A stretch of 64,000 bases of DNA from Woeseiaceae bacterium. GTDB taxonomy: Bacteria > Pseudomonadota > Gammaproteobacteria > Steroidobacterales > Woeseiaceae. The notes below the pieces were generated by a model. The model searched no databases. It had not been told where the DNA came from and saw nothing but the letters and a program-made list of their open reading frames with translations. Of the stretch, positions 1-64,000 are shown in pieces (the first letter of the stretch is position 1; every line of letters starts with the position of its first letter). Position numbers and translations under genes: made by a program. Location: assembly GCA_030065915.1 (NCBI GenBank), contig JASJCQ010000007.1, forward strand, positions 1 to 64,000, given 5' to 3'.

Positions 1-246
1 ATCAGTGTCGTCCTCGAGGCGGGCATGGTCGACATGGCCATCCTGATGGTTGTCGCCTCGGTTGTCGGCGCCTTCTACTACCTGCGCGTCATCTGGTTCA
101 TGTACTTCGAGGAAGGCGAGGACCAGGCGGTCCTGCAGATGGGCCCGGACGCCAAGCTCGCAATGAGCGCAAACGGCGTAGCCGTGCTCGCGCTGGGTAT
201 CTTGCCAGGCTGGTTGTGGGCATTGTGCCTGGCCGTACTGGGCTGA
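1..246 (+). CDS. nuoN: NADH-quinone oxidoreductase subunit N, C-terminal fragment (runs off left edge)
   Basis: Frame open from base 1; C-terminal sequence VVGAFYYLRVIWFMYFEE...LGILPGWLW resembles the NuoN C-terminus; partial. Confidence 0.85.
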   Translation: MSVVLEAGMVDMAILMVVASVVGAFYYLRVIWFMYFEEGEDQAVLQMGPDAKLAMSANGVAVLALGILPGWLWALCLAVLG

Positions 247-302
247 TTTCTGGCGCTTTCTGACCCCTGGGCCGGCACAGGCAAAACTCGTACTACCCGG
301 GG

Positions 303-331
303 TTGTAATCCCCCCGACACCTGAGTAGTAT
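303..331 (+). promoter_or_regulatory. Possible sigma70 promoter upstream of tRNA-fMet (TTGTAA-N17-TAGTAT)
   Basis: Hexamer-like boxes with 17-nt spacing, 15 nt before the tRNA. Confidence 0.35.
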
Positions 332-345
332 CCCGATCCTGCCGA

Positions 346-422
346 TGCGGGGTGGAGCAGTCTGGCAGCTCGTCGGGCTCATAACCCGAAGGTCGCAGGT
401 TCAAATCCTGCCCCCGCTACCA
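346..422 (+). tRNA. Initiator tRNA-fMet (anticodon CAT), CCA encoded
   Basis: 77 nt; TGCGGGGTGGAGCAG...TCGGGCTCATAACCCGA...GGTTCAAATCC...CCCCGCTACCA; GGG/CCC anticodon-stem pairs and unpaired 1-72 position typical of initiators. Confidence 0.95.
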
Positions 423-428
423 GAAATC

Positions 429-459
429 AAAAAGGCCGGTCCATTGGACCGGCCTTTTT
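429..459 (+). terminator. Rho-independent terminator after tRNA-fMet
   Basis: AAAGGCCGGTCCattGGACCGGCCTTTTT perfect stem with T-tract. Confidence 0.9.
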
Positions 460-579
460 AATTTCCGCTATCGCGGGCAGGATTATTGCGAAGGGTTCCG
501 AGCGGTTCTTGGGATGGTCACTAAAGATCAATCCGCACCTGTCGGTAGTGGCGTTGATTAACTTCCGAGGGCGGATTGG

Positions 580-1000
580 GTTCAACAAAACGCGCCAGCG
601 TTTTGGGCGCCAGCTTGCCTGGCGGGCCGAAGGCCCGAAGATCGGCCACAGCCGATCTGAGCCAATCCTGCCCTGTCGGGTACGGCCTAGTAGATCGAAA
701 TCACCTCAAATCCGTCGCACGTTGCCAGAAAGGGACCCTCGTTCAACAAAACGCGCCAGCGTTTTGGGCGCCAGCTTGCCTGGCGGGGGTCGCCTAACGA
801 TAGTCCTGACTCTCGGATGTCGTCGTCCTTTCGCAGAGAACGCCCCGAAGATCGGCCACAGCCGATCTGAGCCAATCCTGCCCTGTCGGGTACGGCCTAG
901 TAGATCGAAATCACGTCTTAGACACGCGCCAGCATCTTGGACGATGCATTGCTTGGCGGGCCGGAGTCCCTAAGATCGGCCTAAGCCGATCTGAGTTCAT
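580..1000. repeat. Intergenic repeat cluster: two near-intact and one degenerate copy of a multi-hairpin element
   Basis: 47-nt block GTTCAACAAAACGCGCCAGCG...GGCGGG at 580-626 and 741-787; 71-nt block at 634-704 and 844-914; third degenerate copy ~919-1000. Confidence 0.85.
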
Positions 1001-1097
1001 CGTGCCACTATGGCCAACAACAATGGGCACGAAAACTTACTTGAGTACGACGCACTCGCAGCTGACAATTGTCCCCTGTCAGTAGACGAGCTTTACG

Positions 1098-1769
1098 ATG
1101 AGTGACAGCGATACCGGCAAGCTCTACGTTGGAATGGACGTCTCGGACCTAAGGCGTTCGGCCGTGCAACGCAAGCTCAAACGCAAGGACCTTAAGGACG
1201 AACCGTTCCAGCAGTTCGAAGAGTGGTTTGAGCTCGCCTGCGAGGTCGTCCAGTTTGACCCCAACGCGATGTCGATGTGCTCTGTCGATGCGGACAACCG
1301 CCCGTATACGCGAACGGTGCTTCTGAAGTCCTTCGACGAGCGCGGTTTTGTTTTTTACACAAACTTTGAGAGTCGCAAAGCGCGGCACATCAGCGCCAAC
1401 CCTGAAGTGTCGCTATTATTCTTCTGGCCCACGCTCGGCCGCCAGGTCGGCATTCGCGGTACGGCCGAGAAGCTCTCCGCGGCAGAGTCCCTTAGATACT
1501 TCGCGACCCGGCCGCGTGGCAGCCAGCTCGGTGCCTGGGTCTCGCCGCAGACCAGCACGATCACTTCGCGAGCGGTCCTGAAGAACAAGTTCGACGAGAT
1601 CAAGCAGAAGTTTGCGAACAGGGAAGTCCCGCTGCCCAGCTTCTGGGGCGGCTATCGCATCGTGCCGCGCGAGATCGAGTTCTGGCAGGGTCGTGAAGAC
1701 CGGCTCCACGACCGCTTCCTGTATTCCCGTGAGCGCGACGGCTGGCGGCTGGAGCGACTGGCCCCATAA
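1098..1769 (+). CDS. pdxH: Pyridoxamine 5'-phosphate oxidase
   Basis: Full-length PdxH-like sequence: FDPNAMSMCSVDADNRPYTRTVLLKSFDERGFVFYTNFESRKA ... FWGGYRIVPREIEFWQGREDRLHDR. Confidence 0.93.
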   Translation: MSDSDTGKLYVGMDVSDLRRSAVQRKLKRKDLKDEPFQQFEEWFELACEVVQFDPNAMSMCSVDADNRPYTRTVLLKSFDERGFVFYTNFESRKARHISANPEVSLLFFWPTLGRQVGIRGTAEKLSAAESLRYFATRPRGSQLGAWVSPQTSTITSRAVLKNKFDEIKQKFANREVPLPSFWGGYRIVPREIEFWQGREDRLHDRFLYSRERDGWRLERLAP

Positions 1770-1772
1770 GAA

Positions 1773-1799
1773 AGCCCGGCCACCGAGTGCGGCCGGGCT
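1773..1799 (+). terminator. Hairpin after pdxH
   Basis: AGCCCGGCC...GGCCGGGCT stem directly after the stop codon; weak T-tract. Confidence 0.45.
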
Positions 1800-1966
1800 G
1801 GTCTGGTTACTTGGCAGTATCGGCCCGTCCGTGAGTAGGCCGTTGATCCTATTGTCGACCCCATTTCAATCGTTCATCCAGACTGAACCTGTCTCAGTCC
1901 CCCGCTGTGCGCTAAACTGATCAATAGAACAAAAAAACGCCGCCAAGACGGCGTAAGGGGGACATT

Positions 1967-4900
1967 ATGTCAAGCAGCATCAGAATCATTGCGGCCCTCC
2001 TGCTGGTCGCGATCGCCACCACCGTTTTTGCGAAACCCGATAACAAGCCCGTTAGAGCGCCAGGCCTGGAGTCCCCGGTAAAAGTCATCCGGGACGTTGA
2101 CGGTATTCCACACATCATCGGCAGGAGCGAGCACGACGTTTTATTCGTGCAAGGTTTCGTGCACGCGCAGGATCGTTTCTTCCAGATGGATTTCTCGCGG
2201 CGCCAGGCGAGCGGCACGCTGGCCGAGCTGGTCGGACAACCGGCGCTGGGCAGCGACGTCCAGCTACGCACGTTCGGACTTCGACGTTCTGCGGAACGGA
2301 CGCTGGCAGCGTTGTCCGACGAAACGGTGGCCGGATTACAGGCCTATGCCGACGGGGTGAACTTCTTCCTGGCTACACAGCCATTGCCGCCTGAGTACTT
2401 CGTACTGGAGCTAACGCAGGCTGAGCCGTGGACACCGCTGGACAGTGTCGCGATCGGCAAGTTGATCGCGTTCGGACTGTCTTTCGACCTGGACATCGGT
2501 AATACCCAGGCTCTGCTTACTTACCAGCAAGTCGGCGCGGCTTTGACGCCACTGGGTTTGGGTTTCGACGGTAGTGCGCTGTTCTTCGAGGACCTGTACC
2601 GGACAGCGCCGTTTGATCCGGCGGCGACCGTTCCGGATGCGCTGGCCGCGCCGGCGGCGAGCCTGTCGGCCAAGAGCGCGGCATCCGCGAAAGCACGACG
2701 GTCGGCATTAGGCAAGAAGACGTCGAAGGCGGCGAAAGCTACAGGTAAGCAACTCGATCCGGCGATGATGAAACTCGTCGAGGATTACATCGAGCGAGTC
2801 AAAGGCATCCCTATGCTCGAGAATGCGCTCAAGTCGACCGACAAGCCGACAGGCAGTAACGAGTGGGCCGTGGCGCCGAGCCGAAGCGCCAGCGGCAGGG
2901 CGATGATGGCCAACGATCCCCATCTCGCGTTGAACACACCGGCCACGTGGTACCAGAACCACCTCAAAGCGAGGCGCGACAAGCTGGATGTGGTAGGCAG
3001 CAGCTTCCCAGGCGTACCTTTTGTTACGCTGGGGCAGAATCGCCGCATCACCTGGGGCGCCACGGTGAATCCGATGGACGTAACCGACACCTACCAGGAA
3101 CAGGTTGTCCCGGACCCGAGCTCACCCAGCGGCCTCAGCACGATCTACCTCGGCAGCCCGGAACCGCTGCTGCCGATACCGCAGACGTATCGCTACAACC
3201 TGCTGGACGGCGTGGCGGACAATCTCGAACTTGCGCCGCCAGACGGCGCCGTGGGCAACGTGTTCATTCCGGCCGTCACGCTGATCGTGCCGCGACGCAA
3301 CAACGGTCCGATCATCAATATCGACCTGGTGACCGGCGTTGCGCTCAGCGTGCAGTACACGGGCTTCAGTGCCACGCGCGAGTTTGATGCCTTCCGCGGG
3401 TTCAACTTCGCGAAGAACATGAACGACTTCAAGGAAGCCCTGCAGTTTTTCGATTTCGGCTCGCAGAACTTCGCCTACATGGACACCGACGGCAATATCG
3501 CCTATTTCACGAGCGCCGAAATGCCGATTCGCGAGGATTTGCAGGCCGGTACCGTCGCCGGCCTGCCGCCGTACTTCATTCGTAACGGTACCGGCGGAAA
3601 TGAATGGGCGCCGGTAAGCAACCCGCAGCCGCAGCAGACTGTGCCGTACGAGATTCTTCCGTTCGACGAAATGCCAAAGCTCATCAACCCGGTCAACGGC
3701 TACTTCATCAATGCCAACAACGACCCGACCGGCAACACGCGCGACAACAACGCCTTCAATGAGTTCAGGCCCGGCGGCGGCATCTTCTATCTGAACCCGG
3801 GCTACGCGACCGGCACGCGTGCCGGCCGTATCACCCAGGGCTTCGACGAGCGGCTGGCGTCGGGACCGCTAAGCCGTGACGACATGGAAGAGATCCAGGC
3901 CGACGTCAAGCTGCTTGACGCGCAGGTTTTCACGCCGCTGATTCTCGAGGCGTATGCAACCGCGACCTCTGCCGGGGCCGACTCGACACTGGCCGGCCTG
4001 GTTGCCTCGGATCCACGCATCGGGGAGGCGGTCGCCAGGCTTGAAGAGTGGGACTACTCGACGCCGACAGGCGTGCGCGAAGGCTATGATGCGAGCGACG
4101 AAGACGGCGACCGCGCCGAGCCCTCGGCTGAGGAAATCGGGCACAGTATCGCCGCGACGATCTACTCCGTCTGGCGCGGCCAGATGATCGGCAATACGAT
4201 CGATGCGACGCTCGATGGGATAGACCAAATCGTCGCTCCGATTCGGATGCCCAAGCCGCCGAGCAGCCTGGCGATGACCGCCTTGCGCAACCTGTTCGAC
4301 AAGTACGATACGCAGCTCGGTTTCGGTGTGTCCGGGGTGAACTTCTTCAACATGCCGGGTGTTAATGATTCGATGGCGCGGCGGGATATCCTGATCCTGA
4401 AGAGCGTACAGGATGCACTGAACCTGCTGGCCGGCCCGGATTTCCAGTCTGCCTTCGGTGGCTCGACCGACCAGAACGACTATCGCTGGGGCCGGCTGCA
4501 CCGCATCGTGCTGGATCATCCGTTGGGCCCTCCCTTCAGCATACCGCCCGCGGGCGGCGCCTTTCCCGCATCGTTCCCGGACCTGATGGGCCTGGCAGTC
4601 GATGGTGGCTTTGGTGTGGTCGACGCGTCGAGCCACTCGGCCCGCGCCGATAGCAGCAACGACTTCATGTTCGGCAGCGGTCCGTCACGCCGTTATATCG
4701 GCGAGTCGAGCCGGTGGCCGCGCAGCATTGAGGGACAAACGACCTTGCCGGGTGGCGCAAGCGGCGTTCTCGGAAGTCCGCTGTATGCCAACATTCTCGG
4801 TCGTTGGCTGACGAACGACTATTACGATATCCGCCAGCGAAACCGGGATGTGAAGCGCAGCGCCGCATCGAAACAGAGATTCGTGCCGGTTCGTAACGAA

Positions 4901-4969
4901 GATGACGACGATGATCGCGACGACAGAAACGACCGTGATGATCGCGACGACGACGATGATGACGACTGA
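1967..4969 (+). CDS. Penicillin/acyl-homoserine-lactone acylase family (Ntn-hydrolase) secreted protein
   Basis: Signal peptide; HDVLFVQGFVHAQDRFFQMDFSRRQASG; spacer followed by G|SNEWAVAPSRSASGRAMMANDPHL with Ntn nucleophile Ser codon at 2855-2857; acidic C-terminal tail. Confidence 0.9.
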   Translation: MSSSIRIIAALLLVAIATTVFAKPDNKPVRAPGLESPVKVIRDVDGIPHIIGRSEHDVLFVQGFVHAQDRFFQMDFSRRQASGTLAELVGQPALGSDVQLRTFGLRRSAERTLAALSDETVAGLQAYADGVNFFLATQPLPPEYFVLELTQAEPWTPLDSVAIGKLIAFGLSFDLDIGNTQALLTYQQVGAALTPLGLGFDGSALFFEDLYRTAPFDPAATVPDALAAPAASLSAKSAASAKARRSALGKKTSKAAKATGKQLDPAMMKLVEDYIERVKGIPMLENALKSTDKPTGSNEWAVAPSRSASGRAMMANDPHLALNTPATWYQNHLKARRDKLDVVGSSFPGVPFVTLGQNRRITWGATVNPMDVTDTYQEQVVPDPSSPSGLSTIYLGSPEPLLPIPQTYRYNLLDGVADNLELAPPDGAVGNVFIPAVTLIVPRRNNGPIINIDLVTGVALSVQYTGFSATREFDAFRGFNFAKNMNDFKEALQFFDFGSQNFAYMDTDGNIAYFTSAEMPIREDLQAGTVAGLPPYFIRNGTGGNEWAPVSNPQPQQTVPYEILPFDEMPKLINPVNGYFINANNDPTGNTRDNNAFNEFRPGGGIFYLNPGYATGTRAGRITQGFDERLASGPLSRDDMEEIQADVKLLDAQVFTPLILEAYATATSAGADSTLAGLVASDPRIGEAVARLEEWDYSTPTGVREGYDASDEDGDRAEPSAEEIGHSIAATIYSVWRGQMIGNTIDATLDGIDQIVAPIRMPKPPSSLAMTALRNLFDKYDTQLGFGVSGVNFFNMPGVNDSMARRDILILKSVQDALNLLAGPDFQSAFGGSTDQNDYRWGRLHRIVLDHPLGPPFSIPPAGGAFPASFPDLMGLAVDGGFGVVDASSHSARADSSNDFMFGSGPSRRYIGESSRWPRSIEGQTTLPGGASGVLGSPLYANILGRWLTNDYYDIRQRNRDVKRSAASKQRFVPVRNEDDDDDRDDRNDRDDRDDDDDDD

Positions 4970-5009
4970 GTCAACGCTATCACTGCGCTAAAAAACGCCG
5001 TACCGAATT

Positions 5010-5045
5010 GAAAAGGCCGACCCTCGGAACCCGAGGGTCGGCCCT
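5010..5045 (-). terminator. Terminator for the minus-strand spondin-domain gene
   Basis: GGCCGACCCTCGG-aa-CCGAGGGTCGGCC stem; plus-strand A-tract to the left gives a T-tract on the minus strand. Confidence 0.8.
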
Positions 5046-5067
5046 GGACGAGCTGACAGCGGCAGAA

Positions 5068-5802
5068 TCAGTAGCGGCGGACTCGCTCGATGACGATCTT
5101 GGCGACCGGGTCGGCCCAATCGTGGACCGCTCGTTTAAGGTCGTTGTCGCCGATGACGCCAACGTGTGGAATGATGACGCCGTCTTCAGCGAGCAGGGGA
5201 TTGCTTTGACCGGCGCCCTGATCGTCTGATGATTCACCGATCAGGCCCTGACAAGGTGGCACGATATCGGCAAAGTCCTCGGTGTTACGTTCCGTGCGCG
5301 TTTCGTAGCCGCGTGCATACACGGTCGTGCTGTGACGTGGCAGGCGGATTGAGTCGATGCCGGTAAAGCCGTCGTTGGTGCAGATCAGCATAGCGACAAG
5401 AGAGAGGCGCCGGTTGCGGCGATCGGTCGTGATGGTGAACGAGGCGATGCTGTCAAAGCCAGTCTCGCCGGGATTGTTCGCGGGCACGATGGGGGCGTTG
5501 CCCACGGCGTAGTCAATGACATTGGTGTCGCTGGCCAGGGCGGCGAGCAGCGGGTTGTTATCGCCATTTTCGGCGATCGCGATGACACCGTCATTGGCAT
5601 ATTCACCGACCTCAAAGATATCCGCGCGCCGGTTGTGTACGGCAATGACCGGCGGTGTGAATGGCTGTCCGGCAGTGAGATTGTAGATCGTGACTTTGTA
5701 GGTGATCGAGTTGTGGTCGGCCAACGCGAGCGCAGGCGATAGAAAGGCCATGGCAAGTCCGGCGCAGAGCAGCGTGCGAAGTGCATGTAATCTTCGGTTC
5801 AT
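5068..5802 (-). CDS. Secreted spondin_N-domain-like protein
   Basis: Signal peptide; ITYKVTIYNLTAGQPFTPPVIAVHN...EVGEYANDGVIAIAENGDNNPL...FDSIASFTITTDRRNRRLSLVAMLICTNDGFTGIDSI pattern of bacterial spondin-domain proteins. Confidence 0.8.
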   Translation of the reverse strand: MNRRLHALRTLLCAGLAMAFLSPALALADHNSITYKVTIYNLTAGQPFTPPVIAVHNRRADIFEVGEYANDGVIAIAENGDNNPLLAALASDTNVIDYAVGNAPIVPANNPGETGFDSIASFTITTDRRNRRLSLVAMLICTNDGFTGIDSIRLPRHSTTVYARGYETRTERNTEDFADIVPPCQGLIGESSDDQGAGQSNPLLAEDGVIIPHVGVIGDNDLKRAVHDWADPVAKIVIERVRRY

Positions 5803-6091
5803 CGAATTGTCCTCTAGCGATTTAGTGTGGGATGGGTCTTCATTGACCAGCTCTTTGTGCAGAGCCGTGGAACGCCAGAAAGACTAGTGGGGAAGTGTCA
5901 CGAAAGTATCACTTGAGTGTTCTTATCCTGTCCCGTGACTGGCAGGGAAGCGGTGGTTACTCTTCGTTGGGGAGACCAGGATGGCGGCAGCGGCCTGCCG
6001 GAACGGCGCAAATCCTGCTGCCGCAACGAATCCTAAAAAAAGGGCACCTTTACGAGGGCCTCGTACGTCGTCAATATAGTGGTGTTCGCTG

Positions 6092-6565
6092 TTGATTACG
6101 CATGGGGCAAGACCATTGAGAAGACTGGCCAGCCGGGCAAGCTTTTTGCCTTTGTGTGTTGTACTCGTTGCAGTGCCGACATTGGGAGATTCGCTACGGC
6201 AGTCAGAAGAGTTATCGGTTGCCTGCTTCAACGACAGCGGGACCGATGGGGGTCTTGGAGTATTCGTGTATGAAGGACATAGCGACTGGAGAGTGGCTCG
6301 GGATAATCTGAAAAGCGTCCTGTATTTCGGGTTCAGTCCGGGCAAGCTCGAATTCCAGGTGTCCGAGCTCACTACATGCGGCTATGTGAGCAGCTTTGAT
6401 CCTCACATTCATTCGTCGTGTCGCTCCGGGTCCCTGTCCATTACAAATTTTGAGCCTCGCAGTCTCGCTGGAGACTACTCGTTTACCCTCAAGGACGGAA
6501 CCATCAAAAAAGGGGATTTCTCAGCGACCTACTGCCCGAAACGGTCGGGACACTCAGCGGATTAG
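6092..6565 (+). CDS. Hypothetical secreted protein
   Basis: Plausible signal peptide (LPLCVVLVAVPTLG) and Cys-containing mature part; no family recognised. Confidence 0.5.
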   Translation: MITHGARPLRRLASRASFLPLCVVLVAVPTLGDSLRQSEELSVACFNDSGTDGGLGVFVYEGHSDWRVARDNLKSVLYFGFSPGKLEFQVSELTTCGYVSSFDPHIHSSCRSGSLSITNFEPRSLAGDYSFTLKDGTIKKGDFSATYCPKRSGHSAD

Positions 6566-6831
6566 CTGTCGGCACGACTACCATGTGCGGCCAGCGCCCT
6601 GACCGTCGTGCCATCCCGCTCGAACCCGGACGTCTGACAGTAACAAGATGTTTCGCGGTGACCTTGTGATCACCGACTTTGCTAGATTCTCGGACTCGAT
6701 ACAAAAACGATCCGGAACAACCGAACCCAACTATGCCGACTGACTCAAGCGTTCCTGCAGACTGGCAGGATCGACTGTCGGTCATAAATTTTTTCTGAAA
6801 TTTCAGCCTGTCTTTGCCCGGGAGCGACCAC

Positions 6832-7773
6832 ATGCTACACCGTCATACCATTGGAATTGTTGGAACCGGCCAGGTCGGCATGGCGGCAGCCACGTCGTTG
6901 TTCCAGCAACGCATCGCGAGAGAGCTGATCCTGATCGACGTCGACGGCAAGCGTGCGGAAGGCGAGGCGATGGATCTGATGCACGCTCAGGGCTATGTAG
7001 GTCGTCGCCGCGTCTGGGCGGGTGACTATTCGGACCTGTCGAGCGCACAGATCGTGATCATTACCGCAGGTGTCAGTCAGAAGCCGGGCGAGGATCGGCT
7101 CTCGCTGCTGAATCGAAACGCGGCGGTCTTCAAACAGATTGCGGAGGAGCTCGATCGTCACGCACCTAAGGCGATTCTTCTCATCGCCTCCAACCCGGTG
7201 GACATACTGACTTACGTGATGCAGGACCTGTCCGAGCGGCCGGACGAGAAAGTGATCGGAACCGGCACCATGCTGGATACCACCCGACTTCGGACACTAC
7301 TGGCAGAGTACTATGAAGTCGATCCTCGATCCGTGCACGCCCTGATTCTCGGTGAGCATGGCGATTCTGAGATCGTAGCGTGGAGCAGGGCGAACATCGG
7401 CGGCACGCCAATCCTCAACAACAGCATTCTCGGCCGCCCTTACGACCCTGACGTCCTCGAAGAGATCTTCCAGCGGGTACGCAATGCAGCGTACGAGATC
7501 ATAGAGCGCAAGGGTTACACCAACTGGGCCATTGGCCTGGTGCTCGCGCACCTGGTCCGCACGATCCAGGAAGACCAGAGCAGTGTGCTACCCATCAGCG
7601 TACGGCTGCACGGCGAATACGGTATCGACGATGTCTGCCTCAGTATCCCGGCGGCCGTCGGCATCAATGGCGCGGGCGGACGTGTGCCAATGCCGCTCAG
7701 CGACGATGAGCAAAAGGCCCTGGTCGCGTCGGCCGATACCTTGAAACAAAGTCTGCGATCTTTGTCGCCTTAG
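6832..7773 (+). CDS. ldh: L-lactate dehydrogenase (LDH/MDH superfamily)
   Basis: IGIVGTGQVGMAAA Rossmann motif; AGVSQKPGEDR substrate loop with Gln (LDH-like) ; GEHGDSEIVAWS catalytic His; followed by lactate permease. Confidence 0.88.
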   Translation: MLHRHTIGIVGTGQVGMAAATSLFQQRIARELILIDVDGKRAEGEAMDLMHAQGYVGRRRVWAGDYSDLSSAQIVIITAGVSQKPGEDRLSLLNRNAAVFKQIAEELDRHAPKAILLIASNPVDILTYVMQDLSERPDEKVIGTGTMLDTTRLRTLLAEYYEVDPRSVHALILGEHGDSEIVAWSRANIGGTPILNNSILGRPYDPDVLEEIFQRVRNAAYEIIERKGYTNWAIGLVLAHLVRTIQEDQSSVLPISVRLHGEYGIDDVCLSIPAAVGINGAGGRVPMPLSDDEQKALVASADTLKQSLRSLSP

Positions 7774-7801
7774 TCGCTCGAATCAAACGCCCGACGCCGT
7801 C

Positions 7802-9400
7802 ATGTCCACAGACCTGATCGTAGCCGTTCTGCCGATCGCGGTGCTTATCTGGCTGATGACCAAGTCGGAGGCACTGGCGTCGCATCGTGCACTTCCTCTC
7901 GTGGCGTTGATGACGTACGCCGCGAAGTTGCTATGGTTCGCCGACGACCCGAACCTCGTGAACGCGACGGTGGTTCAGGGATTGATGGAAGCCTGGACGC
8001 CCATCCTGATCATCTGGGGAGCCATCCTGCTGTTCAAGGTGATGGACGCATCCGGGGCGATGACGACCGTGCGCGGCTGGCTGAATGGGATTAGTCCCAA
8101 CCCGGTGGCGCAGTTAATGATTATCGGGTGGGCGTTCTCGTTCATGATCGAGGGTGCCAGTGGATTCGGGACGCCGGCAGCCCTCGCCGCGCCTATCCTG
8201 GTTGGTTTGGGCTTCGCGCCGTTCAAGGTCGCGGTGCTGGCATTGATTATGAACTCAGTGCCCGTGTCATTCGGTGCGGTAGGCACGCCAACGTGGTTCG
8301 GTCTCGGGCAGCTTGGTCTGACGGAGGCTGAAATCATGGCGGTGAGTTACAGCACCGCCCTCATTCACGCGGCTGCCGCCCTCGTGATCCCGGTTATTGC
8401 CTTGAGCTACGTCATCCCCGCATCGAAAATTCGTGCAAATCTCATTTACGTCTACATCACTATTCTCGGCTGCGTTCTGCCGTACGTGCTACTAGCCCGG
8501 TACAGCTACGAGTTTCCGTCGCTGATAGCAGGCATGATTGGACTCGTTGTCGCAATCTTTGCGGCCCGCCTCGGTCTGGGACTGGAACAGACCACGGACG
8601 GAGACCGCCCGAGCCGTGTTGCTGCTGTACCCGCGGGTAAGCTGATCAGGGCGCTCTTTCCCATCTGGGCGACGGTGCTTGTGCTCGTCGTCACGCGCAT
8701 CGAGCAGCTCGGCATCAAAGGCGCGTTGACAGATTCAACACCACTGGCAGGGCTACCCTTAGGTTCATTGGGTGAGCTTGGGGTGACTCAGTCACTGGCC
8801 ATTGAGTTGTCCGGAATCTTCGGATCGGACATCGCCTGGACCTTTCAAACCTTGTATGTCCCCGCGTTCATACCGTTCCTGCTGGTCGTACTGGTATCAA
8901 TTCCTGTGCTACGCATGCCTGTCGCGGACTTCGGCGCGGTCTGGACTGACACTGCAAGACGAATGATCAACACCATCCTGGCTCTGCTCGGTGCCCTGGT
9001 GATGGTCAAGTTGCTCATGCTCGGCGGCGAAACCTCAATGGTGGTGCTCATCGGAGATGCATTCGCCACGGCGACTGGCCAAAGCTGGCAGTACCTCGCT
9101 CCCTACCTGGGCGCGTTAGGCTCTTTCTTTTCGGGCTCAGCCACGATCTCGAATCTGACCTTCGCGGGAATTCAGGTCTCCGTTGCGAGAGAGCTCGGGC
9201 TCGATCAGACTTTGATCCTGTCTCTGCAATCGGTCGGTGCCGCGATGGGCAACATGGTGTGCATCAATAACATCGTCGCCGTGTGCTCTATTCTGGGTGT
9301 TGCGAAGCAGGAGGGCGCCATCTTGAAACGCACGATTTGGCCAATGTTGCTCTACGGGGTCATCGCCGGCATCGTTGGGCAACTGCTGGTGAACCTGTGA
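7802..9400 (+). CDS. lldP: L-lactate permease
   Basis: Polytopic membrane protein; MIEGASGFGTPAALAAPILVGLGF and GSFFSGSATISNLTFAGIQ motifs of LctP/LldP. Confidence 0.92.
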   Translation: MSTDLIVAVLPIAVLIWLMTKSEALASHRALPLVALMTYAAKLLWFADDPNLVNATVVQGLMEAWTPILIIWGAILLFKVMDASGAMTTVRGWLNGISPNPVAQLMIIGWAFSFMIEGASGFGTPAALAAPILVGLGFAPFKVAVLALIMNSVPVSFGAVGTPTWFGLGQLGLTEAEIMAVSYSTALIHAAAALVIPVIALSYVIPASKIRANLIYVYITILGCVLPYVLLARYSYEFPSLIAGMIGLVVAIFAARLGLGLEQTTDGDRPSRVAAVPAGKLIRALFPIWATVLVLVVTRIEQLGIKGALTDSTPLAGLPLGSLGELGVTQSLAIELSGIFGSDIAWTFQTLYVPAFIPFLLVVLVSIPVLRMPVADFGAVWTDTARRMINTILALLGALVMVKLLMLGGETSMVVLIGDAFATATGQSWQYLAPYLGALGSFFSGSATISNLTFAGIQVSVARELGLDQTLILSLQSVGAAMGNMVCINNIVAVCSILGVAKQEGAILKRTIWPMLLYGVIAGIVGQLLVNL

Positions 9401-9954
9401 GCCCGGATACACCGATAACCGACCTTACGGTCGCTGACGTCATGGTACCGCTATCGGGTTACACGACTATCGAGCTGGACGCGAGCCTAGCGGAGGCCTT
9501 CGACAAGCTCTCCGGCGCACTGAAGGGCGAGGGGAGAATCGATCCGAGTACGCCACGCGATTTTGCCGTCCTCGTCCTGGATAGTGCGGGCGACGTTGTC
9601 GGGCGACTGGTGGTGTGGGACATCCTGAAGGGGCTGGAACCGCAAGGTCTGAGGGATGTCGACGCCTTGTCCATGGTCGACGGACTTGGCGCCTGGGAGC
9701 ATCCTCTTTCGAACCTTGCTGAGAAAGTAGAACAGGTCAGGGTGCGCGACCTGGTCGAACCGCTGGCGGGCGAAGAACTCATCGATGTGGCGATACCATT
9801 GAATGTCGCCGTGCATCGTCTTATCCGACTACGTGCGCTATCCCTGATCGCCACGCGTGATGGTCGATCGGTCGGCGTGCTCAGAGTGGTCGATGCGTTT
9901 GCTCGAGTCGCTGCGCTGGTCAGCGACTGCAGTACCGATCCAGACCCCCGCTAA
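9397..9954 (+). CDS. CBS-domain-pair protein, translationally coupled to lldP
   Basis: GTG start overlaps the lldP stop (GTGA); two CBS-like segments (TVADVMVPLSGYTTIE...; RVRDLVEPLAGEELIDVAIPLNVAVHRLI). Confidence 0.7.
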   Translation: MSPDTPITDLTVADVMVPLSGYTTIELDASLAEAFDKLSGALKGEGRIDPSTPRDFAVLVLDSAGDVVGRLVVWDILKGLEPQGLRDVDALSMVDGLGAWEHPLSNLAEKVEQVRVRDLVEPLAGEELIDVAIPLNVAVHRLIRLRALSLIATRDGRSVGVLRVVDAFARVAALVSDCSTDPDPR

Positions 9955-10055
9955 ATCGAACAGACAGGACGAATTCTTCGACTTTGCCGCAGTGGCCGAT
10001 ATTGCTACGCTTCATACACGGAGCGCTGTGTCGATGGCAGCGAAATAGACAAACA

Positions 10056-10475
10056 GTGAAACGTTACTCATTTACCTGGTGGCTGGCGATTTTGCCGACG
10101 ACGATCGTCGTGGGCGGACCGGTCTTCCTGTGGCTCGACCAACAGACCGAGCTGAGCGTTGCTGTGAGCCTCGCCGTCGCGCTGGCCAGCGCCCTGCTCG
10201 CGGACCTGGCGATTGCCGCCTGGATGGAACGCATCGCACCCACCAGGGTGTGGGTAGGCCCCGGCGAGCGGCTGAACGAGAACGAGATCCCTGCGGAAAA
10301 GGCTATCGTAGTCAGTGGATTCAATAACTCCCCCGAGGGCCGCGTGTCAGTTCGTGGTGAGACGTGGGCCGCCGCCATACATCCCGGAGATACCGCCGAA
10401 CTCACCGTGGGCACAGCCGTCCGGATTGTCGAGCGCGAGGGGCTGAGACTCCTTGCAACCATAATGCCAGGTTAA
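10056..10475 (+). CDS. Small membrane protein with NfeD-like C-terminal OB-fold-like segment
   Basis: GTG start; two TM segments then GRVSVRGETWAAAIHPGDTAELTVGTAVRIVEREGLRLLA. Confidence 0.65.
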   Translation: MKRYSFTWWLAILPTTIVVGGPVFLWLDQQTELSVAVSLAVALASALLADLAIAAWMERIAPTRVWVGPGERLNENEIPAEKAIVVSGFNNSPEGRVSVRGETWAAAIHPGDTAELTVGTAVRIVEREGLRLLATIMPG

Positions 10476-10804
10476 ATGATTCGCATATCGTCTATTGGCG
10501 CTTGCTCCGTCAGAAGCCGGATGCCTGTTCCATATCTGATCGGCGATCGCGACGACTGCGACTTGTGAGAAAGCCGGATTGCGCTAGTCGGGATCAACAT
10601 CATGAGGGACTGGTGTCCCGGGCCATCCACGCCACTTGTCGGAATCTGCGTTCCGCATCGATGATCATTTACTGTGGCACTGAGTTTTTGGTTCATCCCG
10701 TTTAGAATAGGCGGAATTACGAATAAGCAAGCCGTCGGGTTACAGATTTCGTGTGATCGCGGTGGCAGTCAACACTTACAAACTCAGCCCCCTTGAGAAC
10801 CGAA

Positions 10805-13021
10805 ATGAGCGGAAAAATCCTCTACACCTATACCGACGAAGCCCCGATGCTCGCGACTTATTCTTTGTACCCGATCATCGAGCGATTTGCCGCCGCCGCG
10901 GGTATCGATGTCGAGCAGGTCGACATTTCGCTGGCTGCGCGAATCCTGGCCGCGTTTCCGGAGCGGCTGCCGGAAGGTCAGGCGTTTCCCGATAACCTGG
11001 CTCATCTTGGCGAGCTGACCCAGTTTCCCGAGACGAACATCATCAAGCTGCCGAATATCAGCGCCTCGGTGCCGCAGCTGAATGCGGCCATCGCCGAGCT
11101 CCGAAGCAACGGGTTCGACCTGCCGGACTACCCGGAAGATCCGAAATCGGACGAAGAGCGCGAGATTGCCGCCCGCTACGCCAAGGTGCTCGGTAGTGCC
11201 GTCAACCCGGTGCTGCGAGAGGGCAACTCGGACCGGCGCGCGCCGGGCGCGGTCAAGAACTACGCCAAAAAGAACCCGCACTCCATGGGCGAGTGGAAGC
11301 AGTGGTCGAGAACCCACGTCTCGCACATGCACGAAGGGGACTTTTATCACGGCGAGAAGTCCATGACGCTGGACAAGCCGCGCAGGGTAAAGATGGAGCT
11401 CATTCCTGAGGGCGGCGAGCCCATCGTGCTGAAGCCCGAGGTCGCACTCCAGGAAGGTGAAGTCGTGGACAGCATGTTCATGAGCAAGAAGGCGCTGTGC
11501 GAATTCTACGAGCGCGAGCTGGAGGATTGCCGTCAGGCCGGCATCCTGTTCTCACTGCACGTCAAGGCCACGATGATGAAGGTCTCGCACCCGATCGTGT
11601 TCGGTCACTGCGTCAAGATCTTCTACAAGGACGCGTTCGAGAAGCATGAGAAGCTGTTCGAGGAGCTGGGGGTCAACGTCAATAACGGCATGGTAAACCT
11701 CTACGAGAAGGTGGATACCTTGCCGGCGTCTTTGCGTGAAGAGGTCATCGAAGACCTGCACGCCTGCCACGAGCACCGCCCGCCGCTGGCGATGGTCGAC
11801 TCGGCCAAGGGCATCACCAATTTCCATTCACCAAGCGACGTCATCGTCGATGCGTCGATGCCCGCAATGATTCGCTCCGGCGGCAAGATGTGGGGCGCGG
11901 ATGGCCGCCAGCACGACTGCAAGGCGGTCATGCCTGAATCTACGTTCGCTCGCATCTACCAGGAGATGATCAACTTCTGCAAATGGCACGGCGCCTTCGA
12001 CCCGGCCACGATGGGGACCATTCCCAACGTTGGACTGATGGCGAAAAAAGCCGAGGAGTACGGTTCGCATGACAAGACGTTTGAAGTGCCGGTGGCCGGC
12101 GTTGCGAATATCACCGATCTGGACACAGGCGAGGTCCTGCTGACACAGAACGTCGAAGAGGGTGACATCTGGCGCATGTGCCAGGTCAAGGACGAACCGA
12201 TTCGTGACTGGGTCAAGCTGGCCGTGACCCGGGCCCGCCACTCGGAAACCCCGGTCGTATTCTGGCTCGATCCGTACCGTCCGCACGAAGCAGAGTTGAT
12301 CAAGAAGGTCCGGACCTATCTGAAAGACCATGATACGGATGGCCTCGATATCCAGATCATGTCGCAGGTTCGCGCTATGCGTTACTCACTGGAACGCGTG
12401 GGTCGGGGCATCGACACCATCGCTGCGACGGGCAACATCCTGCGTGACTACCTGACCGACCTGTTTCCTATCATGGAACTGGGCACCAGTGCCAAGATGT
12501 TGTCGATCGTGCCGCTGATGGCCGGTGGCAGCCTGTTCGAAACCGGCGCCGGCGGTTCTGCGCCGAAACACGTCAAGCAGCTAGCCGAGGAGAATCATCT
12601 CCGATGGGATTCCCTGGGCGAATTCCTCGCCCTCGCGGTTTCCTTCGACGACATCGCCAAGAAAACGGACAACGTAAAGGCGGGAATCCTCGCGTCTACG
12701 CTGGACGCCGCGACCGAACGATTGCTGGACGAAGGCAAGTCGCCCTCGCGACGCACCGGCGAGTTGGACAACCGCGGTAGTCATTTCTACCTGGCACTGT
12801 ACTGGGCGGAGGCGCTGGCGGAGCAGGATGACGACGCCGAGCTAAAGGCGACTTTCGCCGAATTGGCCATAGCACTGGCAAGTAACGAGGCGCGGATCGT
12901 CGAGGAACTGGCCGACGTTCAAGGCAAGTCCGTGGATCTCGGTGGCTACTACTTCGTCGACAGGAGCAAGACCAGCTCGGTGATGCGTCCGAGCCAGCTG
13001 TTTAACGACGTGCTGGCCTAG
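10805..13021 (+). CDS. icd2: NADP-dependent isocitrate dehydrogenase, monomeric type
   Basis: ~739 aa; [28 protein letters not shown] ... [13 protein letters not shown]-like and [34 protein letters not shown] motifs of monomeric IDH. Confidence 0.93.
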
Positions 13022-13104
13022 CCAGCCGGGGGTCTTGACCGCCCTTGATTTCAGGATGTGACGCACGCACTTCTCAGCATCCTCTGTAGTCGTACAATGT
13101 TTAT

Positions 13105-13281
13105 ATGAAGTCCAGAATCATCATCCCCGAGCAGGATCTCGAGCCACTGTCTGGCGAGAGTCCGGCGGAAGCCATCCACCGCGCGGTCATCGGCCGTGTC
13201 GTTCGCGATGTCCCTGTAAAGCGTGCAGAGACGAGCAAGTCTGCGGCCGCTACGGAATCGTCGTCGGAAGCTTCTCAGTAA
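13105..13281 (+). CDS. Possible 58-aa small protein
   Basis: ATG...TAA ORF: MKSRIIIPEQDLEPLSGESPAEAIHRAVIGRVVRDVPVKRAETSKSAAATESSSEASQ; below the ORF-track length cutoff; no clear Shine-Dalgarno. Confidence 0.3.
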   Translation: MKSRIIIPEQDLEPLSGESPAEAIHRAVIGRVVRDVPVKRAETSKSAAATESSSEASQ

Positions 13282-13393
13282 GCGATTCCTGCATGTCGCA
13301 ACGCCCAAGCAGCCAGCTGCCCGGCCAGGTTGCCGCCATTAAGTATTAGCCAGCATTGACCCCTTTCGCCTGAACCCGACAATGGAAAGTGCA

Positions 13394-13439
13394 GGGACGG
13401 CCTCGGACGCGATGGGCGTCCGAGTGCGCAGGGAGTCCC
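13394..13439. other. Nested inverted repeats in intergenic region upstream of the SDR gene
   Basis: CTCGGACGC-gatgg-GCGTCCGAG (9 bp perfect stem) inside an outer GGGAC...GTCCC pair. Confidence 0.5.
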
Positions 13440-13471
13440 CGCCATAGTCGAAGTTGCAAGGGGGGTCTGAC

Positions 13472-14362
13472 ATGAAGAAAATCCTTGTCGCTGGCGCCAC
13501 TGGCTACCTGGGTGAGCACGTTGTCAAAGCGTTGAAGGCAAAGGGTTACTGGGTACGCGCGCTCGGCCGGAATGCTGAAAAACTTGCTTCTGTCGAAGAG
13601 TATGCTGACGATCTCTTCATCGGTGAGGTGACCGATCCCAGGTCTCTCGTCGGCGTATGCGATGGCATAGACTGCGTTTTCTCATCGGTTGGAATCACGC
13701 GCCAGAAAGACGGCCTGACCTACTGGGACGTCGATTACCAGGCGAATAAAAACCTCCTGAACGCGGCAGAGGATGCCGATGTCTCGAAGTTCGTGTATGT
13801 CCATGTTCTGAATGCCGAGAATCTGCAGCACGTCGAGATGATTCAGGCCAAGCAGGCTTTCGTCAACAAGCTCGAAAAGTCGGGCCTGGACTACACTGTC
13901 GTCTGTCCAACAGGCTTCTTTTCGGATATGGAGGAGTTCCTGTCGATGGCACGGTCAGGACGGGTCTTCCTGTGCGGCGATGGACAGAACCGGATCAACC
14001 CGATCCACGGCGCCGATCTTGCCGAGTTCTGCGTTGAGGCATTGGAGATACAGTTGCAGCAGCTTGAAGTCGGCGGTCCTGAAGTTTTCACCTACCGTGA
14101 CATTGCGAAGATGGCCTTCGATACTCTGGGTCGGACTGCGAAGATCACGAGTATTCCGGAGCCCGTGGTTTCATGGGTTGTAAAAGTGCTGCGTCGGCTT
14201 ACGCCCCTTAAGGTCTATGGTCCCATCGAGTTCATGACCAGCGTAATGACCATGGATGTAATCGGAGAGCCGTACGGCCAGCGACGACTCAGTGAGCACT
14301 TCCACAGCTGTGAGCTCAAAGCCAGGAGCAAGTCGCATGAGGATCACCCATTACCTGTATAA
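13472..14362 (+). CDS. NAD(P)-binding SDR / NmrA-like oxidoreductase
   Basis: MKKILVAGATGYLGEHVVKALKAKGY Rossmann motif; extended atypical SDR. Confidence 0.85.
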   Translation: MKKILVAGATGYLGEHVVKALKAKGYWVRALGRNAEKLASVEEYADDLFIGEVTDPRSLVGVCDGIDCVFSSVGITRQKDGLTYWDVDYQANKNLLNAAEDADVSKFVYVHVLNAENLQHVEMIQAKQAFVNKLEKSGLDYTVVCPTGFFSDMEEFLSMARSGRVFLCGDGQNRINPIHGADLAEFCVEALEIQLQQLEVGGPEVFTYRDIAKMAFDTLGRTAKITSIPEPVVSWVVKVLRRLTPLKVYGPIEFMTSVMTMDVIGEPYGQRRLSEHFHSCELKARSKSHEDHPLPV

Positions 14363-15125
14363 CGCGTTCCTCGTCGAGGACGGCGACATCAGGGTTGCGA
14401 TCGATCCCGGCCAGTACTTCTATCTCTTCGACTTCCGGAGCCTGATCCCGGAGGAGAAGTGGCCCGCGATCACGCACATCGTCATCACGCACGGCGATCC
14501 TGACCACCACTGGCAGTCAGATCGTGTCGCCGAAGCGTCCGGCGCACCCGTTGTGTGCGGCACGGAATTGACGAAGACCGAGAACGGACAGACGCTCGTA
14601 ATCGACCCCCGCGGAAAGGAGCTGACTTCCTGGGTTCCCTTCGAGAACTTGCACCCAATGGACGTCGGTGACTCCATCGAGCTGGGCAACGTCAGTTTCG
14701 AGGCCGTGCGTGCAGTCCATGGTCCCATCGAGGTATCACTGTTGGGCTTCAGAATTCGCAAGGTGCCCGGCCCGGGCGAACGCACCGGCCTCGGTGCGAT
14801 GGGCTTTAAAATAACGATTGGGGACAAGTCGATCCTGAATCTCGGCGACTCCATACTCATGCCCGACTGGGACGGGTTGAGTCCGGACGTATTGATGATC
14901 CCTATTGGCGGTCTGGGCCAGAATACCTGGACGATGGATGTCGAAGATGCACTACAGGCCGTGGACAGGATCGATCCGGAGATCGTTATTCCTTGTCACT
15001 ACAACGTGCCGTTCCTGTGGAAGAGGAAGATAGCGGTCGCCGATGATCACAAGTTCAAGCGCGGTGTCGAGGCGCTGGGGAAGAGGTGCAGCATCCTCGG
15101 CGCGGGTGACGTTCTGAGCATCTGA
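14337..15125 (+). CDS. MBL-fold metallo-hydrolase (UlaG-like)
   Basis: THGDPDHHWQSD metal motif, NLGDSILMPDWDGLSPDVLMIPIGG, IPCHYNVPF; start overlaps the SDR gene end. Confidence 0.85.
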   Translation: MRITHYLYNAFLVEDGDIRVAIDPGQYFYLFDFRSLIPEEKWPAITHIVITHGDPDHHWQSDRVAEASGAPVVCGTELTKTENGQTLVIDPRGKELTSWVPFENLHPMDVGDSIELGNVSFEAVRAVHGPIEVSLLGFRIRKVPGPGERTGLGAMGFKITIGDKSILNLGDSILMPDWDGLSPDVLMIPIGGLGQNTWTMDVEDALQAVDRIDPEIVIPCHYNVPFLWKRKIAVADDHKFKRGVEALGKRCSILGAGDVLSI

Positions 15126-15134
15126 GCGGCTAAC

Positions 15135-15812
15135 TCAATGCGCCCTGGCTATCTCTACGGGATCGCGCGTAGCGATGGTCAGAACAAAGCCCCGGTCAAC
15201 GCGCCACCGGCAGGCGAATTCACCTGCATCGTCGACGACTGTTCGCGCGATACCCCAGTCTTCCCCGGTTCGATTGCCATCGTCGATCACCTCGACGCTG
15301 CGGGTGTCGACCTTTAAACCGACGCGAAGTGCCTTCAGTGTGCTTTCCTTGGCGCTCCAGATTTTAGTGACCGCCGAATCCCGATTCAATGGACTCGTAT
15401 CGTCGACGTGGACACGTTCCAAGTCAGTGAAATAAGTCTCGACGAAGACGTCGCTGCGCGGTTCGACGAACTCGATGTCACATCCCAATGCCGTCGCTCC
15501 TCGCGAGACGGCGGCAAGTGCCCGGTCGTGACTGTGGCTCAGGCTAAGCTCGACTGCACACGGTGAGCCGTCCAGCATCGGAACCGGTGCGCCGTCTGGC
15601 GCGGTGTCGATCTGGAGGCGCCGGATATCCCACCTTGGCATGCCGCTCAGCTGCAGGAGGGCGATCTTCGCCGCCCATCGACCCAGCAGCCAGTCTCTCC
15701 GCCGTTTGTCGAAACGAAAGCCGTCCAGCCGCTCTCGTTCAGCCGAGGTGAGCCAGTCGAGTTCCGTTGGTAACTGGTACCAATCCTGCGTCGTGTAAAC
15801 GAGCTGTATCAT
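15135..15812 (-). CDS. 4'-phosphopantetheinyl transferase, Sfp type
   Basis: LSLSHSHDRALAAVS...ALGCDIEFVEPR...KIWSAKESTLKAL; ATGA overlap with the upstream carboxylase gene. Confidence 0.9.
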   Translation of the reverse strand: MIQLVYTTQDWYQLPTELDWLTSAERERLDGFRFDKRRRDWLLGRWAAKIALLQLSGMPRWDIRRLQIDTAPDGAPVPMLDGSPCAVELSLSHSHDRALAAVSRGATALGCDIEFVEPRSDVFVETYFTDLERVHVDDTSPLNRDSAVTKIWSAKESTLKALRVGLKVDTRSVEVIDDGNRTGEDWGIARTVVDDAGEFACRWRVDRGFVLTIATRDPVEIARAH

Positions 15813-18800
15813 GACGCCACTGCTTGCTCCGGTGTTAACGCGGTTCTTGCGATTTCGCGTTCGATACCGCGCTCGACGGATTCGATGAGGAACCGGCGCA
15901 ATGCACCCGGGGCGATGACCGCGTCTATCGACCCGACGTCCATTGCGCGCTGTACCGAATGCACCGTGTCGAACTTGTCGGCGAATTCAGCGCGCTTCTC
16001 AATCTGGACCTGCTTGATCAGCGTGTCGAACTCGGCACGCAGGCTCGCACGTTCCGCGCCGTCGGCCGCCTTCAGTTTCTCGGTCATCTCGACGATGCGG
16101 GGATCCGTGTTGGCCGCCTGTCGAACGTCCCTGGCAAAGACGACGGCCGCGGCCGGAGCCCCACCAATGACCGATGCGTAGGCTCCATCCAGCGCGGCTA
16201 CCTGCATGTTCTCATTCAAAGATTTCGAAAATACGACAAAGGCTCCGCCGTGATAGCGAGAAACGACGCAGAAAACGACCGGACCCTCGAAGTTGACAAC
16301 CGCACGCCCGATTTCGGCGCCGTATTCCAGCTGCCACTCACGCATCGATTCCGGCGATCCATCGAAGCCCGACAGGTTGGCGAGCACAACCAGTGGCCGG
16401 TTGTCCGACGCAGAGTTGATCGCGCGCGCTACCTTGCGAGATGAGCCGGGGAAGAGGGTGCCTGCGGTCCAGAGCTCGGGTCCGTCGGCTGGCACCAGTC
16501 CTGTCCTCAATAACGGCCGTGACTCGATGCCGATCATGCAGACAGGGCGCCCGCCGATGTGCGCATCCCAGACGATGCCGATTTCCGAGTTACGCATGGC
16601 GGACCAGCGCTCGAGGGGCTCGTGATCCTGGTCGACGACGGCATGCATGATGCGACGCATTTCGAACGGCCGTTTTCGACCCGGGTTATGTTCGTCAGAG
16701 AAGACCTCGCCAACGGTCGCAAACTCGCCGTTGGCACCATCGCCATAGGGATACTCGGTGATGTCCCGGTCCACAGGGTCCGTAGTCGTCGCCTTGCGCG
16801 GACAGCACTCGTCTCTCAGCCGATAACTGTGGTCATAATGCTGCAGAAGTATCTGGCAGGCCTCCTCGAGATCTGCCGCCCAGTACTGAGCCTGGCCGTT
16901 GGGTCCCATGATTCGGTCATAACCGCCGATGCCGAGGTTATCCTCGGCCGAGACGCTGCCCGAGTAGTCCAGCGCCTGCTTGCCCGTGAGAACCATCGCG
17001 GCCTCCGGCGTCATGATCAGGATGCCGCGTGTATGCATCAGCATCGTGGCCTCGGCGTTCCAGTAGGACTGGGCACCGACGTTGATCCCGCAGACAACGA
17101 CATTCACCTCGCCACCGTCCTGGGTGAATTCGACGAGGCGACGCAAAACCCTTGCGGTCCAGTCCAGGTTCTCCGTGCCGCTATCCATGGCGATCTTGGC
17201 GCCTGCGGACACTGCGAACCACTCCACGGGAACCCCCATCTCTTCAGCCAGATCCAGCGCCGCGATGACTCGTGTGCACTCCGGTTCCGCGAGGGAGCAC
17301 ATGCCTTTGGTCGGATCGCCCAGGATCATGATGCGCGTCATACCTTCCGGGTGTTTGTCTGTGATGCTGTTTATCACACCGACAATGATCCCGGACTCGT
17401 TCGATCCGGGCTTCCGTTCGACGGGTTTCAGTCGGCCATCGTTGGTCAGGTCGTACTCGACGAACTCGCCTGCCGGAAGGTTCGATTCGTGATCGCGGTC
17501 CGGTGACAGCAGGCGGATAATCTCGTAGGGATACATCATTCCGCGCTGCCGCATCTTGATTGTTTTCTGGCGATACGGCGACAGCGGCCGCATCGCATGC
17601 GGCCGGGGTTCCAGCAATTCGATTGTCGGGCCGTGGCCCGCCGGGTTCCATATCTGCGCAATGGTGTCACGCGGCTCCTCGCCGGGGCGTCTTGCCATCC
17701 TGCCGCGCAGGCGAACCTGCTCCAGCCCCAGCCCCCTCGTGGCGGGGAGAAGCTTGCGGATCATTCGTGAGCGCTCGGAGATGGTGAAGTCCATCGGTGG
17801 CCACACATAGAGCAGCACTCGGTTCCAGAGCAGGCGCTGACGCACCGGCCGATGCGACTGGAAGACGCGGATGCCTGCGAGCGCTTGCTGGAACATGTGC
17901 TCGAGGTAGGGCAGGGCTACCAGCTTCCCGTTGTCGTCACGCACCGGCGTAAGGTCGCGAACCTCGGCAACGACGAACAGCCGTTCGTCCCTGGAATTCT
18001 CTTTCGCGGTCGCACGGAACAGATAGACGTCTTCAGTCGAAGGCAGGCGCTCCAGATCGAAGTTCTTGAACCGCCACAAGTGAAGTCGCTTGGCCATCAT
18101 CGGATGGATCCCGCGGTACGAAGACTCTTCCCAGTAGCCGCTGTCGGAAGGACGCCAGGTAAAGTAACGCTGTCCCGTCATTCCGAGGCCCGCGCCCGGA
18201 ATCCTTACTGACGTTACGATGCGCCGGATGGGCCGTGGGAACGGGATTGCTTCGAGCGTCTGCCGAATGTATTCGAGTGTATCGTCCTCGCTCTCTTCTT
18301 CCTGCTCGCGGTGAACATAGAAATCGAGGACGATATCGTTGTCCAGCGGGATGTGGCGAATGACCTCGAGGACGGCGTTGCCGTAATCAGCGAAGGATTC
18401 GTAGTGCGCATGCGTCGTGACCAGGCTGATTTGCCGGCCTTCGTGGTCGTATTCCGCACAGAAGAACGGGTGGTCATCGCTGTGTTTTATGCCGACGGCC
18501 TCAAGCGCTCGAATCCGGTAGTAGCGCCTGGTCAGGCACTCGATGGCCAACTTGCGCATGCTCTCCGATCCGCTGCGGAAACGTTCGGATAACCAGGTCA
18601 TCAACGGCTGCGGGCAATCTACGAGCGCCTGCATCACTGTACTTCGGTCCTCGGCGCGGGGGTTTTCGGCCAGGTAGTCGATGTGTCGTTCGGCCTCGGC
18701 ATACGCCTGTTGCCGGGTAGCGTCGAACAATGGCTCGTCGAAATACTTGTATCGCACTTCCCGCGCAAGGTCGGAAACCGCCGGATAGCGATCGCCACTG

Positions 18801-21421
18801 ACGTCCACGAGCCGATCGAGAACGTCACGGTATTCCTCGTCGATCAGGTCACGCAATTCACCGATGTGGCGCAGGCGACGATCAAGGATCGACAACACCG
18901 CAGGTAGCTGTCGTTCGACGGACAGATGCGCTTTGTGCACCCACAGTAGCGCCTCTTCGAGTTGTCGCGTCGGCTCGAGGTCCTCGACGTCGTAGTGCGC
19001 AAGTGCTCGTTTGAGATCCTCGATGAAGTGTCGAGGCAGTCCCGACCCCTTCAACTCCAGGCTGCGCATGTAGGTGAACAGGCACTGCTGGTGTGATGAC
19101 GGTGTAACCTGCGCCCGACGCGCGCGAGCCGGGGGAGGCTGGCGTTGGGACAAGGCACATACATCCGCGAATCGCTTCAGCAGCAAGTCTTCGTCTGCGC
19201 ACAGTAGCGAATCTGTCGCTCGAACCCGTGTGCAAAGCTCTGCCCGACCGGCGATCACTCGCTCGGTGTCCTTGACGCCGACATCGTAGCCAAGCACCAA
19301 CTGTTGCAGTTTCAGCATGTTGCTATGGCAACGTTCCCCGATACTACGTTTCTGGTCCGGATCGTCCGCGAGATTGCCGAACTCCAGCCGGTTTGCAGAT
19401 TGCTGCTGCTCGTCGGTAGCGTCAGGTTTGAGCTTGAGTATGGGTGCTCCGCTATCCAGCTGCTCATTCTCTACGGCTGAGAGCTGCTGAACGGTCCCCG
19501 AGAACGGCGATGGCACGCGCATCTCGAGTTTCATCGCCTCGAGCACCGCGAGCGTGTCGCCCTGTTTCACGGAGTCTCCGGGCTTCACTTTGAGCGATAC
19601 CACGACGGACGGTGACGGCGCGCGTACGGTGCCACCGTCATCGCAAAGTACCTGGTGCGGGATTCCGTCGATCTCGATTGCGTAGGCGACGCCATCGAAG
19701 ATGCTTAGCGTGCGGTAAGACTTTCCTTTGCAGGTAACGCGTCTTTCGAAGGTACCGATAGGTTCTACTTGCAGGTGCAGTGTGTGTCCGTCGACGTCGA
19801 CGCGGTAAGTCTCTCTGCCATAGCGGAGTACGCGCATCTTGTACAGGTTACCGCCGTGCCTTAGCTCCATGTCATGACCGATGTCATCCCGGATTCGCGG
19901 CCGGCCACGGGCGGCGGTGGTCAGGAATAGCCTGCGCTCGTCGTCGAATTCCGATTCGGCGACCTGGATAGCCGCCAGCGCGACCGCGATCTCGCCGTTG
20001 CGCTTCGAACCTCGCTGTTCGGGTGGCTGGTTGCGGTCCAGCCAGCCCACGTCGGCTGTGCCGTCGATGACGTCCTGCATGCTAAGGAGACGCAGCAGGA
20101 AAGCGCGGTTGGTCGTGCCGCCCCTGACGACTACGCCCAATTCCGACAGGGCGCGGCGCAGGCGCGACAGGGCCTCGCTGCGATCCCGGCCGTGGGCAAT
20201 GACCTTGGCGATCATCGAGTCGAACTCGGCCGGTATCCGGTCGCCGGTCTCGACCCCGGTGTCTATGCGTATTCCAGCACCGGTCGGTAGCCTCAGCATT
20301 TCGATCTTGCCCGGTGCCGGGGCGAAGTCGGCCTGCGGATCCTCTGCGTTCAGGCGGACTTCGATTGCCGTGCCTCGTGCCGGCGGCGGTTCGCCGTCAA
20401 GCTTTCCACCTCTCGCTACGTGGATCTGGAGCTTGACCATGTCGAGGCTGGTGCTCACTTCGGTTACCGGGTGTTCCACCTGCAGGCGAGCATTCACTTC
20501 CATGAACGCGAACTCGCGTTTGTCCGAGTCGTAAAGAAATTCGACCGTGCCGGCGTTGCGGTAACCGGCTTCGAGGCAAAGCCTCGCTGCGGCTTCCTTG
20601 ATGCCCTGTTCCTGTTCCTCCGTCAGAACGGGCGAAGAGGACTCTTCAATGAGCTTTTGATGCCGGCGCTGAACGGAACAATCACGCACGCCAACGGACC
20701 AGACGTTGCCGTGCGTATCCGCGATGACCTGAACCTCTATGTGTCGCGCGCCCTCGAACAGCCGTTCCATGAACACGGTCGCATCGCCGAATCCCCCCAG
20801 CGCCTCGGAACTTGCACTGGTGAAGGCGTCCCCGAGCTCGTCGGCTGAACGCACGGTTCGGATGCCGCGACCACCGCCGCCGGCGGTTGCTTTGACCATC
20901 AGTGGCAGGCCGATGCGGTCCGCTTGCTCGTGTGCTTCCTGGATGTTACCAACCGCGCCGCCACTCCACGGTGCGACGGGGACGCCGGCCTTCTCCGCCA
21001 TCTGCTTCGACGTGATCTTGTCGCCGAGTTGCCGCATACAGTCGGCGTCCGGGCCGATGAACGTCAGTCCCAGTTTCTGCTCACAGAGTTCGGCAAATGC
21101 CGGATGCTCGGCTACGAAGCCCCAGCCCACCCAAACGGCATCGGCGCGGGATTCCAGCAAGGCCTCCTCGATGGCCGCGTAGTTGAGATAGGCGACCTTG
21201 CGCTGGCCGTCCTTGTCATCGACAAAGGTTGCCGATCCCAGGCTGTAGGCTTCATCAGCTTCACGCACGAACATCGCCCGGCGCTCGGGATCCGTGTAGA
21301 GCGCGATTGTCGTTAGGTCGGTATCGTGTTCGATGTTGTATTCACGAACCGCGTGTATGAGGCGCATCGCCGCTTCGCCTCGATTGACGATCGCGATGCG
21401 CTTGAAGTCGACGCCAGCCAC
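15809..21421 (-). CDS. Single-chain multidomain biotin-dependent carboxylase (BC-BCCP-central-CT; acetyl-/acyl-CoA carboxylase-like), 1870 aa
   Basis: BC domain (ATP-grasp; GLPLMVKATAGGGGRGIR, FMEVNARLQVEHPVTE), biotinyl motif VLEAMKLEMRVPSPFSG (Lys codon ~19529-19531), large central region, carboxyltransferase-like C-terminus (GAKIAMDSGTENLDWTARVLR, VLANLSGFDGSPESMREWQLEYGAEIGRAVV); GTG start directly abuts the megasynthase stop. Confidence 0.88.
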   Translation of the reverse strand: MAGVDFKRIAIVNRGEAAMRLIHAVREYNIEHDTDLTTIALYTDPERRAMFVREADEAYSLGSATFVDDKDGQRKVAYLNYAAIEEALLESRADAVWVGWGFVAEHPAFAELCEQKLGLTFIGPDADCMRQLGDKITSKQMAEKAGVPVAPWSGGAVGNIQEAHEQADRIGLPLMVKATAGGGGRGIRTVRSADELGDAFTSASSEALGGFGDATVFMERLFEGARHIEVQVIADTHGNVWSVGVRDCSVQRRHQKLIEESSSPVLTEEQEQGIKEAAARLCLEAGYRNAGTVEFLYDSDKREFAFMEVNARLQVEHPVTEVSTSLDMVKLQIHVARGGKLDGEPPPARGTAIEVRLNAEDPQADFAPAPGKIEMLRLPTGAGIRIDTGVETGDRIPAEFDSMIAKVIAHGRDRSEALSRLRRALSELGVVVRGGTTNRAFLLRLLSMQDVIDGTADVGWLDRNQPPEQRGSKRNGEIAVALAAIQVAESEFDDERRLFLTTAARGRPRIRDDIGHDMELRHGGNLYKMRVLRYGRETYRVDVDGHTLHLQVEPIGTFERRVTCKGKSYRTLSIFDGVAYAIEIDGIPHQVLCDDGGTVRAPSPSVVVSLKVKPGDSVKQGDTLAVLEAMKLEMRVPSPFSGTVQQLSAVENEQLDSGAPILKLKPDATDEQQQSANRLEFGNLADDPDQKRSIGERCHSNMLKLQQLVLGYDVGVKDTERVIAGRAELCTRVRATDSLLCADEDLLLKRFADVCALSQRQPPPARARRAQVTPSSHQQCLFTYMRSLELKGSGLPRHFIEDLKRALAHYDVEDLEPTRQLEEALLWVHKAHLSVERQLPAVLSILDRRLRHIGELRDLIDEEYRDVLDRLVDVSGDRYPAVSDLAREVRYKYFDEPLFDATRQQAYAEAERHIDYLAENPRAEDRSTVMQALVDCPQPLMTWLSERFRSGSESMRKLAIECLTRRYYRIRALEAVGIKHSDDHPFFCAEYDHEGRQISLVTTHAHYESFADYGNAVLEVIRHIPLDNDIVLDFYVHREQEEESEDDTLEYIRQTLEAIPFPRPIRRIVTSVRIPGAGLGMTGQRYFTWRPSDSGYWEESSYRGIHPMMAKRLHLWRFKNFDLERLPSTEDVYLFRATAKENSRDERLFVVAEVRDLTPVRDDNGKLVALPYLEHMFQQALAGIRVFQSHRPVRQRLLWNRVLLYVWPPMDFTISERSRMIRKLLPATRGLGLEQVRLRGRMARRPGEEPRDTIAQIWNPAGHGPTIELLEPRPHAMRPLSPYRQKTIKMRQRGMMYPYEIIRLLSPDRDHESNLPAGEFVEYDLTNDGRLKPVERKPGSNESGIIVGVINSITDKHPEGMTRIMILGDPTKGMCSLAEPECTRVIAALDLAEEMGVPVEWFAVSAGAKIAMDSGTENLDWTARVLRRLVEFTQDGGEVNVVVCGINVGAQSYWNAEATMLMHTRGILIMTPEAAMVLTGKQALDYSGSVSAEDNLGIGGYDRIMGPNGQAQYWAADLEEACQILLQHYDHSYRLRDECCPRKATTTDPVDRDITEYPYGDGANGEFATVGEVFSDEHNPGRKRPFEMRRIMHAVVDQDHEPLERWSAMRNSEIGIVWDAHIGGRPVCMIGIESRPLLRTGLVPADGPELWTAGTLFPGSSRKVARAINSASDNRPLVVLANLSGFDGSPESMREWQLEYGAEIGRAVVNFEGPVVFCVVSRYHGGAFVVFSKSLNENMQVAALDGAYASVIGGAPAAAVVFARDVRQAANTDPRIVEMTEKLKAADGAERASLRAEFDTLIKQVQIEKRAEFADKFDTVHSVQRAMDVGSIDAVIAPGALRRFLIESVERGIEREIARTALTPEQAVAS

Positions 21422-24400
21422 TTATTCGGCCCGGAACGCGGCGCGAATCGGATCGATTGGCACCGCTTCGGCCGCGCCGGGAAGCTCGGCTGTGTAATAG
21501 TCCTCCAGTCGCATGTAGACATTGCCGGACTCGTCAACTACATCGGCATCGAAGCCCCTGCCGCCATTGCTATGGCGAACGACGGTATACAGGTCCGCCT
21601 TGACCACGCTGGGTTCTCTGAGCTTCGTGACACGACCGATCCTGGACGGCAGTCCGAATCGCCCGTCAACGCCGAGTTCGTACATGCCGGCCGTCTGGAA
21701 GCACAGCTCGATGAGTCGCGGCGCAATCAACGTCGGCAGGTTAGGCGGACTGTGATTCGCTGGCAGGTCCTTCGCCAGCCGACCCACCGCCGTGTCGACA
21801 TCGCCGCTCCAGGCGCTTTGGAGAACCTGGTAGGCGGGCCCGTGGAAGTACACGTCATAAACCGCGTCAGAATCGATCGCGGTGCCCGCATCGAGTCGAG
21901 GCTGATCGACCTTGTACTCGTCCGGCACGCCCTGGGTCAGCCTCACGACCGCCGTGAAGTGCGTCGTCACGACCGGATCCGGCTGTGTCTTGATGTTGCG
22001 CTCGCCTTCGAGCGTACAGAACGCGGCGATCTGTCCGTCGAGCTCAACGAATTGAGCGGTCAGGCGCACTTTCCTGGGTTCGTCCTTGTAGAACTTGAAT
22101 GGCGCAAGGAAGTTCACGTCGTCTATCGATTGCACGTGATAATCCGGCAACACCAGTGTCGCCAGCTCCGCAAACGCTTCGAGCCCCATGACGCCCGGTA
22201 GCACGGCGGTACCGTCGATACGATGGTCGTTGAGAAAGGCCTGGTCCTTCGGATCGAGCTCAGTCTCGACGATCAGTCCCTTTGTCAGGCTCACGCCGAC
22301 AATGTTGCCGAGCATCGGCCCGCGCTCGACGTCTGCCATCAGTCGGTCGACGTCGATGCCACCGGTAACGTCCCACTGTTCGGCGAGGATGCCGAGGCGC
22401 TCCCCGACCACGAGTTCGGACACGACCGGTCCCTGCGTCAGCTCACGACGAACAACGGGAATCCCGGCTTCCGGAGGCAGCATGTCAATGCCTGCCGCAG
22501 CCATCATCGTCGGGATCGAACCTCGCGTCGCCATGCCGATACCACCCCACGCCGTCCAGTCGATCGCGAGGCCACGGGTATCAGGACGGTTCGCGGCGAA
22601 GCTCATGACGGACTTGGTCAGGAAGTCGTTTGCCGCGCTGTAGTCCGTCTGACCGCCGTTGCCAAAGCGTCCGGCGACCGAGCTGAACACGACCGCGGCG
22701 CCGAGCGGCGTCTCGCCGATGGTCCGCATCATCGTATGCCATGCGCTGCTCTTGACGTCGAACACGAGGTCGAATTCGCTGCGCTCCTTGTCCGGCAGGA
22801 AACGACTGATCTCGACGCCCGCCGCGTGCACCAGGACATCGATCCGCTCATGTTGTGCGAGGATCGATTCCACGACCTCGGTAAGCGCGCCGCTGTCGGT
22901 CAGGTCGACAGAGTAGTAATGCGCTGTGCCGCCCGAGGCTTCAATCGCTTGAACTGCCGACAGCGCGGCCGCAGCCCGCTCGATGCCCGCAAGTTCCTTC
23001 TCCACCATCGCGGGAGTCGCTCTTTCGCCGCTGGCCTTGATGCGCTCGAATATGTCGCGCTTGAGGCCGTCACGGTCCGAAGCAAAGCGAGCGATGTCGG
23101 GGTCCGAACGGTCGGGCTCAGGGGCGACATCCAGCAGGTGGAACGTGCCCCCGCTTGCCGTCGCCAGGTCGGCGACGATGGCGGAAACGATGCTGCCCGC
23201 TGCGCCAGTCACGACAAAGACGGACTCCTTGTTTAGCTCCATGCCGCTGGGTGATCCGTCGCAGGGGATCTCGCGGATGCCAATCGACCAGCGCGCGTCT
23301 TCGTCAATGCCGACCTCGACGAGGCCCGGATCGCCCAGCGTCTCGTCGATGATCCGATCGGCGAGCGCGGCCGTCTTGCGACTCGGCGCGAAGTCGACGA
23401 CCTTGCACAGTACGTCGTTGCGTTCGCGCTTGAACGACTTGACGAAGCCGCAGACGGCGCCGCCGAGCGGGTTGCTCGCGCCGTTTGCATCGTAGCCGTG
23501 GCGCCCACCCAGGCGGGTTGCCGCAACGAGGAAGTTCTCACCGGTCTGCAGCTGCTCATACAGCGCGCGAACGGCTTCATACAGCGCTTTGATGCGCAGG
23601 TCCGTAGCCGCCTGCCACGTCGAGTCGTCCATCTCGGCGATCGCCTCATGTGCATCCAGCGCGGGTAGCCAGTAAAGGCCCGCAACAGTACCTTCAGCGG
23701 ACCATTCGGCAACCTGTTTTCCAATCGTCACGCTGTCGCTGTCCGGGTTGAGGGCGAGCACTTCTATTCCTCGTTTTCCGAGCCTGTCGATCAATGCACG
23801 GCCGACGCCACCCTTATCGGGCATGACGATGACGCGAGCTCCGCCGGCAAGCTCGACACCGGTCGGCTTGCAGACGTCGAGCGCTGGCCGCAGCACGGCG
23901 GTCGGTATTCGGCGCGGCACCTGGTTGGCGGCCTCGAGGTCGCCGACCATCGCAGCTTCGACAGTCGTCGAGCCTGCTTCCGTTTGATTGTCTGCCTGTT
24001 CGGGTGTCGCCGATTCACCTTCCGGCATCCGGTCTTTCACGAATTGCACGGCATGCGTCAAGGTCGGGAAGTCGCCAAGCACAAGGTCCGGATCCCGCGG
24101 TATGCCGTAGGCTTCGCGCATGGCAACGAAGATTTCGGCCTGCTTGACGGTGTCGACACCGAGGTCGGCTTCGAGATCGAGGTCCATATCCAGCATGTCT
24201 TCGGGATAGCCGGTCATCTCTGACACGATCGCCATCACGCGCTGCTTGATGGCTTCATCGCCCTCAGCCGCTTGCGGCACAGCTTCAGCAGCCGGCGCTG
24301 GCGCTGTGGCCGCCGCAGTTGGTGACGTTGGCTGGTCGGGCCGCCGGTCGCGAACGAAGCCGACGACGTGAGTCAGGGTAGGGAACTCACTGAGCTGCAG

Positions 24401-27400
24401 GTTCTCGTCGCGCGGGATGTGGTAGTGCCCTCGGATCTCTGCGAAGACTTCAGCCTGCTTGACCGTGTCGACGCCGAGGTCGGCCTCGAGGTCCAGGTCG
24501 AGGTCGAGCATGTCCGGCGGATAGTCGGTCTTCTCGGCGACGATGCGTATGACCTGCGCCTCGACATCGTCGGAGGGTGCTGCGGTCATGCCAGCAGCGG
24601 GTTCAGTTGCTGGCTCGGTAACCGCAGGGGCTCCCGTAGCGGGCTGGTCGGGTCGACGCTCGCGAACGAAGCCGACGACATGCGCGAGGGTCGGGAACTC
24701 GCTCAGTTGCAGGTTCTCGTCACGCGGAATGTCATAGTGTCCGCGGATCTCGGCGAACACCTCGGCCTGCTTGACCGTGTCGACGCCAAGATCAGCTTCG
24801 AGGTCCAGGTCGAGGTCGAGCATGTCGGGCGGATAGTCGGTTTTCTCTGCGACGATGCGAATGACCTGGTCTTCGACGCCGTCGGAAGAGGGCGCCGCCG
24901 ACGAAGCGATAGCCGGCTCAGGCGCTGCCTGCGGTGTAGCAGCTATCGGTGCGGGCTGGTCGGGGCGACGCTCGCGGACGAAACCGACCACGTGCGCCAG
25001 CGTCGGGAACTCGCTGAGTTGCAGGTTCTCATCGCGCGGGATCTCGTAATGTCCGCGGATTTCGGCAAAGACCTCAGCTTGCTTGACTGTGTCGACGCCA
25101 AGGTCGGCCTCGAGATCCAGGTCGAGGGCGAGCATATCGGGCGGATAGTCCGTCTTCTCAGCCACGATGCGAATGACCTGCTCTTCGACGCCATCGGAAG
25201 AGGGCGAGGCTGGTGCTGCAGCCACGACTTCGGCAACTGCTGCCTGTGCAGCCGGAGCGCCTGGCGCGACCGGCTGGTCGGGGCGCCGTTCGCGGACGAA
25301 GCAAACCACATGCTCCAGCGTCGGGAACTCGCTGAGCCTCAGGTTCTCGTCACGTGGAATGTCGTAATGTCCGCGGATCTCGGCGAATACCTCGGCCTGC
25401 TTGACCGTATCGACGCCAAGGTCGGCTTCGAGATCGAGGTCGAGAGCGAGCATGTCGGGCGGATAGTCGGTCTTCTCTGCAACGATACGAATGACCTGCG
25501 CTTCGACGTCGTCAGAGGGTGCTGCTGCCGACGTAACAACCGGTTCTGGCGTTGAGGGTGCTGCCACCGGAGCTGGGGCGCTTACCGTCGCAGCCTGCGC
25601 CTCGGTTACCGCGGGTCGCGCGGTCGCCTCGATGCCGCTTCTTGTTGGCGGCCCCTGGTCCCTGACGCGCAGACGGCGCCGTTCAACCTCGAGGTCGGCA
25701 CGATCGTAGCCACTCAGGCCATTGAGCCAGTCCTGCCAGCGAGTCTGATCGGTGATGCGATACTCAAAGCCGAGTCTGTCAGCCTCGCGCCGATGGCCGT
25801 CAGGCGTCGGCGTCCATCGCATCAGCGTCATGGCAAGCTGTGAACCGAAGCCTGCGCCGAGGCGCAGCGCGTACTGCACCGGGTAGCCGCCGCCGGTCGA
25901 CAGGTTCAACGGACCTAGCTCCGGATCGACTTCGCGGAAATTGGGCACGGGCGGAACGATGCCAGTTTCGAGCGCCTTAACGGCGACGACGTCCTCGACG
26001 CCGGCGCCCATGGCATGTCCGGTGAAGCCTTTCGTGTTGGAAATGACGACCTCGTCAGCCTGCTTGCCGAACACCTCGCGCAGCGCGTGAATCTCGGCAG
26101 ACGCACTGCCACCGCGTGCTGGCGTGTAGGTCTCGTGCGACATGAACATCGTCTGCGGTGCCATCTGGCTCCGCGATACGCCATGCCTCACCTCGGCTTT
26201 CGCGACCATGTCTTCCATGACCGTTGCGATGTGGTCAATATCGAGCCGAGTGCCATGAAACGCGCTATTGGCCGTGACCGAACCGAGCACTTCGGCGATC
26301 GGCTGCAAGCCGCGGTCGCGAACCGTGGTCGCGGTCTCGACGACGAGCGCAGCCGCGCCCATGCCGGGGATCATGCCGTGACGTCGCCGGTCAAACGGCG
26401 TCGCCGCGTCTTCGGGATTCTCGTCGGTCGCGGCGGCACCCGATGCCAGGAACCCGGAACCCACCCATTCCATCAAGTGATCGGAGGTCACGTTGTCAGC
26501 GGACACGATAATGACGCGCTTGCAGCGGCCACCGCGAATCCAGTCCTCGGCCAGCGCAACCGCCTGGGTGGTACTGGCGCAGGCGCCGTTGATCTGCGTG
26601 TTCGGGCCGCGTGCGCCGATCTCCTCTGCGAACTGCGAGTGGCCCATCGACAAGACGCGGAACAGGAAGCGGCGATCGAAGTGATACTCGGTTTCACCGA
26701 CGAGCCCCTTGAGTTCGGCGATGCGCCGGTCGACTTCGTCGATCGCGCCGCCGGAGCCGTTACCCTGGTGTGTCAGCCACTCACGCAGACTTTCCAGGCC
26801 TTCCAGCTGCTCGCGGTGCCCGCGTTCGATGTAATAGTCATCGAGCTGCTCGCTGAACGCATCCATACCGGGGAATGCCGATGCGAAGATTACGCCCGTC
26901 TCGTCACGGAGTTCGTCCGGCAAGCGCCATCGGTCCGGCAACTTGCTGCCGGTCGTCGTCGTCTTGTAATTGAGCACCAGCGGAATACCTGCGTCGCGCA
27001 GCGCATCCAGGCCGACTGCGACGGCCATGGCCGTCGTCGAATCGAATGCCTTGGCACGTTCGGGGTTGACCCCGAACTCCTCGGCGATATCGAACTGGCC
27101 GGCCCGGCCACCGAGTTTGAGAACGTCCTTCGTGTCGTCGATCGTGACGAAGATCGGGTCGCCTTTCTCCGGTTTGACGAGGCGGGTGATGTGCTTCTCG
27201 GTGATTGCCTGCCGAATGCGGAAGGGGAGCACGTCGATGAACTGCTCACCGTGCAGGATGCGACTGACGTTCTTGTCGTCGAAGACCTTCGGCGTGCCGG
27301 GCAATCCGAGTGCCGCGCCGCTGATGACGATCTCCTCTGAGCTTCCGGGGCTTGCGCCGGCAATGCTGCCGCCGAGTATCTGCTGACCACGAGCGACGAA

Positions 27401-30313
27401 TTCGTCGAACATCCGCGTCAGTTCCTCGCGGGCGTTTATGGCCGGTTCGGACGCAGGCGCGGGGGGCGGCGCCGCCTTCGCGACCGGTTCTGCGACGGCC
27501 GGCTCAGCAAGCTCTCGTCCGACGCCATGGCCGGCCGCGTACAGGCCACAAAGGGCCTGGTTGAATGACGTCATTGCTCCGGTCTTGGGATGGTTGACGA
27601 ACAACGAGACAACATCGCCCTTGTCGCCTAGCACGCTGTCGACAAAACCCTTCAGCGCTTTTTTCGGGCCCACTTCGACGAATACGCGAACGCCTGCGTC
27701 ATACAGTTCCTTGAGCCCGTTCACGAACTGAACGGGGGACGCGATCTGCTTGCCGAGACCGTCAATGATCTTCTCGGTCGCGCCGACGCCCGTCTCATAG
27801 AACGTGCCCGTTACATTGCTGATGATCGGAAGCACGGGTTCGCGGACCTGCATGCGCGAGAGCACCGCCTTCAGCGGTTCACTGGCGGGCGCGACGATGC
27901 GCGTATGGAAGGCGTGGCTGACCGGCAGCGGTACGGCCTGGGCGCCCTCGGCGCTGAAGCGTTCAATCGCTTCGTCGATGGCGGCACTCTCACCGCCGAT
28001 GACGGCCTGTTCGTTGCTGTTGATGTTGGCGATAACGAGATAGCCGTCGATACTCGCGAGCACGCGCTGTATGTCGGCCAACGGTGCGAAGATGGCGGCC
28101 ATCTTGCCGTTGTCTTCCACCGCGACGTGGGCCATTTCACGGCCGCGCGCGCTGACGGCTTCCAGTGCTTCGGCGAGCGTCAGGACGCCGGCCTGCACGA
28201 GCGCTGCGTATTCGCCCAGGCTGTGACCCATGACCATGTCGGGCTGCACGCCGTAGGTGTCGAGCAACTGCGTCATGGCAGCATTGGCCGTCAGCATGGC
28301 GGGCTGCGTTACCTCGGTCTGGCGGAGAGCATTGTTCGCGGCCTTGGTGGATTCTTCATCGTCAGCTTCGACGAAGATAAAGTCTGACAGATTGCGCTCG
28401 TCGAGATGCGGGCGCATGACTCGGTCTGCCTGCTCGAATACGGCCCGTACCTCGGGTTCACGGTCACGAAGCTCTGAGAGCATGTTGAGGTACTGCGAAC
28501 CCTGTCCCGGGTACAGGAACGCGATCTTCTGCTTGTCGCCTGAGCCGCGGTAGATGCCTTGCGACGTCAGTGCGTTCCAGACCGATGCCTCGTCACGCTC
28601 GACAGCCTTCAATGCCAGTTCGACTTTGCGCGACAGGTCGGCGGGCGATTTGAAATCGATGGCGATGCGCTCGGGTGCTGCGAGGTCCTTTGCTAAAGGC
28701 GCCTCATGACCGAGCGCTTTGTTGGCTTCGGCTTCGACCTTCAATTTACGCAGACGCGTCGCCAGTTCCACGCCGGTATCCGCACCGAGCACGACGGCTC
28801 CGCTCAACGGCGCCTTGGCCGCCATGCCAGTCACGGCTGCTGCGGGCGTGTCGCTGGTCGTTTTCTTGTCTCGGCTATCGGCGGTCAGGCTGCCCGGGAT
28901 GTGCTCTTCGAGTACGGCATGGAAGTTCGTACCGCCGAAACCGAATGCACTGACGCCGGCGCGGCGCACGCCACAGGCCGGCTTCGGCCAGTCTCTGAGC
29001 TCCGTGTTGACGTAGAATGGCGAGTGATCGAAATCGATGTTCGGGTTCTTTTCGCTACAGTTGAGGCTGGGCGGCAGCACCTTGTCATTCAGCGCCAGTG
29101 CCGTCTTCAGCAGACCGGCGGCGCCGGCGGCGCCCTTCAGGTGGCCGATGTTCGACTTGACGGAGCCCAATGCAACGCTGTGCGGTTGTGCACCCGCGCT
29201 CGCGAACACGTCAGTCAGGCTCTCGACCTCGACGACGTCGCCGACACGCGTAGACGTACCGTGGCCCTCGACGTAACTAGCCGTTGATGGAGGCAGTCCG
29301 GCGTTTGCCCAGGCACGCTGTACGGCGAGCTTCTGGCCAACCGGGTTCGGCGCCGTGATGCCCTTGCCCTTGCCGTCGCTGGAGCCGCCCATGCCCCGCA
29401 ACACGGCGTAGATATGGTCGCCGTCGCGCTCGGCATCTTCGAGCCGCTTCAACAGAAACAGTGCCGCGCCTTCGCCCATGACGAAGCCATCGGCGCCGTC
29501 GGCGTAGGGGCGGGTGCCCGTCGCAGACAGAGCACCGATCTTGCAGAATTTGACGAAGGTCGATGCGCCCATGTTGCGATCGATGCCGCCGGTGATCACG
29601 GCGTCGTAGTCGTGTTCCTCGAGTCCCTCGCACGCGGCAGTGATCGCCGCCATCGCCGACGCGCAAGCGGCGTCAACGACATAGTTGGGCCCGTGTAGGT
29701 TGAACAGGTTGGCTATGCGACCCGCCATCACGTTGGCCAGTTCGCCGGGCATCGAATCCTCGGTGATCTCCGGTATGCGGTCGCGCAAGTTGGCCCGTGC
29801 TTCGGCGACGATTTTCTTTCGCAGCTCCTCCGGCAGTTCCTTGAAGCTCTCGGCTGCTTCGAGCTCGCGTGCGAACTCTGGGAAGGAGACGCGCAAGGCC
29901 GTCAGGTAGTGCTTCTCGCCGGCCATTGCGTTGCCGAGGATGACGGCTGTGCGGTCCGTATCGAGCGGCCGCTCGGGGTAGCCATAGTCTTCCAGTACGC
30001 TGCGTGTGCAGGCGATGCCCCAGCGTTGTGCCTCATCCATCGCGCTACCGACTTTTGGCGGTATCGGGAGCTTCCAGTCAAACGGCTTCCATTCCCAGTC
30101 CCTGACCCAGCCACCGATCTTGGAATAGGTCGCATCGTCGGTTTCCGGGTCCGGGCTGAAATACAGCTCGGGGTCCCAGCGGTCCGCATCGACTTCGGTG
30201 ATCGAGTACGTGCCGGATTTCAGGTTCTCCCAAAATCGTTCTACATCAGGCGCTCCGGGCATGATGGCCCCGACACCCACGATTGCAACGGCGCGGTGTG
30301 CTGTGTCTTTCAC
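21422..30313 (-). CDS. PUFA-synthase-like / secondary-lipid type I megasynthase: KS-AT-KS-ACPx5-KR-DH, 2963 aa
   Basis: KS1 (VVDAACASAMAAI; YVEGHGTSTRVGD; NIGHLKGAAGAAG), AT (GHSLGEYAAL; HAFH), KS2 (NGACASTTQAV; GFTGHAMGAG), five tandem ACP-like repeats, KR (VFVVTGAAGSIV; FSSVAGRFGNGGQTDYSAAN), hotdog dehydratase-like (NDHRIDGTAVLPGVMGLE). Confidence 0.9.
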   Translation of the reverse strand: MKDTAHRAVAIVGVGAIMPGAPDVERFWENLKSGTYSITEVDADRWDPELYFSPDPETDDATYSKIGGWVRDWEWKPFDWKLPIPPKVGSAMDEAQRWGIACTRSVLEDYGYPERPLDTDRTAVILGNAMAGEKHYLTALRVSFPEFARELEAAESFKELPEELRKKIVAEARANLRDRIPEITEDSMPGELANVMAGRIANLFNLHGPNYVVDAACASAMAAITAACEGLEEHDYDAVITGGIDRNMGASTFVKFCKIGALSATGTRPYADGADGFVMGEGAALFLLKRLEDAERDGDHIYAVLRGMGGSSDGKGKGITAPNPVGQKLAVQRAWANAGLPPSTASYVEGHGTSTRVGDVVEVESLTDVFASAGAQPHSVALGSVKSNIGHLKGAAGAAGLLKTALALNDKVLPPSLNCSEKNPNIDFDHSPFYVNTELRDWPKPACGVRRAGVSAFGFGGTNFHAVLEEHIPGSLTADSRDKKTTSDTPAAAVTGMAAKAPLSGAVVLGADTGVELATRLRKLKVEAEANKALGHEAPLAKDLAAPERIAIDFKSPADLSRKVELALKAVERDEASVWNALTSQGIYRGSGDKQKIAFLYPGQGSQYLNMLSELRDREPEVRAVFEQADRVMRPHLDERNLSDFIFVEADDEESTKAANNALRQTEVTQPAMLTANAAMTQLLDTYGVQPDMVMGHSLGEYAALVQAGVLTLAEALEAVSARGREMAHVAVEDNGKMAAIFAPLADIQRVLASIDGYLVIANINSNEQAVIGGESAAIDEAIERFSAEGAQAVPLPVSHAFHTRIVAPASEPLKAVLSRMQVREPVLPIISNVTGTFYETGVGATEKIIDGLGKQIASPVQFVNGLKELYDAGVRVFVEVGPKKALKGFVDSVLGDKGDVVSLFVNHPKTGAMTSFNQALCGLYAAGHGVGRELAEPAVAEPVAKAAPPPAPASEPAINAREELTRMFDEFVARGQQILGGSIAGASPGSSEEIVISGAALGLPGTPKVFDDKNVSRILHGEQFIDVLPFRIRQAITEKHITRLVKPEKGDPIFVTIDDTKDVLKLGGRAGQFDIAEEFGVNPERAKAFDSTTAMAVAVGLDALRDAGIPLVLNYKTTTTGSKLPDRWRLPDELRDETGVIFASAFPGMDAFSEQLDDYYIERGHREQLEGLESLREWLTHQGNGSGGAIDEVDRRIAELKGLVGETEYHFDRRFLFRVLSMGHSQFAEEIGARGPNTQINGACASTTQAVALAEDWIRGGRCKRVIIVSADNVTSDHLMEWVGSGFLASGAAATDENPEDAATPFDRRRHGMIPGMGAAALVVETATTVRDRGLQPIAEVLGSVTANSAFHGTRLDIDHIATVMEDMVAKAEVRHGVSRSQMAPQTMFMSHETYTPARGGSASAEIHALREVFGKQADEVVISNTKGFTGHAMGAGVEDVVAVKALETGIVPPVPNFREVDPELGPLNLSTGGGYPVQYALRLGAGFGSQLAMTLMRWTPTPDGHRREADRLGFEYRITDQTRWQDWLNGLSGYDRADLEVERRRLRVRDQGPPTRSGIEATARPAVTEAQAATVSAPAPVAAPSTPEPVVTSAAAPSDDVEAQVIRIVAEKTDYPPDMLALDLDLEADLGVDTVKQAEVFAEIRGHYDIPRDENLRLSEFPTLEHVVCFVRERRPDQPVAPGAPAAQAAVAEVVAAAPASPSSDGVEEQVIRIVAEKTDYPPDMLALDLDLEADLGVDTVKQAEVFAEIRGHYEIPRDENLQLSEFPTLAHVVGFVRERRPDQPAPIAATPQAAPEPAIASSAAPSSDGVEDQVIRIVAEKTDYPPDMLDLDLDLEADLGVDTVKQAEVFAEIRGHYDIPRDENLQLSEFPTLAHVVGFVRERRPDQPATGAPAVTEPATEPAAGMTAAPSDDVEAQVIRIVAEKTDYPPDMLDLDLDLEADLGVDTVKQAEVFAEIRGHYHIPRDENLQLSEFPTLTHVVGFVRDRRPDQPTSPTAAATAPAPAAEAVPQAAEGDEAIKQRVMAIVSEMTGYPEDMLDMDLDLEADLGVDTVKQAEIFVAMREAYGIPRDPDLVLGDFPTLTHAVQFVKDRMPEGESATPEQADNQTEAGSTTVEAAMVGDLEAANQVPRRIPTAVLRPALDVCKPTGVELAGGARVIVMPDKGGVGRALIDRLGKRGIEVLALNPDSDSVTIGKQVAEWSAEGTVAGLYWLPALDAHEAIAEMDDSTWQAATDLRIKALYEAVRALYEQLQTGENFLVAATRLGGRHGYDANGASNPLGGAVCGFVKSFKRERNDVLCKVVDFAPSRKTAALADRIIDETLGDPGLVEVGIDEDARWSIGIREIPCDGSPSGMELNKESVFVVTGAAGSIVSAIVADLATASGGTFHLLDVAPEPDRSDPDIARFASDRDGLKRDIFERIKASGERATPAMVEKELAGIERAAAALSAVQAIEASGGTAHYYSVDLTDSGALTEVVESILAQHERIDVLVHAAGVEISRFLPDKERSEFDLVFDVKSSAWHTMMRTIGETPLGAAVVFSSVAGRFGNGGQTDYSAANDFLTKSVMSFAANRPDTRGLAIDWTAWGGIGMATRGSIPTMMAAAGIDMLPPEAGIPVVRRELTQGPVVSELVVGERLGILAEQWDVTGGIDVDRLMADVERGPMLGNIVGVSLTKGLIVETELDPKDQAFLNDHRIDGTAVLPGVMGLEAFAELATLVLPDYHVQSIDDVNFLAPFKFYKDEPRKVRLTAQFVELDGQIAAFCTLEGERNIKTQPDPVVTTHFTAVVRLTQGVPDEYKVDQPRLDAGTAIDSDAVYDVYFHGPAYQVLQSAWSGDVDTAVGRLAKDLPANHSPPNLPTLIAPRLIELCFQTAGMYELGVDGRFGLPSRIGRVTKLREPSVVKADLYTVVRHSNGGRGFDADVVDESGNVYMRLEDYYTAELPGAAEAVPIDPIRAAFRAE
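24050..25530 (-). repeat. Five tandem ACP-domain coding repeats, period ~312-318 bp
   Basis: GVDTVKQAE Thr codons at 25406, 25088, 24776, 24464 and 24149; ACP1-4 near-identical in protein, ACP5 divergent. Confidence 0.95.
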
Positions 30314-30325
30314 GATCTTGTCCCC

Positions 30326-31972
30326 CTAGCGCTCGTACAGAGCGTCGGCAACTTTGTTCATGTCTTTGATCATTCCCAGCTGCGCGCTGTGGAGGCCGCG
30401 CAGGTTCAACGCATCGGCCAGGCCGGCCGGCTCACTTGTGTCGGCGCCGACGACGAGTGCCAGGCCATCGGAGGCCACCTTGGCTGCGGCCTGGCGAGCG
30501 AGAATTCTCGCCATCGTGTTGAGCGTCTCCGGCGGGTAGCGCGTGTCCGCCTTTTCGTCCAGGCGTCCGTCGGTTGCCGCCGCTGCGCGTTTCGCGAGGC
30601 TGGCGGCGCATTCGGCCCAGGCGATCAGTTCGCCGAGCCGGAACAGGACGTGCTGGTTTCGGGTCAGTTTGCCGACACGGCAGCGCTCCAGGATCTCGGC
30701 CAGTGCGTGCAATGCCAATGCCACGGTCGCTGCACCAGTCTCCGGGTGGGCCGCATGCAGCTGTTCCATTTCGCGGGCTTTTCCATGGTAGTAGTCGCCG
30801 CGGGACTTCAGGTGCCACTGCCAGCGATCGCGAGCGATGGTCATTTCCATGATCTCGGAGGTGCCCTCGTAGATCATCGTGATGCGAACGTCGCGCTTGA
30901 TCTTCTCGACCATGTATTCACGCGTGTAGCCGTAGCCACCGAGCGCCTGGATGCCTGCTTCTGCGGCGGCGTTGCCAGCTTCTGAGCTGAAGTACTTGGC
31001 GATAGCGCCTTCCGTGATCAGGCTGCCTTCACCCGCATCGATTCGCGCGGCGGTTTCCTCGATGAACGCACGTCCGCCTTCCAGGCGCACCACGTTGGGT
31101 ACGATGAGCTTGTGGGTATAGCCCTGTTTCTCGGAGAGCGGCGTGCCTGCCTGCACGCGTTCCTTGGAGTATTCGATCGCGCGACTCATGGCTTCGACAC
31201 CGCAGCCGAGACCGAAGGCGGCAACCATCAGCCGCGTGTATCCGAAGACCCGCTGGGCCTGCGCCAGGCCTTGTCCCTCCACGCCGCCGAGCAACTGCTC
31301 CTTGGGCACGTATACGTTATCCAGCATTACGGCGGCGGTGTTGCTGTCTCGAATGCCGTGTTTGTCTTCAGGTTTACCGTGGCTTAAGCCCTCAGTGCCG
31401 GCCTCGATGAGGAACCAGGTTGGGCCGCCGGGCGCCAGCGCGAGCACGGAGTAGAGGTCGGCAAAGCCGCCGTTGCTGATCCACTGCTTTGAGCCTGTGA
31501 TTTTGTAACCCTTCAGATCGCCGTTATCGCCAACGGGTTCTGCGCGCGTCTTCAGGGCACCGAGGTCGCTCCCGGCCAGCGGCTCCGTCGCCGCGTAGGC
31601 CATCAGGAGTCCTTCCTCGGCGAGACGGCCCATCCAGTGGGCCTGCTGTTCGGGTGTGCCGCCGACGCGAATCGGGTCACTGCCCAGGAACGTCGCCAGG
31701 ACGCCAGTCGCGATACCGAGATCGACACGCGCCATTGCCTCGCAGACCCGGTAGACGTCGAAGGCTCCGCCACCCATGCCGCCGTATTCTTCCGGGATAA
31801 ACAACAGCTGCACGCCGATGGTCTCCCCGCACAGGTCCTTGACCAGCTTGACTGGAAATTCCTCGTCCGCGTCAAGGTCTAACAGCAGGTTTTCTGGGAG
31901 CGCGTCAGCAGCGAATCGCTGGACGGCGTCTAGGGTCATGTCGAGGATTTCGGCATCAATTGCGCTGGGCAT
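30326..31972 (-). CDS. Acyl-CoA dehydrogenase family protein
   Basis: [81 protein letters not shown] upstream of ATG at 31972. Confidence 0.93.
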
Positions 31973-32183
31973 GTTCTTCTCCTGAAATCGTGGGTTACAC
32001 GATGGCCTGCTAGCTCTTTCCATAAACCAGCTGCACCGAGGGTCGGTCAATCAGGGAAGTTATCTATGCCCGTTTCGGAATGACGCCGTAGGGCCCGGGA
32101 GGACGGACACAGGGAGATTCCTGCGAGTTAGTGATGCTCCTCCGGATATACGTTGTGGGTGTCACTAGCGTACAACTCCTTCG

Positions 32184-32252
32184 CGTATAAAGTAATTGTT
32201 TATCAATAGTTTATATGACCTTTTTAAAGTTATTATATTACTTTGGATTTTT
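32184..32252. promoter_or_regulatory. AT-rich regulatory island upstream of the lipid operon, with 8-bp inverted repeat
   Basis: ~70 bp of strongly AT-rich DNA in a GC-rich region; AAAGTAAT (32189-32196) and ATTACTTT (32237-32244). Confidence 0.45.
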
Positions 32253-32299
32253 GCGCACGGAGTCATGGGCCGATGTCGTCGAAGGGACAGCGCCTCGTA

Positions 32300-33313
32300 T
32301 CATGAATCGGCAATTTTCATCGATATTCGGTACTCGTTCGGCGAGCAGCCGACGCTCTTGCGAAATGCGCGGCGGAAGTTGGCCGTGTCCCGATAACCGA
32401 GTGTCCCGGCGATGGCCTCGACGCTATGGTCGGTTTCACGAAGGTAGAGCTTTGCGTGGCTGGCGAGCGCCCGCGACTTCAGCTGACGGAAGCTCGTGTT
32501 TTCGGCCCGCAGATGTCGATTCAGGGTTCGACCGGAGATGTGCAGCCTGAACGCGACGTCTGCCATGTCGGGAATAGGGGTGTCGCTCGTTCGTAGCAGC
32601 GTCGAGACATGCTGAGTGAACGGCGTGCCTTTTGTTTCGCTCTGTTCTTTAAGGCTGCGTGCCAGGCTTATCTGCGCCTGATGCCAGAGCTCGGCGTGAT
32701 AGAAGGGCGAGGGCAGGTCGAGCCATCGGTGCGGGATGCAGACTTCGTTTGCCTCAGCGCCAAACTCAACGATCCCGGACAAAGCGGCCCTGTACTCGTC
32801 GGAGTCGTCTGATTCGGGCATGGCGAAGCGATAACGCACATCGTTGATGGGCGCTCCGAGCACCGACTCCAGGTACTGTTGCAACAGCATTACCGCGGTT
32901 TGGGTGTGGAGGCGTTCGACGTAGCCGGTCTCCCGCTCGTAGAGAATGCGTACAGTCAGTCCCCGCGTCGTCGAGCTGGCAACGATGTTGATGTAAGTCG
33001 CGTGTAGCCGCGCGTAACCTTCCAACAGCTGCAGGCCGTCGCGAAGACTCGGGGCCAGGGCGAGTCCGGCGCCCACTGGACCCATCGCAAAGACGTGCAT
33101 CTTTCGGCCTAGCAGGAAACCAAGTTGTTCGCCGGACAGCAGCCTGTCCCCGGTGCGCAACACGTGCAGGAAGTCGGCCAACCGAATGTCCCCGCCACGC
33201 ATCAACTCATCGCGGCCCAGCGCTATGCCATCAAACAACGGGGAAGGGTCTATGTCGCGCTGCTCGACTTCCCGCATGATCAGGCGGGCATACACGGGGC
33301 TTATCCTATCCAT
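32300..33313 (-). CDS. AraC-family transcriptional regulator (Arabinose_bd-like N-terminal domain)
   Basis: C-terminal HTH: VAFRLHISGRTLNRHLRAENTSFRQLKSRALASHAKLYLRETDHSVEAIAGTLGYRDTANFRRAFRKSVGCSPNEYR. Confidence 0.92.
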   Translation of the reverse strand: MDRISPVYARLIMREVEQRDIDPSPLFDGIALGRDELMRGGDIRLADFLHVLRTGDRLLSGEQLGFLLGRKMHVFAMGPVGAGLALAPSLRDGLQLLEGYARLHATYINIVASSTTRGLTVRILYERETGYVERLHTQTAVMLLQQYLESVLGAPINDVRYRFAMPESDDSDEYRAALSGIVEFGAEANEVCIPHRWLDLPSPFYHAELWHQAQISLARSLKEQSETKGTPFTQHVSTLLRTSDTPIPDMADVAFRLHISGRTLNRHLRAENTSFRQLKSRALASHAKLYLRETDHSVEAIAGTLGYRDTANFRRAFRKSVGCSPNEYRISMKIADS

Positions 33314-33432
33314 TGCCACAAAATATCGATAAATGGCGAAAAATGACACCTAATCGTCCGTTATTGCTCTGACCACGATGGCCTGAATCGTCGATATTGG
33401 GTGCTGGATCAGGACTGTGAGGACGCAGTGAC

Positions 33433-34341
33433 ATGAGTAAGTCAGACCACCTCGACAGGCAAGCGGTTGCCCGTGCCGGAAAGTACATGGGGAAGGTCGC
33501 CTGGTTGACCGTTGTCCTTGGACTCAGCTTTTTCCTGGTCTACGTGGCAGCCGTGGTGATGACCCTGGCGGGACTCATGCCACTCTGGCTCGCCGTTCCG
33601 GTAGTGACAATCGTGACCTACCTGAGCTACACGATCTTGCACGACTCGGTGCACGGGTCTATCGGTGGCAATGACAGGACGTTCCGCTGGCTTAACCGGA
33701 CCATGGGCTATGTCGCTGCGTGGGTCACGATGATTCCATTTACCGCGCACCGTCACGAGCACATGGCGCATCATCGCTACGCCAATGACGAGAACAAAGA
33801 CCCGGACTTCCATATGGGCAATATGGGCAGATCTCCGGTGGCGCCCATGCGCGAAGCCCTGCGCGCGTGGACCGGCCAGATCAGCTATTACATGGAGCAC
33901 CGATGGGCTCATGCGCCGACTCGGCAGAATCTCCACCTTTGCCTTGAGCTTGCGGCTGCACTGCTGCCGAGGGTGGCGATTGCCCTGGCGGGATTCTGGC
34001 TCGAGGCGCTGGCGCTTTTCGTGCTGGCCTGGATCCTCGGTGCCGTTATCCTGATTTATCTTTTCGCCTACGTCGTTCACCGGCCACACGAGCAGATTGG
34101 TCGCTACGTGGACACGTCAACGATACTGCCGCCGCGGTCGCCAATATTGCGCAATGCGGTGAACTGGTTCTGGATGTTCCAGAACTATCACTCTATCCAT
34201 CATCTGTTCCCGAGAGTGCCTTTCTATCAATACGAGGCGCTCTTTGAGGAGATAGAGGATGTGATGGCTGCAAAACATGCACCTGTCTACAGCCTCTCTG
34301 TCCGAGGTCTGGAGGAGGCGGAGCCGCCGCTCGCCGTTTAG
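33433..34341 (+). CDS. Membrane fatty acid desaturase
   Basis: Histidine boxes HDSVH, HRHEHMAHH, HSIHH plus TM segments; divergent from the AraC gene. Confidence 0.9.
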   Translation: MSKSDHLDRQAVARAGKYMGKVAWLTVVLGLSFFLVYVAAVVMTLAGLMPLWLAVPVVTIVTYLSYTILHDSVHGSIGGNDRTFRWLNRTMGYVAAWVTMIPFTAHRHEHMAHHRYANDENKDPDFHMGNMGRSPVAPMREALRAWTGQISYYMEHRWAHAPTRQNLHLCLELAAALLPRVAIALAGFWLEALALFVLAWILGAVILIYLFAYVVHRPHEQIGRYVDTSTILPPRSPILRNAVNWFWMFQNYHSIHHLFPRVPFYQYEALFEEIEDVMAAKHAPVYSLSVRGLEEAEPPLAV

Positions 34342-34396
34342 ATTTTAGCCGCCGGGGGCTGTTTACAATGATTTGCGTCGAACGCTATGCGCAACA

Positions 34397-35179
34397 TTAT
34401 TTGGCGGGTCGCTTGGAGAACAGGTTTGCTATCGATTCTGCGTTCTCACGCTCTGTTTGAATGACCTTGGCCTGCGCCTCAATCTGGCGCGAGAACTTGA
34501 TCATGTCGAGCAATTGATCGGTCAGGTCGACGTTCGAGTTCTCGAGCGCGCCCGACTGGATCCTGCCGAACGAGGCGGTTCCTGCTTCGCCGAGAGTTGC
34601 TGCGCCGGATGCCGATGACTCAGTCCATTCGTTGGTTCCCGCGTTCTGCAATCCCCCCGGGTTGGTGAAGACGGCGATCGCAACCTTGCCGAGCGGTTCG
34701 GACCGGCCGTCGCTGTAACGGGCGAATACGACGCCTCCCGGGTCCACGCCGATGCCGCCGGTAGATCCTTTCGACATCTGCAGGTCGGTCAGAACGCCAG
34801 TATTGACCTGTCCGCTGCTGTCCATCGAATAACCCTGTAGACGCGCGCCACGCGCGTTGACTATGTATCCGTTCGAATCAACGCCGAACTCGCCGTTTCG
34901 CGTGTATAGCCGCGAACCGCCATTACTCAGCATGAAGTAGCCGTTACCACCGATGGCGAAGTCCAGCGCGTTGTTGGTGAAACGGAATGTCCCTTGCGTG
35001 TCTTGCCGGGCGATTGCTCCGACGCGAACGCCGCGGCCGACACCGTTCGCCACTTGTTCGGCAAGTTCGGTTCGTGACTGCCTGAAGCCTGATGTTGCGA
35101 CGTTCGCGATGTTGTTTGCGGTTGTCCTGAGTCCGGTCAGTGCCGAATTCAGACCGCTCAATGGGATTCGAAATGGCAT
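34397..35179 (-). CDS. Flagellar hook/basal-body rod family protein (FlgE/F/G-like), orphan
   Basis: MPFRIPLSGLNSALTGLRTTANNIANVATSGFRQSR N-terminus; ALDFAIGGNGYFMLSNGGSRLYTRNGEFGVDSNGYIVNARGARLQGY; C-terminal NVDLTDQLLDMIKFSRQIEAQAKVIQT. Confidence 0.88.
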   Translation of the reverse strand: MPFRIPLSGLNSALTGLRTTANNIANVATSGFRQSRTELAEQVANGVGRGVRVGAIARQDTQGTFRFTNNALDFAIGGNGYFMLSNGGSRLYTRNGEFGVDSNGYIVNARGARLQGYSMDSSGQVNTGVLTDLQMSKGSTGGIGVDPGGVVFARYSDGRSEPLGKVAIAVFTNPGGLQNAGTNEWTESSASGAATLGEAGTASFGRIQSGALENSNVDLTDQLLDMIKFSRQIEAQAKVIQTERENAESIANLFSKRPAK

Positions 35180-35430
35180 CAGAAGGCTCCTGGCAAAGGT
35201 GCTTCGCTGAGGGTTACATAATTGCGACGATTGGTTCGTACCTTCTGAAGGGATGAAGGCTGGCGATAGGACGGAAATTCTGCCATTTGTCTGTTATCGG
35301 CGCGGCGTTGCAGAACTTTAGCGTCCTATCGGCGGACGTCGCACTCAAGTGTCGTTGCGATGTTCTGGGTTAGTATGTTGACTATCGGAGAACAGCGTTT
35401 AACCACCGCCAGGTCTGCAGAAAGTTTGCG

Positions 35431-35985
35431 ATGAATCACTCGGGCGAATTCGGCATCTGTCGTGACGAGTCAATCGTCACAGCCAGGTGTCGACTTCGCT
35501 ACCCGCAGGAATCTGACATTCCACACATCTGGTCGGCTTCGCAGACCCCGAACTTCAACGATGGCCTGCGCTGGTCGCCACCGGACGACATCGCTGAGAT
35601 GAGCGAACCATTTCGCGCCGCGCAGGAGCGCTGGACGAGCGGGGAAGAGTACAGCTGGGCGATCGAGTCGAGAGCGGATCGTGACTTCATCGGCTGGATC
35701 TCGATTCGCAGGGAACCGGAAGAGGGTGTGTGGTCCATCGGGTTCTGGACGCACCCGACCCGGCAAGGGCAGGGTTTCGCCACGGAGTGCGCGGCAGCGA
35801 TGCTTGAATTCGGCTTCTCTCGGCTGAACGCCTCCATGATCACCGCGGCGCACGCGCCCTGGAATACGGCCAGTGGCCGTGTGCTGCAACGGATAGGTAT
35901 GCGGTGCGTCCGGCGCAATCCGACCGGGTTCGAAAAAAACCGGGAGTGGGTCGAGGAACTGGAGTATGAGATTCGACCGGAATAG
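35431..35985 (+). CDS. GNAT-family N-acetyltransferase (RimJ/RimL-like)
   Basis: TARCRLRYPQESDIPHIW...FIGWISIRREPEEGVWSIGFWTHPTRQGQGFATECAAAMLEFGFSRL. Confidence 0.87.
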   Translation: MNHSGEFGICRDESIVTARCRLRYPQESDIPHIWSASQTPNFNDGLRWSPPDDIAEMSEPFRAAQERWTSGEEYSWAIESRADRDFIGWISIRREPEEGVWSIGFWTHPTRQGQGFATECAAAMLEFGFSRLNASMITAAHAPWNTASGRVLQRIGMRCVRRNPTGFEKNREWVEELEYEIRPE

Positions 35986-38044
35986 GCGAACGCGACAGGC
36001 GGGCTGGCTCGTCCTGATCGCCGTGCTGCTGGTTGGCTGCGGTGGCCAGCCTGTAGAACACTACCCGACCCTGACCGGCCGATTCGCGGAAGAGGCGAAC
36101 GCTCAACCGCTAATCGCGGAGCGAGCATTGCTCGGGCCGTCCGGATTCGAGCTGGAGTTTCGGCAGGGCGACACGCTTTACCAGGGCGGCGGTCGGCTGG
36201 AACTGACCCCGCCGGTCGACGATACGGTTGCCGTTGAGACCGGCCCGTTGCTCGTGCCGCTGGATTATTGGCACGAGGCAGGGGAGGCGCCCCCGGCAGG
36301 CGACGGTACACCAGCGACGATCCTCGGCGTTGATGACTGGCACGTGGTGCGCAATCAATTGTTCGCTTCGCTGATCCCGGTCGGAACGAATGAAGGCATC
36401 GTTATCCATTTCGGTGTCGACGACTACTTTCTCTACTTCGATCAGAACGACGTCTTTAGCGTCTCGATCATCGACGAGAAGCCGGGCGACTACCTGATCG
36501 CCGCACGCTATTCGTTCGTCGAATTGTTGCCGCTGGGCTTCGACATTCTGCAGGCCTTTCTCGAGGAGAAGGGCATCGCGGATTCGCTGATTCTCATCAA
36601 CACCGGCGACAAGGGGGCGTACTCGCTGCCCTTCGTGTTCGTTGACAGGACTATCGAATCAGCTGCCTTTGTCAGGCTCGGTAGTGCTTCGCGCGACTAC
36701 GTTGGCGGGGGATCCGGTGAGGCGGTGGTTGCAACCGCCGGCCACTTCGTTACAAGCCATACGACAAAGATGATCAGCCGGCCGTTCTCGTCTGCACTCA
36801 GGCTGCTGTTCATGGCGACTGACACGGTTGGCGAAACGCTACGCATTCAACCGACGAGCCTCGCTGACCCCGCCAGAATTCCGCCGCTCTCGGAGGGCCC
36901 CGGCATGGACCTCGATGAGTGGGAGCGAGAACTCGACGACGTTTCTGACGGAAAGCGCACACGCGGCACCGTGCGATACCTGATCGATGGTGAGGACTTC
37001 TTTACCCGTTTCATCGACGAAGCGTCCCGGGCCGAAAAGTCGATCAGCCTGCGAATGTACATCTTTGATAACGACGACTATGCGCTACGTATCGCTGACA
37101 TGCTCAAACGGCGCTCCAACGAAGGTGTCGACGTCAAGATACTGCTCGATGGCCTGGGCACGATCGTATCGAGGGTCGAAGAGCAGGAGAGTCTCCCCGA
37201 GGGTTACCTCGGGCCCGCATCGATTCCTGCTTACCTGGAGAGTGACTCTGAAATCGATGTGCGAATGGCGGCTAACCCCTGGTTGACCGGTGATCACGTC
37301 AAGACACTGATCATCGACGAGAAGCTGGCGTTCACTGGCGGTATGAATATCGCGCGCGAGTATCGCTATGACTGGCACGACATGATGATTGAACTCGAGG
37401 GACCGGTCGTCAACCGCATTCAGTTCGAGTTTGAGAAGGCCTGGGCTCATGCCGGTATCTTCGGCGACCTGGGCTATTTCGTTCGACGTATCAGCCCGAA
37501 ACCGCGCGGCGCCGGCGATAGCGGCGATCCGATGCGCCTGTTATTCACCCGGGCTGACGATCCCCAGATATTCCATGCGCAGCGTCGAGCCGCCAAGCGC
37601 GCTCGCAAATATATTTACGTCCAGAATGCCTATTTTACCGATGACGCGATGTTGTACGAACTGGCGCAGGCAAGGATGAGAGGCGTCGACGTCCGAGTGA
37701 TCATGCCCCTGGTCACAGACCGGGGCGCAATCACGAAGAACAATGCGCTGGCCGCCAACGCGCTACTCGAGCATGGTGTGCGTGTGTTCATCTACCCGGG
37801 CATGTCACATGTCAAAGCGGCTGTTTTTGATGGCTGGGCCTGCCTGGGCTCGGCTAATCTCGATCGCTGGAGCCTCAAGCTCAATAAGGAACTCAATATC
37901 GCGACGTCGGAACCTGACGCCGTGCGGCGCCTCGAGCAGGCGCTTTTCGACGTTGATTTTGAACGGTCCGTCGAGTTGACCGAGCCGTTCCCGGAGCGCT
38001 GGTCGGACTATCTGCTCGAACTGGTCGGCGACTACGTGTTCTAG
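35966..38044 (+). CDS. Phospholipase D / cardiolipin synthase-like lipoprotein
   Basis: Lipobox LLVGCGG; two HKD motifs (HVKTLIIDEKLAFTGGMN; HVKAAVFDGWACLGSANLD); extra ~300-aa N-terminal domain. Confidence 0.87.
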   Translation: MRFDRNRRTRQAGWLVLIAVLLVGCGGQPVEHYPTLTGRFAEEANAQPLIAERALLGPSGFELEFRQGDTLYQGGGRLELTPPVDDTVAVETGPLLVPLDYWHEAGEAPPAGDGTPATILGVDDWHVVRNQLFASLIPVGTNEGIVIHFGVDDYFLYFDQNDVFSVSIIDEKPGDYLIAARYSFVELLPLGFDILQAFLEEKGIADSLILINTGDKGAYSLPFVFVDRTIESAAFVRLGSASRDYVGGGSGEAVVATAGHFVTSHTTKMISRPFSSALRLLFMATDTVGETLRIQPTSLADPARIPPLSEGPGMDLDEWERELDDVSDGKRTRGTVRYLIDGEDFFTRFIDEASRAEKSISLRMYIFDNDDYALRIADMLKRRSNEGVDVKILLDGLGTIVSRVEEQESLPEGYLGPASIPAYLESDSEIDVRMAANPWLTGDHVKTLIIDEKLAFTGGMNIAREYRYDWHDMMIELEGPVVNRIQFEFEKAWAHAGIFGDLGYFVRRISPKPRGAGDSGDPMRLLFTRADDPQIFHAQRRAAKRARKYIYVQNAYFTDDAMLYELAQARMRGVDVRVIMPLVTDRGAITKNNALAANALLEHGVRVFIYPGMSHVKAAVFDGWACLGSANLDRWSLKLNKELNIATSEPDAVRRLEQALFDVDFERSVELTEPFPERWSDYLLELVGDYVF

Positions 38045-38090
38045 CTGTCGAGTGGCTGCCGGACGGAAAATCGGGTCCTGCGATGCCGGG

Positions 38091-39323
38091 TTATTTCAGT
38101 TCCCTGACAGACAGCATCGTTGCTCGCTGGCGATCGGCTCGCAAGACCGTGATCTTGTAGCCGTTCCATTCGATGGAGTCGCCGACCGCAGGGATACTCT
38201 CCAGGGTCTCGGTGATTAGCCCGCCAACAGTCGTAAATTCGTCTTCAGGCTGCCAGGTGATGCCGAGCGCCCCCGACAGCTTGCGCAGATCAACATTCGC
38301 TTTAACGTACATCGCCCCATCTTTGCGCTGGACGATGTCTTTGGAAGGCCGGTCGCTCTCATCGTAGATTTCTCCGACGATTTCCTCGAGAACGTCCTCC
38401 ATCGTCGCGATGCCTTTCACGCTGCCGTATTCGTCAACGATAATGGCCATGTGTCGATGGCTCTCCTGGAAGATGCGCAGCAATCGCAGTAAGGCCAGGC
38501 TCTCGGGCACGACCAGTGCATCTTTGCGCAGCGATTCCCAGTCAACCGTGTCGCTATCGTGAGTCAGCTTCCAATGCAGTAGTTCCTTGACCAGAACGAC
38601 GCCGGTGACATCGTCAAGCTCCCCTGTTGGCGAGTAAGGAAACCGGCTGTGGCCGGTCTCTCGAACCAGGGCCAGGGCGTGATCGCGGTCCATCGTGCCG
38701 GACAGGAAGCGGACTTCCTCGCGCGGCAGCATGACGTCACTGACTCGCAGGTCCGCGAGATGTGTCGCACCGACAATCATGCCGGCGGTACGCTTACCGA
38801 CCACGCCCTCGCTCCTGCCAAGTGACGCCAGCAAGCGGATCTCTTCCGGAGAAGTGACCGGCACATCGGAGCCGGCACGCAGCGAACGTGAAATTCTCTC
38901 GCTAACGACGACGAGCGGGTGGAGGAGGATCGTTAACCAACGAATGCCGTGTGCAACCGGCGTCGCCAGTCTCGGCGCGTAAGAAACGCCCAGCGTCTTC
39001 GGGATGATCTCGGTAAACAGCAGAACAGCAAGCGTGAAAATAATGGTGAATAGCCATAGCGTGCCTGCGTCGAACACGTTGGCATAACTCGCGCCGGCCA
39101 CGGACGCACCGACCGTGTGTGCTGCGGTGTTCAGGATCAGGATGGCGGCGATGGGGACGTCGATATTCTCTTTGAACTTCCTCAAGAGCGAACCGGACCT
39201 GCGACCGTCGTGCGTCAGTTTCTCAATCTGCGGGCGCGTGACGGAAAGCAGAACGGATTCGAAGATCGAGCACAGGAACGAGATGATGAGTACGACGCTG
39301 ACTGCGGTTACAAAGAGCAGCAT
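38091..39323 (-). CDS. CNNM/HlyC-CorC family protein (DUF21 + CBS pair + CorC_HlyC domain)
   Basis: FTEIIPKTLGVSYAPRLA; RVSDVMLPREEV; IIVDEYGSVKGIATMEDVLEEIVGEIYDE. Confidence 0.92.
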   Translation of the reverse strand: MLLFVTAVSVVLIISFLCSIFESVLLSVTRPQIEKLTHDGRRSGSLLRKFKENIDVPIAAILILNTAAHTVGASVAGASYANVFDAGTLWLFTIIFTLAVLLFTEIIPKTLGVSYAPRLATPVAHGIRWLTILLHPLVVVSERISRSLRAGSDVPVTSPEEIRLLASLGRSEGVVGKRTAGMIVGATHLADLRVSDVMLPREEVRFLSGTMDRDHALALVRETGHSRFPYSPTGELDDVTGVVLVKELLHWKLTHDSDTVDWESLRKDALVVPESLALLRLLRIFQESHRHMAIIVDEYGSVKGIATMEDVLEEIVGEIYDESDRPSKDIVQRKDGAMYVKANVDLRKLSGALGITWQPEDEFTTVGGLITETLESIPAVGDSIEWNGYKITVLRADRQRATMLSVRELK

Positions 39324-39493
39324 GAAGACTCCGTGCGAGGCAAATCCGTGATTTTACCGGTTCGGGACATCTCATTGCAGGAGAATGCGTACAGGGCTCG
39401 CCTTTATCGGTCTTTCAAGCGCGGTAAGCGACGATTCGGCCGGTCGACTTTGCCGAAGAGCAGTCGTATGCTGCTCGCAGGGGATAGGGGATT

Positions 39494-40036
39494 ATGGTCC
39501 AGGAAACCAATCGTTTCGGCCGGCCATCACGCCGTTTGCAGGCGGCTATCGGGGTGCTCGTCGTTCTTGTCGGCGTATTCGCCGGTGTCGGCGGATTCAC
39601 TTTTCTCTACGCAGAAGGATTCTCGTACCTGAGCGACGATCCCGAAGTCTGCGTCAACTGCCACATCATGCAGCCGCAGTACGACTCCTGGCAGAAGGCG
39701 AGTCATCATACTGCGGCAAACTGCGTAGACTGCCACCTTCCTCACGACTTCTTCCGCAAATACCTCGCCAAGGCCGAAAACGGCTGGCATCACTCCAAGG
39801 GTTTCACGCTGCAGGACTTTCACGAGCCCATCATGATCAAAGGGCCGAACGCGAAGATCCTGCAGGAAAACTGTCTTGCGTGCCATGCTGACCTTGCCCA
39901 TGACCTGGTCGTCGGAGTGAACGGTTTTGAGGATGAAGTTCGATGTGTGCACTGTCACTCGGACGTTGGCCACGGAGAAACCACGGGACTTGGCGGGCCC
40001 GATCTCACAGCTTACAAAAAGGACCAGGAACGATGA
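39494..40036 (+). CDS. nrfH: Cytochrome c nitrite reductase small subunit NrfH (NapC/NirT family)
   Basis: N-terminal TM; four CxxCH (CVNCH, CVDCH, CLACH, CVHCH). Confidence 0.9.
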
Positions 40037-41475
40037 TCAAGAATCAACGTGGATGGACATTGAGTACCGTGATTGCCGCGGTTGTAGTGGTCGCTATCGC
40101 ATCGGCAGCGGTGACGGCGCTGCTGGTCAACATTTTCGAGAGAAAGAGCGAGGCCCGTGCGCCTTTCGTCCGGCTGGTGGAAGTAACCGAAGACACGACC
40201 GACCCGGCCCAGTGGGGCATCAACTGGCCGAAGCAATACGATTCATATCGCCGTACTGCGGAAGCGACGCGGACTCGCTTCGGTGGGCACGGCGGCAGCG
40301 AGGCGCTGCCCGAGCAGAAGATCGAGCGCGACCCGTGGCTGAAGCGCATGTTTTTGGGCTATGCATTCTCCATCGACTACCGGGACAGGCGCGGACACGC
40401 CTATATGTTGGTCGACCAGGAGGAAACGGAGCGGCAGACGAAGCCACAGACGGGTTCCTGTTTGCATTGCCACGCTTCGATCATGCCGCTGTACCGGAAG
40501 CTCGGTGACGGCGACGCAGTGGCGGGTTTCGATAAGAGCTACCAGTATTCCTATAAAGAGCTGAACGCAGAACTCCACGACATGGGGCACGGGCATCCGG
40601 TGTCCTGCGTAGACTGTCACGACCCGGACACGATGAGCCTCCGGGTGACGCGACCCGGTTTCGTGTTCGGTATACAGGCGCTGGCGGAGGGCGATGCGCC
40701 CGTGCCGCACTTACCGACAGTGCAGATGTGGCGCGAAGGAGGCCGGCAGGCGCCGTACGATCCTAATGTCGATGCGAATCGTACGGAGATGCGAAGTTTC
40801 GTCTGTGCACAGTGCCACGTGGAGTACTACTGCGCGTCGAACATGAAGTTGACCTTTCCATGGGGAGAGGGCCTGACCGCGGACAACGTCGAGTCATTCT
40901 GGAACAAGATTACGTTCGATGACGGTCAGCGTTTCTTCGACTACAAGCATGCCGAGAGCGGCGCCGAGATACTGAAGGCGCAACATCCCGAGTACGAACT
41001 CTGGAGCCAGGGTATACATGCCCGCAGCGGAGTCGCATGCGCCGACTGTCACATGCCGTATCAGCGAGACGGCGCAACGAAGGTCTCCGACCATTGGGTC
41101 CGAAGCCCGTTACTTAATGTGAATCGTGCCTGCCAAACCTGCCACCACTTCTCGGAAGACGAGATACTCGCACGCGTCGATTCGATCCAGCAGCGAAATT
41201 TCGATTTGCTTCAGCGCGGTGGCGCGGCCCTGATGGATCTGCTCGATGCGATCGAGCGGGCCAAGGCCGACGGGGCGACAGCGGAAGACCTGAAAGCCGC
41301 ACTCGAACTGCAGCGAAAGGCGCAGTGGCGCCTGGACTTTATCGCCGCTGAGAATTCTATGGGATTCCACGCACCGCAAGAGGCGGCGCGGGTGCTGGGC
41401 GAGGCGGCTGACTACGCACGCCAGGGGCAGGTTGCGGCGCTCGAGTGGCGCAACGGCCTGACGGCCGGCCAGTGA
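40033..41475 (+). CDS. nrfA: Ammonia-forming cytochrome c nitrite reductase NrfA, five CxxCH motifs
   Basis: [90 protein letters not shown] overlap with nrfH. Confidence 0.92.
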
Positions 41476-41483
41476 GTACCGAT

Positions 41484-41521
41484 AAAAAGTGAGGCCTGCA
41501 AGCAGGACCTGCAGGCCTCAC
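41484..41521 (-). terminator. Terminator between nrfA and the minus-strand secreted protein
   Basis: GTGAGGCCTGCA...TGCAGGCCTCAC; A-tract on left reads as T-tract on minus strand. Confidence 0.8.
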
Positions 41522-41537
41522 AAGGTAACGGACTGGT

Positions 41538-42167
41538 TTAGTCTTCTATCTTGCTGAGCACGAGGTCATCGAAGAACACGCCTTGCGCGACATTAGATCC
41601 CGTGAAGTCAACGTATAACGTGAACGCATGAATGACTGCGGTACCGTCAGGTGCCGTCGCGACGCCGGTATCCAGCATCGTCCATTCATCGGCCACGGTG
41701 TTTCTATCGATCTGGTTTGACGTCTTGGCTTTCGAGACTTTGCTGCCTGCCGTCTCCACGGTGCCTAGGTCCTCGCCTTCCGCATCGAAGAACGAGATCT
41801 GCAGGATACCGAAGGCCGCGCCTTCGAGCTGGGTTGCCGCCAATCCGTAGCCCGTTAGTTGCCACTTCGAGCCGGGTTCGGCGGGGAACTCCTGGTAGCT
41901 GCCGGAAACTGTACCGACGAACCCTGGCGGGTAGGGTACCGTTCGGCTGTAACCCCAGTTGAACATCGCGCGATCGCCGCTGCGTGATTTGCCTTTTGAG
42001 ACCCGGCTTTCTTTGAAGGAGCGCCATCCGCCTTCGTCTTCTGATATCTGCTCATCGAAGCCCGGGTCCTTCAGGAGGTTGTGACTGTCGGTCAGTGCCA
42101 GTGGCGAAGCGAGCAAAAATAACGCGGCGATGCCCGCTGCAGAGTGAGCCGTTGCTTTTCTCGTCAT
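41538..42167 (-). CDS. Secreted hypothetical protein, CBM-like jelly-roll pattern
   Basis: Signal peptide; NLLKDPGFDE...GWRSFKES...VFFDDLVLSKIED (carbohydrate-binding-module-like layout). Confidence 0.6.
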   Translation of the reverse strand: MTRKATAHSAAGIAALFLLASPLALTDSHNLLKDPGFDEQISEDEGGWRSFKESRVSKGKSRSGDRAMFNWGYSRTVPYPPGFVGTVSGSYQEFPAEPGSKWQLTGYGLAATQLEGAAFGILQISFFDAEGEDLGTVETAGSKVSKAKTSNQIDRNTVADEWTMLDTGVATAPDGTAVIHAFTLYVDFTGSNVAQGVFFDDLVLSKIED

Positions 42168-42276
42168 TGCATCATCCCCCTGGGCCCAGAGACCCCAGAT
42201 TGCGCGTGAGCGCTCATAAACGCTCTAAGTAAAAGTAACCGCAGGGAGCGGAAATGTCGACTGCGGCACATGCTTA

Positions 42277-42999
42277 TCAAAGATGACGACGTGCAGTAGG
42301 CAAATCGGTCGTCGCATCACCGTTACCCATAGTTGGTCGTACTGCGGCTGTGTCCTTTCGTGCTGCTTTTTCGATCTGCCGCTCCAGTGCAGTAATTGCG
42401 ACCTCCGTGGCAGCTCTCAGCACTGCTTCGCGTGCATCTTCCGACGAGTTCTTTGCCTGTAGTTCAGCTTCGGCAAACATCTGGTGGTGTGAGTTCAACA
42501 GGAACGAGAAAGTGTCACGCCCTTCGCGATCGATGATGTAGCACGCGATGCCGAAAACACTCTGGTTGTCGCGCACCAGGATCTCGATAACAAGTGAGTA
42601 GTCGGCGCCTGTGTTGTATCCGGTCAGACTCTGGCTGACTGTGTTCAGCCCATACTGAAACAGGTTCCACTGGGAGTCGTAGTGCAAACTACCGAGGTCA
42701 ATTCGCTTGTTGGCAAGCGTTGCCTTCACGAGCCCGCTGTCGTTGAGCATTGAAACCGCGAGTCTCTGCGATGAGAACGAGTGGGCCGTCCTGTTTTCAC
42801 GCCGGACCATCGTCGGAAAAACCGCTATCGTTGCGGAATCGAGCGCCTCGATAAATGCCGTGGCGTTCTCGTTGTCGGGGCGAAAACCGGGCGCAGGTGT
42901 CGTTCGCCCTTCATCGTTCGCGTACAGCACGGGAACGATCAGCAACAGGCTGATCAACGAAACGAGAACTTTCGCCTTTGGCTGTCGACAAGTGTTCAT
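42277..42999 (-). CDS. Hypothetical secreted protein
   Basis: Signal peptide-like N-terminus; no recognised domain. Confidence 0.6.
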   Translation of the reverse strand: MNTCRQPKAKVLVSLISLLLIVPVLYANDEGRTTPAPGFRPDNENATAFIEALDSATIAVFPTMVRRENRTAHSFSSQRLAVSMLNDSGLVKATLANKRIDLGSLHYDSQWNLFQYGLNTVSQSLTGYNTGADYSLVIEILVRDNQSVFGIACYIIDREGRDTFSFLLNSHHQMFAEAELQAKNSSEDAREAVLRAATEVAITALERQIEKAARKDTAAVRPTMGNGDATTDLPTARRHL

Positions 43000-43182
43000 G
43001 ATCCACCTCCTGACTAGTATTTGGGGGCAGTCAAAGCAGCATCGAATAGGCGAATTTACGTAGAGCCTGGTTCAGCAGAGCAGCGACGCAGCGATCCACG
43101 AGCATCGTTAAGTGGTGCTTGTTGGTCTTTGCCGGTATGGTCGCAGCTCCAGCCGTGTTGATAAGAAAAGGCCAGATCGATA

Positions 43183-44661
43183 ATGAGCCAACCAAGAGAA
43201 CCCACGCTGCTACACGCCCTGATCCCGGTCCTTTCGCTCATCGCGATGCTGTTCCTGTCGGTCAAACTGTTTGGTTCCGATTCCTCCTACGGTCCCAACC
43301 AGATCGTGCTGACACTGGCGGCGGCGATAGCGGCCATCATCGCGATACAGAACGGTTATCCCTGGAGTGAGCTGCTCGAAGCGATCGTCGACGGCATCAG
43401 CACATCGATGGCGGCAGTCCTGATCCTGCTGTCGGTTGGCGGGTTGATCGGAACATGGCTCATGGCGGGAACAGTGCCGGCGCTCATCTTCTACGGTCTC
43501 GAGATCCTGAGTCCGCAGTGGTTCTATGCCGCTGCCTGCGTCATCTGTGCGATTGCCGCGTTGTCGACGGGCAGCTCGTGGACGGTTGCCGGTACGCTCG
43601 GCGTTGCACTGATTGGTGTGGCGATGGGTCTCGGCCTGTCGCCGGCCATCGCGGCGGGCGCGATCATTTCCGGCGCTTATTTCGGCGACAAGATGTCCCC
43701 GTTATCCGATACGACCAACCTGGCGCCGGCGGTTGCCGGCACGGACCTGTTCACACACATCCGACACATGGTGTGGACGACGGCACCGTCGTTCACAATT
43801 GCGCTCGTACTGTTTGCGGTCATTGGTCTTGGCGTGGACGAGGGGGCCTCGACCGATTCATTGCAGGCGTTGAAGGTCGCCCTGGATGACGCATTCAACA
43901 TCACGCCGTGGGCGCTGATACCCCTGGTGGTGGTCTTCTACATGGCGTTTAAGAAAGTGCCGCCACTCCCGACTATCCTGTTCGGGGCATTGTTCGGTGG
44001 TTTCGTCGCGCTGGTGCTGCAGCCAGACACGGTGCTGGCTTTTGCTGATTCACCTGAACTCACACCAGCGCTGGCGATGACAAAAGGAGTCTGGCTCGCA
44101 CTTGCTGATGGCTATGTGTCGAGCACTGGTGTTGCCGAGGTGGACGACCTGCTGTCCCGCGGTGGCATGAGCAGCATGCTCGTAACGATCTGGCTGATCC
44201 TGTCGGCGATGGCGTTCGGTGCCGTGCTCGAGAAAAGCGGCATGCTGCTGCGCCTGATTCAGTCAGCGCTGTCAGCGGCGAAAACGTCGGGCTCTCTGTT
44301 CGTCACTGTGATTCTGTCCTGCATCGGCATCAACATCGTCGCCGCCGACCAGTACATCGCGATCGTGCTGCCGGGCAAGATGTACAAGGCGGAGTTCCAG
44401 CGACGAGGCCTCAAACCCAAGAACCTGTCGCGGGTCATCGAGGATTCCGGCACGCTGACGTCGCCGTTGGTTCCCTGGAATACCTGTGGTGCCTACATGG
44501 CTGCAACCCTGGGTGTCGCGACACTGGCGTACTTGCCATTCGTCTTTTTCAACCTGATCAACCCGCTGGTCTCGGCCATCTACGGCATCACAGGGTTCAC
44601 GATTGAACGTATTGACGAAGAGATTTCGGAGGACGAGGCGGCAGTCGGTATCAGCCAGTAG
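43183..44661 (+). CDS. nhaC: Na+/H+ antiporter NhaC family
   Basis: GSSWTVAGTLGVALIGVAMGLGLSPAIAAGAIISGAYFGDKMSPLSDTTNLAPAVAGTDLF; VIEDSGTLTSPLVPWNTCGAYMAATLGV. Confidence 0.92.
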   Translation: MSQPREPTLLHALIPVLSLIAMLFLSVKLFGSDSSYGPNQIVLTLAAAIAAIIAIQNGYPWSELLEAIVDGISTSMAAVLILLSVGGLIGTWLMAGTVPALIFYGLEILSPQWFYAAACVICAIAALSTGSSWTVAGTLGVALIGVAMGLGLSPAIAAGAIISGAYFGDKMSPLSDTTNLAPAVAGTDLFTHIRHMVWTTAPSFTIALVLFAVIGLGVDEGASTDSLQALKVALDDAFNITPWALIPLVVVFYMAFKKVPPLPTILFGALFGGFVALVLQPDTVLAFADSPELTPALAMTKGVWLALADGYVSSTGVAEVDDLLSRGGMSSMLVTIWLILSAMAFGAVLEKSGMLLRLIQSALSAAKTSGSLFVTVILSCIGINIVAADQYIAIVLPGKMYKAEFQRRGLKPKNLSRVIEDSGTLTSPLVPWNTCGAYMAATLGVATLAYLPFVFFNLINPLVSAIYGITGFTIERIDEEISEDEAAVGISQ

Positions 44662-44673
44662 GAACGTCCGCGT

Positions 44674-45468
44674 TCAGGCCAGCAGTTGGCCCCGCGAAAT
44701 CGTGACCGCCGTGCCGCCCAGAAAGATGCGTTCGCCGCCAAGCCTGATGCGGACTGTGCCGCCTCTCGGGGAGGCCTGGTAGGCGAGCATGTTTTGCTTT
44801 CCGAGTCGTTCTCCCCAGAACGGTCCGAGGAAGCAGTGAGCTGCACCGGTCACAGGATCTTCGTCGATTCCTATCGCCGGACCGAAGAAGCGCGAAACGA
44901 AGTCAAACTCCGCATCCTTCGACGCTGCGGTGACGACGATCCCTCCGCGAGGCAGGGCGGCCAGCGCGGCCAGGTCGGGTTGCAGGGAACGAAGTTTGGC
45001 TTCGGACGGCAGGAGTGCCAGCAGCTCATTCTTCGACTGCATGACCAACAGCGGCTCGACCGTCAACCCGTCGATGAGCCGCTGGTCAGGTTCCGCCAAT
45101 TGGCTTTGAGTGGCCGGAAGGTCGAGCTCAATGATGTCCCCATCGTTTGAGCAGGAAAGTTCACCGCTCCTGGTTTGGAACCGGATCGGGGAATCGGCAG
45201 GCACGACACCTTCTTCCCACAGTGCATGTGCTGAAGCCAGCGTTGCGTGGCCACACAAGTCCACCTCTACAGTGGGTGTAAACCAACGGAGCGAAAAAGC
45301 GTCTCCCAGACGCGTCACAAAGGCGGTTTCTGAGAGATTCATCTCCGCGGCCACGTGCTGCATCCATCCAGCGTCGCGCTCAGATTCGAGCAGGCATACG
45401 GCAGCCGGATTGCCTGTAAACGGCCTCTCAGCAAAGGCGTCAACGTGCAGGCAGGTGATTTCGGTCAC
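44674..45468 (-). CDS. PhzF-family isomerase/epimerase
   Basis: VDAFAERPFTGNPAAVCLLE; MNLSETAFV; RWFTPTVEVDLCGHATLASAHAL; EDPVTGAAHCFLGPFW; GTG start at 45468. Confidence 0.9.
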   Translation of the reverse strand: MTEITCLHVDAFAERPFTGNPAAVCLLESERDAGWMQHVAAEMNLSETAFVTRLGDAFSLRWFTPTVEVDLCGHATLASAHALWEEGVVPADSPIRFQTRSGELSCSNDGDIIELDLPATQSQLAEPDQRLIDGLTVEPLLVMQSKNELLALLPSEAKLRSLQPDLAALAALPRGGIVVTAASKDAEFDFVSRFFGPAIGIDEDPVTGAAHCFLGPFWGERLGKQNMLAYQASPRGGTVRIRLGGERIFLGGTAVTISRGQLLA

Positions 45469-45564
45469 AGTCAGGGTTCCTCGTCTGAAATTGCGACCGC
45501 CAGGGCGGCGCACGCCAGAAGGCGAGGATACAACGCTACGGGGTTACATTCTTCAGAGCGCGGA

Positions 45565-45594
45565 TTGCACGGCGTGCAACGATTGCCGTATAAT
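45565..45594 (+). promoter_or_regulatory. Sigma70-like promoter of the rimP operon (TTGCAC-N18-TATAAT)
   Basis: Perfect TATAAT and 4/6 TTGACA-like -35 box (TTGCAC) with 18-nt spacing. Confidence 0.7.
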
Positions 45595-45602
45595 CGCGGC
45601 CC

Positions 45603-45664
45603 TGCGCGGTGGTGGGTTGACGAGTTTGCCCGGCTTGACTGAAGGGCCAGCACCTCCGCTACCA
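45603..45664 (+). pseudogene. Candidate decayed tRNA-fMet / tRNA-like element at head of the rimP leader
   Basis: 5' TGCGCGGTGG (9/10 to tRNA-fMet) and 3' CCTCCGCTACCA (11/12), 62 nt vs 77 nt. Confidence 0.4.
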
Positions 45665-45682
45665 AGCTCTTGGTAGAACTGG

Positions 45683-45706
45683 AACCCCCGCTGAGGGGTT
45701 TTTTGT
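45683..45706 (+). terminator. Intrinsic terminator 1 in rimP leader
   Basis: AACCCC-cgctga-GGGGTT followed by T-run. Confidence 0.7.
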
Positions 45707-45740
45707 TGCCTTGCAGGCGACACACCGCGCGTTGACAGGA

Positions 45741-45768
45741 ATGGGCCATTGGCCCATTTTTTTGTTTT
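45741..45768 (+). terminator. Intrinsic terminator 2 in rimP leader
   Basis: ATGGGCC-att-GGCCCATTTTTTTG. Confidence 0.8.
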
Positions 45769-45791
45769 GGAACAAAGGCTTAGAGGTTTAG

Positions 45792-46244
45792 ATGACGTCG
45801 GACGAACTGGTTGAACTGCTGGAACCGACCATCGAACGTCTGGGTTATGAACTGGCCGACCTGGAGGTAAAGCTGGGCGGCAAGGACGGTGTCCTGCGGC
45901 TTTTCATCGATAAGCCGGATGGCATCGATCTCGATGACTGCGAGAAGGTCAGTCACGCGGTGAGTGCGCTGCTCGACGTCGAGGATCCGTTGCCGGGCCA
46001 GTACAACCTGGAGGTCTCGTCGCCAGGTTTGGATAGAACGCTGAAGAAAGTTGAACATTTTCAACGCTTTACTGGTGAAACGGTGAAGATTCAGATGCGA
46101 TTCCCGATAGAGGGGCGCAAGCGGTTCCGGGGCACGTTGGAGTCCTCGAACGAAGAGAACGTTGTGGTTTTAGTGGACGGCCAGTCGCATACGTTACCGA
46201 TAGCAACGATCGACACCGCCCGGTTAGTACCCGAACAGGCGTAA
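45792..46244 (+). CDS. rimP: Ribosome maturation factor RimP
   Basis: LRLFIDKPDGIDLDDCEKVSHAVSALLDVEDPLPGQYNLEVSSPGLDRTL. Confidence 0.95.
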   Translation: MTSDELVELLEPTIERLGYELADLEVKLGGKDGVLRLFIDKPDGIDLDDCEKVSHAVSALLDVEDPLPGQYNLEVSSPGLDRTLKKVEHFQRFTGETVKIQMRFPIEGRKRFRGTLESSNEENVVVLVDGQSHTLPIATIDTARLVPEQA

Positions 46245-46271
46245 GCCTCAAGGGCTTTGGAGTTTCAGGTA

Positions 46272-47774
46272 ATGAGCAAAGAAATGTTGATGGTCATCGA
46301 CGCTGTGTCGAATGAGAAGGGTGTCGAGAAGGACATCATCTTCGAGGCGATGGAAGCGGCGCTGGCGCAGGCAACCCGTCGCAAGCACGGTGGCGAGATC
46401 GAGGTCCGCGTTTCCATTGACCGGGAATCGGGCGACTACGACACGTTCCGTCGTTGGCTGGTATTCGATGACGCGTCCACCGAACTCGAAGAGCCTGATC
46501 GTGAACTACGCATGATCGATGCCGTCGATATCGATGAGAATGCGGAGCCGGGCGGGTATGTCGAAGAGCCCATGGAGTCCGTCGAGTTCGGTCGAATCGC
46601 CGCGCAGACCGCCAAGCAGGTCATCGTGGCGAAGGTCCGTGAGGCTGAGCGCGAGCAGGTCGTTGAGGAGTTCCAGGAGCGCGAAGGCGAGCTGCTTTCG
46701 GGCCTCGTCAAGCGCGTTGACAAGCATGGCGTCTACATCGACCTTGGCGGCAATGCCGAAGGCTTCGTCTCCCGCGACCAGATGGTGCCGCGTGAGCCGG
46801 TGCGTCCGCAGGACCGCATCAAGGCGCTGCTGACGGAAGTGCGCTCAGAGCTGCGCGGACCGCAGCTGTTCATGACGCGCACGTCCCCGCAGTTCCTGAT
46901 TGAGCTGTTCAAGATCGAGGTGCCGGAGGTCGGCCAGGGCCTGATCGAGATTCTGGGCGCTGCCCGCGATCCTGGCCTGCGCGCCAAGATTGCGGTCAAG
47001 AGCAACGACAACCGGATCGACGCTGTCGGCGCCTGTGTCGGCATGCGCGGCTCCCGTGTACAGGCAGTTTCCAACGAACTCGCCGGCGAGCGTGTCGACA
47101 TCATCCTGTGGGACGAGAACCCGGCACAGTTCGTCGTGAATGCGATGTCTCCCGCCGAGGTCGTGTCCATCGTCGTCGACGAGGACAAGCACAGCATGGA
47201 TATCGCCGTTGACGAAGACAAGTTGAGTCAGGCGATTGGGCGTGGCGGACAGAACATCCGCCTGGCGAGCGAACTGACCGGCTGGGAGCTCAACGTCATG
47301 ACGGCTGCCGAAGCCGAACAGAAGAGCGAGTCCGAGATGCGTGAGCTGATCGAGCTCTTCTCGAAGCAGCTCGACGTTGACGAAGAGATCGGCCTGATCC
47401 TGGTACAGGAAGGCTTTTCCACGATCGAGGAAGTGGCCTATGTGCCGACCTCGGAGCTGATCGAGATCGAGGAGTTCGACGAGGACATCGTCAACGAACT
47501 TCGCAGCCGCGCGCGGGACGTCCTTCTGACGCAGGCCATCGTGCAGGAAGAGAAGATTGACGAAAGCGAGCCCGCGGAAGACCTGTTGAACCTCGAGGGT
47601 ATGGACAAGGGTCTTGCTTATCTGCTGGCGAGCAATGGCGTCGTCACGCGGGAAGATCTCGCCGAGCTGGCGACCGATGACCTGCTCGAAATTAACGAAA
47701 TGGACGCTGAAGAAGCTGCCGCGTTGATCATGAAGGCGCGTGAGCACTGGTTTGAGGCCGAACAACAGGCCTGA
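46272..47774 (+). CDS. nusA: Transcription termination/antitermination protein NusA
   Basis: MSKEMLMVIDAVSNEKGVEKDIIFEAMEAALA; S1 and KH regions; C-terminal acidic repeats. Confidence 0.96.
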   Translation: MSKEMLMVIDAVSNEKGVEKDIIFEAMEAALAQATRRKHGGEIEVRVSIDRESGDYDTFRRWLVFDDASTELEEPDRELRMIDAVDIDENAEPGGYVEEPMESVEFGRIAAQTAKQVIVAKVREAEREQVVEEFQEREGELLSGLVKRVDKHGVYIDLGGNAEGFVSRDQMVPREPVRPQDRIKALLTEVRSELRGPQLFMTRTSPQFLIELFKIEVPEVGQGLIEILGAARDPGLRAKIAVKSNDNRIDAVGACVGMRGSRVQAVSNELAGERVDIILWDENPAQFVVNAMSPAEVVSIVVDEDKHSMDIAVDEDKLSQAIGRGGQNIRLASELTGWELNVMTAAEAEQKSESEMRELIELFSKQLDVDEEIGLILVQEGFSTIEEVAYVPTSELIEIEEFDEDIVNELRSRARDVLLTQAIVQEEKIDESEPAEDLLNLEGMDKGLAYLLASNGVVTREDLAELATDDLLEINEMDAEEAAALIMKAREHWFEAEQQA

Positions 47775-47799
47775 GGCCGGGACAGATAGAGGTATTTGA

Positions 47800-50337
47800 A
47801 TGGCTGACGTTACAGTTGCACAGTTTGCGGAAGTACTGAAAGTTCCTGTCGAGAAGCTGCTTTCGCAGCTCGACGAGGCTGGCATTGCTGTCAGTGGCTC
47901 GGAGGACACGATCAGTGAGGACGCGAAACTCGAACTATTGACGCACCTGCGTCGTAGTCACGGCCAGACCGATGACTCGACAACGGTCACGGCGCCGCGC
48001 CGTATCACACTGAAGCGCAAGTCTCAGTCGGAGCTCAGGCTGTCCGGCAACCAGGGACGCTCGCGCACGGTCAACGTCGAAGTGCGTAAGAAGCGCACGT
48101 ACATCAAGCGCGACGTACTCGAGGAGCAGGCTCAGAAGGAGCAGGAAGAGCTCGATCGGCAGCGTAAGGCCGAGGAAGATCGTATCGCGGCCGAGCAAGC
48201 GGCTATCGAAGCCGAGAAGGAGCGCAAGGAAGCCGAGAAACTCGAAGCCGAGCGCAAGGCGGAAGAGCAGCGTCAGGCTGAGGAAAAGGAGCGCCTGGAC
48301 GCCGAAGAAACCGCGCGCAAGGAAGCGGAGGCTGCCGCTGCGGCTGCCGCGGAAGAAAAACAGCGCATCGAAAAGGCCGAGCAGGACGCCCGGTCTCGTC
48401 GCTCCAAGGACAAGGCAAAGAGCGGCGCGAAGCCGTCCGAGACCCGTTACGGTCGCAAGGAGCTGCACGTCGCCGGCGACAAGAGTGGCCGTCGCAAGCG
48501 GAAGACGCCGACGCGACGCCGTTCGGTGTCGGTCAGCGGCGATTCCCAGCACGGATTTGAGCGTCCGACAGCGCCGGTCATACATGAGGTCGAGATTCCC
48601 GAGAGCATCGCGGTGTCGGATCTCGCCCAGCGCATGGCGATCAAGGGCAATGAAGTCGTCAAAGTCCTGTTCAACATGGGCGCTATGGTGACGATCAATC
48701 AGGTTATCGATCAGGACACGGCGACCCTCGTCGTTGAAGAGCTGGGCCATATCGCCAAGCCGATCAGCGAGGAGAGCATCGACGAGAAGCTGCTTGCGGA
48801 CGAACAGGCCGACACGGGCGAACTGGTGGCACGTGCGCCGGTGGTCACGATCATGGGCCACGTCGACCATGGAAAGACCTCGCTGCTCGACTACATTCGT
48901 CGCTCCAAGGTCGTTGCCGATGAGGCCGGCGGTATAACGCAGCACATTGGTGCCTACTCGGTTGAGACCGACAAAGGCCGCATCGCGTTCCTCGACACGC
49001 CTGGCCACGCAGCCTTCACGGCGATGCGAGCACGTGGCGCCCAGGCGACGGACATCGTGGTCCTCGTCGTCGCCGCCGATGATGGTGTCATGCCGCAGAC
49101 GATCGAGGCGATCCAGCACTCGAAGGCGGCAGGCGTGCCTCTCGTCGTGGCGGTTAACAAGATCGACCGGGAGAATGCCGATCCGGAGCGCGTTCGAAAC
49201 GAGCTGTCGCAACACGAAGTCATTCCCGAGGACTGGGGCGGCGACAACATCTTCGTCAATGTCTCGGCCCACACAGGCCAGGGTATCGACGACCTCCTCG
49301 AAGCCATTCTGCTGCAGGCGGAGCTGATGGACCTTACTGCTGCGGAAGACGGAGCGGCGAAAGGTATCGTCATTGAGTCGAGCCTCGAGAAAGGCCGCGG
49401 CGCCGTCGCGACGTTGCTCGTTCAGAGCGGCACGCTGAACCAGGGTGACATGATCATCGCTGGCGAGGAATACGGTCGTGTCCGCAACATGTTCAACGAG
49501 AAACAGGAATCGATCGATTCCGCCGGGCCATCGACCCCGGCGGTTGTACTCGGTCTGTCCAAGACGCCTGCTGCCGGCGACGATTTCCTCGTCGTCAAGA
49601 ACGAGCGCAAGGCGCGCGAGGTGGCCGAGTTCCGCCAGGCAAAGACCCGCGACGCGAAGCTTGCATCGCAACAGGCCTCGAAGCTCGAGGACGTCTTCAG
49701 CCAGATGAAGGAAGGCGAGCTTGCCTCCGTGTCGGTCATCATCAAGTCCGACGTTCACGGCAGTGCCGAGGCCCTGCGCGACGCGTTGACCAAGCTCTCC
49801 ACCGACGAGGTCAAGGTCAAGGTGCTCGGATCATCGGTTGGCGGTATCACCGAGACGGACGCAACACTCGCGGCCGCATCGAATGCCGTAATCATCGGCT
49901 TCAACGTCCGTGCTGACGCGGCCGCCAGGGCCCAGATCAAAGAGTCCGGCGTCGACGTTCGTTACTACAGCATCATTTACGAGGCCATCGACGATGTGAA
50001 AGCGGCGCTCGGCGGCCTTCTGGCACCGGAGATTCGCGAGCAGATCGTGGGTCTCGCCGAGGTCAAGGAAGTGTTCTCCTCGCCGAAGTTTGGCGACGTC
50101 GCCGGCTGCATCGTCAGCGAAGGTTACGTCAAGCGTTCCAACCCGATTCGCGTACTGCGCGACAACGTCGTGATCTACGAGGGCGAACTCGAGTCGCTGC
50201 GTCGATTCAAGGATGACGTCAATGAAGTCCGTGCGGGCACCGAGTGCGGTATCGGCGTGAAGAACTACTCGGACGTCAAAGCAGGCGACCAGATCGAGTG
50301 CTACGAGCGCGTCGAGATCGCGAGGACACTGGATTAG
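47800..50337 (+). CDS. infB: Translation initiation factor IF-2
   Basis: [40 protein letters not shown]. Confidence 0.97.
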
Positions 50338-50347
50338 GTTCCACGAC

Positions 50348-50698
50348 ATGGCGCGGGAGTTTTCCAGAAACCAGCGACTGGGCAACCAGATCCTGCGGTC
50401 ACTGGCCGAGCTGATTCGATTCGAGTCCAAGGACCCGCGTGTCGAGGGCGTCTCGCTGACCGCGGTCGAACTGACGCGAGACCTGTCGATTGCCCGTGTG
50501 CATTTCAGCCTGATGGACCCGGACGGCGACGTCGAGGCAGCACAGGAAGGCCTCAATAAGGCGGCCGGGTTTCTGCGATCGAGACTCGGCCAGTCCATCC
50601 AGGCTCGCCATACGCCGGAGCTGCGCTTTGTGCACGATGACAGCGCCGCGCAGAGCGCCAAGATCAGCGAATTGCTGGATCGCGCCAAGTCCACTTGA
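50348..50698 (+). CDS. rbfA: Ribosome-binding factor A
   Basis: MAREFSRNQRLGNQILRSLAELIRFESKDPRV; position between infB and truB. Confidence 0.95.
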   Translation: MAREFSRNQRLGNQILRSLAELIRFESKDPRVEGVSLTAVELTRDLSIARVHFSLMDPDGDVEAAQEGLNKAAGFLRSRLGQSIQARHTPELRFVHDDSAAQSAKISELLDRAKST

Positions 50699-50702
50699 GC
50701 CC

Positions 50703-51650
50703 ATGTCCAGGCGAGGAAAAAACCGTCGCGACATCGTCGACGGCGTGCTGTTATTGAACAAGCCGGCGGGCTTGAGCTCCAACCAGGCGCTCCAGCGCGT
50801 CAAGTATGCACTGAACGCCCGTAAAGCTGGCCACACCGGCAGCCTCGATCCAGCCGCGACCGGCATGCTGCCGTTGTGTTTCGGCGAGGCAACGAAAGTC
50901 AGCGCGTTTCTGCTCGGCGCGGATAAGACGTATCGCGTCGTCGCGAGCTTGGGTGAGCGAACGGACAGCGGTGATGCTACCGGCAACCGCATCGAATCGG
51001 CGGACGTCCCGGCGCTGGGTTTCGCGGAATGGGAGCGGCTGCTCGGCGAGTTCATCGGCGAGACGATGCAGGTGCCGCCGATGTATTCGGCGCTGAAGAA
51101 AGACGGCAAGAGGCTTTATGAGCTGGCGCGCCGCGGCGAGGAGGTCGAGAGAGAGCCGAGGCCGATCACGGTCTATGAAGCTGAACTGTTGGAGTGTGCC
51201 GGGCGGCGGCTTGTCTTCCGCGTGCGGTGCTCGAAAGGCACATATATTCGCACGCTGGTAGAGGACCTCGCGGCAAAGGCAGGCACCGTGGCTTACACGC
51301 AGAACCTGCATCGTGAGTCGGTAGGGTGTTTTGATTCAAAGGCGATGATCGACGTGTCCCGTATCGAACGCGCCGAGACGCCGGCTGAAGTCAGACAATG
51401 GCTGATCTCTCCGGACCAGGCACTGCTGTCCCTCGACCAGGCGCACATCTCACGCGAGGCTGCGGACCGTTTCTGTGGCGGCCAGCCGGTACCGGCAAAA
51501 GCCGCCACCAACGGGCTGGTTCGAGTCTACCGGGACGACGATCTGTTTCTGGGGGTCGGCGAGCTTGCGGAGGACGGAATGCTCGCGCCAAAACGGGTAT
51601 TCAGCCTGTCTTCGCCGGTTGCGGCATCAAATTCGGCCCCTGCAGCGTAA
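50703..51650 (+). CDS. truB: tRNA pseudouridine(55) synthase
   Basis: GVLLLNKPAGLSSNQALQRVK...AGHTGSLDPAATGMLPLCFGEATK. Confidence 0.95.
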   Translation: MSRRGKNRRDIVDGVLLLNKPAGLSSNQALQRVKYALNARKAGHTGSLDPAATGMLPLCFGEATKVSAFLLGADKTYRVVASLGERTDSGDATGNRIESADVPALGFAEWERLLGEFIGETMQVPPMYSALKKDGKRLYELARRGEEVEREPRPITVYEAELLECAGRRLVFRVRCSKGTYIRTLVEDLAAKAGTVAYTQNLHRESVGCFDSKAMIDVSRIERAETPAEVRQWLISPDQALLSLDQAHISREAADRFCGGQPVPAKAATNGLVRVYRDDDLFLGVGELAEDGMLAPKRVFSLSSPVAASNSAPAA

Positions 51651-51766
51651 AAAGGGCCTTTTTTAACTGTAAATATTTGTTTTTGGACTGTTAATAGCCT
51701 TTTCCTGACGCTAGAATACCGCGCTTCCAAAAAGGGCTAAAGACGAAAATACGGAGTTATCTGGAA

Positions 51767-52036
51767 ATGTCACTGTCAAGTGAAGCAAAAGCCAGCATTG
51801 TTGCTGAATACGGCCGAGGAGAGGCCGACACGGGTTCGCCCGAAGTGCAGGTTGCGTTACTGTCTGCACGTATTACTGAGCTGACCGAACACTTCGGTGA
51901 GCACAAGAAAGATCACCACAGCCGTCAGGGTCTGCTCAAGATGGTCAACAAGCGACGCAAGTTGCTTGACTATCTCAAGGCCAACGACCAGGGCCGCTAC
52001 CGCGAGCTGATTTCTCGGCTCGGACTGCGCCGCTAA
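51767..52036 (+). CDS. rpsO: 30S ribosomal protein S15
   Basis: 89 aa; [33 protein letters not shown]. Confidence 0.97.
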
Positions 52037-52068
52037 TCCAGCGAGCGTTCTGACAATGCGTTAAACAA

Positions 52069-52104
52069 TGCGGCGAGCCCTCTGGGATCGCCGCAGTTGT
52101 TTTT
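52069..52104 (+). terminator. Intrinsic terminator between rpsO and pnp
   Basis: TGCGGCGA...TCGCCGCA then GTTGTTTTT. Confidence 0.65.
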
Positions 52105-52130
52105 CTGCCTACCAAAATTTGAGAATTCTA

Positions 52131-54218
52131 GTGAAATCAATCAAGAAATCGTTCCAGTATGGGGAACACGAAGTCACCCTGGAAACGGGTGCAATCGCAC
52201 GCCAGGCCGACGGTGCTGTCATCGTCAACATGGGCGAAACGGTCGTCATGGTCACCGCTGTCGGCAGGAAAGCTGCCGATCCCGGCCGCGACTTTTTTCC
52301 GCTGACCGTCAACTACCAGGAAAAAGCCTATGCCGCGGGTAAGATCCCCGGCGGGTTCTTCAAGCGCGAAGGGCGCCCGAGCGAGAAAGAGACACTCGTC
52401 TGCCGCCTGATCGATCGTCCGATCCGTCCGCTTTTCCCGAAGGGCTTCAAGAATGAAGTCCAGGTCATCGCTAACGTGATGTCCCTGAACCCGGACGTCG
52501 ATCCCGACATCCCGGCCCTGATCGGCGCTTCCGCCGCGCTCGCCATCTCCGGCATGCCGTTTGCAGGCCCGGTTGGCGCAGCAAAGGTCGGCTACAAGGA
52601 CGGCAATTACCTGCTGAATCCGGGCATCTCGGCCGTTGCAGAGTCCGACCTCGAGCTTGTCGTTGCCGGCACCAAGGACGCTGTACTGATGGTGGAATCC
52701 GAGGCCAGCGGCCTGTCGGAGGAAGTCATGCTGGGCGCCGTCATGTTCGGTCACGAGCAGATGCAGGCGGTGATCAACGCCGTCAACGAGCTGGCCGCCG
52801 AAGCGGCCAAGCCCGCCTGGGAGTGGGAAGCACCGGCAGAGAACGAAGAGCTGGCGGCTGCCGTCGCGGAGGCTGCGGAAACCGGCCTGTCGGACGCATA
52901 TCGCATTACCGACAAGCAGGATCGCCAGGCTGCCGTTGGCGCGGCAAAGACCGCTGCCGTCGAGGCGCTGGCATCCGGTGACGAGCCGCGTTTCAGCCCC
53001 GAAGATGTCTACGGCGCTCTCGGCAAGCTCGAGAAAAACATCGTACGCCGCCGCGTAATCGCCGGCGAGCCGCGTATTGACGGCCGCGACCAGCAGACGG
53101 TAAGGCCGATTCACGTAGAGACCGGCATGCTGCCGCGCACGCACGGCTCCGCTGTGTTCACGCGTGGTGAGACACAGGCGATCGTCGTCGCGACGCTCGG
53201 TACGGGCCGTGATGCCCAGATCATCGATGCGATCGAGGGCGAGCGTAAAGATCCGTTCATGCTGCACTACAACTTCCCGCCGTTCTGCGTAGGCGAGACC
53301 GGATTCGTCGGTTCGCCGAAGCGTCGTGAAATCGGCCACGGCAAGCTGGCCCGCCGCGGTATCCAGGCTGTCATGCCGGATATGGATGAGTTCGGCTACG
53401 TCATTCGTGTCGTCTCTGAGATCACCGAATCCAACGGTTCCAGCTCGATGGCTTCTGTCTGTGGCTCGAGCCTGGCGCTGATGGACGCTGGCGTGCCGAT
53501 CAAGGCACCGGTTGCCGGTGTTGCGATGGGTCTCGTCAAGGAAGGTGACGACTTCGCCGTCCTGACCGATATCCTCGGTGACGAAGACCACCTTGGCGAC
53601 ATGGACTTCAAAGTGGCCGGCACCGACGATGGTGTTACGGCGCTGCAGATGGACATCAAGATCCAGGGCATTACCCGCGAAATCATGAGCAAGGCGCTGG
53701 ACCAGGCGCGCGATGCGCGACTTCACATCCTCGGCGAGATGGCCAAGGTCATCGACAAGCCGCGTGAGGAAATGTCCGAGTGGGCGCCTACGATCATGAC
53801 GATGAAGATCGATCCGGACAAGATCCGCGACGTCATCGGCAAGGGCGGTGCGGTCATCCGCACGATCACCGAGGAGACGGGCGCCTCCGTCGACATCGAC
53901 AACGACGGTACGATTCGTATCGCGTCTGTGGACGGCGCCTCCGGTAAGGAAGCCCGTCGCCGTATCGAGCTGATCACCGCCGAAGTCGAAGTGGGTCGAA
54001 TCTACGAGGGTCGCGTAGCGCGCCTGATGGACTTCGGCGCCTTCGTCACGATTCTTCCGGGCAAAGATGGCCTCGTGCACATCTCGCAGATCTCCAACGA
54101 ACGCGTGGAGAAGGTCAGCGACAAGTTGTCCGAAGGCGACGTGGTCAAGGTCAAGGTCCTGGAAGTCGACCGCCAGGGCCGAGTTCGACTGTCCATGAAG
54201 GACGTCGAAGCCGCTTGA
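52131..54218 (+). CDS. pnp: Polyribonucleotide nucleotidyltransferase
   Basis: GTG start [32 protein letters not shown] and S1 domains at C-terminus. Confidence 0.96.
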
Positions 54219-54268
54219 TCCCGAGTGCCGGCGCCGGTTGACGGCGCCTCGCCACTCAAGCCGGATGA

Positions 54269-55264
54269 CTATCCAGTGTAGGCTCCGAGGTACTGCAGCA
54301 GCCTTCTCGGCAGGTAGTACCTCGGTCGCCACGGCGACCCCCCCTCTACGAAGCCCACGTGTCCGCCGGCGTCGCTGACCTCCAGCGTCACCGACTCGGC
54401 CAGCGATGTCTCTTGCGGCAGCATGTCCTGACTCATGAAGGGGTCATCTGCCGCATTCAGGATCAGTGTGGGTATCTCGATCCGGTCCAGGAAGTGCATC
54501 GAACTGCACTGTCCGTAATAGTCGTCCTTGCCGATGAATCCGTGCAGCGGCGCCGTGACGGCGTCATCGAATTCGTCGAAAGTTACGGCGGCCATGGCCA
54601 GGTCCCAGTCGAACGCATCCGTGTCCGGCCCGAACTTTCGAGCGGCGGCTTTCTTCATGTTACCAATTAAGTGTTTCTGATAAAGCCTTGAAAAACCATT
54701 ATTTAAAGCGGTAGAACATGCCTGCAAATCGAGCGGTACGCAGACGGCTGCGGCACCGCACACCGGGGAGTCGTTGCCGACTTCGCCCAGGTACTTGAGA
54801 AGCACGTTGCCGCCGAGAGAGTAACCGGCGATCACGATGGGCCGGTCAGAACGCGCGCTTAATTCGTCCAGGAAGAATCGAACGTCGTTGGTCTCACCCG
54901 CGTGATAGCGTCGCGGCAGGCGATTTCGATAGTCGCCGCAATCCCGGAAGTGCAGCACACAGGCTTCCCAGCCACGATCGAGGGCCGCATGCATCAAAGT
55001 GCGCGCGTAGGTGGAGTCTGACGATCCCTCGAGTCCGTGCAGGATCACGAGTAACGGACTCTCGCCATGTTCCGATGTACTGTCCTCGGCCCAGTCGACC
55101 GTCGTCGCATCACCGTCAGGTAGCTCGACGATTTCGCGGCGCAAGGCCAGTGGTCGCCGCCAGGCCCAGGGCAGCGTGGGGAATATCGTCTGGGCGTGCG
55201 GATTCGTGAGCCAGGGTGCCGGCCTGAATTCGCTGCGCATTCGTTGTCCGTGTCGCGGGGTCAT
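54269..55264 (-). CDS. yheT: YheT-like alpha/beta hydrolase
   Basis: NPHAQTIFPTL; LHGLEGSSDSTYAR; GYSLGGNVLLKYLGE; GGHVGF. Confidence 0.9.
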   Translation of the reverse strand: MTPRHGQRMRSEFRPAPWLTNPHAQTIFPTLPWAWRRPLALRREIVELPDGDATTVDWAEDSTSEHGESPLLVILHGLEGSSDSTYARTLMHAALDRGWEACVLHFRDCGDYRNRLPRRYHAGETNDVRFFLDELSARSDRPIVIAGYSLGGNVLLKYLGEVGNDSPVCGAAAVCVPLDLQACSTALNNGFSRLYQKHLIGNMKKAAARKFGPDTDAFDWDLAMAAVTFDEFDDAVTAPLHGFIGKDDYYGQCSSMHFLDRIEIPTLILNAADDPFMSQDMLPQETSLAESVTLEVSDAGGHVGFVEGGSPWRPRYYLPRRLLQYLGAYTG

Positions 55265-55334
55265 CTCTGAGTCTGCCTGACTAACTCGGCGGTAGGGTTA
55301 CTTTGACTGAGTGTCTCCCGCGCCTGACGAACAA

Positions 55335-55361
55335 TAAAAAGCCCCCGCCGAAGCGGGGGCT
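55335..55361 (-). terminator. Terminator downstream of gluQ (minus strand)
   Basis: AGCCCCCGC-cgaa-GCGGGGGCT with A-tract on plus left side. Confidence 0.8.
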
Positions 55362-55532
55362 AGCCAAGGGATGATCCCTTCAGGCTGACGCCAAGGGGCG
55401 GGGGAGCGATTCCCTGACGTCATTAATAAAATTAGGGTCTAATCCGGTAGCTGTCAAGCGCACGGGCCAAATGCCGGGTTGAGCAGAGTACATGAAATAA
55501 ATGCAGTAAAGTTATGAAAAATATCATAAAAA

Positions 55533-56444
55533 CTACTGTTGTTGATTCGGGACTATTATTGATTGACGGCCAGCGAGGCGGCCGATGTCCCAGGCTTCCG
55601 CTGCCCAGCTCCAGATCTCCGGTAGCGTCGCATCGACAAGTTCCGAGGGGGTGTCGAGGCTGAGCGCGTCCAGCGCGTTGATGAGGATTGCAGGCGCTTG
55701 TTCGACGTCCAGTTCTCGTGCCCCGGTCAGTTTGCTGAGCTTGTCGCCGTCCGGATGAACGGCGACCGGGATGTGTGCGTAAGTCGGGATCGCGTAGCCG
55801 AGCAGGCGCTGCAGCCAGATCTGCCTCGGCGTCGAGTCCATCAGGTCGATCCCACGGACGATATCGTTCACGCCGTGCAGATTGTCGTCGACGACGACGG
55901 CGAGGTGATAGGCGATCAGCTTGTCCCTGCGGTGAACGATAAAGTCGCCGGATTCGGTCAGCATGGACTGAGCCTGTTTGCCCTGCAGGCGATCATCAAA
56001 CGTGACGACCGTATCGTCGACCCGCACCCGAACGGCGTATTCGCTGGCATCTGAACCTGAACGACAGGTGCCGGGGTAGATCGTGCCGAGAGGCCCGACG
56101 GGCGCTTCGGCGAGGTCCTTTCTCGAGCACCCGCAGTGATACGTCAGATTGCTGGCCTCGAGAAACGCCAGCGCTTCGAGATGTTTTTCGTGGGATTCAC
56201 TCTGATAGTGGACAGGGCCGTCCCATTCGAACCCGAAGGATTCGAGAGCGCGGATTATCCTGTCCGCGGCGCCAGGCTGCTCCCGTGGTGGGTCGATGTC
56301 TTCGATTCGCAGTAGCCACCGACCAGCTCGCTGTTTCGCCTCGAGGTAACTGGCGCAGGCGGCCAGCAAGGAGCCGAAGTGCAGCGGACCGGTAGGGGAC
56401 GGTGCGAATCGCCCGACATAGCTGTTTCCGCCGCCGTCCTGCAT
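55533..56444 (-). CDS. gluQ: Glutamyl-Q tRNA(Asp) synthetase
   Basis: YVGRFAPSPTGPLHFGSLLAACASYLEAKQ...LLRIEDIDPPRE; HIPVAVHPDGDKLSKLTGA. Confidence 0.93.
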   Translation of the reverse strand: MQDGGGNSYVGRFAPSPTGPLHFGSLLAACASYLEAKQRAGRWLLRIEDIDPPREQPGAADRIIRALESFGFEWDGPVHYQSESHEKHLEALAFLEASNLTYHCGCSRKDLAEAPVGPLGTIYPGTCRSGSDASEYAVRVRVDDTVVTFDDRLQGKQAQSMLTESGDFIVHRRDKLIAYHLAVVVDDNLHGVNDIVRGIDLMDSTPRQIWLQRLLGYAIPTYAHIPVAVHPDGDKLSKLTGARELDVEQAPAILINALDALSLDTPSELVDATLPEIWSWAAEAWDIGRLAGRQSIIVPNQQQ

Positions 56445-56467
56445 TGATCAGCGGCGCAATTCAGGCG

Positions 56468-57295
56468 TTACCGGTAGCGGTCGTCTCGATCACGGAACTG
56501 ACGTTCCGCAAGTTCGCGACGTTCCTGCGCTTCCAAGCACAGCGTTGCGACGGGTCGGGCCTCGAGGCGCTTCAGGCCGATTTCTTCGCCAGTCTCGTCG
56601 CAGAAGCCGTAACTGCCATCGTCGATGCGTGCCAATGCAGAATCGATCTTCCTCAGCAGCTTCCGTTCGCGATCGCGTGTCCGGAGTTCCAGACCGAATT
56701 CGGACTCCTGGGTTGCACGGTCATTGGGGTCGGGGAAGTTCGCCGCTTCGTCCTGCATGTGATGGACGGTTCGATCGACCTCGAACATCAGCTCCTTTTT
56801 CCATGCGGTCAGGATGTCACGGAAGTGCTCGAGCTGATCATCGCTCATGTACTCTTCGCCGCGTTTTGGCTTATACGGATCGATGCCGTGGATCGGTCCT
56901 GACAGCGGATCGCCGGTGCGCTTGCGTGCCGCCGGGCGCCGTGCCGTGGTCGTCTTTTTCGTAGCCTTCTTCTTGGAGGCTACCTTCTTCCTGGACACGG
57001 CTTTCTTGGCTACCTTCTTCTTTGACACCGTTTTCTTGGCGATCTTCTTGGCCACTTTCTTCTTGGCGATCTTCTTCTTGGAAACCTTCTTCTTAGCGAC
57101 CTTCTTTTTCGCTACTTTCTTCTTGGTCGCCTTCTTGGCGACCTTCTTTTTGGAGACTTTCTTCTTCGAAACCTTCTTCCGGGCAGGGGATGCCTTCTTG
57201 GTGGCAACCTTACGCCGGCTCACCTTTTTCCTGGTGGCCTTTTTGGCGACTTTCTTCTTGGCGACCTTCTTTTTCGCAGCCTTCTTTGCGGCCAT
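56468..57295 (-). CDS. dksA: DksA/TraR-family protein with H1-like Lys-rich N-terminal extension
   Basis: N-terminal (A/S)KKKV-type repeats; SDDQLEHFRDILTAWKKELMFEVDRTVHHMQDEAANFPDPNDRATQESEFGLELRTRDRERKLLRKID; zinc-site variant CDETGEEIGLKRLEARPVATLCLEA. Confidence 0.9.
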   Translation of the reverse strand: MAAKKAAKKKVAKKKVAKKATRKKVSRRKVATKKASPARKKVSKKKVSKKKVAKKATKKKVAKKKVAKKKVSKKKIAKKKVAKKIAKKTVSKKKVAKKAVSRKKVASKKKATKKTTTARRPAARKRTGDPLSGPIHGIDPYKPKRGEEYMSDDQLEHFRDILTAWKKELMFEVDRTVHHMQDEAANFPDPNDRATQESEFGLELRTRDRERKLLRKIDSALARIDDGSYGFCDETGEEIGLKRLEARPVATLCLEAQERRELAERQFRDRDDRYR

Positions 57296-57525
57296 TTGCG
57301 ACTCCTGCCAGTTCGAGAAAAGGCGGGGATTATACATGCCTCGCGCGCGGTTGGAAGCACGAATTCAGCGGTTTTTTCTACGAGAATACCGTCGATTTGC
57401 CGGCCGCTGGTCCCGGGCTGCGCAGACGAGCCTCAATGTGCCTCCCGATGCCGAAAGACGTTCGTTTTATCGGCCCAATTCCTTTAAACTGCCGCATTTA
57501 CCAGCTACGGGCGATCCACCTCCAA

Positions 57526-60500
57526 ATGCGACTCAGCAAGATCAAGCTTGCGGGCTTCAAATCCTTCGTCGATCCAACCACCATCACGTTTCCGAGCAGC
57601 CTTGTCGGCGTCGTCGGTCCAAACGGTTGCGGCAAGTCGAATGTCATCGACGCCGTCCGCTGGGTGATGGGTGAGAGCTCCGCCAGTCGCCTGCGCGGAG
57701 ACTCGATTACCGATGTCATTTTCAATGGATCCAGTGCGAGAAAACCGGTAGGCGCCGCGTCAGTCGAGCTGCTGTTCGACAACTCGGAGACAACACTCGA
57801 AGGGCAATACGCCAAGTACGCCGAGATCGCCATCCGTCGCGAGGTTACGCGGGACGGGATCTCCAATTACTACTTGAACGGTGCCCGTTGCCGCCGCAAG
57901 GATATTACCGGTGTATTCCTGGGCACTGGCCTCGGCCCTCGCAGCTACTCGATCATCGAGCAGGGCATGATCTCGCGTCTGATTGAAGCCAAGCCCGAGG
58001 AGATGCGCGTATTCCTCGAGGAAGCGGCCGGGATCTCGAAGTACAAGGAGCGGCGTCGAGAGACATCGAATCGCATCAGGCACACGAAGGAAAACCTCGA
58101 CAGGCTGCAGGATGTCCTGGAAGAAGTCGAAAAACAGCTCAAGCACCTTGACCGCCAGGCCAAGACCGCAGAGCGCTATGGAAAATACAAAGAACAGGAG
58201 CGCCGCACGTCGGCGGAATTGCTCGCCCTGAAGACCAGCGACCTGGACGAGAAAGCCAGTGCGGCGAAAGCACGCTTGTCTGAAAGGAAGACCCGGCTGG
58301 AATCCGCCATCGCGGACCAGCGCAAGCTCGAGGCGCAGATCGAGGAGACCCGTGACCAGCTCGGCGAAAAGAACGACGCATTCAACGAGGTCCAGGGCCA
58401 GTTTTACAAGGTGGGCTCCGAGATCGCTCGGCTCGAACAGTCGATCGAGCATGCCGAGGAACTGCGGGAACGCCAGGAGCTGGACCTCGAGCAGGCCAAG
58501 GCAGGCGCGGCCGAGATTGAAGAACACATCGACAAAGACCAGTCCGAGATCGCACAGCTCGATCTGACGCTGAACGAACTCGTACCCGGACTTGAGCAGG
58601 CAAAAGCAAGACAGGAATCGTCACAGGCCTCGCTCGACAAAGCCGAGGCTGCGCTTTCGGAGTGGCAGGCTCGCTGGGATGAGTACTCGGCCGATCTGAA
58701 CCGACAGCAACAGCAGGCCAACGTCGAATCGACGCGTGCGGAACAGATCCAGTCGAGGCTGGATAGCCTTGGTGAGCGCAGCCAGAAGATAGTTGAGGCT
58801 CAGGCCGATACCCAGCGAGAGTCGCTGACGGAGAGCTACGACGAGCTGGTGGTACGTGAGCAGAAGCAGCGGCAGGCGCGTGAGGAGTTTGACAGGCACC
58901 TGGCGGACACCGCTGAGAGCATCCGCAAGCTGCGTGATCAGGACAAGAAGCTCACCCACCTCACCGAAGAGCGCCGCGTTGCACTGCAGGAGGCGCAGGG
59001 CCGGTACGCGTCACTCGAAGCGCTTCAGAAGGCGGCGCTCGGAGAGGGTGACGAGTCGGTACAGGAGTGGCTCGATAGTGCTGAACTGTCGGACAGCCGC
59101 CGCGTCGCGCAGACGCTCGACGTACAGGACGGCTGGGAGCGGGCCGTTGAAACGGTTCTCGGTGAATACCTGCAGGCCGTTTGTGTGACGAGCCTGGAGC
59201 CGGCAACGAACAGTATCAGCGCGCTGAGAAGCGGGCGGCTTACGCTACTGCAGGAAAGCGACTCGTCGTCCTACCAGCCGGGTGAACTTGGCACGCTGGC
59301 GGTCAAAGTCAGTAGTGCGCCTGGCATGATTCCGAACTTGCTGGGCAAAGTCCGCACAGCCGACAACCTGAACGACGCGATTGCCATACGGGACTCCCTG
59401 GGCGCTGATGAGTCCGTCGTGACGCGCGACGGCATCTGGCTGGCGCGGGACTGGCTGCGCGTAACGCGCGACCGCGACGCCCAGGCTGGCATCCTGTCAC
59501 GCGAGCACGACATGCGGCGACTGAAGGAAGAGATCCGCGAGCTAACGGCACGGCTCGAGAGTGCAACCAAGCTGCAGCGTGATGGCCGTAATCGACTTGC
59601 GCAGCTCGAGGAACGACGCGAGTCGATGCAGAAAGACGCCGGCGCGCTTCTGAACGAGTACTCGGAGACGAAGTCGGCGCTGGATTCGGCGAGATACCAG
59701 CTGGACCAGGCGGAAGCCCGACGGGTGGCATTGCGAGAAGAGGCGAAACAGCTGGAAGACGAGCGGATCACCGCCGAAGACCAGTTGCGCGCGTCTCAGA
59801 GCAATTACAGCCAGGCCAACGACGCCCTCGAAGAGCTGGGCGAGCGACGGGCTGAGATGGAATCGTCCCGCGAGCAACTCCGGTCAGAGCTTCGTCGCGT
59901 GCGAGAGCAGGCGAATGAGGATCAGCAGGCTGTTCAGACCATAACGATCCAGTTCGAGAGCCGTCGCTCCAGCAAGGAGTCTGCTGCCCAGAACCTCGCT
60001 CGCATGCAGTCGCAGCTGAGACAGTTTTCGGAGCGACGCGAGCAGATTCGACACCAGCTGGAAAGCAGCGCGGCTCCCCTTGAGGCGAACAAGAGCAAGC
60101 TCGCCGAACAGCTCGAGAAGCGGGTTGCCGTGGAACAAACGCTGGCTGAGGCGAGGCGCCGGGTTGAGTCCGTTGAATCCGAGTTGCGCGGTCACGAGCA
60201 GAACAGAATGGAAGTTGAGCAGATCGTTGAGGGAGCTCGTTCTGCCGTCACCGAAGCTGAAATGTCTCTGCAGGAAATCCGGGTTCGGCGAGAAGGCGTA
60301 GCGGATCAGCTCGCTCAGACGAGTTTTGAACTCGAAGAGCTGATGCGGGAGATGGATGAGGCCGCCTCAATCGCCGACTGGGAGGAGAATCTCGAGAAGA
60401 TTCGTCGTCGAATCGATCGTCTTGGTCCGATCAACCTCGCGGCTATCGATGAATTCAAGGAACAGTCCGAACGGAAAGAGTACCTGGACTCTCAGTTGTC

Positions 60501-61035
60501 CGATCTCATGGATGCGCTCGAGACGCTCGAGAATGCGATCCGGAAGATCGACAGGGAGACCCGCTCGCGTTTCCGAGAGACTTATACGAACGTCGACGCT
60601 GGCTTCAAGAGGCTGTTCCCGAAACTGTTCGGTGGCGGGCATGCCTACCTCGAGATGACCGGGGACGATCCGTTGTCGGCAGGCGTCACCGTGATGGCGC
60701 GTCCGCCGGGCAAGCGCAACAGCACGATTCACCTGTTGTCAGGTGGTGAAAAAGCACTGACTGCCGTCGCACTGGTATTCGCGATCTTCGAGCTGAACCC
60801 GGCGCCGTTCTGTCTGCTCGATGAGGTCGATGCGCCGCTCGACGATGCCAACGTCGGCCGCTTCTGCGATATCGTCAGTTCGATGTCCGACAAAGTGCAG
60901 TTCATCTTTATCACCCATAACAAAGTGACGATGGAACTGGCCCGGCAGTTGACAGGAGTCACGATGCAGGAGCCCGGTGTCTCACGACTGGTGTCGGTGG
61001 ATATTGATGAGGCCGTCAAGATGGCGGCCAGCTGA
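57526..61035 (+). CDS. smc: Chromosome segregation protein SMC
   Basis: MRLSKIKLAGFKSFVDPTTITFPSSLVGVVGPNGCGKSNVIDAVRWVMGE; coiled coil; LLSGGEKALTAVALVFAIF; LLDEVDAPLDDANV. Confidence 0.96.
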   Translation: MRLSKIKLAGFKSFVDPTTITFPSSLVGVVGPNGCGKSNVIDAVRWVMGESSASRLRGDSITDVIFNGSSARKPVGAASVELLFDNSETTLEGQYAKYAEIAIRREVTRDGISNYYLNGARCRRKDITGVFLGTGLGPRSYSIIEQGMISRLIEAKPEEMRVFLEEAAGISKYKERRRETSNRIRHTKENLDRLQDVLEEVEKQLKHLDRQAKTAERYGKYKEQERRTSAELLALKTSDLDEKASAAKARLSERKTRLESAIADQRKLEAQIEETRDQLGEKNDAFNEVQGQFYKVGSEIARLEQSIEHAEELRERQELDLEQAKAGAAEIEEHIDKDQSEIAQLDLTLNELVPGLEQAKARQESSQASLDKAEAALSEWQARWDEYSADLNRQQQQANVESTRAEQIQSRLDSLGERSQKIVEAQADTQRESLTESYDELVVREQKQRQAREEFDRHLADTAESIRKLRDQDKKLTHLTEERRVALQEAQGRYASLEALQKAALGEGDESVQEWLDSAELSDSRRVAQTLDVQDGWERAVETVLGEYLQAVCVTSLEPATNSISALRSGRLTLLQESDSSSYQPGELGTLAVKVSSAPGMIPNLLGKVRTADNLNDAIAIRDSLGADESVVTRDGIWLARDWLRVTRDRDAQAGILSREHDMRRLKEEIRELTARLESATKLQRDGRNRLAQLEERRESMQKDAGALLNEYSETKSALDSARYQLDQAEARRVALREEAKQLEDERITAEDQLRASQSNYSQANDALEELGERRAEMESSREQLRSELRRVREQANEDQQAVQTITIQFESRRSSKESAAQNLARMQSQLRQFSERREQIRHQLESSAAPLEANKSKLAEQLEKRVAVEQTLAEARRRVESVESELRGHEQNRMEVEQIVEGARSAVTEAEMSLQEIRVRREGVADQLAQTSFELEELMREMDEAASIADWEENLEKIRRRIDRLGPINLAAIDEFKEQSERKEYLDSQLSDLMDALETLENAIRKIDRETRSRFRETYTNVDAGFKRLFPKLFGGGHAYLEMTGDDPLSAGVTVMARPPGKRNSTIHLLSGGEKALTAVALVFAIFELNPAPFCLLDEVDAPLDDANVGRFCDIVSSMSDKVQFIFITHNKVTMELARQLTGVTMQEPGVSRLVSVDIDEAVKMAAS

Positions 61036-61067
61036 GCGCTTGCTACGTCGTAGAGAGAGACACCTGA

Positions 61068-61742
61068 ATGGATGGTCTTCGCTGGTTGCTGTTGATATCG
61101 GGGATCGTAGTTGTCGTCGGTATCTACCTCTATGGGCGTATGAAGGCATCCGGCCCGTCGGCCGATTCGACCGACGGCCGCGTTGAACCCCAGCTTTCTA
61201 CAGAAGATGACGTCGAGGCTTTCGACGATGGTGCGGCAGAGAACGTTGAAGACTTCGTTGAATTCGACGACGAACCGATGCTGGTCGATGACGAAGACGA
61301 ACCTGTTGCAGAGTCCTCTCCGCAGAAGATCGTCACCCTGAGGATTGTTGCCAGGGATCGAGGCTCATTTAAGGGTGACGACCTGATCCTGAGTCTGCGC
61401 GGCATCGGCATGCGCCACGGCAAGTTCGGCATCTTCCACCGCATCGATGGCGAGAATGAAGAAGCGACAATCTTCAGCGCCGCGAGCCTCGTCGAGCCGG
61501 GCAGTTTTGATCTCGAAAACATCAAGGAGCAGTCAATTCCCGGCATCAGCCTGTTCCTCGTACTGCCCGGTCCGCTGGAGGGCGCCGAAGCGTTTGACAT
61601 GATGATCGAGTCAGCGCGAACAATCACGCAAGCGTTGAATGGCGAATTGCTGGACGAGTCCGGCAGCACGCTCAGTATTCAGCGAGAGCGGTACATGCGC
61701 GAAGAAGTCATCCAGTTCGAACACAACAGTCACGCCGTCTGA
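61068..61742 (+). CDS. zipA: Cell division protein ZipA
   Basis: N-terminal TM, acidic linker, C-terminal ZipA-like domain; smc-zipA-ligA order. Confidence 0.88.
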   Translation: MDGLRWLLLISGIVVVVGIYLYGRMKASGPSADSTDGRVEPQLSTEDDVEAFDDGAAENVEDFVEFDDEPMLVDDEDEPVAESSPQKIVTLRIVARDRGSFKGDDLILSLRGIGMRHGKFGIFHRIDGENEEATIFSAASLVEPGSFDLENIKEQSIPGISLFLVLPGPLEGAEAFDMMIESARTITQALNGELLDESGSTLSIQRERYMREEVIQFEHNSHAV

Positions 61743-63779
<2,037 letters not shown>

Positions 63780-64000
63780 CTGCAGGCAAGCCGAACCAAT
63801 CTCGAAAGTCCTACCAGAAGCTGGCCAACGGCTTAGATTCTGTTTCTGGTCATCAAAGCCAGATTGCCGAATAGTGCCGAAATCGAAAACATGGTTACGC
63901 TTGGGCGTTTTTTCCCATTACGGCTTTTTGGTTGGAAAATTATTCCCAGTGAAATTATATTGCCGCTCCATGCAAGACGAGATCAACCGGCAAATCCTCA

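Follow-up and report, generated by a model that had tools for sequence, protein, structure and literature searches.

Probable remnant of an initiator tRNA gene in the rimP-nusA-infB leader of a Woeseiaceae bacterium

The sequence at 45603-45664 of the window (the whole 64,000-nt stretch of DNA analysed) is best explained as a decayed remnant of the initiator tRNA gene metY, whose promoter and two tandem terminators (T1 and T2) were retained for control of the rimP-nusA-infB operon; the probability of this reading as a whole was put at about 0.85. The initial annotation had suggested, as one possibility, that an initiator tRNA gene decayed here and that its promoter came to drive the operon. 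Sequence comparison strongly supports the metY ancestry, since intact metY was found in the same slot of relatives, intermediate forms were recovered and the similarity was not a chance match. The relic is real and well supported; it lies in a leader of known type and is not a new RNA class.

Two tRNA-fMet-like ends were present after the promoter, as first described (Table 1). When both strands of the window were scanned for a 5' match of at least 9/10 followed 35-110 nt on by a 3' match of at least 11/12, only the real tRNA at 346-422 and the pair at 45603-45664 were recovered; relaxing the limits to at least 8 and at least 10 added no further pairs. When the leader was shuffled 5000 times with its dinucleotides preserved, no such pair arose, so the similarity exceeded chance in the shuffling test that had been proposed as a possible refutation. 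Intact metY genes of the order are preceded by CTGCGGA, so that TGCGGATGCGGGG contains a short direct repeat, TGCGGA/TGCGGG, formed from this spacer and the gene start. The CCTGCG-CGGTGG of the window is what loss of one repeat unit of TGCGGATGCGGGG would leave, and the shortened 5' ends seen in Woeseiaceae are accounted for by such a loss. The 5' match in the window is thus partly composite, consisting of the tRNA start plus the former spacer.

Table 1. Positions of the features discussed, numbered from the first nucleotide of the window
Feature	Position	Strand	Basis or remark
Intact tRNA-fMet, surviving metY	346-422	+	behind a nuoN 3' piece (window 1 to about 247); nuoN-metY order in relatives
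Promoter: TTGCAC (45565-45570), 18-nt spacer, TATAAT (45589-45594), then G+C-rich discriminator	45565-45594	+	sequence; family conservation
metY 5'-end relic TGCGCGGTGG	45603-45612	+	9/10 against tRNA-fMet 346-422; partly overlaps the former CTGCGGA spacer
Hairpin P1, 5' arm GCGG-U-GGUG	45606-45614	+	pairs with 45651-45659
Hairpin P1, 3' arm CACC-U-CCGC	45651-45659	+	in the window, inferred by homology
metY 3'-end relic CCTCCGCTACCA	45653-45664	+	11/12 including CCA against tRNA-fMet 346-422
Hairpin P2, CTACCAA-GCTC-TTGGTAG	45659-45676	+	former tRNA 3' end paired with trailer; directly before T1
Intrinsic terminator T1, AACCCC-CGCTGA-GGGGTT, T-tract	45683-45704	+	pattern in 61/63 family leaders
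Intrinsic terminator T2, AATGGGCCATTGGCCCATT, T-tract	45740-45763	+	general rimP-leader motif; pattern in 62/63 family leaders
rimP, first gene of rimP-nusA-infB	45792-46244	+	

No functional tRNA structure was recovered from the relic. ARAGORN and Rfam, relaxed thresholds included, found no tRNA at 45603-45664, and the tRNA covariance model RF00005 had no match in window positions 45400-45900 at E<=10 (cut-off 29 bits) or, at E<=5, in any of ten relic loci, compared with 64 bits for intact relatives. The window leader showed no tRNA-like fold, and folding of the whole leader was no better than that of its shuffles (z -0.41). The alternative wording of the initial annotation, a tRNA-like regulatory leader, was therefore not borne out as stated. 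A three-arm, D-armless tRNA-like structure drawn by eye for three other leaders (L005, L034 and L039) was rejected, with no Rfam tRNA match and z scores of only 1.3-3.1.

The NusA encoded in the window was 92% identical to that of MAGs labelled Woeseiaceae, one partial match reaching 100%, which very probably places the genome in this family (GTDB family f1 of the searches). The regions upstream of rimP were gathered from the genus, the family (Woeseiaceae) and the order of the window; of 157 genomes in the order, 150 yielded a rimP orthologue. An intact tRNA-fMet occupied the slot upstream of rimP in families f4, f11, f12, f13 and f14 and in part of f15, usually 50-180 nt before rimP and between a promoter and T1/T2. 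The relic thus holds the position of the intact orthologue in relatives. Both terminators were present in most of these families; f12 and f13 showed one only. nuoN preceded rimP in 29 loci, at least one genome contributing two of them, and tRNA-fMet stood between the two genes in every case, indicating that nuoN-metY-rimP was the ancestral order. The parallel drawn earlier with E. coli, where metY precedes rimP, is real, though the local ancestor was nuoN-metY-rimP. Several lineages carried metY 250-800 nt upstream of rimP; where the sequence was read (L091, L069), metY was followed by a terminator of its own, and a second promoter together with T1/T2 preceded rimP, an uncoupled state.

The Woeseiaceae relics were graded by their best local alignment to intact tRNA variants, with z calculated against shuffles. 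Sister genera carried clearer intermediates than the window (z = 3.6): L057 reached 7.5, L054 6.9, L162 6.6, L061 5.7, L051 5.1 and L146 4.0 (5' end), so that the comparison of rimP upstream regions that had been called for did yield alignable intermediates and a graded similarity above chance. The relic in L057 ran for 25 nt from the T-arm through CCA (GGTTtGcATtC-GCCCCCGCTACCA), and the T-arm was likewise retained in L162. The alignment in L051 read CGAA-CtTGCCtCCGCTACCA, and L146 supplied a 5' intermediate, CTGCGGATGC--GGTGGA. A 12/12 tRNA 3' end was found in L054, L057 and L162, where 9/10 of the tRNA 5' end also stood just after TATAAT. The 12/12 3' end recurred in L071/L074 of another family (f9), in which 14 nt were exact including CCCCCGCTACCA, followed by AATTGGTAG. 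At the other extreme, the leader in part of the window's genus (L012, L018, L027 and others) was reduced to 43 nt and a single hairpin; the whole tRNA-like region except P2 was gone, showing that nothing tRNA-specific is needed there.

Across the order, the slot has lost metY repeatedly, about a dozen times. A FastTree phylogeny of RimP from 149 loci gave 13 changes of slot state by Fitch parsimony and contained 18 maximal tRNA-less subtrees, numbers that are rough because the Dollo-like count leans on a tree of a single short gene. Mixed states within f10, f15 and f16, together with the separate f9 relic, indicate that the loss happened more than once.

None of the 63 distinct Woeseiaceae leaders examined held a slot tRNA. 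The working tRNA-fMet of the family still lay directly behind nuoN, as a single copy in nearly all genomes, and rimP was found 4-72 kb beyond it, preceded by the retained promoter, both terminators and a graded relic. Where both genes shared one contig, the tRNA lay upstream of rimP on the same strand, at a distance of 3.9 kb in G085 (a complete, single-contig genome), about 10 kb in G157, 34 kb in G010, 45 kb in the window and 72 kb in G022, indicating that DNA came to lie between metY and rimP. The tRNA-fMet at 346-422 is the surviving copy of the same ancestral locus, 45 kb upstream on the same strand, so a functional copy exists elsewhere in the genome. A second nuoN tail with tRNA-fMet was seen at a contig end of the same genome (G000:C36:1-56), where a full-length nuoN runs to the end of the contig inside the tRNA; the window copy has the nuoN 3' piece only. 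The two copies reflect either an artefact of assembly or a metY locus that was duplicated recently; in the latter case they show that such duplications happen. Across the order, the metY-rimP junction behaved as an insertion hot spot (G085, G004, G043, G050, G157 and others, L263-L267), with inserts of 2-72 kb of differing, ordinary-looking genes and no integrase in those that were read.

Conservation in the Woeseiaceae leaders fell on the promoter, T1 and T2, unlike the body of the slot, which was unconserved. TTGC and GTATAAT were conserved at 90% or more among the 63 leaders, making a real promoter likely; a generic promoter scan did not list it, and TTGCAC agrees with TTGACA at only 3 of 6 places. 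T1 and T2 were both present by pattern in 60 of the 63 leaders, and the same types (CCCC..GGGG and GGGC(C)..GGCCC(A), each with a T-tract) occurred in relatives with intact metY. The best Rfam match in the region was the rimP leader RF01770 at 45646-45762, with 23.0 bits against a cut-off of 47, so the covariance search proposed earlier gave nothing with the tRNA model and a sub-threshold hit with the rimP-leader model. Scores in Woeseiaceae were 23-44 bits, the best (43.6, L013) still below the cut-off; the architecture of RF01770, GGGc..gCCC directly before rimP preceded by CCCg..cGGG, was present in the window. Between T2 and the rimP start (45764-45790), the stretch GTTTTnGAACA..GTTAG was conserved in Woeseiaceae (AACA and TTA at 90% or more), its first half faintly boxA-like. 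Downstream, in the same gene cluster as rimP, an S15 leader (RF00114) was detected at 51701-51823 with 43.1 bits, above its cut-off.

The rimP leader has been described as the most widespread attenuator, and in Gammaproteobacteria tandem CCCg..cGGG and GGGc..gCCC terminators precede rimP, with NusA feedback proposed (PMC2965389). In E. coli, t1 and t2 lie before rimP in metY-nusA-infB, and cold-shock antitermination of the metY-rimP operon has been both reported and disputed (PMC9765468; PMC6511841). The persistence of T1 and T2 after loss of the tRNA argues for a role in the operon and against one in tRNA 3'-end formation; together with the old promoter they probably survive as a control leader for the rimP operon. 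A GGGGCC/GGCCCC-type pairing against T1 was possible in many leaders, but its covariation with T1 (214) equalled that of permuted data (213.5 +/- 3.0). No antiterminator co-varying with T1 was found, which fits a protein-dependent switch better than a purely RNA one.

Hairpin P2 formed all 7 of its 7 base pairs in 36 of the 63 Woeseiaceae leaders but in only 2.4% of shuffles. Among 37 distinct sequences, 95.4% of cells were paired and 6 of the 7 pairs had changed on both sides. Doubly changed cells numbered 32, against 11.0 +/- 2.5 in shuffles and 2-8 in slid registers; relatedness inflates such counts and is retained in the slid-register control. P2 thus shows compensatory changes and is under selection in Woeseiaceae, so that the remnant is not wholly neutral there. 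The CTACCA/TGGTAG pairing was already present beside the intact tRNA in L062, L068, L075, L079 and L094, where pairing with the trailer TGGTAG would make the CCA end inaccessible in the tRNA precursor; it is possibly relevant to tRNA processing. P2 was absent from several tRNA-less leaders outside Woeseiaceae (e.g., L063-L066, L076 and L088). Hairpin P1 (GCGG-U-GGUGU..ACACC-CCGC) co-varied in a small set of seven leaders from congeners or family members, with 96.8% of cells paired and three pairs changed on both sides. It can be drawn in the window, but is not part of the minimum-free-energy fold there.

The following history would account for these observations. From the ancestral order nuoN - promoter - metY - T1 - T2 - rimP-nusA-infB, inserted DNA would have separated metY from rimP in the Woeseiaceae ancestor. 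Both ends of the insert carry metY sequence, with a promoter and tRNA 5' end on the rimP side and the intact copy behind nuoN, and a direct duplication of promoter and metY flanking the insert would be the simplest route. The nuoN-side copy would have stayed functional and the rimP-side copy decayed, because one initiator tRNA gene suffices here; the promoter and tandem terminators would have been kept because they control the downstream operon. Transcription would start at about 45602, many transcripts ending at T1 or T2 as short RNAs some 100 nt long while the others read through into rimP-nusA-infB. Such a scheme agrees with the proposals of attenuation and NusA feedback made for leaders of this type. 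Selection keeps P2, which may serve for pausing or for RNA stability ahead of T1. A bolder version is put forward tentatively, as somewhat doubtful: that the tail of the dead tRNA was co-opted, P2 being a pause or NusA-responsive part of the attenuator that survived independent losses (Woeseiaceae and f9), and that the conversion of a tRNA gene to a cis-regulatory leader has occurred repeatedly.

Two other origins of the tRNA-like ends were weighed. A new internal rimP promoter could have arisen downstream of metY, the ends owing nothing to tRNA ancestry and appearing through hairpin selection. E. coli has a promoter (also named P2) at the 3' side of metY (PMC6511841), and L091, L098, L069, L104 and L105 have metY with a terminator, then a second promoter and a leader free of tRNA similarity. 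However, the 3' ends with T-arm in L057/L162 and the 5' ends after TATAAT in L054/L057/L162 come from the same family and slot, and no promoter lay downstream of an intact metY in the 63 Woeseiaceae leaders, which makes this origin unlikely. We consider it quite improbable, too, that the relic is an attachment-site scar, left by a mobile island that integrated in the metY 3' end and now makes up the 45 kb in between. An intact tRNA and a 3' fragment in direct orientation do flank inserted DNA, and only the 3' part is recognisable in f9 (L071/L074). Yet a promoter belongs to the relic, as does the tRNA 5' end preceded by the CTGCGGA spacer (L146, L054, L057), and an attachment-site copy would carry neither. 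In addition, the window's contig had no tyrosine integrase (the two matches in the genome were on contigs C14 and C34), and the short inserts in G085, G043 and G004 were, by eye, ordinary chromosomal genes that differed between genomes.

Mere chance similarity is scarcely credible. Only 22 positions were compared in the window, but the pair was unique on both strands of the 64 kb, was never reached by shuffling and stood in a slot that holds a real tRNA in relatives. Decay of metY in place, with the promoter and terminators retained, remained the preferred reading.

The arrangement metY-rimP-nusA-infB is a textbook one, and to our knowledge it has been unclear which of the two, tRNA or operon, is served by the terminators upstream of rimP. 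Lineages in which the tRNA is gone and the promoter, T1 and T2 persist amount to a natural deletion experiment on the metY-rimP attenuator, and terminators outliving the tRNA argue for T1/T2 as attenuators of the operon. The repeated losses, together with a covarying hairpin made from the tRNA tail, document successive steps in the conversion of a tRNA gene to an mRNA leader. A literature search for tRNA relics as operon leaders, with most subscription journals outside its scope, returned nothing relevant.

The leader shares with Rfam RF01770 (Naville and Gautheret 2010, PMC2965389) tandem terminators with T-tracts, CCCC..GGGG upstream and GGGC..GCCC downstream. It differs in that Woeseiaceae leaders score below the cut-off and yielded no covarying antiterminator; the published model describes neither a tRNA relic nor P2 ahead of T1. 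As in E. coli metY-rimP-nusA-infB (PMC6511841), an initiator tRNA gene, a promoter and two terminators precede rimP, whereas the tRNA of the window is decayed and its working copy lies 45 kb away behind nuoN. Like other bacterial tRNA pseudogenes, the relic is a decayed tRNA duplicate with a working copy elsewhere; unlike them, it sits between an apparently live promoter and conserved terminators, with a hairpin that is under selection in the family.
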